From Caulobacter sp. S45 (GTDB lineage: Bacteria; Pseudomonadota; Alphaproteobacteria; Caulobacterales; Caulobacteraceae), in the NCBI RefSeq assembly GCF_903642205.1, contig NZ_CAHJWH010000001.1, positions 1 to 64,000 on the forward strand: 64,000 bases of DNA. Reading direction: 5' to 3'. Position 1 is the first letter of the stretch. The number at the start of each line of letters is the position of its first letter. The translations under genes and the position numbers were made by a program. Below the pieces are notes generated by a model. The model was not told where the DNA came from and did not search any database. It worked only from the letters and a program-made list of their open reading frames with translations. Of the stretch, positions 1 through 64,000 are shown one piece after another.

Positions 1-364
1 GCCGGAGCTCCGCGGCCAGCAGCGGTGCGGCGCCGCCCGTGGCGACCGCGGCGACGATAGCGCCCCGGTCCACGATGGCCGGGGTGTTGAAGTCGCAGAG
101 CTCGGGCCGGTCCACCACGTTGACCAGGGCGCCGGCTGCGCGCGCCGCCGCCGCCGCCTGAACGGCCTCGTTGCCCGGAACGGCGATGAAGGCCAGGCGA
201 GCGTCGGCATAGGCCTGCGGCAGGGCCGCTTCAGACCGGGCGATGCACCGCAGGGTGGCGGGAGAGCCTTCGAACAGGCGCGCCTTGGCGTCCGCGGGCT
301 CACCTTCCCCGGCTACGGCGATGGTCAGGCCGGCCAGCGGAAAGGCGGCGGGGAAGACCTCCAC
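1..364 (-). CDS. cysG: Siroheme synthase N-terminal domain (precorrin-2 dehydrogenase), partial
   Basis: Only the first 121 residues are in the window; the 3' end runs off the left edge. The domain oxidises precorrin-2 to sirohydrochlorin with NAD and can insert iron for siroheme. Visible signatures are a nucleotide-binding strand and loop near residues 13-21 (LTIAVAGEG), the [12 protein letters not shown] stretch at 82-93, the PAIVDRG motif at 96-102 and the ATGGAAP loop at 109-115, all standard for the CysG/Met8 N-terminal family. The GTG start lies one base past the stop of the upstream nucleotidyltransferase gene, so the two are co-transcribed. Whether a C-terminal methyltransferase domain follows cannot be seen. 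The family call is firm; the symbol is by homology only. Confidence 0.8.
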
Positions 365-365
365 C

Positions 366-1010
366 TCAGCCGGTCCCGATCGCATGCAAGGCTTCACGGG
401 TGTCCACGTCGAACAGCACCCCGCGGTCCTGCACAGCCAGGCGGACGAAGCGTTCTCCCTGCGACTCCATAAGAGCGCGGGCGCCGCGGTCGCCCGTCAG
501 CCGCATGGCCGCCGGGAACAGCTCGACGCCGAGCAGGGCGGGATGACCGGGCTCGTCCTCCAGCACAGGGGCGACAGCGACGACGCCCGGGTCGAGGGCG
601 TGCGCCAGCCGCTGAGCGAGCCCCGAGGGAATGTTTGGCATGTCGCCAAGGAAGATGAACGCGCCCCGGCTGTGGGGCGACACGACGGCCAGGCCTGCCC
701 GCAGCGAAGCCGACAGCCCGTCACTCCAGCCCGGAGCGCGCATCGTCCGGAGGCGCGCTCCCTGGCCGCGAGCTCGCGAAAATGCTTCCGCAGCCGGCGC
801 GACCTTGGGATCGGAACCGGTGACCACGATGATCTCGTCAACGGGAGCGGCGAAGGCCGCGCGCAACGCCCCGTCCAGCAGCACGCCGCCCCGAAAGGGC
901 GTAGTGAGCTTGGCGCCCCCGAACCGCCGTCCGGCGCCGCCGGCGAGGACAAGCGCGCTGAAACCGGTCGGCTCAGGGACGTTAAGGCGATCCACGCGTT
1001 TGACCGGCAT
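366..1010 (-). CDS. MocA/MobA-like molybdenum cofactor nucleotidyltransferase
   Basis: A 214-residue nucleotidyltransferase fold protein. The N-terminal signature [14 protein letters not shown] (residues 22-35) binds the nucleotide, GDMP at 122-125 holds the metal-binding aspartate, and a GHPALLG-type motif follows near residue 155. This resembles CTP:molybdopterin cytidylyltransferase (MocA) more than GTP-using MobA, but the sequence alone does not settle the nucleotide. It sits 39 bases from, and divergent to, the moa operon, which supports a role in the last step of cofactor maturation. The chosen ATG is the last one before the conserved domain; a longer open frame runs upstream antisense to moaA and is a codon-bias shadow. 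Confidence 0.8.
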
Positions 1011-1049
1011 ACACGGATGTCCATCTATGGGGTCCGGGCCGGCGGACGC

Positions 1050-2114
1050 ATGACACCTTACGACATCCTCGATCAGCCCATAAGCGGCCTGCGCTTCGGC
1101 GAGGGCCTGCCCGCGCCTGCGCCGCTGCTGGACGGCCACCGCCGCCGCATCGACTATGTGCGCGTCTCGGTGACCGACCGCTGCGACCTGCGCTGCACCT
1201 ACTGCATGCCCGAGCGGATGCAGTTCCTGCCCCGGGCCGAGGTGCTGAGCCTGGAGGAGCTGGACCGGCTCTGCACCCTGCTGGTTGCGATGGGCATGAC
1301 CAAGCTGCGCCTGACCGGGGGCGAGCCGCTGGTGCGCAGGGGGTTCATCAGCCTGGTGGACAGCCTCTCGCGGCACCTTCGCAGCGGCGCCCTGCACGAG
1401 CTGACCCTGACCACGAACGGCACGCGCCTGGCCGAGGTGGCGGACGACCTCGCCCGCTGCGGCGTAGGGCGGGTCAACGTCTCGCTCGACACCCTCGACC
1501 CCGCCACCTACCGCCGCCTGACCCGCGGCGGCGATCTCGCCAGGGTCATGGCCGGTCTGGACGCCGCCCAGGCAGCAGGCCTGAAGGTGAAGATCAACGC
1601 CGTGGCGCTGAAGGCCGACAACCTGGCCGACATCCCCGCCATGGTCGCCTGGGCTCATGGGCGAGGCCTGGAGCTGACCTTGATCGAGACCATGCCGCTC
1701 GGAGCCATGGAAGAAGATCGCACTGACCAGTACGTGCCCCTCGGCCAAGTTCGCGACACCCTCGCCGCCATCTGGACCCTTACCCCCGACGCCCACGTCA
1801 CCGGCGGCCCGGCCCGCTATGTCCGGGTGGCGGAGACGGGCGGCCGGGTGGGCTTCATCACCCCGCTCAGCCACAGCTTCTGTGACACCTGCAACCGGGT
1901 CCGCGTGACCTGCACGGGCACGCTGCACACCTGCCTCGGCCAGGACGACGCCACCGACCTGCGCGGCCTGCTGCGCGCCTATCCGAACGACGACGCCCCA
2001 GCGCGTGAAGCGGTGCTGGGCGCCCTGGCCACCAAGCCCAAGAGCCACGACTTCGTCATCGCCCGGGGCTCGGCGCCGGCGGTGGCGCGGCACATGTCCA
2101 CCACGGGCGGCTGA
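1050..2114 (+). CDS. moaA: GTP 3',8-cyclase MoaA (radical SAM)
   Basis: Catalyses the first step of molybdopterin synthesis, the radical-SAM rearrangement of GTP to 3',8-cyclo-7,8-dihydro-GTP, in the cytosol. The protein has 354 residues. The N-terminal [4Fe-4S] motif CxxxCxxC is at Cys45, Cys49 and Cys52, followed by a GGEPLVR SAM-contact motif. The C-terminal substrate-binding cluster C-x2-C-x13-C is Cys278, Cys281 and Cys295. It ends in the Gly-Gly tail typical of active MoaA. An in-frame ATG lies 30 bases upstream, but MTPYD places the start close to the usual family N-terminus. First gene of a tightly packed operon with moaD, moaE, moaB and moaC. Confidence 0.95.
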
Positions 2115-2116
2115 GC

Positions 2117-2356
2117 ATGGCCCGGGTGCTGCTGTTCGGGGCGCTGGCCGATGTCGCGGGGTGGCGTGAGCGCGAGGTGGAGGCGACAGCGATCTCCAGC
2201 CTTCGCGCCCGCCTGGCCGCCGACGACGCGACTCTAGGCCAGGCGCTGCAGCGCCCCGGCGTGCAGGTGGCGCTCGACAAGGCGCTGACACGCGGCGACG
2301 CCCCGCTCGGCCCCACGACCGAAGTGGCCTTCCTGCCTCCGATGAGCGGCGGCTGA
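2117..2356 (+). CDS. moaD: Molybdopterin synthase sulfur-carrier subunit MoaD
   Basis: A 79-residue ubiquitin-fold protein ending in Gly-Gly, the C-terminus that is adenylated and thiocarboxylated to carry sulfur to precursor Z. It partners MoaE, encoded immediately downstream with overlapping stop and start codons, to form the heterotetrameric synthase. It begins three bases after the moaA stop. Length and the SGG terminus match the family; overall similarity to E. coli MoaD looks modest, as usual for this fast-evolving subunit, so the call also rests on context. Confidence 0.92.
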   Translation: MARVLLFGALADVAGWREREVEATAISSLRARLAADDATLGQALQRPGVQVALDKALTRGDAPLGPTTEVAFLPPMSGG

Positions 2357-2841
2357 TGAGCGTCCATCTTGAGACCGCACCGTTGCGCCCCGGCGAGATG
2401 CTGGACCGGTTCACCGCAGGCCGCAGCGAAACCGGCGCCATCGTCAGCTTCACCGGGCTCATGCGCGCGGAGCACGGCGCAGCCGACACGCTGTACCTGG
2501 ACGCCTATCCCGGCTTTACAGAGGCCGAGATCGCCCGGACCGAAGCCGAGGCCCAGGCCCGCTTCGCCCTGCAGGACAGCCTGATCGTGCATCGCCATGG
2601 GGCCATCGCCCCAGGCGAGCCGATCGTCTTCGTGGCCACGGCCGCCGCCCACCGCCGAGCGGCGTTCGAGGCGGCGGACCACCTGATGGACTACCTGAAA
2701 TCGCGCGCCCCATTCTGGAAGCGGAGTTCGGGACCGGCCGGCGCTTCGTGGATCGAACCCACCGCCCAGGACTTGGACGACGCGGCCCGCTGGGATGTGG
2801 TCCCTTGGGATGTCGCCCCCGCCGCCGAGGACGCTGGATGA
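2356..2841 (+). CDS. moaE: Molybdopterin synthase catalytic subunit MoaE
   Basis: Catalytic subunit of molybdopterin synthase, converting cyclic pyranopterin monophosphate to molybdopterin with sulfur from MoaD. The 161-residue protein carries the conserved HRHG-x-I-x-x-GE segment in its middle and the KSRAPFWKRS motif, whose lysines form the active site with the MoaD tail. Its ATG overlaps the moaD stop and its own stop overlaps the moaB start (ATGA), indicating translational coupling along the operon. Confidence 0.95.
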   Translation: MSVHLETAPLRPGEMLDRFTAGRSETGAIVSFTGLMRAEHGAADTLYLDAYPGFTEAEIARTEAEAQARFALQDSLIVHRHGAIAPGEPIVFVATAAAHRRAAFEAADHLMDYLKSRAPFWKRSSGPAGASWIEPTAQDLDDAARWDVVPWDVAPAAEDAG

Positions 2842-3416
2842 ACGCTCACCTCCCGCCCCCGCCCGAGCCCTCCGCCCTGCCCAAGGACGCCGGCGGCCGC
2901 TACGACCAGACCAAGCCTTTCAAGCCGGTGCGGATCGCGGTGCTCACCGTCTCCGACACCCGCGACGAGGAGAGCGACACCTCCGGCGACCTCCTGGCCG
3001 GCCGCATCGCAGGCGGGGGCCACGAGGTCGCCGGACGCGCCATCGTGCGCGACAACGTGGACGCCATCCGCGCCCAGGTGAACGCCTGGATCAACGCCGG
3101 CGTGGAGGTGGTGATCACCACCGGGGGCACCGGCATCACCGGGCGGGACGTGACGCCCGAGGCGCTTGAACCCCTCTTCGATAAGCGGCTGGATGGGTTC
3201 TCGGTGGTGTTCCATATGGTCAGCTATGCGGCCATAGGGCTATCTACGCTGCAGTCCAGGGCCACCGCAGGCCTAGTTCGCGGCGCCTTCGTCTTCTGCC
3301 TGCCGGGGTCGAACGGGGCGGTGAAGGACGGCTGGTCGGTGATCGCGCCCCAGCTCGACAGCCGTCATGGCCCCTGCAACATGGTGGAGCTGATGTCGCG
3401 GCTACTGGAGCGGTGA
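2838..3416 (+). CDS. moaB: Molybdenum cofactor biosynthesis protein MoaB
   Basis: A 192-residue MoaB/MogA-fold protein that in this family adenylates molybdopterin before molybdate insertion. The core reads [16 protein letters not shown] near residue 37, then [19 protein letters not shown], the classic MoCF/MPT-binding loop, and later [14 protein letters not shown]. The ATG overlaps the moaE stop; the last bases overlap the GTG start of moaC. Because no separate mogA is visible here, MoaB probably supplies the adenylyltransferase step, as in many bacteria that lack mogA. Confidence 0.93.
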
Positions 3417-3898
3417 GCCCCCTCACGCCGCACCTCACCCACCTCGACGCCGAGGGCCGCGCACGAATGGTGGACGTGTCGGACAAGGCGGCCACAGCCC
3501 GCGAGGCGGTGGCCGAAGGCTTTGTCCGCATGGCGCCGGCGACCCTGGCGCTCGCTCGCACCGGATCTGGTCGGAAAGGCGACGTGCGCGCCGTGGCCGA
3601 GATCGCCGGTGTCATGGCTGCCAAGAGAACTTCGGACCTGATCCCGCTCTGCCACCCGCTCGCCCTGTCCAAAGTGGAGGTGGCGGTCGGCGAGGCGACG
3701 GACGGTTCGGGCCTGCGGGTGACCGCAAACGTGCGCACGACCGGTCCGACCGGCGTCGAAATGGAGGCGCTGACCGCCTGCTCTGTGGCCTGCCTGACGC
3801 TCTACGACATGCTCAAGGCCGCCGACAGGGCCATGGTGATCGAGGGCGTGCGCCTGCTTGAGAAGACCGGCGGCAAGTCTGGGGACTATCGAGGGTGA
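3413..3898 (+). CDS. moaC: Cyclic pyranopterin monophosphate synthase MoaC
   Basis: Converts 3',8-cyclo-7,8-dihydro-GTP, the MoaA product, to cyclic pyranopterin monophosphate. The 161-residue protein contains the expected [13 protein letters not shown] substrate motif, the [21 protein letters not shown] helix region and the terminal segment ending in [11 protein letters not shown]. It starts at a GTG that overlaps the moaB stop (GTGA). Although encoded last in the moa run, it acts second in the pathway. Nothing unusual in length or motifs. Confidence 0.95.
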
Positions 3899-4062
3899 GG
3901 CGAGGGCCTGCTGTCCTCCGCTGCACAGGTATGCAGGGAGACCGCACGAAGCGGGTCGGAGGGAGCGTCAGGGCCGGAACACGCGCCGTTGGCGGCCGCT
4001 GCGTCACGCAGTTGGCGCCCCGCGCCACGTTCCGCGTTTCAAAGGCTAGGGAGATCAGCGGC
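3899..4062 (+). other. 164-base spacer before moeA, possible leader RNA
   Basis: This is the only real gap in an otherwise overlapping operon. The moeA frame stays open through it, but the translated sequence lacks any family similarity and moeA homologues begin at the ATG at 4063. It contains a small perfect hairpin (CTGCG-TCA-CGCAG near 4010-4022). A molybdenum-cofactor riboswitch or an internal promoter are possibilities, but I cannot match a consensus by eye. Confidence 0.25.
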
Positions 4063-5280
4063 ATGACGCAACTTAGGGACTTGCCCGTGGAGGAGGCCCG
4101 GGCGCGCATGCTGGGCGCCGTGTCACCCGGCGTACCGGAGCTGATCCTGCTGGATCGGCACGCGCTCGGCCGCGTGCTCGCCGAGCCCATAGCGGCGGTG
4201 CGCGACCAGCCGCCCTTCGATGCTTCCGCCATGGACGGCTACGCTGTGCCGCTTGAGGGCGTGTGGACCGCCGGGTTCCAGCTGATCGGTGAGAGCGCCG
4301 CTGGCCGACCCTATGCCGGCGCCGCGCCGCGGGCGGGCGAGACGGTGCGGGTGTTCACAGGCGCGAGCGTGCCCGAAGGCTGCGCCGTGGTGGTGCAGGA
4401 GCGCGCGAGCCGCGAGAGCGACCACGTCCGGTTCGAAGGCGCCCCACCCTCGATCGGCGCCCACGTGCGGGCGAGAGGCGGCGACTTCCGGCGGGGCGAG
4501 ATCCTGCTCCCTGCGGGCGTTCGGCTGGACGCCTGGCGGCTGGCCCTGGCCGCGTCGGCCGGACGCGGCGAGGCGCTGGTCTTCCCCCAGCCTCGGGTCG
4601 CCATCCTGTCCACGGGTGAGGAGATCGTGCGAGCCGGCGCCGCGGATCCCTCGGATGCGCAGATCTTCGACTCCAACGGTCCCGCCCTGTCCACTCTGAT
4701 CGCCCAGTGGGGTGGCCGGCCTGTGCCGCTTGATGCCGTGCGCGACAGCCAGGCGGCCATCCTGGCAGCCTTGGACGGCGTAGCGGCGGAGCTGATCGTC
4801 ACCGTCGGCGGCGCGTCGGTAGGCGACTATGACCTGGTCAAGCCGGCGCTGGCGAAGCTCGGCCTGGAACTGCTGGTGGAGACAATTAGACTGCGTCCAG
4901 GCAAACCCACATGGTTCGGGACCCTGCCCAACGGCCAGCGGGTGCTCGGCCTCCCAGGCAACCCGGCCTCCGGCCTGGTGGCGGCGGAGCTGTTTCTACG
5001 GCCCTTGCTGGCCGCCTGGCAGGGCGTCGATCCCGCCTTCCCGCTGGAGCATGCCCGGTTGGCCGAACCGCTGGAAGCCACGGGGCCACGGGAGCACTGG
5101 ATGCGGGCTCGGCTCGTTTCGCAGGCTGATGGATCGGTCAGCGCCCACACCTTCCCGGACCAGGACAGCTCCCTGGTCAGCGTCTTCGCCGCCGCGGACG
5201 CCCTGGTGCGCCGCCCCGCCGGTGCGCCGGCGCTCGCCTCAGGCGAGGTGGTGGAGATGCTGAGGCTGAAGCGATTGTAG
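4063..5280 (+). CDS. moeA: Molybdopterin molybdotransferase MoeA
   Basis: Inserts molybdate into adenylated molybdopterin to give active Mo-cofactor. The 405-residue length is normal. Motifs in order are PFDASAMDGYA, the TGASVPEG loop followed by a VVVQE strand, ILSTGEEIV, DSNGPAL, TVGGASVGDYDLVK in the MoCF-binding domain, RPGKPTWFG and LGLPGNPASGLV, then a small C-terminal beta domain. The ATG at 4063 is chosen because homologues start just before the RDLPVEEA segment; the frame is open further upstream without conserved content. Completes the moa-moe cluster. Confidence 0.95.
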   Translation: MTQLRDLPVEEARARMLGAVSPGVPELILLDRHALGRVLAEPIAAVRDQPPFDASAMDGYAVPLEGVWTAGFQLIGESAAGRPYAGAAPRAGETVRVFTGASVPEGCAVVVQERASRESDHVRFEGAPPSIGAHVRARGGDFRRGEILLPAGVRLDAWRLALAASAGRGEALVFPQPRVAILSTGEEIVRAGAADPSDAQIFDSNGPALSTLIAQWGGRPVPLDAVRDSQAAILAALDGVAAELIVTVGGASVGDYDLVKPALAKLGLELLVETIRLRPGKPTWFGTLPNGQRVLGLPGNPASGLVAAELFLRPLLAAWQGVDPAFPLEHARLAEPLEATGPREHWMRARLVSQADGSVSAHTFPDQDSSLVSVFAAADALVRRPAGAPALASGEVVEMLRLKRL

Positions 5281-5328
5281 CGTCAGGTCAGCCTTGCCCC
5301 GCCAAGCGCGACAGGCCACCTGCAAACC

Positions 5329-6765
5329 ATGCCCGTCTCGCCCGCCTACCTTCCCGACCCTCAGTTTCCTACGCTGGGGCCGGAGTTCGCCGAGGTCGTG
5401 GCGCCGGCCGCCTTCCCGCAGACGATCTCACGCTTCCGCAACGACCGTGCGGCCGCGCGCGTCGGCCTGAACACCCTGACCGACGCGGAGTGGCGCGACG
5501 CCTTCGCCCTCTTCAAGCCGCTGCCCGGCAACCTCCCTGCACCGCTGGCCACCCGCTATCACGGCCACCAGTTCCAGGTTTACAACGCCGAGATCGGCGA
5601 CGGCCGCGGCTTCCTCTACGCCCAGATGCGAGAGGACGGCGAGCCCGGCGGCCGGCTGCTGGACCTCGGCGCCAAGGGCTCGGGCCAGACACCCTTCTCC
5701 CGCTTCGGAGACGGGCGGCTGACCCTGAAGGGCGGTGTGCGTGAACTGCTCGCCACAGAGATGCTGGAGGCGCTGGGCGTGCCGACCTCCAAGAGCTTCG
5801 CCTTGTTCGAGACGGGTGAAGACCTGGAGCGCGGCGACGAGCCGTCGCCCACCCGGTCCTCGGTGCTGACGCGGCTGTCCTGGAGCAACATCCGCTTCGG
5901 CACTTTCCAGCGCCACGCCTTCTTCAACAAGCCGGCGCTGGTCGGCCAGCTCGTGGAGCACGTTGTCAGCCTCTACTATCCCGAAGTCGGCGGGGCGGAG
6001 ATGGCGGAGAAGGCGCCTGCGCTGCTTCGGGCGGTGACCGCACGCATGGCGCACCTGTGCGCCCGCTGGATGGCGGCGGGGTTTGTGCATGGAGTGCTGA
6101 ACACCGATAACATGAACATCAATGGCGAGAGCTTCGACTACGGCCCCTATCGCTTCCTGCCGAAGAACGACCCAAACTTCACGGCCGCCTATTTCGACCA
6201 CCAGGGCCTCTACGCCTTCGGTCGCCAGCCGAGCGCTGTGTTCTGGAACCTGCAGCAGCTGGCCGGCTGCTTGGCGCTCGTCTGCGAGCAGGAGCCGCTG
6301 GTGGACGCCTTGAACACCTATGGAACGCAGTACCGGGACAACCTGGCCGAAGCCATCGTGCGCCGCCTGGGGCTGAAGCCGCTGACGCCACCCGACAACG
6401 GCGTGCTGGCCGCGATCGCCTTCAAGGCCTTGGCCGAGGGCGGGGACGCCCTGCGCTGGGAGCCCTTCTTCTTCGACTGGTTCGGCGGCCTGGCGTCAGC
6501 GCCACGGGCGCTACGGGGGCCTCGCGCCCACCTCTACGACACCGAAGCGTTCCGAGCGCTGCGCACCGGGCTGGAAGCCTTCGAGGCCCATCAGGAGGAG
6601 CGGCTGCAGCACCGCTACTTCCAGCGTTCAGACCCTCAAGAGCTGCTGATCGGGCAGATCGAGGCGCTCTGGGCGGCCATTGCGGAGCACGACGACTGGG
6701 CTCCGCTGCAGGCCAAGCTTCAAGGGATCGGCGAGGCTCGAGAGGCGATGGCGCTTGCGTCCTGA
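5329..6765 (+). CDS. selO: Protein adenylyltransferase SelO (YdiU family pseudokinase)
   Basis: SelO proteins have an inverted pseudokinase fold and AMPylate Ser/Thr/Tyr on other proteins, in bacteria linked to redox homeostasis. This 478-residue member shows the RYHGHQF and IGDGR motifs near residues 78-95, KGSGQTPFSR, the HGVLNTDNM loop with Asp260 as catalytic-type residue, and DYGP with metal-binding Asp270. The C-terminal cysteine or selenocysteine motif of many SelO proteins is absent; the chain ends in a plain MALAS tail. It stands alone between moeA and dps, with 96 bases to dps that contain an EcfG-type promoter. Confidence 0.9.
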   Translation: MPVSPAYLPDPQFPTLGPEFAEVVAPAAFPQTISRFRNDRAAARVGLNTLTDAEWRDAFALFKPLPGNLPAPLATRYHGHQFQVYNAEIGDGRGFLYAQMREDGEPGGRLLDLGAKGSGQTPFSRFGDGRLTLKGGVRELLATEMLEALGVPTSKSFALFETGEDLERGDEPSPTRSSVLTRLSWSNIRFGTFQRHAFFNKPALVGQLVEHVVSLYYPEVGGAEMAEKAPALLRAVTARMAHLCARWMAAGFVHGVLNTDNMNINGESFDYGPYRFLPKNDPNFTAAYFDHQGLYAFGRQPSAVFWNLQQLAGCLALVCEQEPLVDALNTYGTQYRDNLAEAIVRRLGLKPLTPPDNGVLAAIAFKALAEGGDALRWEPFFFDWFGGLASAPRALRGPRAHLYDTEAFRALRTGLEAFEAHQEERLQHRYFQRSDPQELLIGQIEALWAAIAEHDDWAPLQAKLQGIGEAREAMALAS

Positions 6766-6767
6766 CC

Positions 6768-6793
6768 GGAACCGGCCGGGTCGGCGTCGCGTT
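6768..6793 (+). promoter_or_regulatory. EcfG (general stress sigma) promoter upstream of dps
   Basis: GGAAC at 6768-6772, a 17-base spacer and CGTT at 6790-6793 match the alphaproteobacterial EcfG consensus. The dps ATG lies 69 bases downstream with an AGGAG ribosome site. Dps is a classical general-stress target, so function and motif agree. The spacer is one base longer than the N16 seen at most other copies in this window. Confidence 0.7.
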
Positions 6794-6861
6794 GTCGGCG
6801 CAATATCTCCCAGTGGCTTGCGGCTCGTCCGTACGCCTGCTCAACACCTTAGGAGCTTCCC

Positions 6862-7440
6862 ATGGCCGATGGCGCCGTCGATGTCGCGCAGCCCGACTAC
6901 AAGATCCAGCCCAACGAGATACAGGCCTTCGGCACCCTCAAGGAGCTGCCGATCGCCCTGGCTGAGAACGCCCGCGCCAAGAGCGTCGGCGCCCTGAACC
7001 AGATCCTGGTCGACACCATGACCATCCGGGACCTCTATAAGAAGCACCACTGGCAGGTGTCGGGCGTCACCTTCTACCAGCTGCATCTGCTGCTCGATAA
7101 GCACTATGAGGAGCAGGCTGGTTTCGTCGACGACATTGCCGAGCGGATCCAGTCCCTCGGCGGGCTGGCCTACGCCATGGCGCACGATGTGGCGGCGAAC
7201 ACCAAGATCCCCCGCCCGCCCTCCGGCCGGGAAGATGTGGCGACGCAGATTTCCAGGCTTCTCGAAGCTCACGAGATCATGCTGCGGGAAATCCGCGAAG
7301 CCGCGCACGAGGCCGCCGAGTACGGCGACGACGGCACCAACGACCTTCTGGTGTCGAGCCTGATCCGCACCCACGAGATGCAGGTGTGGTTCATCGGCGA
7401 GCATCTGGCCGCCACCCCGCTGCTGGCCAAGGACCGTTAA
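6862..7440 (+). CDS. dps: DNA starvation/stationary phase protection protein Dps
   Basis: Dodecameric mini-ferritin that oxidises and stores iron with hydrogen peroxide and shields DNA. The 192-residue protein contains the inter-subunit ferroxidase residues in the segments KKHHWQVSG and LDKHYEEQAGFVDDIAERI, with the expected His, Asp and Glu spacing. An N-terminal extension of about 40 residues (rich in polar residues and prolines) precedes the four-helix core and is longer than in E. coli. AGGAG precedes the ATG. A strong hairpin terminator follows directly, so it is monocistronic, and an EcfG promoter suggests general-stress control. Confidence 0.93.
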   Translation: MADGAVDVAQPDYKIQPNEIQAFGTLKELPIALAENARAKSVGALNQILVDTMTIRDLYKKHHWQVSGVTFYQLHLLLDKHYEEQAGFVDDIAERIQSLGGLAYAMAHDVAANTKIPRPPSGREDVATQISRLLEAHEIMLREIREAAHEAAEYGDDGTNDLLVSSLIRTHEMQVWFIGEHLAATPLLAKDR

Positions 7441-7467
7441 ACGTCAGATTTTGGCCGGAGTTCGGGA

Positions 7468-7497
7468 GGGGCTCGACGCGTGCGTCGAGCCCCTTCT
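7468..7497 (+). terminator. Intrinsic terminator after dps
   Basis: A perfect 12-base-pair stem, GGGGCTCGACGC pairing with GCGTCGAGCCCC across a two-base gap, is followed by TTCTTC. It lies 28 bases after the dps stop and before yaaA. Confidence 0.85.
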
Positions 7498-7540
7498 TCA
7501 TGGGTATGGGCGGCTCCGGTAGTGGGAAAGCCATGGACTT

Positions 7541-8314
7541 ATGCTGATCGCGCTTTCTCCCGCCAAGACCCTGGACTTGAGCCCGGTCCCGCCGGACCTG
7601 CCCGCCACCCGTCCGCTGTTCGCCAAGGACACTGCCGAGCTCGCCAGGATCGCTCGTACGCTCAGGCGCGCTGACCTGAAGCGACTGATGGGCATCTCCG
7701 ACAAGCTGGCCGACCTGAACGTCGAGCGTTTTCACGCCTTCAAGGCCGGCGCCAGGGCTGTGGGCGTTCCGGCCGCCCTCGCCTTCGCCGGCGACGTTTA
7801 TACCGGGCTGAAGGCCCGCGAGCTGGATGGCCCCGCACTGGACTGGGCGCAGGAGCGGCTGCGCATCCTCTCGGGCCTTTATGGTCTGTTGCGGCCGCTG
7901 GACATGATCCAGCCCTACAGACTGGAGATGGGGATCAAGCTGGCCAACCCGAAGGGTCCTGACCTCTACGCCTTCTGGCGTGAGAAGGTGACAAAGACGC
8001 TGCGCAAAGAACTGAAGGTTCACGCCGATCCCACCCTGGTGAACCTGGCGAGCCAGGAATATTTCGGCGCCGTGGACGCCAAGGTGCTGGGACGGCCTCT
8101 TGTCAGCTGCGCCTTCAAGGAACGGGCGGCGGACGGCGGGGTGCGCATGATCGCCCTGTTCGCCAAGCGTGCTCGCGGCGCCATGGCCCGCTACGCCATC
8201 GACCACCGCGTCGACCGCGCCGAAGGCCTGAAGGACTTCGACCGCGACGGCTACCGCTTCGCCCCCGAGCTGTCCAACGCGTCGGCATGGACCTTCACCC
8301 GCCCTGCGCGTTGA
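7541..8314 (+). CDS. yaaA: Peroxide stress protein YaaA
   Basis: A UPF0246/YaaA family protein of 257 residues. E. coli YaaA is induced by OxyR and lowers intracellular unincorporated iron during peroxide stress; the fold binds DNA-like ligands. The family opening MLIALSPAKTLD is intact, and the central GLYGLLRPLDMIQPYRLEMG and later NLASQEYF motifs are present. Its position next to dps makes a small oxidative-stress pair, although a terminator separates the two transcripts. I see no clear OxyR or EcfG site in the 40 bases before it. Confidence 0.9.
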   Translation: MLIALSPAKTLDLSPVPPDLPATRPLFAKDTAELARIARTLRRADLKRLMGISDKLADLNVERFHAFKAGARAVGVPAALAFAGDVYTGLKARELDGPALDWAQERLRILSGLYGLLRPLDMIQPYRLEMGIKLANPKGPDLYAFWREKVTKTLRKELKVHADPTLVNLASQEYFGAVDAKVLGRPLVSCAFKERAADGGVRMIALFAKRARGAMARYAIDHRVDRAEGLKDFDRDGYRFAPELSNASAWTFTRPAR

Positions 8315-8340
8315 GCCGCCACATCCCTGAGGGTTCTCCC

Positions 8341-9015
8341 ATGACCACCGTCCTGATCTCCGGCGCCAACCGCGGAATCGGCCTGGAACTCGCGCGACAG
8401 TATGCTGCCGACGGCGCGCGGGTGATCGCGGGTGTGCGCGACCCAGGCGCCGCCTTGGCGTTGAAGGCGATTTCGGGCGTAGAGGTGCATACGCTGGACG
8501 TGGCCGACGAGGCCTCCGTACAGGCCTTCCACCAGGCCGTGGGCGAACTGCCTGTGGACATCCTGATCGCCAATGCTGGGGTGGGCGGCGGCCGTTCGGT
8601 GCTGGGCGAACTGGATTTCGACCGCTGGCTGCAGACGCTCAACGTGAACAGCCTTGGGCCGGTGCGACTGGCCCAAGCCTTTCTGCCCAACGTGAAGGCG
8701 AGCGCAGACAAGAAGATGGTGGCCATCTCCAGCACGCTCGGGTCCACCTCCACCCACGCCGGCGACATGTTCGCCTACCGCGCCTCCAAGGCGGCCTTGA
8801 ACAACGCCTGGGTAGGACTGGCGGCGGCGCTGAAGGGTGAAGGCCTCACCTTCCTATTGCTACATCCGGGCTGGGTCAAGACCGACATGGGCGGTGCAGG
8901 GGCGCAGATCACGCCTGCGGCGTCGGCCGAGGGCCTGCGAGAGCGGATTGCCGAGGCGGGCCCCGCCCTGTCGGGCCGGCTGTTCGCCTATGACGGCGAG
9001 CCGCTTCCCTGGTAG
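8341..9015 (+). CDS. Short-chain dehydrogenase/reductase
   Basis: A classical SDR of 224 residues. The N-terminal GANRGIG cofactor loop, NAGVGGG motif, an SST stretch as the catalytic serine region and the YRASK catalytic Tyr-Lys motif are all visible. HPGWVKTDMGG near residue 180 is typical of the csgA/sniffer-like subfamily often annotated as oxidoreductases of unknown substrate. The ATG at 8341 follows GAGGG and gives a start directly at the Rossmann strand; a longer in-frame start overlaps the end of yaaA. Substrate cannot be inferred. Confidence 0.85.
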   Translation: MTTVLISGANRGIGLELARQYAADGARVIAGVRDPGAALALKAISGVEVHTLDVADEASVQAFHQAVGELPVDILIANAGVGGGRSVLGELDFDRWLQTLNVNSLGPVRLAQAFLPNVKASADKKMVAISSTLGSTSTHAGDMFAYRASKAALNNAWVGLAAALKGEGLTFLLLHPGWVKTDMGGAGAQITPAASAEGLRERIAEAGPALSGRLFAYDGEPLPW

Positions 9016-9092
9016 GGACGGCGCCGCTTCGGGGCGGTCAGCCAGGGTGGACGGGTCGGCGGCCATGGTCTAGCCAGCGCTCAAGAGGACCC

Positions 9093-9518
9093 GTGATGAT
9101 CGAAGAGCTTGTCCAACACGCGGCCCGCCATACCGGGCTGAGCCTCCAGCAGTCGCAGAGTGCACTCGCGGGATGCCTGTTTCTCATCGACAAGCACGGC
9201 GACCCCGCGAAGGTGAACACCCTGTTCGAGGCTGTGCCGGGCGCCGCGGAGCTGGCGCGCCAGGGCGGTATGCTGCTCGGAAAGGGCGGCGGCCTGATGG
9301 CGGGCCTGGTGTCCAAGGCCGGCGGAGCCGGCGGAGCGGCCATGTCGGACGGCATGGCGATGAACCAGCAGCTCACCCGCCAGGGGGTCACGATCTCCGA
9401 CCTTCAGAAGATCCTTCCGCTCGCCATGGGCTGGGTCAAGCAGAAGACAGGCTCGGACCTGTTGCGCGACGTCCTGTCCTCCGTTCCTGGGCTGGGTCCC
9501 CTGCTGACCTCACATTGA
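9093..9518 (+). CDS. Hypothetical Gly/Ala-rich protein
   Basis: A 141-residue protein I do not recognise. It begins with a helical segment (EELVQHAARHTGLSLQQSQ), has a glycine-rich middle near residues 57-85 (repeated GG and KGGG/AGGAGG patterns) and a C-terminal segment with LPLAMGWVKQKTG. No clear signal peptide is visible, and the central stretch is only weakly hydrophobic. An AGAGGA ribosome site precedes ATGATG, so either methionine could be the start. Coding bias at third positions is like its neighbours. It is convergent with the DUF3126 gene. Confidence 0.65.
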   Translation: MMIEELVQHAARHTGLSLQQSQSALAGCLFLIDKHGDPAKVNTLFEAVPGAAELARQGGMLLGKGGGLMAGLVSKAGGAGGAAMSDGMAMNQQLTRQGVTISDLQKILPLAMGWVKQKTGSDLLRDVLSSVPGLGPLLTSH

Positions 9519-9527
9519 TGCGCTGGC

Positions 9528-9734
9528 TTAGGTCAGGTCCTCCGCGAGGATGGCCATCTCGAACATGAACGAGCCGTCCTCGTCCTCATCCTGGTAGACG
9601 ACGCCGACGAACTCCTCGCCCACATAGACCTCGCAGCTGTCCTTCTGCTTCGGCCGTGGGCGCAGGCCGATGCTGGTGTTGGCAAAAGTGCGCTTCAGGT
9701 GCGCCTCGATACGCTTGAGGTCCTTGTCGTTCAC
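9528..9734 (-). CDS. DUF3126 family protein
   Basis: A 68-residue protein matching the small DUF3126 family found in alphaproteobacteria. The sequence is acidic in its centre (a run of Asp and Glu near residues 49-55) and has the CEVYVGEEFVGVVYQDEDEDG pattern typical of the family. Function unknown. It is separated by 92 bases from cysE upstream, which points the same way, so the two may share a transcript; many alphaproteobacteria keep DUF3126 next to cysE. Confidence 0.85.
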   Translation of the reverse strand: MNDKDLKRIEAHLKRTFANTSIGLRPRPKQKDSCEVYVGEEFVGVVYQDEDEDGSFMFEMAILAEDLT

Positions 9735-9826
9735 GTCTTTCCGGCTCCTTCAGGTACGGGGCCGGGTCCTAGGCCCGATTGGCCCGCGGTGGAAGCCCGC
9801 CCGATCGCCGCTCTGAAACGCGCACC

Positions 9827-10654
9827 TCAGATCACGTAGTCGCCCAGCTCAGCCAGGGTATGGTCCATGGTTCGCGCCGGCTCCTCGCAGCTGGAGCAGT
9901 TCACCAGACGGGCCGGAACTCCAGCTGCCGTGCAATGGGAGGGAACAGGCTTCAGCACCACCGAACCCGCGGCGATCTTGGCGTAATCTCCAATCTTGAT
10001 GGCCCCGAGCACCTTGGCGCCGGCCCCGATCAAGACACCCTTGCCGATTTTGGGATGGCGGTCGCCACGCTGGGCGCCGGTGCCGCCGAGCGTCACGCCA
10101 TGCAGCAGGGAGACATCGTCGCCCACTGTCGCGGTCTCGCCGATGACGATGCCGGTGCCGTGGTCGATGAACACGCCTGAGCCGATGCGAGCCGCGGGGT
10201 GGATGTCCAGCTGGTACAGTTCCGACATCTTGCTCTGCAGGTGGTAGGCCATGGTCTCGCGACCCTGGGTCCACAGGTGGTGGGCGATGCGATGGGTCTG
10301 CAGCGCCTGATAGCCCTTGAAGAACAGGAACGGCTGCAGATAGCCCTTGCAGGCGGCGTCGCGCTCGAACACGGCCAGCATGTCGGCCCGCGCCGCCTCG
10401 ATGAGGGTGGAGTCGGCGGCGTACGCCTCCTCGCAGATTTCGCGCAGGCTCATGGCTCGCAGCTCCTGGTCCCCGAGCTTGCGGGCGATCTGGTAGGCGA
10501 GCGAGCTGGTGATGTCGGTATGCGACAGGATTATCGCGTGCAGCATGGACGCCAGGCCGGGCTCCGTCGCCGCGACGCGCTCCGCCTGGTTGCGCAGCGC
10601 CGCCCAGATGGGAGGCGGGTCTTCGCGGGTGACCACTTCCAGCTGATGGGCCAT
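9827..10654 (-). CDS. cysE: Serine O-acetyltransferase CysE
   Basis: Transfers acetyl from acetyl-CoA to L-serine, the committed step to cysteine. The 275-residue chain has the helical N-terminal trimerisation domain, then a left-handed beta-helix with hexapeptide repeats from about residue 150, including DHGTGIVIGETA, HGVTLGG and VLIGAGAKVLG, and ends with the GVPARLV turn. The conserved active-site His/Asp of the DHG motif is present. It lies 16 bases downstream of a Nudix gene and probably shares its promoter. Confidence 0.93.
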   Translation of the reverse strand: MAHQLEVVTREDPPPIWAALRNQAERVAATEPGLASMLHAIILSHTDITSSLAYQIARKLGDQELRAMSLREICEEAYAADSTLIEAARADMLAVFERDAACKGYLQPFLFFKGYQALQTHRIAHHLWTQGRETMAYHLQSKMSELYQLDIHPAARIGSGVFIDHGTGIVIGETATVGDDVSLLHGVTLGGTGAQRGDRHPKIGKGVLIGAGAKVLGAIKIGDYAKIAAGSVVLKPVPSHCTAAGVPARLVNCSSCEEPARTMDHTLAELGDYVI

Positions 10655-10670
10655 GTTCGTCCGTCCGTCG

Positions 10671-11333
10671 CTATCGGCCGAGCAGGAGGTGAGCCAGGTC
10701 CGCCTCCAGTTCCCCCTCGGCCGCCATATGGTACAGCCTAAGGAGTCCCGCCACGGTAAGCGAGTCCTTCACGCGTCCCTCGACTGCAGCGTGGAGCGCC
10801 CGGCGGAAGGGGACGCGAGCCAGAGACAGCGCCTCGGTGGGGTCGCGCTCCACCTCGGCGGCGCCAAGGCCTGTCGCGAGATAGATGTAGGCGGTCTCGT
10901 CGCTGGAAGCGTTGGAGAGCTGCAGGGTCAAGATCAGATCCAAGCGCGCGGCGGACAGGCCCGCCTCCTCGCGCAGCTCGCGCCGGGCGCCGTCGATCGC
11001 GGGTTCAGGCAAGGGCGCGCCCCCTTCCGGCAGCTCCCAGCTGTAGGTCCCGAACGGAAAACGCCATTGGCCCACAAGAGTTATCGTTCCGTCCTCGTGC
11101 AGCGGGATCACGCCCGTGGCGGCGTTCTTGTAGCGCAGGGCGTAGTAGGTGGCCTCCGCGCCTGTAGGCGCGACGCCGGCATAGACGTCGGCGGCAAACC
11201 AGGGATTGTCGTGGACGCACTCCGGCGCTTCGGACTGCCAGGGGGAACCGCAGGGGTGTAGCCAGGCGTCGGCCGTGTCGCCTGATGAGGAAGTGGCGAT
11301 GTGCGTGGGGAACGCGCTATCGGTCATCGTCAC
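10671..11333 (-). CDS. Nudix hydrolase (ADP-ribose pyrophosphatase-like)
   Basis: A 220-residue Nudix hydrolase. The full Nudix box G-x5-E-x7-REUxEExGU is present (core RELREEAGL), and a SWELPEGG segment just before it resembles ADP-sugar pyrophosphatases. Such enzymes cleave nucleoside diphosphates linked to another moiety; the actual substrate is not readable. An N-terminal 60-residue region with PWFAADVYAG precedes the catalytic domain. The gene is divergent from the nitroreductase and just upstream of cysE. Confidence 0.85.
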   Translation of the reverse strand: MTMTDSAFPTHIATSSSGDTADAWLHPCGSPWQSEAPECVHDNPWFAADVYAGVAPTGAEATYYALRYKNAATGVIPLHEDGTITLVGQWRFPFGTYSWELPEGGAPLPEPAIDGARRELREEAGLSAARLDLILTLQLSNASSDETAYIYLATGLGAAEVERDPTEALSLARVPFRRALHAAVEGRVKDSLTVAGLLRLYHMAAEGELEADLAHLLLGR

Positions 11334-11424
11334 CTCGTCTCAGATCGACCGGCGCAAGGTTGCGCCCCCTGCGCTATAGCCGATAGCCGCCCGCGACCCC
11401 CTCGCGATTTATTGGAACGCCGTG

Positions 11425-12057
11425 ATGCCGACCGAGACCTTGCTTGAAAGCGACCGAGGCGTGCCGATTGCACCTGAGTTCGGCGCGCGGTGTCCGGTCC
11501 GGCCGTCGTCGCAAACCCTGGCTTTGATGGCGAAGCGCCGCTCCGCCTCGGCTCAGACACTCCAGGCGCCTGGACCCGGCGCAGCCGAACTCGACGACCT
11601 GCTGCGCCTAGCCGCCCGGGTCCCTGACCACGGCAAGATGACGCCCTGGCGCTTCATCGTCATGGAAGGGTCCGCCAAGACGGGGCTGGTGGAGCGCCTG
11701 CGCGACCTCGCCGCCACTCAGGCCAATCCGGGCAAGGCGATGGCGGCGCTCGGCAAGATGTCTGCGCCGCCCGTGGCCGTGGCGGTGGTGTCGACCCCGC
11801 GCGAGGGCGGCCAGCCCGTCTGGGAGCAACAGATGTCGGCCGGCGCGGTCTGCATGAACCTGCTGCTGGCGGCCGAGGCCATGGGCTACGGCGCCAACTG
11901 GATCACCGACTGGTACTCCTACGATCCGGCCGCGAGGGCGTTGATGGGCGTGCGGGCTGGCGAGCAGGTGGCCGGCGTCGTCTATCTCGGCACACCGGGC
12001 GAAGACCCGCTGGAGCGGGTGCGCCCCGACATGGCTTTGTTGGTGAGCCGGCTCTAG
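11425..12057 (+). CDS. Nitroreductase family protein (YdjA-like)
   Basis: An FMN-binding nitroreductase of about 210 residues. MAKRRSAS and PDHGKMTPWRFIV mark the FMN phosphate and ring contacts; GAVCMNLLLAAEAMGYGANWITDWY is the dimer and flavin helix of the YdjA subfamily. These enzymes reduce nitro or quinone compounds with NAD(P)H, physiological substrate usually unknown. A GTG sits just before the chosen ATG. The N-terminal 35 residues are less conserved, so a later start is possible. The stop codon overlaps a small minus-strand ORF end. Confidence 0.85.
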   Translation: MPTETLLESDRGVPIAPEFGARCPVRPSSQTLALMAKRRSASAQTLQAPGPGAAELDDLLRLAARVPDHGKMTPWRFIVMEGSAKTGLVERLRDLAATQANPGKAMAALGKMSAPPVAVAVVSTPREGGQPVWEQQMSAGAVCMNLLLAAEAMGYGANWITDWYSYDPAARALMGVRAGEQVAGVVYLGTPGEDPLERVRPDMALLVSRL

Positions 12058-12311
12058 CGCTTTCTCCACCCTTGGGCGGTGGGAGGGAGGTTACGGCATG
12101 CGCGATCGAGGTCGCTATTCGGCGTTGTCGTAGTGCAGATCAGGAACAACCCGGCGTGGTCCTGGCCGACGCCTCGGGAGACGGCGCAGACGCTCAGGCT
12201 CGGGACGCGAAGGGCCAGCCCGACGGCCTCCCGGAAATCCAGCGGCTTAGACGGTTGGCGGCTTGGTGGCCCGTCGGCGGCGTAGACCGGGATCAGGTCG
12301 TAGGCCTTCAC
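12054..12311 (-). CDS. Small hypothetical protein, possibly translationally coupled
   Basis: An 85-codon frame beginning at a GTG that overlaps the TGA stop of the small ORF upstream (GTGA). The predicted chain starts KAYDLIPVYAADG and has no motif I recognise. The stop/start overlap and absence of any other candidate in this 549-base stretch argue for a real pair, but the region could equally be decayed coding sequence. Its 3' end overlaps the nitroreductase stop on the other strand. Confidence 0.35.
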   Translation of the reverse strand: MKAYDLIPVYAADGPPSRQPSKPLDFREAVGLALRVPSLSVCAVSRGVGQDHAGLFLICTTTTPNSDLDRACRNLPPTAQGWRKR

Positions 12312-12466
12312 CGGCCCGCCCGCAGCAGCAGCCCGTAGACCCGCGCCCGCGAGGCGGCCCACTTCTCGCCTTCTTGAGCTGCGATCTCCGACCCGTGAGC
12401 GAGCGAGGCGCGCAGAGTGGCCTCGCTCACCGCGGGCTCAGCGGCATGGGCGCATGTGCTGTCCAT
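12308..12466 (-). CDS. Small hypothetical protein upstream of the coupled ORF
   Basis: A 52-residue frame starting at an ATG at 12466, with a helical, alanine-rich composition (EATLRASLAHGSEIAAQEG in the middle). No signal peptide or known domain. Its stop overlaps the next small ORF's GTG start. Together the two would fill most of the stretch between the nitroreductase and the TonB receptor. Low certainty. Confidence 0.35.
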   Translation of the reverse strand: MDSTCAHAAEPAVSEATLRASLAHGSEIAAQEGEKWAASRARVYGLLLRAGR

Positions 12467-12563
12467 GCCACTAGGCTGGGCAAGTGCGAGCCGGGACGCA
12501 AGCCCGGCGTACGCCCCCTTGACCCGGGGATGCGAGCCCCGTATCGGCGTCTGCAGCGAAGGC

Positions 12564-12576
12564 GTTACAATGTAAC
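12564..12576. promoter_or_regulatory. Perfect palindrome GTTACAATGTAAC before TonB receptor
   Basis: A 5-3-5 perfect inverted repeat, 30 bases before the TonB receptor ATG, AT-rich in a GC-rich background. It resembles operators of Fur-superfamily (for example Zur-like) repressors that control metal-linked outer-membrane receptors. The regulator is inferred, not shown. Confidence 0.5.
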
Positions 12577-12606
12577 ACGCGCGCTGTCCTACGAAGTGGA
12601 ACGTCC

Positions 12607-14802
12607 ATGAAGCTGAAGATCGGGCTGCTCGCGGCCGTGAGCGCACTGGGGTGCGTCACAACGGCGGTCGCCCAGGTGGACCCCGCCACCCCGCAGTCCA
12701 GCCAGGTGAAGCCCGGCCCCGCGGCTGTCGGCGCATCGCCGCCAGCGGGCGCGGTCTCGGAGGTGGTGGTCACCGCCCAGCGGCTGAACGCGGCGCGGCT
12801 TGCCATCGAGCCGAGCCTCGGCGCCTCGACCTACACCGTCAACAATGCGGCCATCCAGGCCCTGCCCGGCGGCGACGACCAGCCGCTGAACGACGTGATC
12901 CTGCAGCTGCCCGGCGTGGTGCAGGACAGCTTCGGCCAGTTCCACGTGCGCGACGACCACAACGGCATCCAGTACCGCATCAACGGGACGATCCTGCCTG
13001 AGGGCATCAGTGTGTTCGGCCAGACGCTCTCGCCGCGTCTAGTGGACAGCCTTAGCCTGATCACCGGCGCCCTGCCCGCCCAGTACGGGCTGGAAACCGC
13101 CGGCATCATCGACGTGACCACCAAGAGCGGGCTGAAGAACGGTGGCGCGATCTCGCTCTATGGCGGCAGCCACGGGACCTATGAGCCGAGCCTGGTCTAT
13201 GGCGGCTCCGGCGGTGGGACCAACTTCTTTGTCTCCGCGGAGTTCAAGCGCACCCAGCTCGGCATCGAGAGCCCGGACGGCAGCTCCACTCCTGACCACG
13301 ACCGGGCGGATGAAGGCAACGTCTTCGTCTACGCCGACCACATCCTGACCCAGCAGGACCGGGTGTCCTTCATCGGCGGCTATTCCGACGACCGCTTCCA
13401 AATCCCCGACACGCCGGGCCTGGGTCCGGCGAACGGTTTCGCCGTCGGCTCGGTCACCGACTATCCGAGCACGCTTCTGAACGAGACCCAGCGCGAGACC
13501 ACCGGCTTCGCCATCGGCAGCTGGCTGCACGACCAGGGGCCGTTCACGGTGCAGACCTCGGTGTTCAGCCGCTATTCCACGCTCGACTTCCGTCCCTCGC
13601 CCGTGGGCGATCTTCTGTATACCGGCATCGCCCAGAACGCCTTCAAGCGCGACGTGGCGTTGGGAGTGCAGACCGAGGGCGTCTACCGCGTGACGCCTGC
13701 CCATACGCTGCGCGGCGGGATCATCATCCAGGGTGACCGAGGCACGAGCGACACCGTCTCCCAGGTGCTGCCCGTATTACCCGACGGCACGACGGGGACC
13801 ACCCCGGTACTCATCGCCGACAACGGCGGCAAGACGGAATACACCTACAGCGTCTACCTGCAGGACGAGTGGAAGCTGCTCTCCAAGCTGACCCTGAACT
13901 ACGGCCTGCGCGGCGACGACGTGAACGGCTACCGCGACGAGAAGCAGCTCTCGCCGCGGGTCAACCTGGTCTGGCTGCCGACGCCGCAGACCACGCTGCA
14001 CGCCGGCTACGCCCGCTACTTCAACCCGCCGCCGTTCGAGCTGGTGGGCACCGAGACGGTGTCCAAGTTCCAGAACACCACCGGCGCCTCGACCCTGACC
14101 CAGGACACCACACCCTTCGCCGAGCGGCAGCAGTATTACGACATCGGCGGCGAACAGAAGCTGCTGGACCGCCGGCTGACGCTGGGCGTGGACGTCTTCT
14201 ACCGCCAGTCGCACAACCTGATCGACGAGGGCCAGTTCGGCGCGCCCATCATCCTGACGCCGTTCAACTATCTACGGGGCATCATCTTCGGACAGGAGTT
14301 CACGGCCAACTACACGCAAGGCCCGCTCAGCGCCTATTTTAGCTTCACCCACCAGCGCGCGCAGGGCAAGGACATCGACTCCAGCCAATTCAGCTTCGAC
14401 CCCGCGGAGCTGGCCTATATCGCGCGGAACTACATCTATCTCGACCACGACCAGACCTATACCGGCTCAGCCGGCGCCACCTACCTGATCCGCGACGGGG
14501 TGATCGGAGGCACGCGGTTCGGCTTCGACCTGCTGTACGGCTCGGGTCTGAGGCGCGACCAGACCGCCGCCGACGGGACCGACATCCCCAACGGCGACCA
14601 CGTGGCGAGCTACCTCACCGCCAACCTCACGGCCTCTCACCACTTCGACTTGCCGCTGACCGGGGTCGTGGACGTGCGGGTGGACGTGGTGAACGTCGGC
14701 GACAAGCTCTACGAGATCCGCGACGGCACCGGAGTTGGCGTCGGCGCGCCCCAGTTCGGCGCGAGGCGCGGGGTCTTCGGCGGCATCACCAAGTCGTTCT
14801 GA
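12607..14802 (+). CDS. TonB-dependent outer membrane receptor
   Basis: A 731-residue outer-membrane active transporter. Residues 1-22 form a signal peptide ending at an AxA-like site before Gln. A TonB-box-like VSEVVVTAQ follows at about residues 51-59, then a plug domain with QLPGVVQDSFGQ and an RINGTILPEG segment, and a beta barrel ending in the required C-terminal Phe. The plug sequence is the type seen in Caulobacterales and sphingomonads with unknown ligands. A perfect palindrome lies at the promoter, and an ABC importer faces it from downstream, so uptake of a scarce ion or small ligand is a reasonable guess; the substrate is unknown. Confidence 0.92.
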   Translation: MKLKIGLLAAVSALGCVTTAVAQVDPATPQSSQVKPGPAAVGASPPAGAVSEVVVTAQRLNAARLAIEPSLGASTYTVNNAAIQALPGGDDQPLNDVILQLPGVVQDSFGQFHVRDDHNGIQYRINGTILPEGISVFGQTLSPRLVDSLSLITGALPAQYGLETAGIIDVTTKSGLKNGGAISLYGGSHGTYEPSLVYGGSGGGTNFFVSAEFKRTQLGIESPDGSSTPDHDRADEGNVFVYADHILTQQDRVSFIGGYSDDRFQIPDTPGLGPANGFAVGSVTDYPSTLLNETQRETTGFAIGSWLHDQGPFTVQTSVFSRYSTLDFRPSPVGDLLYTGIAQNAFKRDVALGVQTEGVYRVTPAHTLRGGIIIQGDRGTSDTVSQVLPVLPDGTTGTTPVLIADNGGKTEYTYSVYLQDEWKLLSKLTLNYGLRGDDVNGYRDEKQLSPRVNLVWLPTPQTTLHAGYARYFNPPPFELVGTETVSKFQNTTGASTLTQDTTPFAERQQYYDIGGEQKLLDRRLTLGVDVFYRQSHNLIDEGQFGAPIILTPFNYLRGIIFGQEFTANYTQGPLSAYFSFTHQRAQGKDIDSSQFSFDPAELAYIARNYIYLDHDQTYTGSAGATYLIRDGVIGGTRFGFDLLYGSGLRRDQTAADGTDIPNGDHVASYLTANLTASHHFDLPLTGVVDVRVDVVNVGDKLYEIRDGTGVGVGAPQFGARRGVFGGITKSF

Positions 14803-14879
14803 AGCTGTTCTCCTCCCCTGCGCAGCGGGGGTTTGAGCGCGAAGGCGCTCATGGGCGCGGCGCATGGCGCCGTGACGGA

Positions 14880-14925
14880 GGGGGCGTCCCCGGTGGGTTG
14901 GTACACCGGAACCGGCGACGCCCCC
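14880..14925. repeat. Inverted repeat between convergent receptor and ABC genes
   Basis: A nine-base perfect arm GGGGGCGTC at 14880-14888 pairs with GACGCCCCC at 14917-14925. It sits in a 191-base spacer between convergent genes that also contains other CCTCCCC/GGGG and GGCGC-rich palindromic pieces. The look is that of a dispersed intergenic repeat in Caulobacterales, possibly working as a two-way terminator. Confidence 0.5.
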
Positions 14926-14993
14926 TCACCAGGCTTCGGCTGGTCCCCTCCCCCCGCTACGCATGGGGAGAGAAGAAGGGATCAACCCAACCC

Positions 14994-16331
14994 CTACTCC
15001 GGGTTTTCCAGGCTGAAGGCCCGGGATTGCTCGTCATAGGAGAACAGCTCCGCGTAGCGGCCCCAGCTGATCGCCGCGTCCATGGTCTCGTCGGCGTAGT
15101 CCTCGCTCATCACGTCCTCCAGCTGCTCTGAGAAGCGGCGATAAGGGGCTGTGTGGGTGGGCCGTTCGTCCAGCACCCGGCGGATCAGGGCGACGATGGG
15201 GACGTGGGCCACCAGCTGGCGGCCGAACAGGCGCTTCCTGGTGTCGCTGTCGCCATCGACGAACTGGCGTCCGGCGTCGCTGAGCGTGATGTCGCCGTGC
15301 GCCACCTCGGCGAAGCGCATCAGCTGCAGCGACTCCGCCAGCGGGAACAGCTCATCGATCTCCATCTGCAGATCGTCGGCGATCTCGGGCAGGTCGGCGC
15401 GGCCGTTGAAGGGCGGCTTGGCCAGTTCCTCCATCAGGCCGGCGAGCAGGTTGGTGGAGACGCTGGCCAGCCCCATGCCGACGCCCTGGCTGGCGGCGCT
15501 GTCGGGTGTGGGCTGCTCGGCCTTCAGCTTGGGGTCGGAGGGATTGGTCATGCGGCCGTAGATGTCGTCCACCAGCTGGCGGAAGGCGGGCTCGCCCCGG
15601 TCGCGGGGGTGGGCGAGCTCGACCCGAATCTCGTGGGCGATGCGGCCAGGGTTGGAGGCGAAGATGATGATGCGGTCGCACATCAGGACCGCCTCCTCGA
15701 TGTTGTGGGTCACCAGCAGGATGGAGGACAGGGGGAGCTTCTTCTCCTGCCACAGCTCCACCAGGTCGGTGCGCAGGGTCTCGGCGGTGAGCACGTCGAG
15801 CGCGGAGAAGGGCTCGTCCATCAGCAGCAGCTCGGGATGGACCACCAGCGCGCGGGCGAAGCCGACCCGCTGGCGCATGCCGCCGGAGAGCTCGCGCGGA
15901 TAGGCCGACTCGTAGCCGTCGAGCCCGATCAGGTCGATGGCCGCCACGGAGCGCGAGCGGCGTTCGGCCGCCGGCACGCCGAGCGGCTCCAGCCCGATCT
16001 CCACGTTCTCCAGCACCGTCAGCCAGGGAAAGAGCGCGAAGCTCTGGAACACCATGGCGATGCCCTGGGACGGGCCGGTGACCGGCCGGCCGCGCCAGCG
16101 CAGCTCTCCCGCCACGGGGCGCGCGAGCCCTGCGATGATGCGCAGCAGGGACGACTTGCCCGAGCCCGAGCGGCCGAGCAGGCCCACGATCTCGTTCCCG
16201 CGCAGGTCGAGGTTGATGTCCTCCAGCACCAGCAGGTCGTTGCCGGAGCCCTTGGAGTAGGACTGGCGGACGTGGCTGATCTCCAGCAGCGAGCGGCCGG
16301 TGGGGGCCTCGGCGACGGCTAAGTCTGTCAT
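14994..16331 (-). CDS. ABC transporter ATPase with AAA-associated C-terminal domain
   Basis: A 445-residue NitT/TauT-type (COG1116-like) ATPase. Walker A GRSGSGKSS is at residues 53-61, the signature LSGGMRQR follows, then LLLMDEPFSALD as Walker B and VTHN as the H-loop. Residues from about 300 to 440 form an extra domain of the AAA-associated C-terminal type, with predicted winged-helix-like character, which may sense ligand or redox state. The partner permease is 10 bases upstream. No periplasmic binding protein gene is adjacent. Nitrate, sulfonate or bicarbonate labels are by family name only. Confidence 0.85.
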   Translation of the reverse strand: MTDLAVAEAPTGRSLLEISHVRQSYSKGSGNDLLVLEDINLDLRGNEIVGLLGRSGSGKSSLLRIIAGLARPVAGELRWRGRPVTGPSQGIAMVFQSFALFPWLTVLENVEIGLEPLGVPAAERRSRSVAAIDLIGLDGYESAYPRELSGGMRQRVGFARALVVHPELLLMDEPFSALDVLTAETLRTDLVELWQEKKLPLSSILLVTHNIEEAVLMCDRIIIFASNPGRIAHEIRVELAHPRDRGEPAFRQLVDDIYGRMTNPSDPKLKAEQPTPDSAASQGVGMGLASVSTNLLAGLMEELAKPPFNGRADLPEIADDLQMEIDELFPLAESLQLMRFAEVAHGDITLSDAGRQFVDGDSDTRKRLFGRQLVAHVPIVALIRRVLDERPTHTAPYRRFSEQLEDVMSEDYADETMDAAISWGRYAELFSYDEQSRAFSLENPE

Positions 16332-16341
16332 GACCCGCTCC

Positions 16342-18090
16342 TCAATCCATCCTCAACCGTTTGGCGGCGTAATTGAACAGCGGGCGCCAAAGCACCCGGT
16401 TGAACAGCACCACGAAGAGGCTCATCACCGCGGTGCCCAGCACCACCCGGGGGAAGTCTCCCCGCTCGGTGGACTGGAAGATGAAGGCGCCCAGGCCGCG
16501 GGCGACCAGCCGGGTGTGGCCCCAGTTGACCAGCTCGGCGATGGTTGAGGCGTTCCAGGCGCCGCCGCTGGCGGTGATCGCGCCGGTTACGTAGTAAGGG
16601 AAGATGCCCGGCAGCATCACCTTGCGCCACCAGCTCCAGCCCTTGACCCCGAAGCTCGAGGCGGCTTCGCGCAGGTCGTTGGGGAAGGCGCTGGCGCCGG
16701 CGATGACGTTGAACAGGATATACCACTGGGTGCCCAGGATCATCAGCGGCGACAGCCACACGTCCGGAGCCAGGTGGAAGTGCACGATGCCCACCACGAC
16801 GACGGGGAAGAACAGGTTGTTGGGAAAAGCCGCCATGAACTGGGCCACCGGCTGCACCGCCTGGGTCCAGCGGGGCCGGAGCCCCACCAGGATGCCGATC
16901 GGCACCCAGATCAGGCTCGCCAGCACGATCAGGACCAGCACCCGCACCAGGGTCAGGCCGCCGAGGCCGATGACGGCCAGCACCTCGGCCGGACCCACCT
17001 CACGGCCAACGAAGGCCACGACCCTCCACGCCGCCCAGACACCCAGCAGCGCCAGCACGGTGTACCAGACATAGTCCGCGCCCCGGCTCGACCAGGCCTG
17101 GACCAGCCGGCGCGGCGGCGGGCGGACGCCGCCGACATGCACGCGGGTGAGCACTCCCGCAACGTTGGCGAACGGCATCCAGATGCGGCGGGCGAGCTGC
17201 GCTCTCTGGATGAAGTTCAATACCCAGGACTGCGGCGGCGCGCCCTGGCGGGAGGACAGCTCGACGGTGAACTTCTCCGACCAGGCCACCAGCGGGCGGA
17301 ACAGCAACTGGTCGTAGGCCAGGATCACCAGACCCATGGCCAGGATGGCCCAGCCGATGGCGCCCAGGTTCTGCCGCGCGATCGCCAGCCCGACATAGGA
17401 GCCGATGCCGGGTAAGGCGATGGACACGTGGCCGACCGTCACCGCTTCCGAGATCACCACGAAGAACCACGCGCCCGACATGGACATCATGGCGTTCCAG
17501 ATCAGGCCGGGCGCCGCGAACGGCACCTCCAGCACCCAGAACCGGCGCCAGGGCCCGAGCCTCAGGCTGTCGGACACGTCGCTGAGGTCGCGCGGCACGG
17601 TCTTCAGCGACTGGTAGAAGCTGAAGGTCATGTTCCACGCCTGGGCGGTGAAGATGGCGAAGATCGACGCCAGCTCGGCCCCGAACACCTGACCCGGGAA
17701 CAGGGCCAGGAAGAAGGTGATCGTGAAGGACAGGAACGAGAACACCGGCACCGACTGCAGGATGTCCAACAAGGGGATCAGCACCTGCTCGGCCCGCCGG
17801 CTCTTCACCGCCAGCGCGCCGTAGGCGAAGGTGAACAGGGTGGAGCAGATGATGGCCGCCAGCATGCGCAGCGTCGTGCGCAGCGCATAGTTGGGTAGCA
17901 CGCGCGGATCGAGGCTGATGGCCGGGCTGTGCGCCAGGGGCTGCAGCGTCTCGTGGCCGCCGATGGCGATGAGGGCGAGGCCGCCGATCACCAGGGCGAA
18001 GATCAGCGCATCCCAGACGCTGGGGACGAAGCGCCAGCTCTTGCGCATGTCCAGCAGGCGGACCGCGAGGAGGGGGTGAACGGTGGCCAC
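16342..18090 (-). CDS. ABC transporter permease, fused double BPD_transp_1 domains
   Basis: A 582-residue integral membrane protein with two complete inner-membrane permease domains in one chain, roughly residues 60-290 and 335-575, each with about six hydrophobic helices. EAA-type ATPase-contact loops are visible in both halves (around SLRLGPWRRFWVLEVPFAAPG and SFGVKGWSWWRKVMLPGIFPY). A homodimeric or single-chain pore is thus encoded by one gene. Paired with the downstream ATPase; no binding protein nearby. Substrate unknown, though linkage to the TonB receptor suggests a shared uptake route. Confidence 0.85.
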   Translation of the reverse strand: MATVHPLLAVRLLDMRKSWRFVPSVWDALIFALVIGGLALIAIGGHETLQPLAHSPAISLDPRVLPNYALRTTLRMLAAIICSTLFTFAYGALAVKSRRAEQVLIPLLDILQSVPVFSFLSFTITFFLALFPGQVFGAELASIFAIFTAQAWNMTFSFYQSLKTVPRDLSDVSDSLRLGPWRRFWVLEVPFAAPGLIWNAMMSMSGAWFFVVISEAVTVGHVSIALPGIGSYVGLAIARQNLGAIGWAILAMGLVILAYDQLLFRPLVAWSEKFTVELSSRQGAPPQSWVLNFIQRAQLARRIWMPFANVAGVLTRVHVGGVRPPPRRLVQAWSSRGADYVWYTVLALLGVWAAWRVVAFVGREVGPAEVLAVIGLGGLTLVRVLVLIVLASLIWVPIGILVGLRPRWTQAVQPVAQFMAAFPNNLFFPVVVVGIVHFHLAPDVWLSPLMILGTQWYILFNVIAGASAFPNDLREAASSFGVKGWSWWRKVMLPGIFPYYVTGAITASGGAWNASTIAELVNWGHTRLVARGLGAFIFQSTERGDFPRVVLGTAVMSLFVVLFNRVLWRPLFNYAAKRLRMD

Positions 18091-18336
18091 GGCGTCCCCT
18101 CCCGTGATCGGCGCGAACAGGTGCGGGAGGGCGTCTAGCCAAGATCGGCGCGCCCGGCAATCTCGCCGGTGTGACGGCTCGCCACGAGGTGCGTCTCCCG
18201 CGCCTCACGCCATGGTGATTAGGTCACAGTGGAGACTCGGGCCAAGCTGTACGCCTTGGATGGAGGTCCAATCCCTGGCGTCCGCCGCCGGCCCCAAACG
18301 TCGCGGCGGACGCACACTTTCCGGCGCCGTTGATGA

Positions 18337-18675
18337 TTATCTGCGAGCCGGATAGGCCTGAGCCGTGACCACCGGATGCGGCTGCGGTGTGGCGCCGGTC
18401 GCCGCAGCCAGGCCGGGCGCGGGCCTCGAACCCGTCGCCGGCTGTTGCCCCTCGACATCATCTTCGCGCATGTCAACCGCCGCCTTGTCCGCCTCGTAGG
18501 GGATCAGGTGCGCCGAGGAAGCCGGGCCCCCTGCGGCGGCGGCCAGCTCCGCATCCCGCTCGCCCTGGACCCCCGCATCCTGCGCCTGGGAGATGCCGGC
18601 GCAGAGCAGCCCGCCGCCCAGCATCACACCGATCAGAGCCGCTCGTCCGGCGGTCCTACGCATTGGAAAACCCAC
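18337..18675 (-). CDS. Small secreted hypothetical protein
   Basis: A 112-residue protein with a cleavable signal peptide: a basic start (MRR), a hydrophobic core with GVMLGGGLLCAG, and an SQAQDAG cleavage region near residue 32. The mature part is short, Ala/Pro-rich and acidic, with no known domain. The GTG start at 18675 is favoured because AGGAGG lies five bases before it; an ATG four codons later is an alternative. Divergent from gyrA, with 163 bases between. Confidence 0.65.
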   Translation of the reverse strand: MGFPMRRTAGRAALIGVMLGGGLLCAGISQAQDAGVQGERDAELAAAAGGPASSAHLIPYEADKAAVDMREDDVEGQQPATGSRPAPGLAAATGATPQPHPVVTAQAYPARR

Positions 18676-18838
18676 CGGAACCTCCTTATATAGAAGACTT
18701 TGACGGGGCCGGCGCGCGCGTCGGTTTGACCCGTCCTGACCCGGTGATAAGTCTTAACGAAGCCTTGAGGTTGCCGATTCGCGTGCCGCACGAACGCTGG
18801 CTGCAAGGCTCTCCTTCCAACCCCGATCGGCCCCCTCC

Positions 18839-21577
18839 TTGAGCGACATCCTACCCCCAGGCTCACCCTCGAGTGGCGGCCACGTCTCCCCCATCGCTAT
18901 CGAGGCGGAGATGAAGCGCTCCTATCTCGACTACGCCATGAGCGTGATCGTGAGCCGGGCCCTGCCGGACGCGCGTGATGGGCTGAAGCCGGTGCACCGG
19001 CGCATCCTGTTCTCCATGAGCGAGAACAGCTTCACCTCTACGGGGCCGTACCGGAAGTGCGCCCGCGTGGTGGGCGACGTGATCGGCAAGTACCACCCGC
19101 ACGGCGACCAGTCGGTCTATGACGCCCTGGTGCGCATGGCCCAGCCCTTCTCCATGGGGCTGGTGCTGATCGACGGACAGGGCAACTTCGGCTCGGTGGA
19201 CAACGATCCGCCGGCGGCCATGCGCTACACCGAGTGCCGCATGACCAAGGGCGCCGAGGCGCTGCTGGCCGACATCGACAAGGACACCGTCGACTTCCAG
19301 GACAACTACGACGGCGCCGAGCACGAGCCCGTGGTGCTGCCGGCGCGGGTGCCCAACCTGCTGGTCAATGGCGCCGGCGGGATCGCGGTCGGCATGGCCA
19401 CCAACATCCCGCCGCATAACCTGGGCGAGATCGTCGACGCCTGCCTGGCCCTGATCGACGACCCCACCACCGACCTGGAGCGCCTGCTGGAGATCGTGCC
19501 GGGGCCGGACTTCCCCACCGGGGGCGAGATCATCGGCCGCTCCGGTGCGCGCCAGGCGCTGATGACCGGGCGCGGCCCCGTGGTCATGCGCGGCAAGGCC
19601 GCCATCGAGACCACCCGACGCGACCGAGAAGCCATCATCATCACCGAAATCCCCTTCCAGGTGAACAAGGCCGCCATGGTGGAGAAGATCGCCGAACTGG
19701 TCCGGGAGAAGAGGATCGAGGGCGTCAGCGACCTGCGCGACGAGAGCGACCGCGACGGGATGCGGGTGGTGATCGAGCTGAAGCGCGACGCCTCCTCCGA
19801 CGTCACCCTGAACCAGCTCTACCGCTTCACGCCGCTGCAGACCTCCTTCGGGGTCAACATGCTGGCCCTGAACCGCGGCAAGCCGGAGCAGATGGGGCTG
19901 CGCAAGCTGCTCGACCTGTTCCTGGAGTTCCGCGAGGAGGTCGTGGTCCGCCGCACCAAGTTCGAGCTGTCCAAGGCCCGCAACCGCGGCCACGTGCTGG
20001 TGGGGCTGGCGATCGCGGTCGCCAATATCGACGAGGTGATCGCCCTGATCCGCAGTTCCGCCAACGCCAACGAGGCGCGCGAGCGGCTTTGCGGCAAGAA
20101 CTGGCCCGTTGGCGACATGATCGAGCTGATCGGCCTGATCCAGGATCCTCGCACCGTGGTGCTGGAGGGCGGCCTGATCCGCCTCTCCGATGAGCAGGCC
20201 CGCGCCATCCTGGCCCTGACCCTGTCCCGCCTGACCGGCCTCGGCCGCGACGAGATCTTCGGCGAGGCGCGCAGCCTCGCCGACGCCATCGCCGGCCATC
20301 TGGCGATCCTGGGTTCGCGCGAGCGGATCATGGGCATCGTGCGCGAAGAGTTGGTCGCCGTCCGCGACGCCTTCGCCATCCCCCGCCGCACCGCCATCGT
20401 CGAAGGCGACGCCGACGTCGAGGACGAGGACCTGATCCCGCGCGAGGAGATGGTGGTCACCGTCACCCACGGCGGCTACGTCAAGCGCACGGCTTTATCG
20501 GCCTACCGGACCCAGCACCGGGGCGGCAAGGGCAAGTCCGGCATGGCCATGAAGGACGAGGACGCGGTCACCCGCATCTTCTCCGCCTCCACCCACGCGC
20601 CGGTGCTGTTCTTCTCCTCCGCCGGCAAGGTCTACAAGCTCAAGGTCTGGAAGCTGCCCAACGCGCTGGCCAACGCCCGCGGCAAGGCCTTCATCAACCT
20701 GCTGCCCCTGGAGCAGGGCGACCGCATCACCACCGTCCTGCCCCTGCCCGAAGACGAGGCGGCGTGGGAGAAGCTGGACGTGATGTTCGCCACCTCGTCT
20801 GGCGACGTGCGCAGGAACAAGCTTAGCGACTTCGTCCAGGTGAACCGCGCCGGCAAGATCGCCATGAAGCTGGGCGAGGGGGAGCATATCCTAGGCGTCC
20901 AGCTCTGCACCGAGGACCAGGACGTGCTGCTGACCACCGCCGGCGGCCGCTGCATCCGCTTCGCGGTCAGCGACGTGCGCGTGTTCCAAAGCCGCGAGTC
21001 CACAGGGGTGCGCGGCGTGCGTCTGGCGTCCGGCGACGAGGTGATCTCCATGGCCATCCTGCGCCACGTGGAGGCCGGCCCGGCCGAGCGCACCGCCTAT
21101 CTGCGCCGCGCCGCCACCGCCCGCGCCGCCATCGGCGATGCCGACGCCGCGGAAGGCATTGAGGAGGAGGCCGCCGAGATCGAGGCGGAAGAGGACGTCG
21201 TCGCCGAGGCCGACCTGTCTGAGGAGCGCTACATCCAGTTGGGCGCGGCGGAGCAGTTCATCCTCACCGTCACCGACAACGGCTACGGCAAGCGCACCTC
21301 GGCCTACGACTACCGCCTGACAGGCCGAGGCGGCCAGGGCCTGATCGCCCACAACCTGGCCCGAGGCGGCAAGCTCGCCGCCAGCTTCCCCATCGAGGAG
21401 AGCGACGAGCTGCTGCTCGTCACCGACGGCGGCCAGCTGATCCGCACCCGCGTGGACGCCGTGCGCATCGCGGCGCGGAACACGCAGGGGGTGACGATCT
21501 TCCGGACGGCGGAAGGTGAGCGGGTGGTGTCGGTGGAGCGGCTGGAGGCGGCGGCGGAGGAGGCGGAGGGCGCCTGA
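18839..21577 (+). CDS. gyrA: DNA gyrase subunit A
   Basis: Introduces negative supercoils with GyrB. The 912-residue chain has the winged-helix breakage domain with catalytic Tyr130 (AAMRYTE), the [13 protein letters not shown] quinolone region, and a C-terminal beta-pinwheel containing the GyrA box (HRGGKGKSG), which separates it from ParC. The position equal to E. coli Ser83 is Gln91; Asp87 is kept as Asp95. An acidic linker rich in Glu and Ala, near residues 770-795, interrupts the pinwheel. The start is a TTG giving about 20 residues before the conserved [16 protein letters not shown] block; no ATG fits upstream. Confidence 0.95.
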
Positions 21578-21784
21578 GGGTTAGGCGCTTCGGTCGGGGA
21601 TGAGGCCGGGAAGCAGACGTTCTCAAGGCGGGCTGAGGGTGGATGGCTGCCGCGAGGTTACACCCATCGCGGACCTTACCTGCGGGGTGGCGGCTGAAGG
21701 CGAGGCCAGCAGGCACCCAGTGGGCACTTTTGCATTCACCGTTGCAGCGCCGCTTGTGACGTAGCCTCTTTGGGAGAAAAAAAG

Positions 21785-21889
21785 ATGAAGGTGTACTTCG
21801 CGACTCCCAACAATCGCGATGCGAGTGACGAGCTGCTCCCTCAGCTCGGCGAGTACGATTGCTCACTCAGTCGGCGAGACCTCTTGTAG
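21785..21889 (+). CDS. Tiny hypothetical ORF (34 codons)
   Basis: MKVYFATPNNRDASDELL begins this 34-residue frame, preceded by a purine-rich GGGAGAAAAAAAG that could bind ribosomes. The DNA is less GC-rich than the surrounding chromosome. The chain looks like the start of a longer protein cut by an early stop, so it may be a truncated remnant. The preceding 200 bases after gyrA hold nothing I can identify. Confidence 0.3.
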   Translation: MKVYFATPNNRDASDELLPQLGEYDCSLSRRDLL

Positions 21890-21942
21890 GTCTGGCGCAC
21901 CGTGGCATCGCCAACCACACTCCCTAATCTGGAGTGGCGCTC

Positions 21943-22038
21943 GTGCCCAAAATCACTCTTGATGTTCGCATCACTATCGACGTGGCTGCGATTGTGCAGT
22001 TCGCTGCCCTGATTTATCTCTTACTGCGTTCTCAGTGA
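21943..22038 (+). CDS. Tiny hypothetical membrane-type ORF (31 codons)
   Basis: A GTG-started 31-residue frame whose second half is hydrophobic (DVAAIVQFAALIYLLLRSQ), compatible with one membrane span. GGAG lies nearby upstream. It sits between gyrA and the Rap1a/Tai-like gene in a lower-GC stretch. No homologue is recalled; it could be a small membrane peptide or chance. Confidence 0.3.
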   Translation: MPKITLDVRITIDVAAIVQFAALIYLLLRSQ

Positions 22039-22069
22039 GTGTCAGGCCCGGTGCACTCTACTGGGCCTG

Positions 22070-22480
22070 TTGCTCCTAAGGTTGCCGCGAAGGAGTTCGA
22101 CCGTGATCTCGCTAGTTTTCGCTGCGGCGCTTGGCATGGCAGGAGTTGATCGGCCCCTGGCAAGGGGGGCGGACTTCGTTCAGGCATGTGAGAGTTCACA
22201 ACAGGACGCGCGGGTCGCTTGCCTCAATTACTTCAGTGGCGTGATTGATGTGATGATGGAACTCCATGAAGAACAGGAACGCAATGCGGGGTACCCGCAC
22301 GGCACCGAACCACCATGGATTTGCCCACCAGCGAACGTTGGCGACGGTATGGAGAAGGCTGCCCTATCAGAGTTCCATCGAGAGCCGGGTTCACTACATG
22401 AAAGCGCGACCTACGGTATCATCGCGGGACTAACGACCGCGTTTCCTTGCTCTGCTCCTGCGCCGCCCCCACCAAAATGA
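22070..22480 (+). CDS. Rap1a/Tai-like secreted protein
   Basis: A 136-residue exported protein whose mature part fits the Rap1a/Tai fold: an FVQACES start, a second Cys in ACLNYFSGVID, WICPP, then LHESATYGIIAGL and a closing AFPC. Rap1a and Tai are periplasmic immunity proteins against type VI amidase effectors in Serratia and relatives, but most family members in other bacteria are unassigned, and no effector or T6SS gene is visible here. The start is uncertain: a TTG at 22070 gives a signal peptide, and a GTG further in is possible. Composition differs from neighbours, suggesting acquisition. Confidence 0.6.
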   Translation: MLLRLPRRSSTVISLVFAAALGMAGVDRPLARGADFVQACESSQQDARVACLNYFSGVIDVMMELHEEQERNAGYPHGTEPPWICPPANVGDGMEKAALSEFHREPGSLHESATYGIIAGLTTAFPCSAPAPPPPK

Positions 22481-22769
22481 AGATAGGATTGGCAGCTTAC
22501 CCAGACCATCAGCAGCCGCACTGGCTAGGGCTGGCCACCGAGCTTTCAAAATTGCAGCTGCGCGCAATAGCTTTGACCGAGGAGTGTCCGCCTTGGGTCG
22601 TTCTTCCGCATTGAGGTTGCTCCAACAAGCGGACATGGGGGCCACCGTGCTCGGGCGCGTCCCGTTTGAACGAGACTTGGCCTGCGGCTGCGTCGAACCC
22701 AAGTCTGGAGCTGAAAGGGCGCCCGGCCTCTACTCGCCAGATCCGCATGTGAGCAGAAGTGGCGTTTTC
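22481..22769. other. Gap without recognisable gene
   Basis: Between the Rap1a/Tai-like gene and parE. Several frames are open but none has a sensible start, ribosome site or family-like sequence. GC content is lower than the chromosome average. I see no repeat or RNA signature here. Confidence 0.5.
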
Positions 22770-23099
22770 TCATGCCTCTTCCATGTCGCCGATCAAGCCT
22801 GGAATGTCCCGCTTGGCGTGCAGCACGCGCAAGACGTCGATCTGCTCCACCCGTTCTACATAGAAGACGAGGTAAGGATACGTGGCCAGCGCATGGCTGC
22901 GCAGACCCGGCAGCGACAGCGCGTGGGCGTACCTCGGGGAGCCTGCGCCCGGGTGGGCGGCGATGGCGCCGAAAGCGGCCTCCACGGCGTCCAGGAACGC
23001 CATGGCGACCGCTTCACCCGCCTCGTCCAGATAGTATTCGGCGGCCGTCTGGATATCGATCCTGGCTCGGGCGCGGCGGACGATCGGCCGGGCCGTCAT
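22770..23099 (-). CDS. parE: RelE/ParE family toxin
   Basis: A 109-residue toxin of the ParE branch. The sequence has the two N-terminal helices (ARIDIQTAAEYYLDEAG), a central PRYAHALSLPGLRSHALATYPYLVFY strand block and the closing VLHAKRDI segment usual for ParE. ParE toxins in this group poison DNA gyrase, and gyrA lies about 1.2 kb away, although that is probably coincidence. It overlaps the antitoxin gene by four bases, the typical coupled arrangement. The start is the ATG in that overlap. Confidence 0.88.
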   Translation of the reverse strand: MTARPIVRRARARIDIQTAAEYYLDEAGEAVAMAFLDAVEAAFGAIAAHPGAGSPRYAHALSLPGLRSHALATYPYLVFYVERVEQIDVLRVLHAKRDIPGLIGDMEEA

Positions 23100-23338
23100 C
23101 CTCCCCGTGCACGACGGCGAACACGCTCGCGCAAGTCCTCAAAGAAGGCGGGGTCGGCCGGACCCTCGACCGGAGAGCGCAGTCCGTCCAGGATCAGCTC
23201 GCGGAACGTCTTCATCTGCTGATCTGTGCGGATCAGGTCGCGCACGTATTCGCTGCTGGTGCCGTAATGGCCGCTCGCCACTTGCTCGTCGACGAAGCCC
23301 TTCATGGCCTCGGGCAGGGAGATGTTCATCGTCGCCAT
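23096..23338 (-). CDS. parD: ParD-type ribbon-helix-helix antitoxin
   Basis: An 80-residue antitoxin. The N-terminal MNISLPEAMKGFVDEQVASG is a ribbon-helix-helix DNA-binding domain, with GTSSEYVRDLIR as the second helix; the C-terminal half is charged and flexible and should wrap the toxin. The product neutralises the downstream ParE and represses the operon. A 19-base inverted repeat 17 bases upstream of its start is the likely operator. Confidence 0.88.
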   Translation of the reverse strand: MATMNISLPEAMKGFVDEQVASGHYGTSSEYVRDLIRTDQQMKTFRELILDGLRSPVEGPADPAFFEDLRERVRRRARGG

Positions 23339-23354
23339 AGCCGAACGGTATCAT

Positions 23355-24488
<1,134 letters not shown>

Positions 24489-24504
24489 GCGCAGTGGCCG
24501 GCTG

Positions 24505-25179
24505 ATGTGGTTGGCGGGTCCGGCGCGGCGACGGCCGGTGGGCGGCGTTCCCGCCGACCTCAGGCTCGGCTTCCACCTGGAGCGCGGGATGCGGGTGGGG
24601 CTGTTCGGCGGCTCGTTCAACCCGGCCCATGCCGGCCACGCCCACGTGGCGCAGACCGCGATGCGGCGGCTGCACTTGGACCGGATGATCTGGCTGGTCT
24701 CGCCTCAGAACCCGCTGAAGTCCGGCCGCGACACCGCTTCGCTGGCCGAGCGCATGGCCGGCGCGCGCCGGATGGCCGGATCGAACCCGCGCATGATCGT
24801 CTCGGATGCGGAGGCGCGGCTGGGCTCGGCCTATACCGTGGACACGCTAAACCGGCTGAAGGCGCGCTTTCCCGGGGTCAAGTTCGTCTGGATCATGGGC
24901 AGCGACAACCTGGCGAGCTTCCATCGCTGGCGGGGCTGGACCGACATCGCCCGAACAACCCCCATCGCCGTGGTCGCCCGCCCCGACACCTTGATGCAGA
25001 GCCGTTCCGCGCCCGCGGCGCGGCGCTACGCGGCGGCGCGACGCCCCTCACGAGAGGCGGCGTTGCTGGCGGACGCGCCTATGCCGGCCTGGACCTATCT
25101 ATGCGCCCCCCTAAACTCGACGTCTTCGACGAAGCTGCGGACTGTCGCTTCTACGCTCTCTCAATCCGCCTTATCCTGA
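24505..25179 (+). CDS. nadD: Nicotinate-nucleotide adenylyltransferase NadD
   Basis: Adenylates nicotinate mononucleotide in NAD synthesis. The GLFGGSFNPAHAGH motif holds the nucleotidyltransferase HxGH site; WLVSPQNPLKSG and WIMGSDNLASFHRW are classic NadD blocks, and the TKLR near the C-terminus stands in for ISSTxIR (STSSTKLR). The chosen ATG adds about 28 residues before MRVGLFGG; alphaproteobacterial homologues often have such an extension, but the ATG at 24589 is an equally valid start. Probably co-transcribed with obg. rsfS, often next, is not seen here. Confidence 0.92.
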   Translation: MWLAGPARRRPVGGVPADLRLGFHLERGMRVGLFGGSFNPAHAGHAHVAQTAMRRLHLDRMIWLVSPQNPLKSGRDTASLAERMAGARRMAGSNPRMIVSDAEARLGSAYTVDTLNRLKARFPGVKFVWIMGSDNLASFHRWRGWTDIARTTPIAVVARPDTLMQSRSAPAARRYAAARRPSREAALLADAPMPAWTYLCAPLNSTSSTKLRTVASTLSQSALS

Positions 25180-25229
25180 GGCGAACGCGAGGGTAGCTCG
25201 CCAGGCAACCCCATCCCTTCAAGACCGGG

Positions 25230-25877
25230 TCACGGGTTCGTTTCGGCCACGTCCGGCCGCAGCGCCCGCACGGCGGCCACCGCCGCGACGGCGCGCACAT
25301 GCACCTCGTCCGGCGTGAAGCCGGGCTTGAACAGGTCCCCGCCCATGCCGAAGCCCCGCGCGCCTGCGGCCCACCAGTCGGCCATCTGCTCGGGCTTCAC
25401 CCCGCCGACGGGTTGGACGACGACGTCCTTGGGCAGCACGTCGAGCATGGCCTTCACGTGAGCGACGCCATAGCTCGAAGCCGGATAGAGCTTCAGGTAA
25501 CGCGCGCCGGCGGCGTAGGCCTCGAACGCCTCGGTGGCGGTGCCGAACCCGGGCATGGGCGCCAAGCCGCGCTGCAAGGAGCGGCGTATCACCCCCGCGT
25601 CGGTGTTGGGGGCCACGATGATGCGGCCGCCAGCCTCGACGACCTGATCCACCATCTCCGCGCTCAGCACCGTGCCCGCCCCGTGCACCACCCGGTCGCT
25701 GAAGCGGGCCAGGCGGCGGATGCTCGTCAGGGGGTCGGGCGAGTTCATGGGGACCTCGATCACGCGCACGCCGGCGGAGATCAGAGCCTCGGCCACGGTC
25801 TCCACCTCGTCCGGCGTGACGCCGCGGATGATGGCGATGATCGGGACCTCGCCCAGCGCCGCCTTGAGGTCCATCAT
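25230..25877 (-). CDS. dgoA: 2-dehydro-3-deoxy-6-phosphogalactonate aldolase
   Basis: Class I aldolase of the De Ley-Doudoroff pathway, splitting KDPGal to pyruvate and glyceraldehyde 3-phosphate. The 215-residue TIM-barrel protein has IAIIRGVTPDE, IEVPMNSPDPL, GAGTVL, APNTDAGV, the KLYPASSYG strand with the Schiff-base lysine (Lys in YLKLYPA) and the VGGVKPEQM phosphate loop. NSPDP rather than the TxxA pattern favours galactonate-type over gluconate-type enzymes. Its start overlaps the end of the upstream dgoK gene by four bases (ATGA-like coupling). Confidence 0.9.
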   Translation of the reverse strand: MMDLKAALGEVPIIAIIRGVTPDEVETVAEALISAGVRVIEVPMNSPDPLTSIRRLARFSDRVVHGAGTVLSAEMVDQVVEAGGRIIVAPNTDAGVIRRSLQRGLAPMPGFGTATEAFEAYAAGARYLKLYPASSYGVAHVKAMLDVLPKDVVVQPVGGVKPEQMADWWAAGARGFGMGGDLFKPGFTPDEVHVRAVAAVAAVRALRPDVAETNP

Positions 25878-26806
25878 CGGTGCGGCTCCTGTCGCATGAC
25901 GGCGTGGAAGAGGGCCACGAGCCCGCTCAGCACCGCCCCTTCACCGTCGTGAACGCGGGCCTCGATCCCCCGATGCGCCAGGGCCCGCTGATACTGCGCA
26001 CAAAGCTTGGAGTCGCCGACGATGGACACCGTCGCGTCGGCGGGCGCGTCTAGCAGCGGCGGGCTGGAGGCCACATCCGCGCCGATCAGCAGGCCGGAAA
26101 GATAGGCGCGCACGTCCGCCGCCACCAACCCGCCGCCGCCTACGACGCGGGAGCGGGCGGTGAACAGGCGGGCGGCCAGGGCGGCGCCGTCGCCGGCCGC
26201 CTTCAGGCCGTCATCGAAGGCCGGGCCGTCGGCGTCTCCCTCCCCACCCTTCAGCACGCTGTGCTGGGTCAGCAGGGCGAACAGCTCGCCGGTCATGGCG
26301 GTGACGAAGCGCTCGATGCGGCCGTCCACCGCCAGCACCCACTTGGCATGGGTGCCGGGATGGCAGATCACCTGAGCGCCCTGGCGGCGGGCGGGGTCCT
26401 GGGCCAGCCAGCCGATCAGCTGGGTCTCCTCGCCGCGCATGACGTCGGGGCCGTAGACGCCGGGTCCGCGCAGCCCGGGCGTGATGCCGACGAAGGGCGC
26501 TTCTCCAGGCACGGCGACGACGCCTCGCGCCAGCGCCCGGGCGTCGGCGGGACAGTCGGCATAGGGAACCTCCAGCCAGCCGATGTTGGAGCCGGCCATG
26601 CCGGTGATCAGCGTCGGCAATCCCTCTGCGCCGAGCGCCGGGCGGACCTCGTCACGGAAGCGCACCGCGGCCTCGCCGGGGCCCAGCCGCGAGACGCCCA
26701 AGGCGAACTCCTGGTGGGCGGTGGGGCGACCATCGGCGCCGACCACCCAGGCGCGCAGGTTGGTGGTGCCCCAGTCCAGGGCGAAGAAGGGATCAGTGAT
26801 GGTCAG
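25874..26806 (-). CDS. dgoK: 2-dehydro-3-deoxygalactonokinase, apparent CTG start
   Basis: Phosphorylates 2-keto-3-deoxygalactonate, feeding the aldolase encoded next. The sugar-kinase phosphate-binding motif ALDWGTTNLRAW lies at residues 10-21 only if translation starts upstream of the first ATG/GTG/TTG in frame. The frame is open only from a TGA at about 26816; between the stop and the motif, the candidates are CTG at 26806 (giving a short TITDPFFALDWGTTN lead) or an ATC two codons later behind AAGGAGG. CTG is chosen. Later motifs CHPGTHAKW and VVGGGGLVAADV match the family. About 310 residues. Confidence 0.8.
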   Translation of the reverse strand: MTITDPFFALDWGTTNLRAWVVGADGRPTAHQEFALGVSRLGPGEAAVRFRDEVRPALGAEGLPTLITGMAGSNIGWLEVPYADCPADARALARGVVAVPGEAPFVGITPGLRGPGVYGPDVMRGEETQLIGWLAQDPARRQGAQVICHPGTHAKWVLAVDGRIERFVTAMTGELFALLTQHSVLKGGEGDADGPAFDDGLKAAGDGAALAARLFTARSRVVGGGGLVAADVRAYLSGLLIGADVASSPPLLDAPADATVSIVGDSKLCAQYQRALAHRGIEARVHDGEGAVLSGLVALFHAVMRQEPHR

Positions 26807-26816
26807 CTCCTCCTTC

Positions 26817-26930
26817 CGTCATCCTCAGGCTAGTCCCGAGGACCCAGGCCGGCGGCAAGCTCAACGCCCAAGGCGCGCCGGCGTCCAGCAGGCGGACGGC
26901 TCGATCCTCGGGACAGGCCCGAGGATGACG
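26817..26930. repeat. Imperfect inverted repeat (26-base arms) upstream of dgoK
   Basis: Arms 26817-26842 and 26905-26930 read CGTCATCCTC-GG-C-(T/A)-GTCCCGAGGA in opposite orientation with a couple of mismatches, separated by 62 bases. CGTCATCCTCGGGCnTGTCCCGAGG is a familiar dispersed palindromic unit in alphaproteobacterial intergenic DNA. It fills most of the dgoK-pyk spacer. Confidence 0.65.
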
Positions 26931-26955
26931 GGCGCAGGACGGCGGGTCGGACACC

Positions 26956-28371
26956 CTAAAGCGCCGCATGGGCGAAGCGCAGCAGGTTGGCCGAGCCGGG
27001 CGCGCCGAAGGGGACCCCGGCCAGGATCAGGATGCGTTCGCCCGGCCTGGCGAGGCCCAGCTGGCCGACCACCTCCACCGCTTCGGCCGTCATCTCGTCC
27101 ACGTCGCGGGGGTCCTTGGCCACCCGCGGCTCCAGCCCCCAGACGAGGGCCAGCCGCCGCGCCACCTTCAGGTCGGGCGTGAGCGCCACCACCGGCTGAA
27201 GCGGACGCTCCCGGGCCAGCCGCCGGGCTGTGGCGCCAGTGGCGGTGAAGGCGACCAGACAGGCGGTGGAGGCCGCCTCCGCAGCGCGCCGCGCCGCCAT
27301 GACCAGGGCGTCGGCGTCGTCCTCGGCGTCGTGGCGCTCGGCACCCATCAGCTCGGGCCAGCGGGGGTCGCGCTCCACCCGGGCGATGATGCGGCTCATC
27401 ATCGACACCGCCTCCAGCGGATAGGCGCCCGACGCGGTCTCCGCCGACAGCATCAGGGCGTCGGCGCCTTCGTAGGTGGCGTTGGCCACGTCGGTGGCCT
27501 CCGCCCGAGTCGGTGTCCCCGAGGTGATCATCGATTCGAGCATCTGGGTGGCGACGATCACCGGCACGCCCCGGGCGCGGGCCGCGCGGAGCAGGGTCTT
27601 CTGCGCCACCGGCACCTCCTCCGGCTCCAGCTCCACGCCGAGGTCGCCGCGGGCGACCATCACCCCGTCGCAGAAGTCCAAGATCTCCTCGATCTGGTCG
27701 AGCGCCGCGGGCTTCTCGATCTTGGCGAGCACGGCGGCCCGGCCCTGCACGAGCCTGCGCAGGTCCGCCATGTCGGCGGCGCGCTGGACGAAGGAGAGCG
27801 CCACCCAGTCCACCCCGATCCGCAGCGCGAAGGCCAGGTCCTTGTGGTCCTTGTCGGTCATCGCGCTCATGGGGATGACGGCGCCTGGCAGGGCCACGCC
27901 CTTGCGGTCGGACAGGCGCACGCCCTGCATCACCACCGTGTCAGCGAAGCCAGGGCCGATGGCCTTGACTTGCAGGCGCACCTTGCCGTCGTCCACCAGC
28001 AGAACCGAACCGGGCCGCATGGCTGCAAACAGCTCCGGATGCGGCGCGCTCACCCGCGTGGCGTCCCCGGGGGCCGGATCGAGGTCAAGCCGCAGGGCTT
28101 GGCCGGGCTCCACCAGCACAGCCCCGTCCTTGAAGGCGCCGAGCCTCAGCTTGGGGCCCTGCAGGTCGGCCAGCACGCCGAGCGGGCGCTGCACTGCGAC
28201 TTCAGCCTCGCGCACCGCCTTCGCCGCGGCGGCATGATCGTCGTGGACGCCATGGCTGAAGTTCAGGCGGAAGACGTCGGCCCCCGCCTGGGCCAGCTCA
28301 AGCACGCGCTCGGAGGCGCGACTGGCGGGGCCAAGCGTGGCGACGATGCGGGCGCGGCGGGCGCGAATCAT
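26956..28371 (-). CDS. pyk: Pyruvate kinase
   Basis: Final step of glycolysis, PEP plus ADP to pyruvate plus ATP. The 471-residue chain contains [23 protein letters not shown] with the catalytic lysine, [10 protein letters not shown] for metal binding, ATQMLESMI and the [23 protein letters not shown] signature, then the C-terminal effector-type domain. The ATG at 28371 overlaps the stop of the upstream DUF1275 gene (ATGA), so the two are coupled. The frame is open far upstream but only as an antisense-style extension without family content. Confidence 0.95.
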
Positions 28372-29096
28372 GCAGGTCTCCGAACCCCCTTGCGGCGGAC
28401 CAGACCACCCAGGACCAGGGCGAGCAAGGCCGCCGCCGCCGCCGGCGCCACTAGGGCCAGGGCCCCGAAGCGCGTCGCGCCGAGCGCGCCCAGCGCCGCA
28501 CCGCTCACCAGGCCTAGCCACATCAGCAGGTAGGAGCCCCAGACCGAGCGCTGACCGAGAACCGCGTCCGCCAAGCCGTGACCGAGGTTCACCAAGGTGC
28601 CTGTGACGTAGGTGAGGGTGACCTTGGCGCCGCCCACCTGGCGCAGGACGGAGTTCTGCAGCCCCATGGCCAAGGCCAGGGCCGCAACGCCCAAGGTCAG
28701 CGCCGGACCTTCGGCGTCGGGCGAAACGGAGACGGCCGAGGTCGCCAGCAGCGCCGCAACCACGCTCAGCAGCGCCGGCCTGCGCCAAGCCCCCGCCGAC
28801 TGGGCCAGCAGTCGCCCGGCGAATGCACCCATCACGAACAGGACGATAACTCCACCCGCCGCCGCCGCCTCGGTCAGACGCCCCTGGGACGGGAGGGCCG
28901 CCATTTCCGTCGTGTTGCCGCTCATGAAGGAGACGAAGAGGCCACCAAAGCGCACGAAGGCCACGGCGTCCACGAACCCCGCCAGGCTCGTCAGGGCGAC
29001 AGCCAAAGCCAGCCGGCCGTCGTCGCTAGCCTGCGCCGGGTCCTCGATCACGCCACCTCCGGCTGGCTGCGCCCTCAGGGTGGACGTCGCGCCCAT
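28368..29096 (-). CDS. DUF1275 (YoaK) family membrane protein
   Basis: A 242-residue multi-pass inner-membrane protein of the DUF1275 family, with about six hydrophobic helices and the family landmarks [22 protein letters not shown] near the N-terminus and [11 protein letters not shown] in the middle. Function is unknown; the family is sometimes described as YoaK-like transporters. It ends overlapping the pyk ATG. The start ATG at 29096 leaves a 25-residue cytoplasmic lead before the first helix. Three 11-base tandem repeats lie upstream. Confidence 0.85.
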
Positions 29097-29120
29097 ATAG
29101 ACGTCATCGCCTTCATGTCG

Positions 29121-29153
29121 CCAGTGAGAGGCCAGTGAGAGGCCAGTGAGAGG
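29121..29153. repeat. Three tandem copies of CCAGTGAGAGG
   Basis: Exact 11-base units at 29121-29131, 29132-29142 and 29143-29153, in the divergent spacer between the DUF1275 gene and the TraB/GumN-like gene. A short variable-number tandem repeat or repeated binding site. Confidence 0.85.
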
Positions 29154-29202
29154 GATGTCGGCGCCTCGCAAACGCCTCGAGCGCGTCCCATTATGTCCAG
29201 TC

Positions 29203-30228
29203 ATGGAAGTCCGCGACCCTCTTCGGCGATCGGCCGCCAACATCTGGGCGAGCCTCGCTGTAAGCGTCCTGGTGGTCGGCGCCGCAGCGTCGGCCCACGG
29301 GCAGTCCTCGCCCTGGTCGGCCAAGCCGCCCCTGGCCTGGAGCCGGGCCAGTTCCGCCGTCGCCGATGCCACGACAGGTGAGGTGGTGGTGACCAAGCAC
29401 CTGCCGGGGCCGGCGCTCTGGAAGGTGACCAAGGGCGACGCGCAGGTCTTCATCCTGGGTGCGGCCACGCCCCTGCCCCACATGCTGCAATGGGACACCC
29501 TGAGGCTGGAGAACGCGCTGAACGGCGCCGACGCGCTCTATCTGGAACCCCGCCCCTCTCTCAGCCCCATGGAGCTGATGCGACTGGCGGTGAACAGAGC
29601 GCCGCTCGAACTCGCGGGCGGCCAGACCCTGGAGACGGTGCTGCCGCCGCGGGAGAAGGAACGGTTCACCCGCATGATGGTCACCATCCACGGCAAGGCC
29701 CAGACCTACGACCGGCTGAAGCCGGCGATTGCGGGGCTTTTCCTCATCGCCGACTTCCGCAAGGCCGCGGGGCTGTCGGAAGGCAAGCCCGGCACCACGG
29801 TCATGCACCTGGCCGAGGACGCCCATGTACCTGTGAAATCTGTCGGCGACTTCCGGCTCGACCCCTTTGTGGACACCGCGTCCAGGCTGTCCATGGCCGA
29901 CAACATCGCCTGTTTCGATGCGGCCATGGACGACATCGACCAGGAGGCGGTCCACGGCCGCGTCATGGCGGAGGCCTGGGCCAAGGGCGACCTGAAGACG
30001 GTGGGCGAGACCTACAAGGCCTCCCTGCTCACCAGCTGCCTGATGCGCATCCCGAGCGTGCAGAAGCTGCTGGACCGCGGCACGGACCAGGGAGTCCAGA
30101 CCGTACAGGCGGCCCTCATCAAGCCCGGCAAGTCGGTGGCGGTGGTGGACCTGAACTTCCTGCTGGGGCCCCGTGGCGTGCTGGGTCGGCTGGAGGCCGC
30201 GGGCGCGACAGTCACAGTGCCAGACTGA
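29203..30228 (+). CDS. TraB/GumN family protein
   Basis: A 341-residue exported protein of the TraB/GumN (PF01963-like) family. A signal peptide with ASLAVSVLVVGAAASAHGQ ends near residue 34. The mature part contains LWKVTKGDAQVFILGAATPLP, matching the family's W-x-x-x-x-G-x-x-x-x-x-L-G-x-x-H-xxP opening, but its usual His is replaced by Ala-Thr-Pro order here. The family is thought to include Tiki-like metalloproteases, whose activity in bacteria is not established. The ATG at 29203 gives the best signal peptide. Alternative starts lie 36-57 bases upstream. Confidence 0.75.
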   Translation: MEVRDPLRRSAANIWASLAVSVLVVGAAASAHGQSSPWSAKPPLAWSRASSAVADATTGEVVVTKHLPGPALWKVTKGDAQVFILGAATPLPHMLQWDTLRLENALNGADALYLEPRPSLSPMELMRLAVNRAPLELAGGQTLETVLPPREKERFTRMMVTIHGKAQTYDRLKPAIAGLFLIADFRKAAGLSEGKPGTTVMHLAEDAHVPVKSVGDFRLDPFVDTASRLSMADNIACFDAAMDDIDQEAVHGRVMAEAWAKGDLKTVGETYKASLLTSCLMRIPSVQKLLDRGTDQGVQTVQAALIKPGKSVAVVDLNFLLGPRGVLGRLEAAGATVTVPD

Positions 30229-30252
30229 CCCGGGCGCCCGCCGTGGCGGGCC

Positions 30253-30369
30253 TCAGTGCGAGGCGACGCCAGGTTGGGCGAACACCAGGCCGGTGGAGGT
30301 CAGCGACATGGCGGCGCCTACGGCGGTGATCGTCGCGGCGGCGACCAGTATGGTGGCCAGCTTCTTCAC
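30253..30369 (-). CDS. Small exported or membrane peptide (38 codons)
   Basis: A GTG-started 38-residue frame beginning MKKLATILVAAATITAVGAA, a clean signal-peptide or membrane-anchor pattern, followed by SLTSTGLVFAQPGVASH. It has a weak GGA ribosome site. It lies alone in the gap between the TraB/GumN-like gene and nrdB, transcribed against both. No homologue recalled. The composition is far from random, which supports a real gene. Confidence 0.45.
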   Translation of the reverse strand: MKKLATILVAAATITAVGAAMSLTSTGLVFAQPGVASH

Positions 30370-30481
30370 GTCGCGTTATCCATGTTTCTCTGGCGCAACG
30401 TAGGACACTTCGCCGCCGCATCAAAATGCTTTCCGTCTGTCCGGATGCATAACGGGCGCCAACTCGCACTTATCCCCAGCG

Positions 30482-30497
30482 ACACTACATCTTGTGG
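30482..30497. promoter_or_regulatory. NrdR-box-like sequence upstream of nrdB
   Basis: ACACTACATCTTGTGG resembles the 16-base NrdR box, 80 bases before nrdB. NrdR normally binds paired boxes about 31 bases apart; a poorer ACA/TGT element lies near 30518-30530 but spacing is not ideal. Confidence 0.35.
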
Positions 30498-30576
30498 ACG
30501 GGCGCTCTTATCGCCTCCACATTCAGTGTTCCTCCGCTATGATGACCTCGTCTCGATTCCGTGAAGGGCGCCCTTG

Positions 30577-31614
30577 ATGAGCCAGCTTATCTCCACACCG
30601 GGCCTGCTCACCCCCTCCCACGCCTACAAGCCGTTCCGCTATCCCTGGGCCTACGACTTCTGGAAGCGCCAGCAGCAGGTCCACTGGATGCCGGAGGAGG
30701 TGCCGCTGGGTGAAGACTGCAAGGACTGGGCGGCGCGGCTGAACGACGGGGAGCGGAACCTGCTCACCCAGATCTTCCGCTTCTTCACCCAGTCCGACAT
30801 CGAGGTGAACGACAACTACATGGAGCGCTACGCCCGCGTCTTCCGCCCCACCGAGGTGAAGATGATGCTGAGCGCCTTCTCCAACATGGAGACGGTGCAT
30901 ATCGCCGCCTACGCCCTGCTGCTGGAGACCATCGGCATGCCGGAGGCGGAGTTCGGCGCCTTCCTGGAATACGAGGCCATGAAGGCCAAGCACGACTACA
31001 TGCAGCAGTTCGGCATCGGCTCGAACGGCGACATCGCCCGCACGGTGGCCATGTTCGGCGGCTTCACCGAGGGGCTGCAGCTGTTCGCCAGCTTCGCCAT
31101 GCTGATGAACTTCCCGCGCTTCAACAAGATGAAGGGCATGGGCCAGATCGTGTCCTGGTCGGTGCGCGACGAGAGCCTGCACTGCGAGGGCATGGTCCAG
31201 CTCTACCACGCCTTCAACAAGGAGACCGGCGCGGTAACCAAGAGCGTGGCGGCCGACATCGTGGACTGCTGCAAGACCGTGGTGGGGCTGGAGGACAAGT
31301 TCATCGACCTGGCCTTTGAGGCCGGCGAGATCGAGGGCATGACGCCGCACGACATCAAGCGCTACATCCGCTTCATCGCCGACTGGCGGCTGCGCCAGCT
31401 GGAGCTGCCCACGGTGTACGGGATCGAGGAGAACCCCCTCCCCTGGCTGCAGTCGCTGCTGTCCGGGGTCGAGCACGCCAACTTCTTCGAAGCCCGCTCG
31501 ACGGAGTACTCCAAGGCCGCCACCACCGGCCAATGGCAGGGCGGCGAAGGCGTCTGGGCGGAGTTCGACCGGCTGATGGTGCGCCGGGGCGAGCCGAGCC
31601 CCACCCCGCAGTAG
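30577..31614 (+). CDS. nrdB: Class I ribonucleotide reductase beta subunit
   Basis: Radical-generating R2 subunit that supports dNTP synthesis with NrdA. The 345-residue protein has all diiron and radical residues: SDIEVND, the METVHIAAYALL block with Glu, His and the radical Tyr in the class Ia spacing, FTEGLQLFASF, and the RDESLHCEG pair. The C-terminus, needed to dock on NrdA, ends in a Pro-rich tail rather than the classical acidic one. nrdA is not adjacent. The ATG at 30577 is chosen over the TTG just before it. Confidence 0.93.
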   Translation: MSQLISTPGLLTPSHAYKPFRYPWAYDFWKRQQQVHWMPEEVPLGEDCKDWAARLNDGERNLLTQIFRFFTQSDIEVNDNYMERYARVFRPTEVKMMLSAFSNMETVHIAAYALLLETIGMPEAEFGAFLEYEAMKAKHDYMQQFGIGSNGDIARTVAMFGGFTEGLQLFASFAMLMNFPRFNKMKGMGQIVSWSVRDESLHCEGMVQLYHAFNKETGAVTKSVAADIVDCCKTVVGLEDKFIDLAFEAGEIEGMTPHDIKRYIRFIADWRLRQLELPTVYGIEENPLPWLQSLLSGVEHANFFEARSTEYSKAATTGQWQGGEGVWAEFDRLMVRRGEPSPTPQ

Positions 31615-31646
31615 CCGCGCGGGCCGGGCGGCGCCATGCTGGGACC

Positions 31647-32036
31647 ATGATCCAGGTTCCGCCCGGTCCCGCCATACCCGTGCTGTCGGACGCGCAGAAC
31701 AGCGCGGAGGTGGCCGTCGCCGCCGGACAGGTGCTGGAGGTTCGCCTGTCGACCCGCCCAGGCACGGGCTACGCCTGGCAGGTGGTGCAGGGTCCGCCGG
31801 CCGTCACGGTGATCCGCCAGGGCTACGGACCGGCCCCGGGTCCCTACCTGAGGACAAGGAACGGCCAACTGGGCCAGCAGGTGTTCGACGTGCGTGCGCC
31901 TTCGACGCCGGGCCGCATCGTGGCGCTCGCCCTCGCCTATCGGCCGGTGGGTCGCAGGCTAGCCTTTGCGCGCATATGGCGCATCCGGCTCAGCATCGGG
32001 CCGGCGCCCGCATCGCTTTCCAGGCCGCGGCGTTAG
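31647..32036 (+). CDS. Chagasin-like (I42) peptidase inhibitor family protein
   Basis: A 129-residue protein resembling the Inhibitor_I42 immunoglobulin-like fold. GQVLEVRLSTRPGTGYAWQ holds the loop equivalent to the NPTTGY/W inhibitory motif, and the later LALAYRPVGRR matches the RPW loop region in a degraded form. Chagasins inhibit papain-family cysteine proteases. No clear signal peptide is seen, although family members are often exported. The ATG at 31647 is the only in-frame start near the domain. It is followed after 6 bases by a cysteine-rich small protein gene. Confidence 0.65.
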   Translation: MIQVPPGPAIPVLSDAQNSAEVAVAAGQVLEVRLSTRPGTGYAWQVVQGPPAVTVIRQGYGPAPGPYLRTRNGQLGQQVFDVRAPSTPGRIVALALAYRPVGRRLAFARIWRIRLSIGPAPASLSRPRR

Positions 32037-32042
32037 GCAGAC

Positions 32043-32411
32043 ATGACAGAGGTTGCAGCTCCGCTTGTCCGGCCACGCGGCCTCAAGGTCGCCAAGGCCC
32101 CGTTCTCCGACACCGTGCTCGTCTGCGGCAAGTGCGCCCGCAAGTTCAAGGGCGCAGGCAAGCCTGTGGCCAAGGAGCTGAAGGCGCTGCTGAAGGACCG
32201 ACGCTGGGGCAAGGTGAGGGTGGTGGAGACCAAGTGCTTCGACCTCTGCCCCAAGCGCCGGCAGGTGCTGGCCAGCCACCGCACGCTGGCGGACCACCGC
32301 CTGGTGGTAGTCGAGCCGGGCTTCTCGCCGGAAGAGGCGTTACACGCCCTGCTGGGGCCGCCCCGTGACCCTGGGGCTGGGGCCGATCCAGCGCTGTCGC
32401 TGCCCGGATGA
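32043..32411 (+). CDS. Small (2Fe-2S)-ferredoxin-like CxxC protein
   Basis: A 122-residue protein with four likely cluster ligands: CGKC near residue 28 and CFDLC near residue 66, the spacing of thioredoxin-like [2Fe-2S] ferredoxins. The charged linker between them (KFKGAGKPVAKELKALL) and the ELKALLKDRRWGKVRVVETKC pattern are found in conserved alphaproteobacterial hypothetical proteins. It could transfer electrons or be structural; nothing indicates the partner. Probably co-transcribed with the I42 gene. Confidence 0.6.
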   Translation: MTEVAAPLVRPRGLKVAKAPFSDTVLVCGKCARKFKGAGKPVAKELKALLKDRRWGKVRVVETKCFDLCPKRRQVLASHRTLADHRLVVVEPGFSPEEALHALLGPPRDPGAGADPALSLPG

Positions 32412-32418
32412 GCGGCGT

Positions 32419-32652
32419 TCACGCCTCCCCGTCCTCGAGGTGGTCTGCTCCGGGCCCATAGGTCAGAAGGTCCCCCGGCTGGCACTCCAGCTCCCGGCAT
32501 AGCGCCGCAAGGGTGGTGAAGCGGATCGCCCTCGCCTGGCCGAGCTTCAGGAGCGAGAGGTTCGCCGGGCTGATCCCCACCCGATCCGAGAGTTCCGCCA
32601 GCGACATCCGCCGGCGATGGAGCAGGGCGTCCAGGTGAAGGCGCACGCTCAT
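32419..32652 (-). CDS. XRE-family transcriptional regulator (YozG-like)
   Basis: A 77-residue helix-turn-helix protein of the Cro/CI type. The HTH spans LAELSDRVGISPANLSLLKLGQARAIRF, followed by the LCRELECQPGDLLTY element usual for YozG/YdaS-like regulators. It overlaps the upstream DUF2975 gene by four bases. The two-gene unit DUF2975 plus small XRE regulator is widespread, and the regulator is presumed to control its own operon. Confidence 0.85.
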   Translation of the reverse strand: MSVRLHLDALLHRRRMSLAELSDRVGISPANLSLLKLGQARAIRFTTLAALCRELECQPGDLLTYGPGADHLEDGEA

Positions 32653-33182
32653 ATGGTCAGCTCGGCGTCGCGGCGCAGGCGCGCCCCCTCGCGGAACACC
32701 TCGGCCAGCACGAACACCACCAAGATGGCGAACCAGGCTGTCAGGTTGAGCGTCAAGCCGCCGCCCGTCACTCGGCCGGGAAAGACGAAGGCCAAGGTCA
32801 TGCGCAGCAGATAGCCCATAAGCTCAAGCCCGATGAGCGCCAGCCCGATCACCCGCAGGCGCGCGACATTGTCCGGATGGAAGGGGTCGCCAAGGGTGAG
32901 CGTGCCGAACACGCGTCGCAGCCGGTTGAACACCACCACCTGCCCCGCCACGAAGACCGCCAGCGCCAGCAGGGCCAGGGCCAACGGCCGCTGTGGATCC
33001 AGACCCATGGACTGCAGGGCCTCCAGCTCGGCCCTCGGCAGGGCGCTCGTGAACGGCTGCAGGAGCAGGGACGTTAGGCCCGCGATCAGGAGGGCGGAGG
33101 CGGCGGCGACGAGCCCGAGATAGATCACCTCCACGACGACCTTCAGGAAGCTCGATACAGACCCAGGCCCCAGAGCGCGCAT
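32649..33182 (-). CDS. DUF2975 family membrane protein
   Basis: A 177-residue protein with four predicted transmembrane helices and the DUF2975 landmark DPFHPDNVARLRVIGLALIGLEL. Function unknown; the family is nearly always paired with a small XRE regulator, as here. The ATG at 33182 is favoured because AAGGCGGG lies in position as ribosome site; an in-frame ATG seven codons upstream is the alternative. Confidence 0.82.
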   Translation of the reverse strand: MRALGPGSVSSFLKVVVEVIYLGLVAAASALLIAGLTSLLLQPFTSALPRAELEALQSMGLDPQRPLALALLALAVFVAGQVVVFNRLRRVFGTLTLGDPFHPDNVARLRVIGLALIGLELMGYLLRMTLAFVFPGRVTGGGLTLNLTAWFAILVVFVLAEVFREGARLRRDAELTI

Positions 33183-33349
33183 CGTCCCGCCTTCACCGCC
33201 CATGCTGCGGGCCACCGCCGCCAGCTTGCCCGATCCCGGCCCCGCCGCGCCAGCCCACGTCGATGAACAATCCGACAGCTGCGGCCCCCGCGGGGAGTGG
33301 ACCCGGCGCTCCGCATCTGTTGCAAGGAGCCCATGAAGGCGCGGACGCA

Positions 33350-33952
33350 ATGACCCTCTCGCTGAAGACCGGCTCGCGGCTGGTGGTGGCCACCCACAAT
33401 CCAGGCAAGGCCGTGGAGATCGCCGCCCTGCTCGATGCGCGCTATGAAACGGTCGCCGCGGCCACGCTCGGCCTGCCCGAGCCGGAGGAGACTGAGGCGA
33501 CCTTCATGGGCAACGCGGTGCTGAAGGCCCGCGCCGCTGCGGATGCGGCCCACCTGCCCGCCATCGCTGACGACTCTGGCCTGTCGGTCGCGGCGCTGAA
33601 CGGGGCTCCCGGAGTGCTGTCGGCCCGCTGGGCCGGCGAACCGCGCGACTTTGACGAGGCCATGGCTCGGGTCCATCGTGAGCTCGACGCACGGGGCGCT
33701 GCAGCGGATGCGATGGCCTGGTTCACCTGCGCCCTCGCGGTCGCCTGGCCGGAGGGGCCGGTGCTGGCAGTGGAAGGTCAGGTCGCCGGCCGCCTGGTCT
33801 TTCCGGGCCTGGGGACCCGCGGTTTCGGCTACGATCCCATCTTCCGCCCGGACGGCCACGCCCATACCTTCGGTGAGATGGACCCTGAGCTGAAGCACGC
33901 GGTCAGCCATCGCGCCCGGGCCTTCGCCAAGCTCAAGGCGGTCCTGTTTTGA
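33350..33952 (+). CDS. rdgB: Non-canonical purine NTP pyrophosphatase RdgB/HAM1
   Basis: Hydrolyses ITP, dITP and XTP so that deaminated purines stay out of nucleic acids. The 200-residue protein has the family motifs VVATHNPGKAVEI, ETEATFMGNAVLKA, IADDSGLSVAALNGAPGVLSARWAG (metal and substrate loop), GRGTRGFGYDP-like GTRGFGYDPIF and SHRARA. The start ATG at 33350 sits just before the first strand. Its stop overlaps the hemW start (TTGA), indicating coupling. Confidence 0.93.
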   Translation: MTLSLKTGSRLVVATHNPGKAVEIAALLDARYETVAAATLGLPEPEETEATFMGNAVLKARAAADAAHLPAIADDSGLSVAALNGAPGVLSARWAGEPRDFDEAMARVHRELDARGAAADAMAWFTCALAVAWPEGPVLAVEGQVAGRLVFPGLGTRGFGYDPIFRPDGHAHTFGEMDPELKHAVSHRARAFAKLKAVLF

Positions 33953-35109
33953 CGGTCGCCCCTGCGCCGCTCGGCGTCTACATCCACTGGCCCTACTGCG
34001 CACGCATCTGCCCCTATTGCGACTTCAATGTCGTGCGCGACCGGGGCCGTTCCGCCGCAGGCGAGGCGCTGGTCGACGCGATCGCTGCAGACCTTTTCGC
34101 TCAGGCTGCGCTGATCGCGGTCTCCAGTAGCCGAAGCGTTGATCTGGTCTCGATCTATTTCGGCGGCGGGACGCCCTCGCTCATGCGGCCGTCGCACGTC
34201 GAACGCCTGATCCGCTCGGTCCGAAGCCTGTGGACGGCCCGCGGGTCGGTGGAAGTGACGCTGGAAGCCAATCCGGCCGACGCCGATCCCGCCCGCTTCC
34301 AGGCCTTCGCCGCGGCCGGCGTGAACCGGCTTTCGCTCGGCGTCCAGTCCTTCGACGATCACGCCCTGAGCTTCCTCAGGCGCGACCACGACGCCGCCCA
34401 GGCGGGCGCGGCGCTGGCCCACGCCCTCGCCGCCTTCCCGCGCGTGTCGCTAGACCTGATCTACGCCCTGCCTGGCCAGACGCCGGACGACTGGAGACAC
34501 AGCCTTCAGGCCGCCGCGAGCCTTGGGGCCAGCCACGTCTCGGCCTACCAGCTCACCCTGGAGCCGGGCACACCCTTCGCTCGCGCCGCACAGCGGGGGA
34601 CCTTGGCGGCTGTCGAGGACGAGCTCGGCGCGGCCTTCTACGACGTGACGGTGGACACGCTCGGCCGCGCAGGGTTCACGGCCTACGAGGTCTCGAACTT
34701 CGCCCAGGGCGCCGAGGCCCGGTCCCGGCACAACCTCGTCTACTGGCGGGGCGAGTCCTATGTCGGCGTCGGCCCGGGCGCCCACGGCCGGCTGGTGCTG
34801 GAGGGGCGGCGGACCGCGACCGAGGCCGAGCCGCGTGTCCAGGCCTACATGGACCGCGTCGTGAACGAGGGCGCGGGCTGGCGGCTGAAGGATCCCATGG
34901 CGAGCGCCGATGTCCTGGAGGAGCGCGTCCTGATGGGGCTGCGGATCGCCGAAGGGGTGGAGATGGCCGACATCGCGGAGCTCGGTCGCACCGACGCCTT
35001 GGCGCCGCTCGTCGCGGCCGGCTGGCTCGCCGCCGAGGCCGGGCGCATCCGGGCCACCCGGGCGGGACGCCTGCTCCTGGACAGCGTCACCGGCGCGCTG
35101 CTGGCCTGA
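33949..35109 (+). CDS. hemW: Radical SAM heme chaperone HemW
   Basis: Homologous to anaerobic coproporphyrinogen oxidase but acting as a heme-transfer chaperone. The 386-residue chain carries Cys17, Cys21 and Cys24 (CARICPYCDFN) for the [4Fe-4S] cluster and lacks the fourth cysteine of true HemN. IYFGGGTPSLM, EANP, NRLSLGVQSF, DLIYALPGQTPDDW and GVGPGAHGR follow in order. It starts at a TTG overlapping the rdgB stop. With hemF elsewhere in the window, oxygen-dependent heme synthesis is covered by HemF, and this protein handles insertion. Confidence 0.9.
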   Translation: MTVAPAPLGVYIHWPYCARICPYCDFNVVRDRGRSAAGEALVDAIAADLFAQAALIAVSSSRSVDLVSIYFGGGTPSLMRPSHVERLIRSVRSLWTARGSVEVTLEANPADADPARFQAFAAAGVNRLSLGVQSFDDHALSFLRRDHDAAQAGAALAHALAAFPRVSLDLIYALPGQTPDDWRHSLQAAASLGASHVSAYQLTLEPGTPFARAAQRGTLAAVEDELGAAFYDVTVDTLGRAGFTAYEVSNFAQGAEARSRHNLVYWRGESYVGVGPGAHGRLVLEGRRTATEAEPRVQAYMDRVVNEGAGWRLKDPMASADVLEERVLMGLRIAEGVEMADIAELGRTDALAPLVAAGWLAAEAGRIRATRAGRLLLDSVTGALLA

Positions 35110-35168
35110 GGCCTGCGGGCGCGTGCAAGGGCCTTGGCGAGCCGGCCGAAGCGGGGTGTTATCGCCCG

Positions 35169-36038
35169 ATGACACTCCCGCCGCCCTCGGACGCGCCTCT
35201 CGCGCCGGGGCTCTACATAGTCTCCACGCCCATCGGAAACCTGCGGGACCTGAGCCTGCGGGCGCTGGACGTACTGACCCAGTGCGACCTGATGCTGGCC
35301 GAGGACACCCGGGTCACCGCCAAGCTGCTGAACGCCTACGGCCTGTCCAAGCGCATGGAGCGCTATGACGATCATGTGGGGGAGCGCGTCCGCCCCGCCG
35401 TGCTAGAGAAGCTGGCGGCCGGCGCCCGGGTCGCCCTGGTATCCGACGCCGGCACGCCGCTGGTCTCCGACCCCGGCTACCGCCTGGTGGCCGCCGCCCG
35501 CGAGCAGGGCGTCGCCGTGATCCCTGTTCCGGGCGCCTCGGCCCTGCTGGCCGCCCTGGCCGGGGCGGGCCTGCCCACCGACCGGTTCCTGTTCGCAGGC
35601 TTCGCCCCGCCCAGGTCCGCCGGCCGCCAGACGGCCTTCGCCGAGCTGGCGGGGGTGCGCGCGACCCTTGTCTTCTATGAGACGGGCCCGCGCCTGCGCG
35701 ACAGCCTCCTCGACATGGCCGCAGTCTTCGGGCCCACGCGTGAGGCTGCGGTCTGCCGCGAGCTGACCAAGCGGTTCGAGACCTTCGTGCGCGCCTCGCT
35801 GGGCGTCCTGGCCAGCGACCCCACCCTGGATACGCCTAAGGGAGAGATCGTGATCGTGGTCGCGCCCGGCCGCGAGGAGGCCGCCTCGGCGGCTGACGCC
35901 GACACGGCCCTGGTGGAGGCGCTGGGCCGCCTCTCCCCGGCGGAGGCGGCCGGAGAGGTGGCGCGCGCGCTCGGCCTGCCGCGACGCGAGCTCTACCGCC
36001 GCGCCCTGTCCCTGCAGACACCGGGCAGGCCTGAGTGA
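35169..36038 (+). CDS. rsmI: 16S rRNA 2'-O-ribose C1402 methyltransferase RsmI
   Basis: Methylates the 2'-O of C1402 in 16S rRNA. The 289-residue tetrapyrrole-methylase-fold protein has LYIVSTPIGNLRDLSLRA, AEDTRVTAKLL, ALVSDAGTPLVSDPGY, PVPGASALLAALAGAGLPTDRF and the family C-terminal segment with CRELTKRFET. The ATG at 35169 lies 59 bases after hemW. Its stop overlaps the yraN GTG start, forming an operon rsmI-yraN-sirB1, an order found widely. Confidence 0.93.
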   Translation: MTLPPPSDAPLAPGLYIVSTPIGNLRDLSLRALDVLTQCDLMLAEDTRVTAKLLNAYGLSKRMERYDDHVGERVRPAVLEKLAAGARVALVSDAGTPLVSDPGYRLVAAAREQGVAVIPVPGASALLAALAGAGLPTDRFLFAGFAPPRSAGRQTAFAELAGVRATLVFYETGPRLRDSLLDMAAVFGPTREAAVCRELTKRFETFVRASLGVLASDPTLDTPKGEIVIVVAPGREEAASAADADTALVEALGRLSPAEAAGEVARALGLPRRELYRRALSLQTPGRPE

Positions 36039-36460
36039 CGGCGCAGGCCGATCGCCCCCAGCGCCGTCGCGACCGGGGAGGCCGCGCCAGGACGCAGGGC
36101 CGCACCGCCGAGGTGGTGGCCGCCTTCTGGCTGATGGCCCACGGCTATCGCATCCTGGGCTTCCGCATGAAGCTGGCCGGTGTGGAGGTCGATCTCGCCG
36201 TCCGGAGGCGCGACGTGCTGGCCGTGGTGGAGGTCAAGCGCCGCCGCACCCTGCAGGCGGCGCTGGAGGCCGTCACCCCCGTCCAGCAGGCGCGCCTGCG
36301 ACGCGCCGGCTCGGCGCTTGCGGCGCGGTCCCGGGCGGCGGGCGTGGTCCCTTCGGTGCGGCTCGATCTCCTGGCGCTCGCGCCGGGCCGGCTTCCGCAG
36401 CATGTCGCGGACGCCTGGGGAGACGCGCTCGGGACGAGGGAGGCCGGTCGATGGCCGTGA
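36035..36460 (+). CDS. yraN: UPF0102 family protein YraN
   Basis: A 141-residue UPF0102 protein with the endonuclease-like core VDLAVRRRDVLAVVEVKRRRT, matching the Holliday-junction-resolvase/restriction-like D-x-E-x-K pattern. Function is unknown but the gene is nearly always next to rsmI. The GTG start overlaps the rsmI stop (GTGA). An Arg-rich N-terminal stretch precedes the domain. Confidence 0.88.
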   Translation: MTAQADRPQRRRDRGGRARTQGRTAEVVAAFWLMAHGYRILGFRMKLAGVEVDLAVRRRDVLAVVEVKRRRTLQAALEAVTPVQQARLRRAGSALAARSRAAGVVPSVRLDLLALAPGRLPQHVADAWGDALGTREAGRWP

Positions 36461-37272
36461 CCCGGCGGCAGGCCGAAGACGCGCTGGCGGCGGCGGGGCG
36501 CGCGCCGGACGGCCGCTTCCCCCTCTACGAGGCGGCCCTGTCCTGCGCCCTGCATGAGGACAGCGCCCGTGACGCCGACGCCGCCCGACGCCTGGTCGAC
36601 GAGGCGCAGGAGAGGCTCCGCCGCCGCCTGGTCGGGGAACGGCCCGACGACGCCCTTGGCGAGGCGTTGGGCGGCGACCTTCAGCTCAAAGGAGACCTGT
36701 TGACCCCCCACGATCCCGCCAACGCCGACCTGATCGCGGTGTGCGACCGCAGGCGGGGCCTGTCGATCGCGCTGGGCCTCATCTACCTGGAGGCAGGGCG
36801 CCGGGCGGGGCTGACCCTTGCCGGCGTCGACTTTCCCGGCCACTTCCTGCTGCGTGTGGAGACGGGCGAGGGGCCGGTGGCGCTCGACCCGTTTTCCGGC
36901 GGCGCGGTGGTGATGCCGTCGGAGCTGACCCGCCGCGCCCTGTCCGCGGGCCTGATGCCCGGCGTCGGCGACCGGCTGGACGCGCTGATGGCGCCGGCCG
37001 GCGACCGGCAGATCGTGCTGCGGCTGCAGAGTCTGATCTTCGCCCGCGCCATGCGGGCCGGCGACCATGAGGGCGCCGAGCGGGCGGCGCTCCGGCGCGG
37101 GCTGATCGACCCCGGCGATCCCTGTCCCTGGCTCGACGTGGCTACCGCCCGGGAGGCTCAGGGCCGGCTGACCGGCGCCCTGGAGGCGCTGCATCAGGCC
37201 AAGACCCTTAGCGGGCTGGCGGCGGGCCCGGCCGAATGGGCGAGCTTGAGGGTTCGCCGCCGGCTGAACTGA
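36451..37272 (+). CDS. SirB1 family protein (transglutaminase-like plus TPR)
   Basis: A 273-residue protein with a transglutaminase-like domain of the SirB1 family: DRRRGLSIALGLIYLEAGRRAG, LAGVDFPGHFLLRV and LDPFSGG in order, the His in FPGHFL being the catalytic-type residue. A helical repeat tail follows, with RLQSLIFARAM and a WLDVATAREAQGRLTGALEALHQA repeat. Role is unassigned; members occur next to rsmI/yraN or rRNA methylases. It overlaps yraN by ten bases and continues the operon towards gshB. Confidence 0.8.
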   Translation: MAVTRRQAEDALAAAGRAPDGRFPLYEAALSCALHEDSARDADAARRLVDEAQERLRRRLVGERPDDALGEALGGDLQLKGDLLTPHDPANADLIAVCDRRRGLSIALGLIYLEAGRRAGLTLAGVDFPGHFLLRVETGEGPVALDPFSGGAVVMPSELTRRALSAGLMPGVGDRLDALMAPAGDRQIVLRLQSLIFARAMRAGDHEGAERAALRRGLIDPGDPCPWLDVATAREAQGRLTGALEALHQAKTLSGLAAGPAEWASLRVRRRLN

Positions 37273-37310
37273 GCTAAAGGCTTGCAGCCGTTTTCAGGAG
37301 GACCTGCGCC

Positions 37311-38288
37311 ATGGCGCTGCGCGTCGCGATCCAGATGGACCCCATCGAGCTGGCCAACCCGGAGGTGGACACCACCGTCCTGATGGCCCTGAACGCCCAG
37401 GCGCGGGGCCACAGCCTCTGGGTCTATCAGCCCGAGCGGCTGGCGCTAGAGGACGGCCACGTCACCGCCCGCGCCCACCCGCTGGAGGTCCGAGCCACGC
37501 CCGGCGACCACTATACCCTGGGCGAGCCCGTACTGCTGGACCTGGCCGAGGACGTCGACGTGGTGCTGCTGCGTCAGGATCCGCCCTTCGACATGCACTA
37601 CATCACCGCCACCCACATCCTGGAGCACATCCACCCCGAGACGCTGGTGGTGAACGACCCGGTCGAGGTGCGCAACGCCCCCGAGAAGCTGTTTGTCACA
37701 CGCTTCAAGGGCCTGCAGCCGCCGACGCTGATCTCGCGCGACCTGAGGGCCATCGCCGAGTTCAGGTTGCGCTTTCCCGACATGATCCTGAAGCCGCTCT
37801 ACGGCGGCGGCGGTTCCGGCGTCACCCGGCTGAAGCCCGGCGACGGCAACCTGGACGCCCTGCTGGAGCTGCATTTCGCCTTGAACCGCGAGCCGGTGAT
37901 CTGCCAGGCCTTCCTGCCGGCCATAGCCCAGGGCGACAAGCGCATCCTGCTGGTGGACGGCGAGCCCGTGGGCGTGATCAACCGCGTGCCGGCCGAGGGG
38001 GCGGTCCGCTCCAACCTGCACGTGGGGGGGCGAGCGGAAGCGGTGGAGCTGACCGCCCGTGACCGTGAACTCTGCGCCACCATCGGACCGGACCTCAGAA
38101 CCCGCGGGCTCATCTTCGTCGGGGTGGATGTGATCGGCGACTACCTCACCGAGATCAACGTCACTTCCCCGACCGGCGCACAGCAACTCAAGCGTTTCAC
38201 CGGCGTGGACGCCACCGCGCTGATGTGGGACCGGATCGAGGCGTTGAGGGCGGAAGGCCACGCCGGACTTGGTCTGTTCCGGAATTAA
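37311..38288 (+). CDS. gshB: Glutathione synthetase
   Basis: Joins gamma-glutamylcysteine and glycine with ATP to make glutathione. The 325-residue ATP-grasp protein has the N-terminal VAIQMDPIE segment, [31 protein letters not shown] in the ATP lid, and the metal-binding [24 protein letters not shown]. The start is the ATG after an AGGAGG site at 37297-37302. Its stop overlaps a CtrA-type box that sits before comM. Confidence 0.95.
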
Positions 38289-38299
38289 CCATCGCTTAA
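38285..38299. promoter_or_regulatory. CtrA-type binding site (TTAA-N7-TTAA)
   Basis: TTAA at 38285-38288 and TTAA at 38296-38299 with exactly seven bases between is the Caulobacter CtrA full site. It straddles the gshB stop and lies 79 bases before comM. TTAA pairs are rare in DNA of this GC content. Confidence 0.6.
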
Positions 38300-38377
38300 A
38301 CACGTGTAGTTCCATTCTTGTTCTTGACGCCCTGCGTGTGCGTCGCGCAGGTTACGTGCAGGTTGCAGGGGCGGGTG

Positions 38378-39991
38378 ATGGTCGCGCGGGTGGTCACCGT
38401 GGCGTTCGAAGGCGTGGAGGCGCGCCGGGTCGAGGTGGAGGTGCAGGCCAGCTCCGGCGTGGTCGCCTTCGTCGTGGTGGGCCTGGGTGACAAGGCCGTG
38501 GCCGAAAGCCGCGAGCGCGTGCGCGCCGCCTTCACCGGGCTGGGCCTGGCGCTGCCGGCCAAGCGGTTGATCGTCAACCTCGCCCCGGCCGACCTGCCCA
38601 AGGAGGGGAGCCATTACGACCTGCCGATCGCCCTGGCCATGATGGGCGTGATGGGCATCCTGCCGCCCGATGCGCTAAACGGCTGGATGGCCTTCGGGGA
38701 GCTGGGACTGGATGGCCAGATCGCCCCCACGGCCGGCGCCCTGCCCGCCGCCGTCGCCGCCTCCGAGTTCGGGCTGGGCCTGATCTGTCCGGAGGCCTCG
38801 GGGCCGGAAGCGGCCTGGGCCGGCGACGTGCGTGTCCTGGCGCCCCGCTCGCTCATCAGCCTGCTGAACCACCTCCGCGGGACCCAGGTCCTGGGCGCGC
38901 CCAAACCCGGCCCGGTGCTGGACGGCGGCGACTTCGCCGACCTCCGTGACGTCAAGGGCCAGGAGCAGGCCAAGCGCGCCCTGGAGATCGCGGCGGCCGG
39001 CGGCCACAACCTGCTGATGGTCGGCCCGCCGGGCTCAGGCAAGTCCATGCTGGCCCAGCGTCTGCCCGGCCTGCTGCCGCCGCTGTCGCCGCGCGAGCTG
39101 CTGGAGACCTCGATGATCCACTCGGTGGCCGGGCTGATCGCCAAAGGCGCGCTGACCCGGGCGCGGCCGTTCCGCTCGCCGCATCACTCGGCCAGCATGG
39201 CCGCGCTGACCGGCGGGGGCGCCCGGGCCAAGCCGGGGGAGATTTCACTCGCCCACAACGGCGTGCTGTTCCTGGACGAGCTGCCCGAATTCCACCCTCA
39301 GGTGCTGGATTCGCTGCGAGGACCGCTGGAGACGGGCGAGGTGATGGTCGCGCGCGCCAACGCGCATGTGCGCTATCCGGCCCGCATGCAACTCGTCGCC
39401 GCCATGAATCCCTGCCGCTGCGGGCACGGCGGGCCAGGCCGCGGCGCCTGCGGCAAGGCGCCCCGCTGCCAGCTGCAATACCAAGGCCGGGTCTCCGGCC
39501 CGCTTATGGACCGCATGGACCTTCAGGTGGAGATGCCTCCGGTCACCGCGGCCGATCTGGCCCTGCCTGCGCCCGCAGACGGCACCGAACAGGCGGCGAA
39601 GCGGGTGGCGCGCGCCCGCGAAATCCAGGTCGGCCGCCAGGAGGACCTTGGGGGCGCCCTCAACGCCCGACTCGACGGGGAGGCGCTGGAGCGGGTGCTC
39701 GGCATCGAGGCCAAGGCGACCGCCCTGCTCAACCAGGCGGCGGAGGTGCAGGGTTTCTCCGCCCGCGCCTTCACCCGGACCAAGCGGCTGGCCCGCACGA
39801 TTGCGGACCTGGACGCCTCCGGCCCGGTGCAGCGGGTGCACGTGGCCGAAGCCCTCATCTACCGCAAACCCACTCTGCAGAACGGTCCTTCGCCCACCTT
39901 CCGCTCGGCGTTCGAGCCGCCGCCCGAAGGCTATCGTCACGATCAGCTCGACCCGGCCGCGGAGCCTACAAGCGATGCGGGTCGCCGCTAG
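38378..39991 (+). CDS. comM: ComM/YifB family Mg-chelatase-like AAA+ ATPase
   Basis: Hexameric AAA+ helicase of the ComM family, which promotes branch migration of foreign single-stranded DNA during natural transformation. The 537-residue chain has the N-terminal ChlI-like domain (KRLIVNLAPADLPKEGSHYDL), Walker A VGPPGSGKSM, a sensor region with FRSPHHSAS, Walker B GVLFLDELPEF, the MNPCRCGH cysteine motif and a C-terminal DUF3580-like part. The ATG at 38378 or GTG one codon earlier both fit. A CtrA-type site before the gene suggests cell-cycle or competence control. Confidence 0.88.
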   Translation: MVARVVTVAFEGVEARRVEVEVQASSGVVAFVVVGLGDKAVAESRERVRAAFTGLGLALPAKRLIVNLAPADLPKEGSHYDLPIALAMMGVMGILPPDALNGWMAFGELGLDGQIAPTAGALPAAVAASEFGLGLICPEASGPEAAWAGDVRVLAPRSLISLLNHLRGTQVLGAPKPGPVLDGGDFADLRDVKGQEQAKRALEIAAAGGHNLLMVGPPGSGKSMLAQRLPGLLPPLSPRELLETSMIHSVAGLIAKGALTRARPFRSPHHSASMAALTGGGARAKPGEISLAHNGVLFLDELPEFHPQVLDSLRGPLETGEVMVARANAHVRYPARMQLVAAMNPCRCGHGGPGRGACGKAPRCQLQYQGRVSGPLMDRMDLQVEMPPVTAADLALPAPADGTEQAAKRVARAREIQVGRQEDLGGALNARLDGEALERVLGIEAKATALLNQAAEVQGFSARAFTRTKRLARTIADLDASGPVQRVHVAEALIYRKPTLQNGPSPTFRSAFEPPPEGYRHDQLDPAAEPTSDAGRR

Positions 39992-39997
39992 GTTCGC

Positions 39998-40426
39998 TCA
40001 GGCGTGTTCGACCGGCTCCGCGGCGGCGCCTTCGGCCTCGGCGTTCGCAGCCAGGCTGCGGGAAAGCTGCAGGACGGCGCGGCGCAGGCGGGGTGACTTG
40101 ATCCGGGCGTAGGTCTCCACGAGCTCCTCCACTCCGCGCATCTGCGCCAGCAGGGTCAGAATGGCGGGCGAGCGTGGCGTCGGATCGCCTTCGTCGGGCA
40201 GCAGAGTGGTCGGCGCGACCGACAGGGCGCGCGCCGACTTCACCAGCATGGAGGCGGAGATGCGGTTGGTCCCCCGCTCGTACTTCTGGATCTGCTGAAA
40301 GGTGATGCCGAGAGCACGCCCGAGCTGCTCCTGGGACATGCCGCGCGACTTCCGCAGCGTCCGAAGGCGCAGTCCCACGGCGACATCAATGGGATCGGGC
40401 CCGTTCGTGCCAGCGCGGTCGGCCAT
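39998..40426 (-). CDS. XRE-family transcriptional regulator
   Basis: A 142-residue protein with an N-terminal Cro/CI HTH ([38 protein letters not shown], residues 21-60) of the type widespread in alphaproteobacteria, where some copies control cell-cycle or stress genes. The C-terminal half is helical and acidic at its end. It is convergent with comM, and an inverted repeat 47 bases upstream of the ATG is a candidate autoregulatory operator. Confidence 0.85.
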
Positions 40427-40472
40427 CTAAGCTCCTGGTCTGGACGCCATCCGCGGACGGCTATCGGGATGA

Positions 40473-40493
40473 CCTTGTACAAAGCCGTACAGG
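40473..40493. promoter_or_regulatory. Inverted repeat TGTAC-N6-GTACA upstream of XRE gene
   Basis: TGTAC at 40476-40480 and GTACA at 40487-40491, with flanking CC/GG extending the arms. It lies 47 bases before the XRE regulator start; likely its own operator, or a site for another repressor. Confidence 0.4.
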
Positions 40494-40603
40494 CCAAGGT
40501 TCAAAACTGCGATCTGCCGCATCCCCTACGTGTGTTTGTGGTGATGGGATAGTCGCTCATCGTCTTGGGGCGGCGTTAAGGCGGAAAGGCTCAAACTTTC
40601 GGC

Positions 40604-42163
40604 ATGTCGATCAGCGACCAGTCCGGCGAGACGCGTCCGTCCGGCCACCCTGAAGGCGGCTGGCCAGAGGGCGGCTGGCCAGAGGGCGGCTGGGACGAAG
40701 CACGCGCCCGCGCGCGCGAACGGGTGTTCGCCTTGCTGAGCCATGAGATCCGGACGCCTCTGAATGGTGTCATCGGCATGGCGGGGCTGCTCGCCTCGAC
40801 ACCCCTGGACGTGACCCAGACCGCCTACCTCGCCACGCTGCACGAATGCGCCGACCACCTGCTCGGCCTGGTCAACGACGTGCTGGACCTCGCCAAGCTG
40901 GAAGCGGGCCGGATCGATCTGGAGCCGAGCGCGACGGATATCGAGCACCTCCTGCAGGGTGTGTGCGAACTGCTCAGTCCCCGGGCGCATGCCGCAGGGC
41001 TGGAGATCGGCTGGGCGGTGGACGCCGGAGTGCCACCCTTGAACCTGGACGACGGACGGCTGCGCCAGATCCTGTTCAACCTCGCCGGGAACGCGGTGAA
41101 GCTGACCCGCGCCGGCGGCGTCCTGGTGAACGCCGATGTCGCTGGCCCGCTGGCCGCCGGTCGCCTGCGCGTGCGGTTCACCGTCTCCGACACAGGGCCA
41201 GGGCTGGATCCTCGCGACAGCGCCCGCATCTTCGAGGAGTTCGTCCAGGCAGACGCGGGTGAGCGCGCCGGCGGAGCCGGCCTGGGCCTCGCCATTGTCA
41301 AGCGGCTGGCCCAAGCCTTCGAGGGAGAGGTGGGGGTCGAGAGCAGGCCGGGTGAGGGCGCAAGCTTCTGGTTCGAGGCCGAGTTCGAAGCCGCAGGACC
41401 CGTCGCCGCCGAGAGCGGACTGGAAGGCCTGCGGATCCATCTGGCGACGCAGTCGCCTATCGTGCGGGCCGCCGCGGCCGGGCAGTTGCGCGCCTGCGGA
41501 GCCAAGCTGGCGCCGCGGGAGGCCTGCGATGTGCTGCTGGTCGACATCGGCGAGGATGCGCCCCGGCCGCACCCCGGCGACCCGCCGGCCCTGGTGCTCC
41601 TGGCGCCGGAGGCCCGCGGCCGCATCGAACCCCTGAGAGCGCTCGGCTACGCTGGCTACCTGATAAAGCCGTTGCGGCGGACCTCGCTCGCCGAGCGAGT
41701 CCTCGCGGTCGCCCGGCCGGCCACGCCGATCCCGGATGAGGGATCGCCGCGGGACGAACGCGCGACCCTAGGAAACACGACGGCGGGATTGCGGGTCCTG
41801 CTCGCCGAGGACAATCCGGTGAACGCCCTGCTGGCCCGGGCGCTGCTCAATCGCGCGGGCTGCATGGTGGATCGCGCAGCGGCTGGCGAAGAGGCGGTCT
41901 CCGCGGCCCTGGCGCGACCTTACGACCTGATCCTGATGGACATGCGCATGCCCGGCATGAGCGGCCTCGATGCGGCGCGGGCGCTCCGCGCGGCCGGCTG
42001 CACCACGCCGGTCGTGGCGTTGACCGCCAACGCCTTCGATGACGACCGCCGCGCCTGCCTCGAGGCTGGCATGGACGACTTCCTGACCAAGCCGCTGGAT
42101 CCCGCAGCCCTCGAAGCGACGCTGGCGCGCTTGCGTCCGAACCCGCAGACCTCCCATACCTGA
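40604..42163 (+). CDS. shkA: ShkA-like hybrid histidine kinase (DHp-CA-REC1-REC2)
   Basis: A soluble 519-residue hybrid kinase without membrane spans. His47 in LLSHEIRTPLNG is the phosphoacceptor; the ATPase domain has LAGNAV (N box) and SDTGPGLD, GAGLGLAIVKRL (G boxes). Residues about 265-370 form a degenerate receiver lacking the N-terminal acidic pair, and residues 395-512 a full receiver with AEDN and phosphoacceptor Asp446. This order matches Caulobacter ShkA, whose pseudo-receiver binds c-di-GMP to relieve autoinhibition, and from memory ShkA also neighbours an ampG-like gene. The linker PRDER could correspond to the inhibitory DDR motif. An N-terminal EGGWP repeat is unusual. Confidence 0.65.
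   Translation: MSISDQSGETRPSGHPEGGWPEGGWPEGGWDEARARARERVFALLSHEIRTPLNGVIGMAGLLASTPLDVTQTAYLATLHECADHLLGLVNDVLDLAKLEAGRIDLEPSATDIEHLLQGVCELLSPRAHAAGLEIGWAVDAGVPPLNLDDGRLRQILFNLAGNAVKLTRAGGVLVNADVAGPLAAGRLRVRFTVSDTGPGLDPRDSARIFEEFVQADAGERAGGAGLGLAIVKRLAQAFEGEVGVESRPGEGASFWFEAEFEAAGPVAAESGLEGLRIHLATQSPIVRAAAAGQLRACGAKLAPREACDVLLVDIGEDAPRPHPGDPPALVLLAPEARGRIEPLRALGYAGYLIKPLRRTSLAERVLAVARPATPIPDEGSPRDERATLGNTTAGLRVLLAEDNPVNALLARALLNRAGCMVDRAAAGEEAVSAALARPYDLILMDMRMPGMSGLDAARALRAAGCTTPVVALTANAFDDDRRACLEAGMDDFLTKPLDPAALEATLARLRPNPQTSHT
40655..40693. repeat. 15-base in-frame tandem repeat in kinase gene
   Basis: Unit GGCGGCTGGCCAGAG occurs at 40655-40669 and 40670-40684, then a nine-base partial third copy. 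It encodes the EGGWP repeats (residues 17-30) in the N-terminal tail of the hybrid kinase. Confidence 0.8.
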
Positions 42164-42217
42164 GGCGGGCCAACGCCGCCCCTCGCCTTGTGCGACGACT
42201 GAAGCTAAGCCGGTCGA

Positions 42218-43588
42218 GTGCAAGCCGTGCCTAAACACCCTGCCTCGGGACATCGTGGACGTCTGGGTCCCGGTGAGGTCCTCCGCGCCCTCGGCCGGCC
42301 CAAGGTCACAGTCATGCTGGGCCTCGGCTTTTCCTCCGGACTTCCCTTCCTCCTGATCGGAAATACTCTGAGCTACTGGCTTGGCGACAGCCACGTCAAC
42401 CTGGCCCTGATCGGCTACCTGTCCTGGGTAGGACTGGCCTATTCGCTGAAGTTCATCTGGGGCGCGGTGGTGGACAGCCTGGGACCGCCGCTCGTGGGGC
42501 GGCTGGGCCGAAGGCGGGGCTGGATCTTGTGGGCGCAGCTCGGGATCGGCTTGGGGCTGGCGGGCATGGCCGCGAGCGACCCACATACCCGCCTAGCAGC
42601 ACTTACCGGCTTCGCCCTGCTCACCGCCTTTGCGGCCGCGACACAGGATGTGGTCATAGACGCCTGGCGGATCGAATCCGCAGACGACGGCGAGGAGCTC
42701 GACCTGCTCACCGCGAGCTACAAGCTTGGCTATCAGGTCGCCGTCATCCTGACCGGGTCTGTGATCCTGCTGATGGCCGAGGCGGTGGGCTGGCAGACTG
42801 CCTACGGCGCCTTCGCCGGAGCGGTCGTCATCGGCGTCACCGCCACGCTGTGGGCCCGAGAGCCCGCACGCGCGAACGCCGTCCTGGCGCGGAAGGCGGC
42901 GGCTGGCCTTAGACCTTCGCGCATCTTCGACGCAGTCGTCGGCCCGTTCATCGCCTTCTTCCGGCAATGGGGGGCCATGGCGCTCCTGATCCTGCTGACC
43001 GTGAGCGCCTACCACCTCTCGGACTATCTGCGGGGCCCGGTGATCAATCCCTTCTATGTCCAGGTCGGCCTGCACAAGAGCGTGGTGGCCGGTGTGAGGC
43101 TGGCGATCGGGCTGCCTTCGACCCTTCTCGGGATCGCCGCCGGAGGCCTGTTCGCGGCCCGGTTCGGCCATATGCCGGCCTTGATCACCGGCGCTGTACT
43201 GCAGCCACTGGCCGTCGCCGCCTTCGCCTTGCTGGTCCTCACCGGGCCAAGCCTGCCGGTCTTCTCAGGCCTCATGGCCTTCGACGACTTCGTCATGAAT
43301 TTCGCAGGCGTCGCCCTGATCGCCTACATGTCCACCCTGACCCAGGTCGGCTACACCGCGACGCAATACGCCCTGTTGACCTCAGCTCTCGCATGGTCCG
43401 GCAAGCTGCTGAAGGGATGGTCGGGCGCAGCGGTTCTGAGCCTCGATCACGGGCGTTCCTTGGAGCAGGCCTATGCGTTGTTCTTCTGCGGGGCTGGAGT
43501 GTTCGGAATCGCCGCCATCATCTTGTGCATTGCACTCGCATGGATGGCCCGCGGGCGACACCCGATCGCAGAGGCAGCCGGTCTTTAG
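42218..43588 (+). CDS. ampG: AmpG-like muropeptide MFS permease
   Basis: An MFS transporter of 456 residues with about 12-14 hydrophobic helices. The AmpG hallmark LGFSSGLPFLLIGNTLSYWL opens the first helix; GRRRGWILWAQ and DVVIDAWRIE segments follow, as in permeases importing anhydromuropeptides for cell-wall recycling. It can influence beta-lactamase induction. GTG at 42218 is used as start; a second GTG three codons later is possible. It follows the ShkA-like kinase by 54 bases. Confidence 0.88.
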   Translation: MQAVPKHPASGHRGRLGPGEVLRALGRPKVTVMLGLGFSSGLPFLLIGNTLSYWLGDSHVNLALIGYLSWVGLAYSLKFIWGAVVDSLGPPLVGRLGRRRGWILWAQLGIGLGLAGMAASDPHTRLAALTGFALLTAFAAATQDVVIDAWRIESADDGEELDLLTASYKLGYQVAVILTGSVILLMAEAVGWQTAYGAFAGAVVIGVTATLWAREPARANAVLARKAAAGLRPSRIFDAVVGPFIAFFRQWGAMALLILLTVSAYHLSDYLRGPVINPFYVQVGLHKSVVAGVRLAIGLPSTLLGIAAGGLFAARFGHMPALITGAVLQPLAVAAFALLVLTGPSLPVFSGLMAFDDFVMNFAGVALIAYMSTLTQVGYTATQYALLTSALAWSGKLLKGWSGAAVLSLDHGRSLEQAYALFFCGAGVFGIAAIILCIALAWMARGRHPIAEAAGL

Positions 43589-43639
43589 GCTTTCGTGCAA
43601 CGCGATCCTTGCCGAAGGCGAACACGGACGATCCTGAGC

Positions 43640-44257
43640 TCAGCCCTGGCCCCAGACCTTGCGCAGGGTCGCGTCCCGGCCGCATCCGGCGCGGTAGAGG
43701 TTGTACTCCAGCGCGTGGGTGTGAGCGTAGTCGCGGTGGTAGTCCTCAGCCGGCCAGAAGGCCTTCAGCGGCAGGATTGGAACGATGATCCTGCCGTGCT
43801 TCAGCTGCTTCTGAGCCTCCGCCTCGGACTGCAAGGCGACCTTTCGCTGCCGATCGTTGGCCACGAAGATCGCCGGCCGGTAGGACGGGCCGCGGTCGCA
43901 GAACTGGCCGCCATTGTCGGTGGGATCCACCAGCTTCCAGTAGCGGTACAGCAGGAAGCCGTAGTCGATCCTGGCGGGATCAAAGGTCACCTTGACCGAT
44001 TCGTAGTGGCCCGTGGTCTCCGAGGAGACCTGCTCGTAGCTCGGGTGGTCCACCGCGCCCCCCGTATAGCCGCTCTGCACCGACACGACGCCGGGGATGG
44101 CCTTCATGTCATGCTCCATGCACCAGAAGCAGCCGCCGGAGAACACTGCGGTCTGCAGGGGCGCGGCCGCGACCGGGGTGGCGAGCGCCGCCGCTGCGAG
44201 ACCCGCAGCGAAGACGAGCGCGATCAGGCGGAGGAGCGGCGCGGACACAGGCTTCAT
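43640..44257 (-). CDS. msrA: Periplasmic peptide methionine sulfoxide reductase A
   Basis: Repairs S-methionine sulfoxide in oxidised proteins. A signal peptide (hydrophobic LIALVFAAGLAAAALATPVAAA, cut near residue 32) makes this the exported type. The catalytic motif GGCFWCMEHD places the active cysteine at Cys43, and a second Cys at position 46 is also in the motif; a likely resolving Cys lies near the C-terminus (RAGCGRD). 205 residues with the ATG at 44257. No msrB is adjacent. Confidence 0.92.
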   Translation of the reverse strand: MKPVSAPLLRLIALVFAAGLAAAALATPVAAAPLQTAVFSGGCFWCMEHDMKAIPGVVSVQSGYTGGAVDHPSYEQVSSETTGHYESVKVTFDPARIDYGFLLYRYWKLVDPTDNGGQFCDRGPSYRPAIFVANDRQRKVALQSEAEAQKQLKHGRIIVPILPLKAFWPAEDYHRDYAHTHALEYNLYRAGCGRDATLRKVWGQG

Positions 44258-44295
44258 GGGGGTGTTACGTGGCCCGTCGTGCGCCGGACGCAAGC

Positions 44296-44979
44296 TCATC
44301 CCGTGCGCACGAAGTCCAGATAGACCGGCGCGATGTCGCCCAGTCGTTTGGCCTGGTACCGCGTCGGGACGTGGTCCGCCGGCGCCGTACGCCAGTCGTC
44401 GGCGCGACGGGCTGTCCACCGCAGGCGCGGTTCGGCGCGCAGCCGCTGCAGCGCGGAATTGGCGTAGTCCGCCCAGTCGGTGGCGAAGCGCAGCCGGCCG
44501 CCCGGCGCCAGCACCCTTGCAAGCTCCCCGACCAGGTCCGGCTGGATCAGGCGGCGCTTGTGGTGGCGCGTCTTGGGCCACGGGTCGGGGAACAGGATGA
44601 AGATGCGGCTCAGGCCCGCGTCCGGCAGGACGGCGATGAGCTCGCGCGCATCGCCGACATGCAGGCGCACATTGGTCAACGCGTCATCCTCGATATGGCG
44701 AAGCGCGCTCGCCGCCCCGTTCAGGAAGGGCTCCGCGCCGAGCAGCAGGTGCTCGGGATGACGCGCCGCCTGGCCCGCCAGATGCTCGCCACCGCCGAAG
44801 CCGATCTCCAGCCAGGTCTCCGTGGCGTCTGCACTCAATGCCCGAAGGTCGAGCGGGGCGGACAGGTCCAGCCTCACCGTGGGCAGCAGCGTCTCGATCA
44901 GGGCCGCCTGGCGGGGCTTGATCGGTCGCGCCTTGAGGCGGCCGAAGCTGCGGAGCGGACCGTGCGGCTGCTGGGGCAT
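44296..44979 (-). CDS. trmB: tRNA (guanosine(46)-N7)-methyltransferase TrmB
   Basis: Forms m7G46 in the variable loop of tRNAs with SAM. The 227-residue enzyme has the SAM motif WLEIGFGGGEHL, the LNGAASALRHIEDDAL segment, the signature FILFPDPWPKTRHHKRRL, and a catalytic-type FATDW near the C-terminus. It lies downstream of metK, the SAM synthetase gene, in the same direction with a hairpin-forming sequence between them. The two are natural metabolic neighbours. Confidence 0.93.
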   Translation of the reverse strand: MPQQPHGPLRSFGRLKARPIKPRQAALIETLLPTVRLDLSAPLDLRALSADATETWLEIGFGGGEHLAGQAARHPEHLLLGAEPFLNGAASALRHIEDDALTNVRLHVGDARELIAVLPDAGLSRIFILFPDPWPKTRHHKRRLIQPDLVGELARVLAPGGRLRFATDWADYANSALQRLRAEPRLRWTARRADDWRTAPADHVPTRYQAKRLGDIAPVYLDFVRTG

Positions 44980-44988
44980 GGCTATACT

Positions 44989-45024
44989 CTAGCCCCTCCC
45001 CGTCGATGGGGGCCGAAGGGCTAG
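44989..45024 (-). terminator. Hairpin between metK and trmB
   Basis: CTAGCCC pairs with GGGCTAG (44989-44995 and 45018-45024), with inner CCCC/GGGG pairing. It overlaps the metK stop codon. There is no clear T-run, so it may attenuate rather than fully terminate. Confidence 0.35.
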
Positions 45025-46187
45025 GCCAAGCCCTTCAGCTCATTCACGAGGTCGGTCTTCTCCCACGAGAAGCCGCCGTCGGCGTCCGGCTGGCGGCCGA
45101 AATGACCGTAGGCGGAGGTGCGCGCGTAGATCGGCAGGTTCAGCTTCAGATGCTCGCGGATCGCTCGCGGCGTGGCCCCGCCGATCAGGTCGGGCAGGAT
45201 CGCCTCCAGCTTGGCAGGGTCGACCTGGCCGGACTCGTGCAGGTCCACATAGAAGCTGAGCGGCTTGGCCACCCCGATCGCATAGCTGATCTGGATGGTG
45301 CACTTGTCGGCCAGCCCGGCGGCCACGACGTTCTTGGCCAGATAGCGGCAGATGTAGGCCGCCGAGCGGTCCACCTTGGTGGGGTCCTTGCCGGAGAAGG
45401 CGCCGCCGCCGTGGGGCGAAGCGCCGCCATAGGTGTCCACGATGATTTTGCGCCCAGTCAGGCCGCAGTCGCCGTCCGGGCCGCCGATGACGAAGTTGCC
45501 GGTGGGGTTCACGTGCCACTCGGTCTCGTCGGTGACGAAGCCATCTGGGAAGACGCTGCGGATGTAGGGCTCCACGATCTGGTGCACGTCGGCGGGCGTC
45601 AGCCCCTCCTTGTGCTGGGTGGAGAGCACGATGGAGGTGGCGCGCACCGGGCGGCCGTTCTCGTAGAGCAGCGTCACCTGGCTCTTGGCGTCAGGCTCCA
45701 GCCCGCTCTCCTCGCCGCTGTGGCGCACCTCGGCCAAGCGCTTGAGGATGTTGTGGGAGAACTGCAGCGTCGCCGGCATCAACTCAGGCGTCTCGTTGGT
45801 GGCATAGCCGAACATGATGCCCTGGTCGCCCGCGCCCTCGTCCTTGTTGCCTGCGGCGTCCACGCCCATGGCGATGTCGGCGGACTGGGCGTGCAGGTGG
45901 CAGGCGTAGTCGGCCGTCTTCCAGTGGAAACCCTCCTGCTCGTAGCCGATGTCCTTGACGGCGGCGCGGACCTTCTCCTCCAAGTCTGCCACCACCCCCT
46001 CGGGGCCGCGCACCTCACCCGCGAGGATGATGCGGTTGGTGGTGACCATGGTCTCGCAGGCGACGCGGGCATAGGGATCGGAGCTCAGGAAAGCATCGAC
46101 CACGGTGTCGGAAATGCGATCCGCGACCTTGTCGGGATGGCCTTCGGACACGCTCTCGCTGGTGAAGATGTAGGACGGTCGGCTCAA
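45021..46187 (-). CDS. metK: S-adenosylmethionine synthase
   Basis: Makes SAM from methionine and ATP. The 388-residue protein starts [19 protein letters not shown] from a [32 protein letters not shown] and [19 protein letters not shown] are the ATP, substrate and mobile-loop motifs. The TTG is preferred over an in-frame ATG 51 bases upstream, because GGAGAG sits seven bases before the TTG and homologues begin there; the ATG lies inside a palindrome that is more likely an operator. trmB follows. Confidence 0.95.
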
Positions 46188-46235
46188 GGACGCTCTCTCC
46201 GCGGTCGTCCCCGCGGAAGGCAGGGGCCGAGGCAC

Positions 46236-46257
46236 CATATAAAGCGATCCTTATATG
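46236..46257. promoter_or_regulatory. Palindrome in metK promoter (SahR/SamR-like)
   Basis: CATATAA and TTATATG arms, with an 8-of-9 extended match (CATATAAAG / CCTTATATG), bracket a 4-base centre about 50 bases before the metK start. Alphaproteobacterial methionine-cycle regulators of the ArsR type are described with CATATAAAG-like arms upstream of metK and ahcY; I rely on memory for that. Confidence 0.5.
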
Positions 46258-46294
46258 TTCAAGCGGAGGGAAGGCGGCTGCCGCCCGGCCGCAG

Positions 46295-46588
46295 CTACTG
46301 GGCGTTCCCGGTGGTCGAAGGCTCGCCTGGAGGGGCTCCACGGGCTGAACCGCCGGGGGTGTTGAAGGTGCTGATGTCCTGGGCGTTTTCATCGCGAGGC
46401 TGCGGGTGGTTGATGGCCCCCATCCTCGGTGCATGCAGCAGCGTGTAACCGAGCAACAGAACCACAGCTGCACCCAGGGAGATCACCAGAATCCAGATGT
46501 TGCGGCCGGTTCTCTGGGCGCCGCGCGCGTCCGTGACCGTCACCTCCGGGCCTGGAGCGGCGTTCCTGTCCGGTGGCGGTGTCGACAT
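46295..46588 (-). CDS. Small single-pass membrane protein, EcfG-controlled
   Basis: A 97-residue protein with one clear transmembrane helix (NIWILVISLGAAVVLLLGY, residues 30-48), a Pro/Glu/Arg-rich N-terminal tail and a Gly/Pro-rich C-terminal tail. No domain is recognised. It is preceded 48 bases upstream by a perfect EcfG promoter, so it is very likely a general-stress protein. It lies just upstream of the metK promoter region. Confidence 0.7.
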   Translation of the reverse strand: MSTPPPDRNAAPGPEVTVTDARGAQRTGRNIWILVISLGAAVVLLLGYTLLHAPRMGAINHPQPRDENAQDISTFNTPGGSARGAPPGEPSTTGNAQ

Positions 46589-46635
46589 GACGGCTCTCTC
46601 CCACGGTCCACGTCACCGCGTGATCCAGCGCAGCA

Positions 46636-46660
46636 AACGTCGTATCGGCGCCGCCGTTCC
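46636..46660 (-). promoter_or_regulatory. EcfG promoter for the small membrane protein gene
   Basis: Read on the minus strand: GGAAC (46660-46656), 16-base spacer, CGTT (46639-46636). Exact match to the EcfG consensus, leaving about a 40-base leader. Confidence 0.72.
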
Positions 46661-46686
46661 AGAGCCGGCCATCGCCCGCACTCCGC

Positions 46687-47169
46687 TCAGGTCGGCAAGG
46701 CGTGGATCACCACTTCCGTCTTGCGGCGGAGGGGGACTGGACGACCCTTGTCCGTCAGAGCACCGGTCTCGCCAGCCCCGTTCACCTCGAACTTGGGGGT
46801 CGGCAAGCCGGCGGAGGCCAGGGCCTTCGCCACCGTCGCGGCGCGGCGGCGGGACAGATCGAGGTTGTGGGCTACGCCGCCCGCCGCGTCGGTCAGGCCA
46901 AGCACGCTGACATAGCCGATCCGGCATCCGTGCACCTGGGCGGCTTCCGAGCCGATCACCTGATCCGCGGTGGCCGTCAGCTGGTCCGACCCCTCGGCGA
47001 AGTAGATCGGAAAGACCACGTCGGTACAGGACGGGCTGGTCCCCACCGCCATCGGCTTCAGCGGCGTGGACGCGCAACCGGCCAGCAACAGGGCCGCCAG
47101 CGCCGCGAGCCCCACGCCTGCGCCGGCTCCCATCGCCGCGACCTCGCTTCCTGATCTCAAGCGCATCAT
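46687..47169 (-). CDS. OmpA-like domain lipoprotein
   Basis: A 160-residue protein with a lipoprotein signal (LAALAALLLAGCAS, Cys near residue 32) and an OmpA C-terminal peptidoglycan-binding domain: FPIYFAEGSDQLTATADQVI, then VLGLTDAAGGVAHNLDLSRRRAATVAKAL. Family members anchor the outer membrane to peptidoglycan. A second small lipoprotein gene lies just upstream, same direction, 20 bases apart. The start ATG-ATG pair is chosen from the signal peptide. Confidence 0.8.
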   Translation of the reverse strand: MMRLRSGSEVAAMGAGAGVGLAALAALLLAGCASTPLKPMAVGTSPSCTDVVFPIYFAEGSDQLTATADQVIGSEAAQVHGCRIGYVSVLGLTDAAGGVAHNLDLSRRRAATVAKALASAGLPTPKFEVNGAGETGALTDKGRPVPLRRKTEVVIHALPT

Positions 47170-47189
47170 TCGCCTCGCCCCCAAACCGG

Positions 47190-47420
47190 TCAGCTCTTGG
47201 GCTGGCCGTTCTCCCAGAAGAACCGCTTCTGCGTCAGATCGTAGTAGTAGTAGCGGTTGTGCGCTTTGTCGAAATACTGATGGTGCGGGTCTCGGTGGTA
47301 GGTAGGGCCGCTGTCCGCCGTGGAGGTGTTGCCCAGGCGAGCCCAGTCCGGCCGGGCCACGTGGCGCACGGCGCAACCGCAAAGGCCGATCGCCAGGCAC
47401 GCGGCGAAAGACACCCTCAT
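47190..47420 (-). CDS. Small lipoprotein, hypothetical
   Basis: A 76-residue protein with a short signal ending in a lipobox (IGLCGCAV; acylated Cys at position 16). The mature part is rich in Tyr, His and Asp, with the patch HNRYYYYDLTQKRFFWENG near the C-terminus. No known domain. It is upstream of the OmpA-like gene and likely in one transcript with it. Confidence 0.65.
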   Translation of the reverse strand: MRVSFAACLAIGLCGCAVRHVARPDWARLGNTSTADSGPTYHRDPHHQYFDKAHNRYYYYDLTQKRFFWENGQPKS

Positions 47421-47505
47421 CCGCCCCCCATAAGCGCACCCGCGTGCGGACTGTTACCGCCGACCACCTGCCGCACGATGTCGGAGCCTGCGCGCGAGTT
47501 CAAGA

Positions 47506-47530
47506 GGAACGCAGGTCTGCGCCATCCGTT
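47506..47530 (+). promoter_or_regulatory. EcfG promoter for DAG-kinase-like gene
   Basis: GGAAC at 47506-47510, a 16-base spacer and CGTT at 47527-47530. The ATG at 47539 is only nine bases after CGTT, so the expected start of transcription is at or within a few bases of the ATG. Confidence 0.72.
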
Positions 47531-47538
47531 TCGCAGGC

Positions 47539-48528
47539 ATGGCAGAACTGCACCCCGACGCTCGCCTCACTCCCCACGTGCGGCTCGGCAAGGTGACGGC
47601 GGTTCTCAACGCCGCGTCCGGAAGCGTCGGCGCCGACGCAGCGGCCCGCATGAAGGCGATCGCCGCCCGGTATGGCCTTGATATCGAGCCGCGCGCCGTC
47701 CAGCCCGCCGGCATCGCCGATGCGGTCCGGGCGGCTGTGGCGGAGCGGCCTGACGCCTTGTTCGTCCTCGCGGGCGACGGCACCCTGGCCCTGAGTGCGG
47801 AGCTATGTGGGCCCGACGGACCCCTGCTCGCGGCCCTTCCGGGCGGCACCATGAACATGCTGCCTCACGCCTTGAACGGTCGCCGCGCGTGGCCCGAAGC
47901 CCTTACCGCCATCTTGGAGACGGGCCGAGAGCTCGAAGTCTCAGGCGGTGAAGTCGGCGGCCACGGCTTCTACGTCGCCGCGATCCTTGGGGCCCCGGCG
48001 CTATGGGCGGATGCGCGGGAGGCGGTGCGCAAGGGCAAGCTGAAGCTCGCAGTGCTGCGTGCACGTCGGGCGCTGCTGCGCGCCTTCAAGGGGCGGCTGC
48101 GGTTCGAACTCAACGGCGGGGAGCGGCGCAAGGCCGAGGCCCTGACGTTGATGTGCCCGCTGGTCTCCCAGGGGCTGGACGAGGACGTGGGGCTGGAGGC
48201 TGCGACGCTCGATCCGAAAGGGGCGCTGGACGGCTTCCGCCTGGGCTTCAGCACGCTCACCGGCGGGTGGCGGAACGATCCGTCGGTGAAGATCGAGATC
48301 TGCACCTCGGGGACGGCCTGGGCGCATGGGCGCGTTCCGGTGATCCTCGACGGCGAGCCACGCCGGATGGACCCACCGGTGAAGCTCGCCTATCGCCGGC
48401 GCGCCTTCCGCGCCCTGGTCCCTGGAGACTGCGAAGCCTTGCGAGCCCGAAGCGAGGTTGGCGAGCACGCCGCCCGCAAGGCCGCTCGTGGCGCCGCGGC
48501 GGTCGGGGTCGAGCGGCCGGCGGCGTGA
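47539..48528 (+). CDS. Diacylglycerol/sphingosine kinase-like lipid kinase
   Basis: A 329-residue protein with the DAGK catalytic fold: NAASGSVG opens the domain, LAGDGTLALSAEL is the GGDGT motif variant (Gly-Asp-Gly-Thr) and LPGGTMNMLPHAL the second glycine loop. Such kinases phosphorylate diacylglycerol, ceramide, or NAD-like substrates; substrate not known here. A perfect EcfG promoter immediately precedes the ATG, and no Shine-Dalgarno is visible, implying leaderless translation. The downstream phosphoesterase gene starts right at its stop, so the two form a stress operon. Confidence 0.8.
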   Translation: MAELHPDARLTPHVRLGKVTAVLNAASGSVGADAAARMKAIAARYGLDIEPRAVQPAGIADAVRAAVAERPDALFVLAGDGTLALSAELCGPDGPLLAALPGGTMNMLPHALNGRRAWPEALTAILETGRELEVSGGEVGGHGFYVAAILGAPALWADAREAVRKGKLKLAVLRARRALLRAFKGRLRFELNGGERRKAEALTLMCPLVSQGLDEDVGLEAATLDPKGALDGFRLGFSTLTGGWRNDPSVKIEICTSGTAWAHGRVPVILDGEPRRMDPPVKLAYRRRAFRALVPGDCEALRARSEVGEHAARKAARGAAAVGVERPAA

Positions 48529-49397
48529 TGCGGGTCGTACAGCTCAGCGACATCCACTTCGGCGGCGAGGATGCGGCCGCCCTCGACGCGGCGACCACCT
48601 ATGTGACCGCCGATCCGCCGGATCTAGTGATGGTGACGGGCGATCTGACGCTGAACGGCACCCCGCGGGAGTTCCGCTCGGCCGAGCTATGGCTGGCGCG
48701 CCTTCCGAACCCGCTGCTCGTCACGCCCGGCAACCACGATACGCCCTATTGGAACCTGCCGTTGCGCGCGCTCCAGCCGTTCAAGCGCTACCGGCGCTTT
48801 ATCGGACAGCCGTCCGCTTCCCGCTATGACGTGGCGGGATTGCACGCCCGCACGATCAACACCTCACGTGGCGCCCAGCCCCGGTTCGACTGGTCGAAAG
48901 GCGCGGTGAGCCTCAAGCTGGCCTCCGCTGCGGCGGAGGCGATCACCGCCTTTCCCGCCGACGAGATCAGGATCATCGGCTGCCATCATCCGCTGATGGA
49001 GATCACTGGAACGCCGGTCACCGGGGGCGTGCACCGGGGCCAGACGGCGGCGAAGCTGTTCTGCGATCGCGGGATCGACATCATCCTGACCGGCCACGTC
49101 CACACTCCGTTCGCCGTGGCCCTGCCGTTCGGAGACGGCCAGACCTACGCCGTCGGGGCCGGCACGCTGTCGGTGCGCACCCGTGGCGCCCCTCCAGGCT
49201 TCAATGTCCTGGAAATCTCGCCAGGCTGCGTGGAAGTCACAGCCCTCGGCTGGATCGGAGCAGCACTGGAAATTCATCGCGTCTGGCGGCTGCCCCGCCG
49301 ATCTGCGCCGGAGGGAGCTGCGCCTGAGCCGAAGCTTTCCCGTGCGGAGGTCGTCGTTCAGAACGAAGGGCCCAGCGCTGCCGCCGGGCCCTCCTGA
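48528..49397 (+). CDS. Class III metallophosphoesterase
   Basis: A 289-residue calcineurin-like phosphoesterase with the full motif set QLSDIHFGG, VTGDLTLNG, TPGNHDTPYWN, GCHHPL and TGHVHTPF, which carry the dinuclear metal ligands. Cyclic-nucleotide or phospholipid phosphoesterases share the architecture. TGATG overlaps the previous stop, so it is co-expressed with the lipid kinase-like gene under an EcfG promoter; kinase and phosphatase may act on the same lipid. The last ~10 residues overlap a GGGCCC-rich hairpin, perhaps a terminator extending into the coding end. Confidence 0.85.
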   Translation: MRVVQLSDIHFGGEDAAALDAATTYVTADPPDLVMVTGDLTLNGTPREFRSAELWLARLPNPLLVTPGNHDTPYWNLPLRALQPFKRYRRFIGQPSASRYDVAGLHARTINTSRGAQPRFDWSKGAVSLKLASAAAEAITAFPADEIRIIGCHHPLMEITGTPVTGGVHRGQTAAKLFCDRGIDIILTGHVHTPFAVALPFGDGQTYAVGAGTLSVRTRGAPPGFNVLEISPGCVEVTALGWIGAALEIHRVWRLPRRSAPEGAAPEPKLSRAEVVVQNEGPSAAAGPS

Positions 49398-49423
49398 GTT
49401 CCACCGCCGCTTGGCCCAGGGTT

Positions 49424-49594
49424 TCAGATGCCTCTACCCCGGACGAGGTGCATGACCAGAGAGACCAGGAACAGAACGAGGAAGATTACAAACAGGATGT
49501 AGGCGATGTTCGACGCCGCGCCGGCAATTCCGCCAAAGCCCAGCAGGCCCGCGACCAGCGCGACCACCAGGAAAATCAAAGCCCACCTCAGCAT
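49424..49594 (-). CDS. DUF1328 small membrane protein
   Basis: A 56-residue protein, [19 protein letters not shown] onward, of the DUF1328/YtjA type: two hydrophobic helices, a [15 protein letters not shown] turn between them, and a basic VRGRGI tail. A strong AGGGAGG ribosome site precedes the ATG. A perfect EcfG promoter lies 72 bases upstream. Such peptides are commonly stress-induced, but their role is not known. Convergent with the metallophosphoesterase gene. Confidence 0.88.
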
Positions 49595-49665
49595 AGTCCG
49601 CCTCCCTCTCTGATCACGGATCCAGGACGAGGCGATCCCGCCGGCCTCCCATCCGCCCGCCCGTA

Positions 49666-49690
49666 AACGTACGTTGCAGGCGAGCGTTCC
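49666..49690 (-). promoter_or_regulatory. EcfG promoter for the DUF1328 gene
   Basis: Minus strand: GGAAC at 49690-49686, 16-base spacer, CGTT at 49669-49666. Leader of about 65 bases before the DUF1328 ATG. Confidence 0.72.
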
Positions 49691-49762
49691 GACAGCCCCA
49701 CGGCTACGCTAGAGACGGGGCAGCCCGGGACACGGAAGACATCCGGGCGGCAACGCGCAGGA

Positions 49763-50164
49763 TCAGCCCCGCTTCCGTTCCGTACGAGGCTCAAGCACGC
49801 GTAAAACCGTGGAGACAAGGGTGGGATTGCGCCAAGCCAGCAGGCCCGCCGCCACCGCCGCACTCGCGGCGACCACCGGACGATCACTGACCAGATCAGT
49901 CAGGCGTTCCACCAGACTGCCCGACCCGTCCGCCGCCTTGCTCTTGGCTTTCAGATGCGGCCCTTTGGCCTTGCTGAACAGGAAAAGCGCCAGTACGCCG
50001 AGGACGATCGCTGCCGCAAGGGTGACGCAAGCCGCCGATCCTGATGGACCGATATAGGTCCGGAGCAGGGCGTAGAAGGCGAAAGCTGCCGACACTACCA
50101 GCACGCACGCCGCCGCCGCCATGGCGGCGAGCGCGATGACGAAGCTTACCAGCTTTGCGATCAC
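49763..50164 (-). CDS. Small membrane protein, phage-holin-like
   Basis: A 133-residue protein with two strong transmembrane helices in the first half (FVIALAAMAAAACVLVVSAAF and a second, LAAAIVLGVLALFLF), a Lys-rich loop (KAKGPHLKAKSKAADG), and a third moderately hydrophobic stretch (ASAAVAAGLLAW) before a basic tail. It resembles small holin-superfamily or DUF1469-type stress proteins in layout. It overlaps the DUF883-like gene by four bases, so it is driven by the same EcfG promoter. Confidence 0.7.
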   Translation of the reverse strand: MIAKLVSFVIALAAMAAAACVLVVSAAFAFYALLRTYIGPSGSAACVTLAAAIVLGVLALFLFSKAKGPHLKAKSKAADGSGSLVERLTDLVSDRPVVAASAAVAAGLLAWRNPTLVSTVLRVLEPRTERKRG

Positions 50165-50493
50165 CGGCGTCCGCCAGCAAACAGCAGGCCCAGCACAAAG
50201 CCAGCCCCGAGCGCAGCCAGCGTCGCGGTCATCGGCCGTTCCTGCACGCGCTCCACCATGTAGAGCTTGGCGGTGTCAAACTGGTCGCCGGCCTGGTCGG
50301 CGGCGTCACGCGCCTGATGCCGCAGCTGGTCTACGCCGTCGTCGAAGGCCTTGCGGGCGTCACCCTTCAGCTTGGGCAAGGCGCGGCGGCCTTCTTCGAC
50401 CGTCTCACGGGCGCTGCGGGCGGTTTGACGCGCGCTGTCCAGGGTGCTCCCCACCTTGGATGCGACAGGATCTAAGGTCGAGGAAGCCGCCAT
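50161..50493 (-). CDS. DUF883-like (ElaB/YqjD) membrane-anchored protein
   Basis: A 110-residue protein with a long amphipathic Gln/Arg/Asp-rich helix (SARQTARSARETVEEGRRAL) followed by a C-terminal hydrophobic anchor (ATLAALGAGFVLGLLFAGGRR). This is the ElaB/YqjD/DUF883 layout; YqjD tethers inactive ribosomes to the membrane in stationary E. coli. A perfect EcfG promoter lies 36 bases upstream. Co-transcribed with the membrane protein gene downstream. Confidence 0.8.
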   Translation of the reverse strand: MAASSTLDPVASKVGSTLDSARQTARSARETVEEGRRALPKLKGDARKAFDDGVDQLRHQARDAADQAGDQFDTAKLYMVERVQERPMTATLAALGAGFVLGLLFAGGRR

Positions 50494-50528
50494 CGCAAAA
50501 TATCCTATCCAACTTGATGCGGCCTCGA

Positions 50529-50553
50529 AACGCGGCGCTGTAGCACCGGTTCC
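50529..50553 (-). promoter_or_regulatory. EcfG promoter for the DUF883-like operon
   Basis: Minus strand: GGAAC at 50553-50549, 16-base spacer, CGTT at 50532-50529. Perfect match; leader about 30 bases. Confidence 0.72.
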
Positions 50554-50565
50554 GCCTCCGATCAG

Positions 50566-51363
50566 CTAGGCGGCGACCTTGGGACGGGCGGGATGGAAGA
50601 ACAGCGCCTGCCCGATCGCCGCCTTCACCGTCTCCGGCTGGAACGGCTTGGTGATCAGGAAGGTCGGTTCAGGCCGCTCTCCCGTCAGCAGACGCTCGGG
50701 GAAGGCGGTGATGAAGATGACGGGGACGTCGAAGCGGCCCAGGATATCCTTCACCGCGTCGATGCCCGACGATCCGTCCGCCAGCTGGATGTCGGCCAGG
50801 ACCAGGCCGGGCGTGGCGCGCCCAACGGCCTCAACCGCTTCCCTGCGGGTCGAGGCGACATCCAGAACCTTGTGACCAAGCTCGCGGACCAACGCCTCGA
50901 TGTCGGCGGCGATGACCGGTTCGTCCTCGATGATCAGCACCTCGGTAGCGAGCTCGGCGTCGATCTCGCCCTGCGCCTCGGAGATCAGCACCTCGATCTC
51001 CCCCGCGCTGGCGCCCAGGATCTGGCCCGCCTCCGATGGATTGAAGCCCTCCAGGGCGGTGAGCAGAAAGGCCTGCCGCGACCTTGGAGCGATGCGCATC
51101 AGCCGGCCGGACGCGTTGCCGGCCTCCATGCCGTTGTCGTTGCGGGCCTCAAGCTGAGCCCCCGTGCCATCCCAGATGGTGTGGAAGACGTGATACAGCG
51201 CCACGCGCGGCGTGAGGTGAGGCGGAAGCGACCGCTCCCCAGCGGCCAGGGCCTCAAGGGACGCCCGCACATAGGCGTCGCCTGCGCTCTGCTCGCCGGT
51301 TAGGGCGCGAGCGTAGCGCCGCATGTACGGCAAGTGCGGCGCCAGCCGTTCCAACAGACCCAT
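50566..51363 (-). CDS. phyR: General stress response regulator PhyR
   Basis: Anti-anti-sigma factor of the alphaproteobacterial general stress response. A sigma-like domain at residues 1-130 mimics EcfG for NepR, and a receiver at about 141-262 has acidic Glu146/Asp147, phosphoacceptor Asp191 in LADIQLADG, and Lys239 (LITKPF). FITAFPERLLTG contains the family alpha4-beta4 substitution pattern (FATGUY-like). On phosphorylation it binds NepR and frees EcfG. The gene is divergent from nepR-ecfG with 216 bases between; I see no EcfG promoter on its own side. Confidence 0.93.
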   Translation of the reverse strand: MGLLERLAPHLPYMRRYARALTGEQSAGDAYVRASLEALAAGERSLPPHLTPRVALYHVFHTIWDGTGAQLEARNDNGMEAGNASGRLMRIAPRSRQAFLLTALEGFNPSEAGQILGASAGEIEVLISEAQGEIDAELATEVLIIEDEPVIAADIEALVRELGHKVLDVASTRREAVEAVGRATPGLVLADIQLADGSSGIDAVKDILGRFDVPVIFITAFPERLLTGERPEPTFLITKPFQPETVKAAIGQALFFHPARPKVAA

Positions 51364-51494
51364 ACCGCCTCCAAACGAACCTTACAGAGATGACCTGTCG
51401 AGCCGTCTCACGCAGCCACGCTGCGTACGACGTGAGAGGCGGCTTCCCGTTTTGGAAGAGGCGCCTTCACGCGTCAATATACGGTCTATTCTGC

Positions 51495-51519
51495 GGAACC
51501 CTAGTCATGTCGGCGAGTT
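51495..51519 (+). promoter_or_regulatory. EcfG-type autoregulatory promoter for nepR-ecfG-phyK
   Basis: GGAAC at 51495-51499, 17 bases, then GTT at 51517-51519 (A rather than C before it). A slightly degenerate EcfG site giving positive feedback on the operon; TSS about 55 bases before the nepR ATG. Confidence 0.65.
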
Positions 51520-51579
51520 TTTGCCCATCGTCCCGCCAATCTCTGAGCGCGCTTCGAGGCGTACGAATGGACACCGACC

Positions 51580-51780
51580 ATGAAGGACGACGGCCAGCCT
51601 CGCCAACCCGCAACCCCTGCAGCCGAGCCGACTCTGAATGAGGCCAGACTGCGTCAGCAGGCCATCGGGGTGAAACTGCGCCACATGTTCGACGAGATCG
51701 TCAACGAGCCTGTGCCACAAGACTTTCTTGATATCCTTCGGCGCGCCGATGATAAGGGTGGGGCTGGCGGTAAGGGCTGA
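51580..51780 (+). CDS. nepR: Anti-sigma factor NepR
   Basis: A 66-residue protein that holds EcfG inactive until PhyR displaces it. The short conserved core IGVKLRHMFDEIVNEPVPQDFLDILRRAD is the two-helix NepR fold; flanking tails are disordered and Gly/Lys-rich. Its TGA overlaps the ecfG ATG (TGATG), ensuring equal expression. An EcfG-type promoter lies upstream, so it is part of the autoregulated operon. Confidence 0.93.
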   Translation: MKDDGQPRQPATPAAEPTLNEARLRQQAIGVKLRHMFDEIVNEPVPQDFLDILRRADDKGGAGGKG

Positions 51781-52373
51781 TGGTCCAACGTAACAATCTA
51801 GACGCCGCCTCCGAAGCCGCGTTCCAACGCGATCTCGTAGGCCTCATTCCCCACCTGCGCGCCTTCGCCCGCACCCTGTGCGGCGATGCCGCGGCGGCCG
51901 ACGACCTGGCCCAAGACGCCACGCTGAAGGCATGGGATGCGCGGTCCAGCTTCCAGATGGGCACCAACATGAAGGCCTGGACCTTCATGATCCTGCGCAA
52001 CCAGTTCTATTCCGAGAAGCGAAGGTCATGGCGGCAGTCCCAGCTCGACCAGGAGGCGGCGGAGCGGACCTTGGTGGCTGCGGACGACCCAGAAGCGCCC
52101 GTCGCCCTGGACGAGATGCGCCTGGCCATGGGCATGCTGCCGACTGAGCAGCGCGAGGCGTTGATCCTGGTGGGCGCGGGCGGCTTCGCCTACGAGGAGG
52201 CGGCGGACATCTGCGGCTGCGCCGTGGGGACGGTGAAGAGCCGGGTCAGCAGGGCCCGTCGCGCCCTGCAGGGCATTCTTGAACAGGGCGCCTATCACCG
52301 TGACGGCCGGGCGGCCGGCGAGGCCATGCGGTCCATCCTGAACGATGCGGAGCGGTTGAGCGGACCGCGCTGA
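51780..52373 (+). CDS. ecfG: EcfG/SigT-type general stress sigma factor
   Basis: ECF sigma factor of the EcfG class. The 197-residue protein has region 2 (LIPHLRAFARTLCGDAAAADDLAQDATLKAWD) and region 4 (MLPTEQREALILVGAGGFAYEEAADICGCAVGTVKSRVSRARRAL) and lacks any other domain. It recognises GGAAC-N16/17-CGTT. The ATG overlaps the nepR stop. Equivalent to SigT in Caulobacter. All EcfG promoters marked in this window are predicted targets of this product. Confidence 0.93.
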   Translation: MVQRNNLDAASEAAFQRDLVGLIPHLRAFARTLCGDAAAADDLAQDATLKAWDARSSFQMGTNMKAWTFMILRNQFYSEKRRSWRQSQLDQEAAERTLVAADDPEAPVALDEMRLAMGMLPTEQREALILVGAGGFAYEEAADICGCAVGTVKSRVSRARRALQGILEQGAYHRDGRAAGEAMRSILNDAERLSGPR

Positions 52374-52374
52374 C

Positions 52375-54069
52375 ATGGGCGCCTCCGGCCGCCTGACGAT
52401 CCGCTTCCGACTGGGCCTGGCTCTCGCCGTGGCCCTCTTCCCCGTACTCGTCCTTGGCGCGCTTCAGGTCGCCACCGAGTTCAACCGGGAAGGCCACATC
52501 CGCCAGGTGACGCTCACCCAGGCGGCCACCCGGAGCGCGCTGACCGGCCGGGCGCGCATCCAGGGGGCGATGGCCCTGCTGGACACCTTGCGGCCGGAAG
52601 CGGTGGGGCTGGAGTGCACGCCACGCCTCGCCGCCATCCTCAATGAGCTGGACGGCTACCGCAACATCGTCCGGCTCGACGCCGACGGCCGGGTGGTCTG
52701 CGCAGGAGCCAGCCTGCCCGCGGCGAACAGGGCGAGCCTGCCCTGGTTCCAACGCCTGAAGGCCGGGACGCAGACCGTGGTGGCGCGATCACAGGCTGCG
52801 GGCGAGCCGGCCCTCATCGCCGCTACGCGCGCCGAGCGTCGCGACGGACATTTTGACGGGGCGCTGATCGCCTCCATCCTGCTCTCAAGTCTGAAGCCCG
52901 ACCTGTCGGACCCGACGCTGCCGGCACGGACGGCGGTGGCTATTGTCTCAGGAGACGGGCACTACCTGGTGCAGACGGACCGGGACGCCTTTGCTCCGCT
53001 TCCGGCCGACTGGCGCGCCCGGCTGGCCCAGGGTCACAACCTTTTCACTGCCAAGGACGCGCAGGGCGCGCCGCGTGACTACGCCGCCGCCCAGCTGCTG
53101 AGCGGGGAGGCCTATGTCGTCCTGTCGGCTCCGGCGCCCGGCATCTTCTACTGGGCGCGGCTGAACCCGTTCAGCGCCATCGTCTTCCCCGTCCTGGCGT
53201 GGCTCGCGGCCTGGGTCGCTGTCTGGCTGGCTGTGGATCGCGTGGTCATCCGCTGGCTGCACTATCTCGACAGAATCGCCTCCATCTACGCCCGCGGGCG
53301 CTTCACGGTGCGCCCGCTGAAGGCCGAGAGGGCGCCGGCGGAGATCCGCGATCTGGCGCACACGCTGGACGCCATGGCCGACGCCATCGTCGCCCGCGAC
53401 ATGAGCCTTCGCGACTCCCTCGCGCAGAAGGACACTCTGATGCGCGAGATACATCACAGGGTGAAGAACAACCTTCAGGTCATCACCTCGCTGATCAACA
53501 TGCAGCAGCGCGCCCTGACCGATCCGGCGGCCCGGGCGGCCATGTCGGACACCCGTCAGCGGATCACGGCTCTCGCCCTGATCTATCGCGCCCTCTACCA
53601 GGGTCCCGACCTGCGCAGAGTCGACGTCCGCCAATTCCTGGAGGAGCTGGTCGGCCAGTTGGGCGCAGGCGAGGGCGGGCGGCCCGCGCCCATCCGCACC
53701 GAATTGCATGCCGACGACCTGGAGATCGATCCCGACAAGCTGGCGCCGCTCGCCCTCTTCGCGGTGGAGGCGATCACCAATGCGCGCAAGCATGCCTTCG
53801 GACCGGAAGGCGGCTCCATCGACGTTCGGTTCCGTGTTCTGGGCGACGAGGTGGTGCTGGAAATCCAGGATGACGGCCAAGGCGACGCCGCCTCCATGCC
53901 CATTGCCGGCGTCGGCCGCACCCTGATGAGCGCTTTCGCGCGTCAGCTTCGTGGCCACACCGAGGTGGAGCCCGCCCCGCATTGCGGTGTGTGCGTGAGG
54001 CTCACCTTCCCGCGGCCTCAACTTCCTGAAGCCGAAGAGCTCCATGCCGGGAACCAGGCGGCGGCGTGA
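52375..54069 (+). CDS. phyK: PhyK-like HisKA_2 sensor histidine kinase
   Basis: Membrane histidine kinase expected to phosphorylate PhyR. 564 residues: an N-terminal hydrophobic helix (about residues 12-30), a ~230-residue periplasmic sensor (with dCache-like character), a second helix near 265-285, then a HAMP-like linker and the HisKA_2/HWE core with REIHHRVKNNLQ (His360/His361). The ATPase part has EAITNARKHAFG (N box) and QDDGQGD. It is the fourth gene of the stress locus, one base after ecfG's stop. Its coding end carries the entericidin promoter. Confidence 0.87.
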   Translation: MGASGRLTIRFRLGLALAVALFPVLVLGALQVATEFNREGHIRQVTLTQAATRSALTGRARIQGAMALLDTLRPEAVGLECTPRLAAILNELDGYRNIVRLDADGRVVCAGASLPAANRASLPWFQRLKAGTQTVVARSQAAGEPALIAATRAERRDGHFDGALIASILLSSLKPDLSDPTLPARTAVAIVSGDGHYLVQTDRDAFAPLPADWRARLAQGHNLFTAKDAQGAPRDYAAAQLLSGEAYVVLSAPAPGIFYWARLNPFSAIVFPVLAWLAAWVAVWLAVDRVVIRWLHYLDRIASIYARGRFTVRPLKAERAPAEIRDLAHTLDAMADAIVARDMSLRDSLAQKDTLMREIHHRVKNNLQVITSLINMQQRALTDPAARAAMSDTRQRITALALIYRALYQGPDLRRVDVRQFLEELVGQLGAGEGGRPAPIRTELHADDLEIDPDKLAPLALFAVEAITNARKHAFGPEGGSIDVRFRVLGDEVVLEIQDDGQGDAASMPIAGVGRTLMSAFARQLRGHTEVEPAPHCGVCVRLTFPRPQLPEAEELHAGNQAAA

Positions 54070-54074
54070 TCGTT
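54050..54074 (+). promoter_or_regulatory. EcfG promoter for the entericidin-like pair
   Basis: GGAAC at 54050-54054, 16-base spacer, CGTT at 54071-54074, inside the last codons of phyK. The first entericidin-like ATG is 31 bases after CGTT. Confidence 0.72.
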
Positions 54075-54104
54075 CAAGCTCGACCTTAAGGGGAGACATT
54101 CCAG

Positions 54105-54245
54105 ATGCGTAAGATCATCGTTCTGCTCGTCGCCGCCGCCGCCCTCAGTTCGGCCGCGTGCAACACAATCGCCGGCGCCGGCAAGGACGTCAGTTCCGCT
54201 GGCGGTGCGGTCACCGACACCGCCCACGATGCGACCCCGCACTAA
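54105..54245 (+). CDS. Entericidin A/B-like small lipoprotein, copy 1
   Basis: A 46-residue lipoprotein. A hydrophobic MRKIIVLLVAAAALSSAAC signal ends at the acylated cysteine; the mature peptide NTIAGAGKDVSSAGGAVTD is the classic entericidin pattern (ECN family). Entericidins act as an antidote/toxin pair in enteric bacteria and are stress-induced. EcfG promoter upstream. A near-identical second copy follows after one base. Confidence 0.88.
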   Translation: MRKIIVLLVAAAALSSAACNTIAGAGKDVSSAGGAVTDTAHDATPH

Positions 54246-54246
54246 G

Positions 54247-54387
54247 ATGCGCAAGCTCGCCATCCTCCTCGTCGCTGCGGCCGCTCTGACCACCGCGGCC
54301 TGCAACACCATCGCCGGCGCCGGCAAGGACGTCAGCGCCACGGGCGCGGCGGTCACGGACACCGCCCACGACGCGACGCCGCACTAG
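54247..54387 (+). CDS. Entericidin A/B-like small lipoprotein, copy 2
   Basis: A 46-residue paralogue of the preceding gene with the same signal, lipobox cysteine and mature NTIAGAGKDVS core; differences are concentrated at a few positions (KLAI for KIIV, TT for SS, ATGAAV for SAGGAV). ATG begins two bases after the preceding stop codon. The two are a recent tandem duplication that may form the toxin/antidote pair. A strong terminator follows. Confidence 0.88.
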   Translation: MRKLAILLVAAAALTTAACNTIAGAGKDVSATGAAVTDTAHDATPH

Positions 54388-54415
54388 CGGAGCGTTCCCG
54401 AGTAAAGCTTTTGCA

Positions 54416-54441
54416 GCGCCCCACGGTCCGCCGTGGGGCGC
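54416..54441 (+). terminator. Intrinsic terminator after the entericidin pair
   Basis: Eleven-base perfect stem GCGCCCCACGG / CCGTGGGGCGC around a TCCG loop, followed 8 bases later by a short TTTT. Ends the stress operon. Confidence 0.8.
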
Positions 54442-54531
54442 CATCGGCGTTTTCCCGGCCATCTGAGGCGCCAATCCGCTTCACCTGCCGCGCCCGGCGC
54501 ACTAAGCCGGACCGTCGTCAGGGTTGATCGC

Positions 54532-56178
54532 ATGGCCGGAGTGGGCGTCGAACGGGCTGCAGATATCCGCGTGGTGGTGGCGGCTTCGGCTGCGGGCACT
54601 GCGTTCGAGTGGTACGACTTCTTCGTCTTCGTACCCTTGGCCACCATCATCTCGAGGGTGTTCTTCACAGGGCTGAACGAGTCCGCCGCCTACGTCTTCG
54701 CTCTCGGCTCCTTCGCAGCGGGTTTCGCTTTCCGTCCCCTGGGCGCGCTGATCTTCGGGCGCATCGGTGACCGGGCCGGTCGCAAGGGCGCCTTCCTGGT
54801 CACCGTCATCATGATGGGGGCGGCGACCTTCGCCATAGGCCTGCTGCCCACGTATCGGCAGGTCGGCCTGGTCTCGCCCATCGTCTTCATAGCTCTGCGC
54901 CTGATCCAGGGCATTGCGCTGGGCGGCGAATGGGGTGGTGCGGCCATCTTCATCGCCGAGCACTCGCCTGGCGGCAAGCGCGGCCAGTTCACCAGCTGGA
55001 TCGGGGCGGCGGCCGCGTTCGGGCTGGGCGGAGCGCTGGTCGTCACCCTGACCGCCCGCGCCCTGGTGGGGGAGGCCGCGTTCGCCGCCTGGGGGTGGCG
55101 CATCCCGTTCCTGGCCTCGGCGGTGCTGGTGGCGGTATCCGTCTGGTTCCGGCTGAAGCTGTCGGAGAGCCCGGTGTTCCGGCGCATGCACGCGGAGGGC
55201 CGGCGCTCGAGGCGCCCCTATGCGGACGCCTTTCTCGATCCCGCGAACCTGCGCCGGGTGCTGCTGGCGCTGTTCGCCATCATGGTCGCCCAGGGAACGG
55301 TCTGGTACACGACCTTCTTCTACGGCCAGTTCTTCGTCGAGAAGGTGCTGAAGGTGGCGCCGGAGACGGTGAACGCCATCATGATCGCGCTCGTGGCGAT
55401 CTCGGCCCCGCTCTATGTGCTGTTCGGGTCCTTGTCGGACCGGATCGGGCGCAAGCTCGTGATGGTGGGCGGCATGGTGCTGTTCACCGCCGCCCTTTGG
55501 CCCGGCTTCCACCTGATGACCAGCGCCGCCAACCCGGCGATGGCCGCCGCCCAGACGCGGGCGCCGGTCACCGTCATCGCCGACCCGCACGACTGCTCGC
55601 TGCAGTTCGACCCCGTCGGCAAGGCGCAGTTCCGCTCCTCTTGCGACATCCTGAAGAGCGCTCTGACAAACGCTGGAGTCAGCTACCGCAATCTACCCGG
55701 ACCGTCCTTCCAAGCGGCGGTCGCCCGGGTGGGCGCGCTGACCGTCACGTCCCTGGACGGCCGCCCGCTGACGCCAGCCGGACTGAAGGCCGCCCAGGCC
55801 CAGGTGCGCGGCAAACTGCAGACGGCGCTGAAGGCGGCCGGCTATCCCGCGACCGCCGTAGCCCGGCACGCCGACGCCCCGCTAATCCTGCTGGTGCTGG
55901 TGGTCCTGGCGGTCGGCGCGACCGCGCTCTACGGCCCCCAGGCGGCGTGCCTGGTGGAGCTGTTCCCGAGCCGGGTGCGCTACACCGCGCTGAGCCTGCC
56001 CTACCACATCGGCACCGGCTGGGTGGGCGGCTTCCTGCCCGCCACCGCCTACGCCATGGTGACGGCCACGGGGGACAGCTATTTCGGCCTCTGGTATCCC
56101 ACCGTGGGGACGCTGGTCAGTATCGTCTGCGCGATCCTGTTCCTTCCGGAGACCCGCGGGCGCGATCTGAACGTGTGA
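54532..56178 (+). CDS. MHS-family MFS transporter with large periplasmic insertion
   Basis: A 548-residue metabolite:H+ symporter-type permease. ASAAGTAFEWYDFFVF opens the first helix; GRIGDRAGRKG is the intracellular loop 2/3 motif and GLIQGIALGGEWGG-like RLIQGIALGGEWGGAA the helix-4 hallmark of the MHS/ProP group. Between helices 8 and 9 lies an extra hydrophilic segment of roughly 110 residues (near 340-455) with two cysteines, absent in ProP or KgtP. The helical part resumes at LILLVLVVLAV. Substrate unknown. The ATG at 54532 is the only one near the first helix. Confidence 0.82.
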   Translation: MAGVGVERAADIRVVVAASAAGTAFEWYDFFVFVPLATIISRVFFTGLNESAAYVFALGSFAAGFAFRPLGALIFGRIGDRAGRKGAFLVTVIMMGAATFAIGLLPTYRQVGLVSPIVFIALRLIQGIALGGEWGGAAIFIAEHSPGGKRGQFTSWIGAAAAFGLGGALVVTLTARALVGEAAFAAWGWRIPFLASAVLVAVSVWFRLKLSESPVFRRMHAEGRRSRRPYADAFLDPANLRRVLLALFAIMVAQGTVWYTTFFYGQFFVEKVLKVAPETVNAIMIALVAISAPLYVLFGSLSDRIGRKLVMVGGMVLFTAALWPGFHLMTSAANPAMAAAQTRAPVTVIADPHDCSLQFDPVGKAQFRSSCDILKSALTNAGVSYRNLPGPSFQAAVARVGALTVTSLDGRPLTPAGLKAAQAQVRGKLQTALKAAGYPATAVARHADAPLILLVLVVLAVGATALYGPQAACLVELFPSRVRYTALSLPYHIGTGWVGGFLPATAYAMVTATGDSYFGLWYPTVGTLVSIVCAILFLPETRGRDLNV

Positions 56179-56193
56179 GAGGTGCCGCCTCCG

Positions 56194-57081
56194 TTATGGC
56201 CACTTCACCTCCGGAGGCATCGACGACAGGATGGAGTCCATGTTCCCACCGGTCTTCAGCCCGAACAGGGTGCCCCGGTCGTAGAGCAGATTGAACTCCA
56301 CGTAGCGGCCCCGGCGCACCAGCTGTTCCTCCCGCTCCTCAGGCGTCCAGGGTTCGCCCATCCGGGCGCGGACGATCTGCGGATAGACGGCCAGCAGGGC
56401 GCGTCCGACATCCCGGGTGAAGGCTAAGTCGCGGCCGAAATCACCGCTGTCATGCCGGTCATAGAAGATGCCGCCGACGCCGCGCGGCTCGTTCCTGTGC
56501 GGCAGGAAGAAGTACTCGTCACACCAAGCCTTGTACCTGGCGTGCCAGGTGGGATCGTGCGGGTCGCAAGCGCTCCGCAACGCCGCGTGGAAGGCGATCG
56601 CGTCCGGCGCATCCTGCGACCGCTGCCCGGCCAGCAACGGGGTCAGGTCCGCGCCGCCGCCGAACCAGCTCTGCGTCGTGGCGATGAAGCGCGTGTTCAT
56701 GTGCACCGCCGGGATCCGCGGACTGCGCATGTGGGCGATCAGGCTCACGCCGGTGGCGAAAAAGCGGCGATCCTCCTCGGTTCCGGCCATGGACTTGGCG
56801 AAGTCGCGACTGAACTCTCCATGGACGGTGGAGACGTGCACCCCCACCTTTTCGAACAGCCGGCCGTGCATCATTCCCATGACGCCGCCGCCGCCTTCGG
56901 CCCGGGCCCAGGGAGTCAGCACGAACCGCCCCGGGTCGCCCGGGTACAGGTCGGCCGGGGCCTCGTCCTCCATCGCCTCGAAGGTGCGGTGCAGCTGGTC
57001 GCGCAGCTCGGTGAACCAGGCGCTCGCCCGGGCTTTGCGGGCGTCCAGGTCGGGGGGAACCAGAGTGGCTGAACTCATCAT
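56194..57081 (-). CDS. hemF: Oxygen-dependent coproporphyrinogen III oxidase
   Basis: Decarboxylates coproporphyrinogen III to protoporphyrinogen IX using O2. The 295-residue enzyme has the family signatures [11 protein letters not shown] near residue 58, [45 protein letters not shown] and the C-terminal [15 protein letters not shown]. It is convergent with the MHS transporter and divergent from metX. Either of the two initial methionines may start it. Confidence 0.95.
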
Positions 57082-57162
57082 ATGCCTTTAGCGGGCGCCC
57101 GCCGGCTTTCCCAGCCAGGCCGCTGCATTGACAGGGTGCTCGACGCGCGCTCCAAGCCGGCC

Positions 57163-58323
57163 ATGACGGACGTGCGTCCCGCCATCCAGACCATCGAGAC
57201 GGGCGGTGGCGTGCTTAAGCTCGCGCCCGAGCTGCCGCTCAGGCTGGAGTCCGGTGGACGGCTGATCGGCGTCGAGGTCTCCTACAAGACCTATGGCAGG
57301 CTGAATGAGGACCGGTCCAACGCCATCCTCATCTGCCACGCGCTCACCGGCGACCAGCATGTCGCCTCGCCCCATCCCCAGAGCGGCAAGCCTGGATGGT
57401 GGACCCAGGTGGTGGGACCCGGCCGACCCATCGACCTGAACCGCTATTTCGTGATCTGCGCCAATGTGCTCGGCGGCTGCATGGGCTCCACCGGCCCTTC
57501 GTCGCACGATCCGGTCACCGGGCGGGTATACGGGCTGAACTTCCCGGTGATCACCATCGGCGACATGGTGCGCGCCCAGGCCGAGCTGCTGTCGGCGCTG
57601 GGGATCGAGACCCTGTTCGCCGTAGTGGGCGGCTCGATGGGCGGCATGCAGGTGCTGCAATGGGCGTCGGACTATCCCGAGCGCATGTTCTCGGCGGTTT
57701 GCATCGCCTCGGCCGCCCGCCACTCCGCCCAGAACATCGCCTTCCACGAGGTCGGCCGCCAGGCGATCATGGCCGACCCGGAGTGGCGCGGCGGCGACTA
57801 CCTGCGCCTGGCCGTGCGCCCGGAGAAGGGCTTGGCGGTGGCGCGGATGGCCGCGCACATCACCTACCTGTCGGAGCCGGCGCTGCAGAGGAAGTTCGGC
57901 CGCGAGCTGCAGCGCGACGGCCTGTCCTGGGGCTTCGACGCCGACTTCCAGGTGGAGAGCTACCTGCGACACCAGGGCTCCAGCTTCGTCGACCGCTTCG
58001 ATGCCAACGCCTATCTCTACATCACCCGGGCCATGGACTATTTCGACCTGGCCCTTCGCCACGGCGGCGTGCTGGCCCGGGCCTTCGCCCGGGCTCGCGA
58101 GGTGCGCTTCTGCGTGCTGAGCTTCACCAGCGACTGGCTCTACCCCACGACCGAGAGTCGCCACGTGGTGCGAGCCCTGAACGCGGCCGGAGCGCGCACC
58201 AGCTTCCTGGAGATCGAGAGCGACAGGGGCCACGACGCCTTCCTGCTGGATGAGCCGGTGATGCACGGCGCGCTGCAGGGCTTCATGGACTCGGCGGCCG
58301 ATGCGCGGGGGCTCAGGCCATGA
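57163..58323 (+). CDS. metX: Homoserine O-acyltransferase MetX
   Basis: Acylates homoserine in methionine synthesis. The 386-residue alpha/beta hydrolase has the oxyanion/ligand segment [21 protein letters not shown], the nucleophile elbow with Ser158 (GGSMGGMQ), and the Asp/His pair ([10 protein letters not shown] and [10 protein letters not shown]). Acetyl versus succinyl specificity cannot be fixed by eye. It overlaps metW by four bases (ATGA). I see no SAM-II riboswitch in the 81 bases upstream. Confidence 0.93.
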
Positions 58324-58967
58324 TCCGCGAGGATTTCCGCGAGATCGCCCGCTTGGTGCGTCCCGGCGCGCGGGTGCTCGATGTGGGCTGCGGCGAGGGC
58401 GAGCTGCTCGACCTGCTCCGGCGGGAGAAGGACGTGGACGCCCGCGGCCTGGAGATCAGCTCGGACGGCGTGGGCGCCTGCCTGGCGCGCGGCCTGTCGG
58501 TGATGCAGGGCGACGCCGACAGCGACCTCGGCGAATTCCCGAGCGAGGCTTTCGACTACGCCATCCTGTCCCAGACCCTGCAGGCCGTCCGCCAGCCGCG
58601 GAAGGTCCTGTCGGACCTGATGCGCCTGGCGGAGCGGGCCATCGTGTCGTTCCCAAACTTCGGCCACTGGCGGGTGCGCGCGTCCCTGCTGGCGCACGGG
58701 CGCATGCCGCTGACCCGCGCCCTGCCCCAGCCCTGGTGGGCCACGATCAACATCCACCTGTGCACCCTGCGCGACTTCACCGAGCTCTGCGCCGACCTGG
58801 ACCTGCGCATCGAGGCCGCCGTGGCGCTCAGCGAGCGTACCGCCCCCCGCGAGATTGACCCGACCCGGGCGCTGGACAATCTTCGCACCGAAACCGCCCT
58901 ATTGCTGCTCAGCCGCACCCACCACGTCGCGCCAGCGGCTCCGGCGGCCGCCGGGTTGTTCGACTAG
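58320..58967 (+). CDS. metW: Methionine biosynthesis protein MetW
   Basis: A 215-residue Rossmann methyltransferase-like protein required for full MetX function in proteobacteria with metX-metW pairs. [18 protein letters not shown] binds SAM or a related ligand, followed by VDARGLEIS and [11 protein letters not shown], a MetW signature. It starts within the metX stop region and ends one base before the stop of the convergent methyltransferase gene. Very likely stabilises the MetX complex. Confidence 0.93.
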
Positions 58968-58968
58968 C

Positions 58969-59706
58969 TCAGCTCTCGATCCTGGCGCCCACCGGCACAG
59001 GCGACGCCACGCGGGCGCGCGGGACCCGCGCCGGCGCCACCGCGCCCCGCGGCTTGACCGCGAAGGTCTGCTTCACCGCCTCCATCAGGATCAGGCCGCC
59101 CATGGGCGCCCATAGCCTGGAGCCCGCCTGCTCGATGGGCTCTGCATGGCGGGCGAACAAGGGAAACGGCGGAGCGTACAGGCACATGGACCAGGCGGTA
59201 GGCTCCAGCCCTGCGTCGCGCACCGCCTCCTCCAGCTGGCCCCGCGAGAAGGGGCGTCCATAGCCGAAGGGCGTGGTCTCGCTCTGCGCCCACCAGCCGC
59301 GCCGGTTGGCGACCACCGCGATCAGCCGCCCGGACGGCGCGAGCACCCGGCGCACCTCCTTGAGCAAGGCCGTCGGATTTTCGCTCTCCTCCAGGGCGTG
59401 CACCATCGCCACACGGTCGAACAGGGCGTTCTGGAAGGGCAAGGAGAGGTCACCCGCCAGGCAGGCGAGATTGGGGTCGCCCATGGGCCAGGCCTCGACC
59501 CCCTGCCCCGCCGGCATGGCGGCCACCACCCGCCGCGCCAGGGCGTTGAACGGCTCGAGGAACGGGGTGGCGTAGCCGACGCCCAACACGTCGAGCCCGC
59601 GCGCATCGCCCCAGGCCTCCACCAGCTTGCGCTCAACCATGTCAGTGGCCGCGCGCCCCAGAGGGCCGGCATAGAAGGTGCGCAGGGTGGTGACGTCGCG
59701 GCGCAT
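58969..59706 (-). CDS. Class I SAM-dependent methyltransferase
   Basis: A 245-residue methyltransferase of the Methyltransf_11 type. LDVLGVGYATPFLEPF resembles the SAM-binding glycine loop in degraded form, then LSLPFQNALFDRVAMVHALEESENP and a VLAPSGRLIAVVANRRGWW strand-loop. The gene is divergent from gloB, an arrangement common in alphaproteobacteria. Substrate unknown. Start ATG is close to the fold. Confidence 0.85.
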   Translation of the reverse strand: MRRDVTTLRTFYAGPLGRAATDMVERKLVEAWGDARGLDVLGVGYATPFLEPFNALARRVVAAMPAGQGVEAWPMGDPNLACLAGDLSLPFQNALFDRVAMVHALEESENPTALLKEVRRVLAPSGRLIAVVANRRGWWAQSETTPFGYGRPFSRGQLEEAVRDAGLEPTAWSMCLYAPPFPLFARHAEPIEQAGSRLWAPMGGLILMEAVKQTFAVKPRGAVAPARVPRARVASPVPVGARIES

Positions 59707-59772
59707 GAGGTCCGTTCAGGCGTTCGGGTGCTATATAAGCGCTCAGCGCCTGTGAAGACGAAAGGGTCGCCC

Positions 59773-60516
59773 ATGCCGATCGAGGTTCGCCTGTTCCCCT
59801 GCCTGTCGGACAACTACGGCTATCTCGTGCGCGATACCGCCACCGGCGACACGGCGGCGGTGGACACCCCCGACGGTCAGGCGGTGCTGGGCGAGCTTCA
59901 GGCCAGCGGCTGGTGCCTTAGCCTGATCCTGAACACCCACTGGCACCCCGACCACACCCAGGGCAACGCTGACGTGCAGGCCGCCACGGGGGCGCAGATC
60001 GTGGGGCCGGCCGAGGTGCGCCGCGCCGCGCCGCTCGACCGCGAGGTGAAAGGCGGCGACGAAGTGGTGCTGGGGCGGACACGCTTCCAGGTGCTGGACA
60101 CCGGCGGCCACACGCTGGGCCACATCAGCTACTACGATGCGGCAAACCACGCGGCCTTTGTCGGCGACACCCTGTTCGCGCTCGGCTGCGGGCGGCTGTT
60201 CGAAGGGACGCCGGCGATGATGTGGGACAGCCTGCAGCGCCTGTCCGCTCTGCCGGACGAGACGACCGTCTACTGCGCCCACGAGTACACCGCCTCCAAC
60301 GCCCGCTACGCCCTCACCTTGGACAGGGGAGAGGCCCTGGCGACGCGAGCGCGAGAGGTGTTCGCCGCCCGCCAGCGGGGCGAGCCCACCGTGCCGACGA
60401 GCATCGGCGTGGAGAAGGCCACCAATCCCTTCCTGCGGGCGCTTGAGCTGGTCGGCGGAGACCCGGTGACGGCGTTTACGAAGATCCGAGCGGGCAAGGA
60501 CGACTTCAAGGGCTGA
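59773..60516 (+). CDS. gloB: Hydroxyacylglutathione hydrolase (glyoxalase II)
   Basis: Hydrolyses S-D-lactoylglutathione in methylglyoxal detoxification. The 247-residue metallo-beta-lactamase-fold enzyme has the THWHPDHTQGN metal motif, GHTLGHISYY, VGDTLFALGCGRLFEG, the AHEYTASNARY glutathione-binding segment and a C-terminal KATNPFLRA. The ATG at 59773 gives the standard start. Links with gshB in the window through glutathione metabolism. Confidence 0.94.
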   Translation: MPIEVRLFPCLSDNYGYLVRDTATGDTAAVDTPDGQAVLGELQASGWCLSLILNTHWHPDHTQGNADVQAATGAQIVGPAEVRRAAPLDREVKGGDEVVLGRTRFQVLDTGGHTLGHISYYDAANHAAFVGDTLFALGCGRLFEGTPAMMWDSLQRLSALPDETTVYCAHEYTASNARYALTLDRGEALATRAREVFAARQRGEPTVPTSIGVEKATNPFLRALELVGGDPVTAFTKIRAGKDDFKG

Positions 60517-60536
60517 AGCCCGGCTGACCTCCCGCC

Positions 60537-60776
60537 CTATAGCCCGTCGTGGGTCGGATCGAGCAGGCGGTGGGCATGGAGGATGAAGTAGCGCATCAGG
60601 GCGTTGTCGACGGTGGCCTGGGCGCGGGCCTTCCAGGCGGTGCGGGCGGTCTCGTAGTTCGAGAAGGCGCCGACGAACTCCACTCGGCTGGGGTCGCGGA
60701 ACTCCTGGCCGCCGACCTGCTTCAGCTCGCCCCCGATCACCAGGTGCAGCAGGTAATCGCCTGTCTGGTCAGCCAT
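60537..60776 (-). CDS. DUF4170 family protein
   Basis: A 79-residue protein of the DUF4170 family, which is common in alphaproteobacteria: LHLVIGGELKQVGGQEFRDP, VEFVGAFSNYETARTAWKARAQATVDNALMRYFI and a C-terminal HRLLDP. Function unknown. Lies downstream of the inositol-phosphatase family gene in the same direction with 31 bases between and may be co-transcribed. Confidence 0.88.
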   Translation of the reverse strand: MADQTGDYLLHLVIGGELKQVGGQEFRDPSRVEFVGAFSNYETARTAWKARAQATVDNALMRYFILHAHRLLDPTHDGL

Positions 60777-60807
60777 GTGTCCGATCCGGGTTGCGCGAGC
60801 CCGGGCG

Positions 60808-61629
60808 TCAGACCCCGGCGGGCTGCTCGATAGGCGCGGTGCGGTCCAAGATCAACGGCGCCACGCCCGGCGCGGCGCAGACCAGGCCGGGGTTGCGCGC
60901 CAGCTGCGTGTTGAACATCAGCGGGCGCCCGTTCTGATCGCACGACACGGCCCCCGCCTCGCGCGCGATCAGGTCGCCCGCGGCGATGTCCCAGTCGTTC
61001 TTCCAGCCCATGGACACCGCCGCGTCAAAGCGCCCCGCCGCCACCAGCGCCATGCGATAGGCGAGCGCGCTGCGCTGGCCGACCCGCATCGCCGGCCAGG
61101 CCCGCGTCCACCGCCGCCCGTCGAAGGTGTGGGCAGGGGCCAGCATGGCGCAGTCCTCCAGGCGGCAGGCCTCGCTGGCCCGGATAGGATCGCCGTTGCA
61201 CGAGGCGCCTCCCCCCTCAACCGCCGCGTAGAACTCGTCCAGAGCCGGGGCGAACACCACGCCGGCCACGGGTCGGCCGGCCTGCACCACCGCCACGGAC
61301 ACCGCGAACCAGGGCTTGCCCCTGACATAGGCGGTGGTGCCGTCGATGGGGTCGACGATGAAGACCCGCCCGGCGCCCAGGCGGCACAGGTCGTCGGGCG
61401 TCTCCTCCGACAGCCAGGCGTAGTGCGGGCGCGCCTGCAGCAGCTCGCGCTGCAGCAGGGCGTCCACGGCCAGGTCGCCGTCGGTGACCGGCGAGCCGTC
61501 CGCCTTGCGTTCTATCTTCAGGCCGAAAGCGCGCCGGTCGAGCGCCAGCCGACCGGCGACGCGTACGACCTCCCCGATGAGGGCGAGGTCCTCATGCGCA
61601 GAAACGTCGCCGTCCGCGGTCGCAGTCAT
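60808..61629 (-). CDS. Inositol monophosphatase/CysQ family phosphatase
   Basis: A 273-residue metal-dependent phosphatase. DGSPVTDGDLAVD, WLSEE, FIVDPIDGTTAYVRG (metal motif DPIDGT) and MGWKNDWDIAAGDLIAREAGA (second WD-x-A-A motif) are all present. Could act on PAP/PAPS (CysQ), inositol phosphate or a sugar phosphate. It overlaps the upstream PmbA gene by four bases, so both are on one transcript. Start at the ATG within that overlap. Confidence 0.88.
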   Translation of the reverse strand: MTATADGDVSAHEDLALIGEVVRVAGRLALDRRAFGLKIERKADGSPVTDGDLAVDALLQRELLQARPHYAWLSEETPDDLCRLGAGRVFIVDPIDGTTAYVRGKPWFAVSVAVVQAGRPVAGVVFAPALDEFYAAVEGGGASCNGDPIRASEACRLEDCAMLAPAHTFDGRRWTRAWPAMRVGQRSALAYRMALVAAGRFDAAVSMGWKNDWDIAAGDLIAREAGAVSCDQNGRPLMFNTQLARNPGLVCAAPGVAPLILDRTAPIEQPAGV

Positions 61630-62957
61630 CGGCCCGCGATGGCCAGCCCATCGACGAGCAGGGAGGGCGAGTTGTTGGCGCCGCGGAACTCCAGGTCGGA
61701 GCCGGGGACCAGGCGGGCGTAGATGTCGAGCAGGTTGCCGGCCACGGTGATCTCGGTCACGGGATAGGCGGGCTCGCCGTCCTCGAACCAGACCCCCGAC
61801 ACCCCGGCCGACCAGTCGCCGGTGTTGGCGTTCAGCGAGGGGCCGAACATGGAGGTGACCAGCAGGCCCTCGCCCGCATCCGCCATCAGCTGCGCCAGGG
61901 AGGCGGAGCCGGGCTGGACGGTGAGGTTGTGGGTCGACACGCCCGGCGGTCCGGCGAGCCCGCGCGAGGCGTGGCCGGTCGTCTCCAGCCCGAGCTGGCG
62001 GCCGGACGATGTGTTCAACAGCCAGGTGGTGATCACGCCGTCCTTGACCAGGGCGCGTTCCACCACCGCCACGCCCTCGTCGTCGAAGGCCGCCGAGCCC
62101 AGGCCGCGCCTGCGGAACGGATCGTCGATGAGGGTCACCGCGGGCGAGAACACCGCCTGGCCGAGCCTGTCCTTCAGGAACGACACGCCCCGCGCCACGG
62201 CCGGTCCGGAGATCGCGCCCACGAAGGGGCCGATCAGCGAGCCCGCCTGGCGGTTCTCGAAGATGACCGCGGCCGTGCGGCTGTCGATCTTGCGCGCGCC
62301 GACACGGGCGACCGCGCGGCGCGCCGCCTCGGCCCCGATCGCCTCGGGCTCGGGCAGGTCCTCCGCATGGCGGGTGGAGCGGCCTTCGCCGCCCCGCTCC
62401 ATGCCGCTCCCCTCGCCGGCGATCGCCGAGGCCGAAAGCGAAAAGCTGGACGCGGTCACCCCGCCCTCGAAGCCGCCGCTGGTCACCAGCGCCCAGCCGC
62501 CCTGGCTCCAGCCGGCCGACGCGCCGTCGGTGTTGGTGACGCCGGGCGTCTGGCGCACCACGTCCTCGGCCGCCCGGGCGCGGGCCTCCAGGGCGTCGGC
62601 GCCGTACTCGGTCGCGTCGTGGAGGTCGAGGTCGGGTCCCGGTCCGCTCGCCAGCCGCTCGGGCGGCGCGAACCCGGCATAGGGGTCCTCGGGCGCCACC
62701 CGGGCCATGGCCACGGCCCGCTCCACCAGCTTGGCCCGGGCCGCCGCCGACAGGTCGGAACCGGAGACCACCGCCTGGCGCCGTCCGACGAAGACCCGCA
62801 GGCCCAGGTCGCGGCTCTCCTCGCGCTCCACCTCCTCCAGCTCGCCCAGCCTCACGGTCACGCCCAGCGAGCGCCGGTCCGCCATCGCCACCTCGGCGGC
62901 GTCCGCGCCGGCGCGGAGCGCGGAGGCGACCATGTCGTGCAGCAGCTCGCGATCCAT
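61626..62957 (-). CDS. pmbA: PmbA/TldE metalloprotease partner
   Basis: A 443-residue TldE/PmbA subunit of the TldD/TldE metalloprotease, which processes unfolded peptides and matures microcin B17 or CcdA. The family features are the ARAGADAAEV N-terminal pattern, ESRDLGLRVFVGRRQAVVSGSD, TPGVTNTDGASAGWSQGG and the late FGPSLNANTGDWSAGVSGVWFEDGE block. The HExxxH zinc motif belongs to the TldD partner, which is not in this window. The start ATG is the only one near the domain. Confidence 0.9.
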   Translation of the reverse strand: MDRELLHDMVASALRAGADAAEVAMADRRSLGVTVRLGELEEVEREESRDLGLRVFVGRRQAVVSGSDLSAAARAKLVERAVAMARVAPEDPYAGFAPPERLASGPGPDLDLHDATEYGADALEARARAAEDVVRQTPGVTNTDGASAGWSQGGWALVTSGGFEGGVTASSFSLSASAIAGEGSGMERGGEGRSTRHAEDLPEPEAIGAEAARRAVARVGARKIDSRTAAVIFENRQAGSLIGPFVGAISGPAVARGVSFLKDRLGQAVFSPAVTLIDDPFRRRGLGSAAFDDEGVAVVERALVKDGVITTWLLNTSSGRQLGLETTGHASRGLAGPPGVSTHNLTVQPGSASLAQLMADAGEGLLVTSMFGPSLNANTGDWSAGVSGVWFEDGEPAYPVTEITVAGNLLDIYARLVPGSDLEFRGANNSPSLLVDGLAIAGR

Positions 62958-63113
62958 GCGGGGTCCGGTCTCCGGTGAAGGGCTTGGGAGGTCGCGATAT
63001 GGCCGCCGGTTCGAGCCCCTGCAAGCGCCGGGCGCGCCTGGCCCCGTGGAGCGGCCCTTGCGGGAACGACGCGGGAAGGCGAGAGCGGACCTTCCATCCC
63101 GGAGGCCTCATCG

Positions 63114-63995
63114 ATGCGCCGCATCCTGGTGCTCGGCGCCACGAGCCTGATCGGCCGCCGCCTGATCGCCGCACCGGCCCCGCCGGGGAGCGGCTTCGTC
63201 GCGCTCAGCCGCCGGCCGCCGGCGCACGGCCGGGGCGCCCCGGACGAGGTGAGATGGATCGCAGCTGACCTCGGCGATCCGGACCTCGGCCGCCGCCTGC
63301 CGGAGGTGGACGCGGTGCTCAGCCTGTCGCCCATCTGGCTGCTGCCTGCGGCTTTGCCCGCCTTGCTGGCTACGGGCGCAGGGCGGCTTGTGGCGGTGTC
63401 CTCCACCAGCCGGTTGACCAAGGCGGACTCGTCCGTCGCCGGGGAGCGCGAGGTGGCGGCCCGGCTGGCCAGGGGCGAGGACGCGGTGACCGCCGCCTGC
63501 GACGCGGCCGGCGTGGCCTGGACGATCCTGCGCCCGACCCTGATCTATGCGGAGGGCGAGGACCGCAACGTCTCGCGCCTGGCCGGCCTGATCGACCGCT
63601 TCGGCGTGCTGCCCCTGGCCGGGCGCGGAGAAGGCCTGCGCCAGCCGGTGCACGCCGCCGACCTCGCGCGGGCGGTGCTGCAGGCCCTGGACGCCCCGGC
63701 CGCCTCCGGCCGCATCTATGCCCTCCCGGGCGGCGAGACGTTGAGCTACCGCGCAATGGCGGTCCGCATCTTCCAGGCGCTGGGCCGGCCGCCGCGCCTG
63801 CTCAGCCTGCCGCCGCCGCTATGGCGGCTGGGCCTGGCGCTGGCCTCGCCCGTCCTGCCGGGCGCGACGGCGGCCATGGGCGCGCGCATGAGCGAGGACC
63901 TGGCCTTCGACGCTGGCCCGGCCATGCGCGACTTCGGCTATGCTCCGCGCCCATTCAGACCCGCGTTTCCGAGGGCTTTGACCAGCCGGCGCTGA
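63114..63995 (+). CDS. Atypical SDR / NAD(P)-epimerase-like protein
   Basis: A 293-residue Rossmann protein whose opening RILVLGATSLIGRRLI is the extended-SDR glycine loop. IWLLPAALPALLATGAGRLVAVSSTSR gives an SS-T stretch but the classical Tyr-x-x-x-Lys is replaced, so catalysis of the standard type is doubtful. RPTLIYAEGEDRN and LSYRAMAVRIFQALGRPP are typical of NmrA/epimerase-like proteins involved in quinone-related or regulatory functions. The right end of the window follows within five bases of its stop. Confidence 0.8.
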   Translation: MRRILVLGATSLIGRRLIAAPAPPGSGFVALSRRPPAHGRGAPDEVRWIAADLGDPDLGRRLPEVDAVLSLSPIWLLPAALPALLATGAGRLVAVSSTSRLTKADSSVAGEREVAARLARGEDAVTAACDAAGVAWTILRPTLIYAEGEDRNVSRLAGLIDRFGVLPLAGRGEGLRQPVHAADLARAVLQALDAPAASGRIYALPGGETLSYRAMAVRIFQALGRPPRLLSLPPPLWRLGLALASPVLPGATAAMGARMSEDLAFDAGPAMRDFGYAPRPFRPAFPRALTSRR

Positions 63996-64000
63996 TCCGG

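Follow-up and report, generated by a model that had tools for sequence, protein, structure and literature searches.

The 64,000-nucleotide stretch of Caulobacter sp. S45 DNA analyzed here (the window) carries a general stress locus and, to the left of it, two plus-strand genes for a kinase and a phosphoesterase, the first of which starts directly behind a candidate EcfG promoter. The locus raises the question of whether these genes form a stress operon read from a leaderless mRNA and, if so, what the two enzymes do together. We approached this by computation, observing the promoter, its conserved spacing, the gene overlap, the protein folds, the catalytic motifs, and the co-occurrence of the genes. 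The answer that we consider probable is a bicistronic, EcfG-driven, leaderless general-stress operon of the Caulobacteraceae, whose lipid kinase and phosphoesterase act sequentially on a membrane lipid.

The stress locus consists of PhyR, the anti-anti-sigma factor of the general stress response (50566 to 51363, minus strand; PhyR_sigma2, PhyR_sigma-like, and Response_reg domains), an EcfG-type ECF sigma factor (51780 to 52373, plus strand; Sigma70_r2 and Sigma70_r4_2), and an HWE/HisKA_2 sensor histidine kinase with a dCache domain (52375 to 54069, plus strand; HisKA_2, HWE_HK, and dCache_1). The name EcfG for this sigma factor rests on its position beside PhyR and the HWE kinase; a PhyR and an EcfG-type factor are thus both present within the window. 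The DAGK_cat lipid-kinase-like gene (47539 to 48528, plus strand, 329 aa) starts with ATG, stops with TGA, and scores 40.2 bits against Pfam DAGK_cat (gathering cut-off, 23.6). It is followed by a gene for a calcineurin-like metallophosphoesterase (48528 to 49397, plus strand, 289 aa), which also starts with ATG and scores 60.5 bits against Pfam Metallophos (cut-off, 21.5). Stop and start share one base as TGATG, the kinase TGA lying at 48526 to 48528 and the phosphoesterase ATG at 48528 to 48530, so that the arrangement is operon-like. A GGGCCC inverted repeat without a T run was also seen at the 3' end of the phosphoesterase gene (49366 to 49392).

To see how far this arrangement extends, 150 kinase loci from 144 Caulobacteraceae genomes were compared; these relatives are not independent and the statistics ignore kinship, so that locus and genome counts overstate the support. 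The phosphoesterase starts within 250 nt downstream of the kinase at 134 of the 150 loci, with an overlap of 4 bases at 67 loci and of 1 base at 47 (114 together), and it lies downstream at all 79 named loci (80 minus the cut locus L235). The remaining 16 loci comprise 7 with the phosphoesterase on the other side, 6 second kinase copies (43 to 44% identity), and 3 others. At those seven (L162, L163, L165, L166, L170, L171, and L173), the phosphoesterase match lies on the kinase's other side, 1.65 to 1.79 kb before its end, which suggests a reversed gene order. No phosphoesterase was found in any of 20 kinase-less genomes searched. PhyR, counted at E 1e-45, is present in 141 of the 144 genomes with the kinase versus 10 of 55 without it, figures that ignore kinship and in which kinase-positive refers to the 144 genomes whose kinase match is strong (about E 1e-54 or lower) rather than to a wider set of 168.

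One genus separates the pair from the stress response. PhyR was not found in any of the nine g14 genomes searched, all nine of which have a diverged phosphoesterase, and in six of six stretches (L262 to L267) this gene adjoins a diverged kinase with no box. Beyond the family, a wider search of 190 class-level genomes at E 1e-25 returned seven passing genomes, five of them outside Caulobacteraceae, and four of these five distant kinases have a phosphoesterase directly downstream. Among such loci, G389 has the pair and a box with a 26-nt leader, and Methylocella tundrae (L186) has both genes with no box at the kinase. Since g14 keeps the pair without PhyR or the box, and since the pair also occurs outside the family, the comparison indicates that the pairing is separable from its stress control and probably older. 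The M. tundrae proteins (Beijerinckiaceae) are 56% (kinase) and 53% (phosphoesterase) identical to those of the window, reflecting either transfer or a mis-binned contig. Neighboring genes gave no hint of a substrate: at the Caulobacter, Phenylobacterium, and Brevundimonas loci they have almost no domain matches, and beside the diverged pairs they encode LysE, a lipocalin, glucokinase, argininosuccinate synthase, and a nuclease domain, with no lipid pathway among them.

The kinase model (AlphaFold, pLDDT 91.5) has the full two-domain lipid-kinase fold, aligning over nearly its whole length with DgkB (Z 22.5, root mean square deviation of 3.1 Å over 274 aligned residues), SphK1 (Z 21.6), and YegS (Z 20.7); NAD kinases come next at Z 14.8. 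The nucleotide motif of DAGK_cat kinases is GGDGT. GDGT is invariant in 50 of 50 kinase sequences, and GGTMN (GGT-N) and DGE vary little or not at all; the residue before GDGT is A in all 50 sequences of one alignment (A3) and G in some relatives of another (A1). The protein falls far under every NCBIfam equivalog cut-off, the best being MamU at 46.3 of 400 bits. From the model, the first protein is predicted to be a soluble lipid kinase sharing the DgkB/YegS/sphingosine-kinase fold. A single DAGK_cat gene is present in the window's genome, and DgkA (PF01219) was not found in six of seven genomes searched, the window's included; the seventh, in which it is present, is a g14 genome (G014). As the window's genome is 96% complete, the absence of DgkA is likely, not certain.

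Class III metallophosphoesterases bind two metals through the motifs D-x-H, GD, GNHD, HH, and GHxH, all of which are invariant in 50 of 50 phosphoesterase sequences. The model (pLDDT 86.8) is closest to GpdQ (Z 24.1) and Rv0805 (Z 23.8), followed by purple acid phosphatases (Z 21.8) and acid sphingomyelinase-like proteins (Z 19.7), and the two phosphodiesterases GpdQ and Rv0805 are its closest solved relatives by both sequence and fold. It misses the NCBIfam equivalog cut-offs for CpdA (PRK11148, 13.1 of 225 bits), YaeI (18.5 of 188), and SpdA (16.1 of 400), and no GpdQ model is among the NCBIfam matches listed for it. Matches to the anti-phage families DS8 and DS9 were partial and far under cut-off, and this identity was rejected. 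The second protein is thus predicted to be a dimetal phosphodiesterase or phosphatase, and both enzymes look active.

The sequence-only reading of this DNA had proposed a two-gene stress operon in which a lipid kinase-like enzyme and a phosphatase control a lipid messenger such as phosphatidate. The operon gains support from the TGATG overlap and from the retention of the pair among relatives, and the kinase assignment from the DAGK_cat match and the modeled DgkB/SphK/YegS fold; the part that fares less well is the partner, which is closest to phosphodiesterases. Antagonism of this kind, with the two enzymes setting the level of one lipid phosphate such as phosphatidate, would account for opposite chemistries in close linkage, which a shared substrate pool would explain, but besides the affinity to GpdQ and Rv0805 it has to contend with the futile cycle that opposing enzymes on one transcript would run unless one of them were regulated. 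We regard it as possible but doubtful. Because of that same affinity, phospholipid turnover, as judged by sequence and model, appears at least as likely.

A second alternative replaces diacylglycerol as the kinase's substrate by ceramide or a sphingoid base, in the manner of the ceramide kinase CpgB of Caulobacter (CCNA_01218). The superfamily is the same, the SphK1 score ties with that of DgkB, and CpgB has been reported to make ceramide phosphate in Caulobacter (PMC10331486). However, the only other DAGK_cat gene of a Caulobacter genome (L272 in G129), which was compared in place of CpgB's own sequence, matches the window kinase weakly (E 0.003), so that the window kinase is no close paralogue of it. 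A sphingoid or ceramide substrate is in our judgment unlikely, and diacylglycerol is the lipid alcohol that we favor.

Stress control of the pair is predicted from the box in front of it. The EcfG-type promoter (47506 to 47530, plus strand) was read directly as GGAAC at 47506 to 47510, a 16-base spacer, and CGTT at 47527 to 47530, followed by TCGCAGGC and then the ATG at 47539. Eight bases therefore separate CGTT from the ATG, and the last T of CGTT is at -9. The looser pattern GGAAC-N15-18-SGTT occurs 7 times in the window versus 1.91 expected (0 of 100 shuffles reached 7), and 5 of the 7 matches fall within 46636 to 54074. Genome-wide, GGAAC-N16/17-CGTT is found 24 times, as is its reversed control; since the box is no commoner than its reverse, a single match is weak and the motif alone proves nothing, which makes conservation the test. 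Further GGAAC-N16-CGTT boxes ring the stress locus at 46636 to 46660, 49666 to 49690, and 50529 to 50553 (minus strand) and at 54050 to 54074 (plus strand); these precede small open reading frames (ORFs; e.g., 50161 to 50493, with a weak DUF883_C match) or sit at the end of the sensor kinase gene. On other contigs of the same genome, three more boxes with an ATG 8 to 9 nt downstream were seen (L079, L093, and L091); the ORFs behind them encode 93, 86, and 497 aa, and by eye the 86-aa product resembles a lipoprotein and the 497-aa product an amylase.

The box is kept across genera, with a strict copy at 90 of the 150 kinase loci. At 50 loci in nine genera, it is followed by an in-frame ATG at 8 to 9 nt (genus names were taken from matching contigs): 38 of 39 Brevundimonas loci (g3), 3 of 4 in g1, 2 of 2 in g4, 2 of 4 in g17, 1 of 14 in g21, and the single locus of each of g8, g10, g11, and g13. 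Five more loci have this spacing with GCAAC replacing GGAAC (2 of 3 in g19 and 3 of 14 in g21); among the EcfG promoters reported for Sphingopyxis granuli, GCAAC ranks as one of the two most frequent -35 boxes (PMC7083833). In two further genomes of the window's own genus (G010 and G027), exactly 8 nt again separate the box from the ATG, a spacing that is constant despite differing intervening bases. A strict box with a leader occurs at 40 loci, 28 of them Caulobacter or Caulobacter-like (g22), and in these Caulobacter relatives the box is mostly kept, with leaders of roughly 30 to 67 nt. No box, either strict or leaderless with one mismatch, was found at 55 of the 150 loci, including 26 of 32 Phenylobacterium or Phenylobacterium-like (g7) and 10 of 38 g22 loci; among the C. 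vibrioides-like loci, L022 and L025 have only near matches, and L234 has no strict box. Because of these 55 loci, EcfG control of the pair, as predicted from the box, is not universal, and in Caulobacter a leader is the rule. Consistent with this, neither a lipid kinase nor a phosphoesterase is named among the 27 genes that have been listed as SigT-dependent in starved C. crescentus (PMC3073932). This speaks against a strong effect of SigT on the pair in that species and agrees with the lack of a strict box at some C. vibrioides loci.

With the spacing at 8 to 9 nt, transcription is predicted to start at 47537 to 47539 on the plus strand, no more than 2 nt from the A of the start codon. The 15 bases that end 3 nt ahead of ATG 47539 have a duplex energy with the anti-Shine-Dalgarno of +0.7 kcal/mol, indicating that there is no Shine-Dalgarno sequence, and this ATG is the sole in-frame start between the box and an LTPH-type peptide. 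Across loci, the mean duplex energy is -3.4 kcal/mol at leaderless ATGs (n = 50) versus -6.6 kcal/mol at leadered starts (n = 40), and -2.3 kcal/mol at internal start candidates of the leaderless group (n = 105). An LTPH or LSPH peptide stands at a fixed position before the catalytic domain at 26 of 55 leaderless versus 0 of 42 leadered loci, and the entropy by codon position in that extension (1.33, 1.24, and 1.47 against 1.77, 1.74, and 1.58) is codon-like; by these sequence measures the N-terminal extension of the leaderless loci is protein-coding. The window kinase thus has the marks of a leaderless mRNA: an AUG start, no Shine-Dalgarno sequence, and no other in-frame start before conserved protein.

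The same evidence bears on a third alternative, in which the mRNA has a leader or starts further upstream, an internal GTG (47578 or 47593) serves as the start codon, and the box is coincidental or a minor promoter. Caulobacter orthologues do start near there, with a leader and a Shine-Dalgarno sequence, and the parity of the box with its reverse in the genome would allow for coincidence; however, the two GTGs lack a Shine-Dalgarno sequence (+1.9 and -2.7 kcal/mol), the LTPH peptide encoded ahead of them shows conservation at the protein level, and the 8-nt spacing holds in the two same-genus genomes although the intervening bases differ. The internal GTGs were rejected as starts on the duplex energies and the upstream peptide, and we consider this alternative improbable. 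The sequence-only reading proved correct in placing the end of CGTT nine bases before the ATG and in seeing no Shine-Dalgarno sequence there. Its EcfG-type promoter finds support in the conservation of box and spacing across genomes, its leaderless start, as a predicted 5' end, in the spacing, duplex energy, and LTPH peptide, and the place of this peptide, ahead of the internal GTGs, makes a start further inside the gene unlikely.

Leaderless starts behind EcfG-like boxes do not appear to be confined to this operon. The distance from box to ATG was counted at all 150 sites listed for six Brevundimonas genomes (the listing is part of the matches of 15 genomes): it is 8 bases at 21 sites and 9 bases at 13, and these 34 compare with about 8 expected from the 4.0 sites per distance elsewhere. 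In 21 Caulobacter genomes, 45 box matches stand at 8 to 9 nt versus 16 at 11 to 12 nt, and in the Sphingomonas melonis EcfG regulon table, genes #1765 and #2534 each have a box listed 8 nt ahead of them (PMC6599016). Given the sharp Brevundimonas peak, leaderless EcfG transcripts look like a recurrent class.

Taken together, the retention of the pair across a bacterial family and its stress promoter suggest that membrane-lipid recycling is tied to stress. In the sequential operon that we favor, stress would free EcfG, the pair would be transcribed from the A of the kinase start codon, and the leaderless AUG would be read directly, no ribosome-binding site being involved in making the first protein; the second gene would be translated by coupling through the TGATG overlap. 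The phosphoesterase may then remove a phosphate-linked head group from a membrane lipid, and the kinase may re-phosphorylate the resulting lipid alcohol, most likely diacylglycerol, to phosphatidate, which could re-enter phospholipid synthesis during stress. The transcription start, the dependence on EcfG, the substrates, and the order of the two reactions are what we infer, the order (phosphoesterase, then kinase) by analogy with PlcP. That the kinase acts instead on a soluble, non-lipid substrate, like the NAD kinases that share its fold superfamily and GDG motif and appear lower in its fold list, is very improbable, as lipid kinases top that list at Z 19 to 22.5 with a sharp drop to the NAD kinases, and the protein passes the DAGK_cat cut-off with no Pfam NAD_kinase match. 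More tentatively, and as a speculation that we would not rate as likely, the EcfG regulon of Caulobacteraceae might contain a distinct leaderless promoter class to which, in DgkA-less cells, the sole diacylglycerol-kinase-family enzyme belongs; lipid-alcohol rephosphorylation would on that account be confined to stress, with its substrate supplied by a dedicated phosphodiesterase.

How do these parts compare with known systems? Like Staphylococcus aureus DgkB, YegS, sphingosine kinase 1, and CpgB, the kinase has a DAGK_cat domain, the two-domain fold (Z 20 to 22.5), and the GDGT, GGT-N, and DGE residues; it differs in being about 14 to 19% identical to the solved members, in belonging to a group of which most members have A for the first G of GGDG, and in having a phosphoesterase operon partner and a putative stress promoter. 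The phosphoesterase shares metal motifs and fold (Z 23 to 24) with the class III enzymes GpdQ, Rv0805, and CpdA/Icc but is only about 20% identical to them and reaches no NCBIfam equivalog cut-off. By description, an analogous system is PlcP-Agt, reported as a metallophosphoesterase-type phospholipase C and a glycosyltransferase that remodel lipids under phosphate stress in an alphaproteobacterial methanotroph (PMC9239053): there, too, a metallophosphoesterase has as its partner an enzyme acting on the lipid set free, although in the window that partner is a kinase rather than a glycosyltransferase, and control would be by a stress sigma factor rather than by phosphate. With the EcfG (SigT, RpoE2) general stress regulon, the locus shares the GGAAC-N16-CGTT box and the presence of EcfG and PhyR in the same locus. 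In the literature searched, no mention was found of the kinase-phosphoesterase pair as part of that regulon, and no paper was found joining diacylglycerol kinase, metallophosphoesterase, and the general stress response; if our reading is true, it would add a conserved lipid-metabolism operon to the general stress response of the Alphaproteobacteria. The same operon and box occur with a leader and a Shine-Dalgarno sequence in Caulobacter and without either in Brevundimonas, a natural comparison that makes the role of leaderless initiation in stress translation testable. In the same literature, a single paper mentions both leaderless mRNAs and EcfG, and in the part available it does not link the two. 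A transcription start site study notes that promoters specific to leaderless genes have not been described (PMC4842269); a fixed-spacing EcfG class would be such a promoter type. Like the leaderless mRNAs that are common in C. crescentus (375; PMC4117421) and Sinorhizobium meliloti (171; PMC3616915), the kinase mRNA would carry its start codon at the 5' end, and unlike them it would be tied to a stress sigma promoter at a fixed spacing of 8 to 9 nt.
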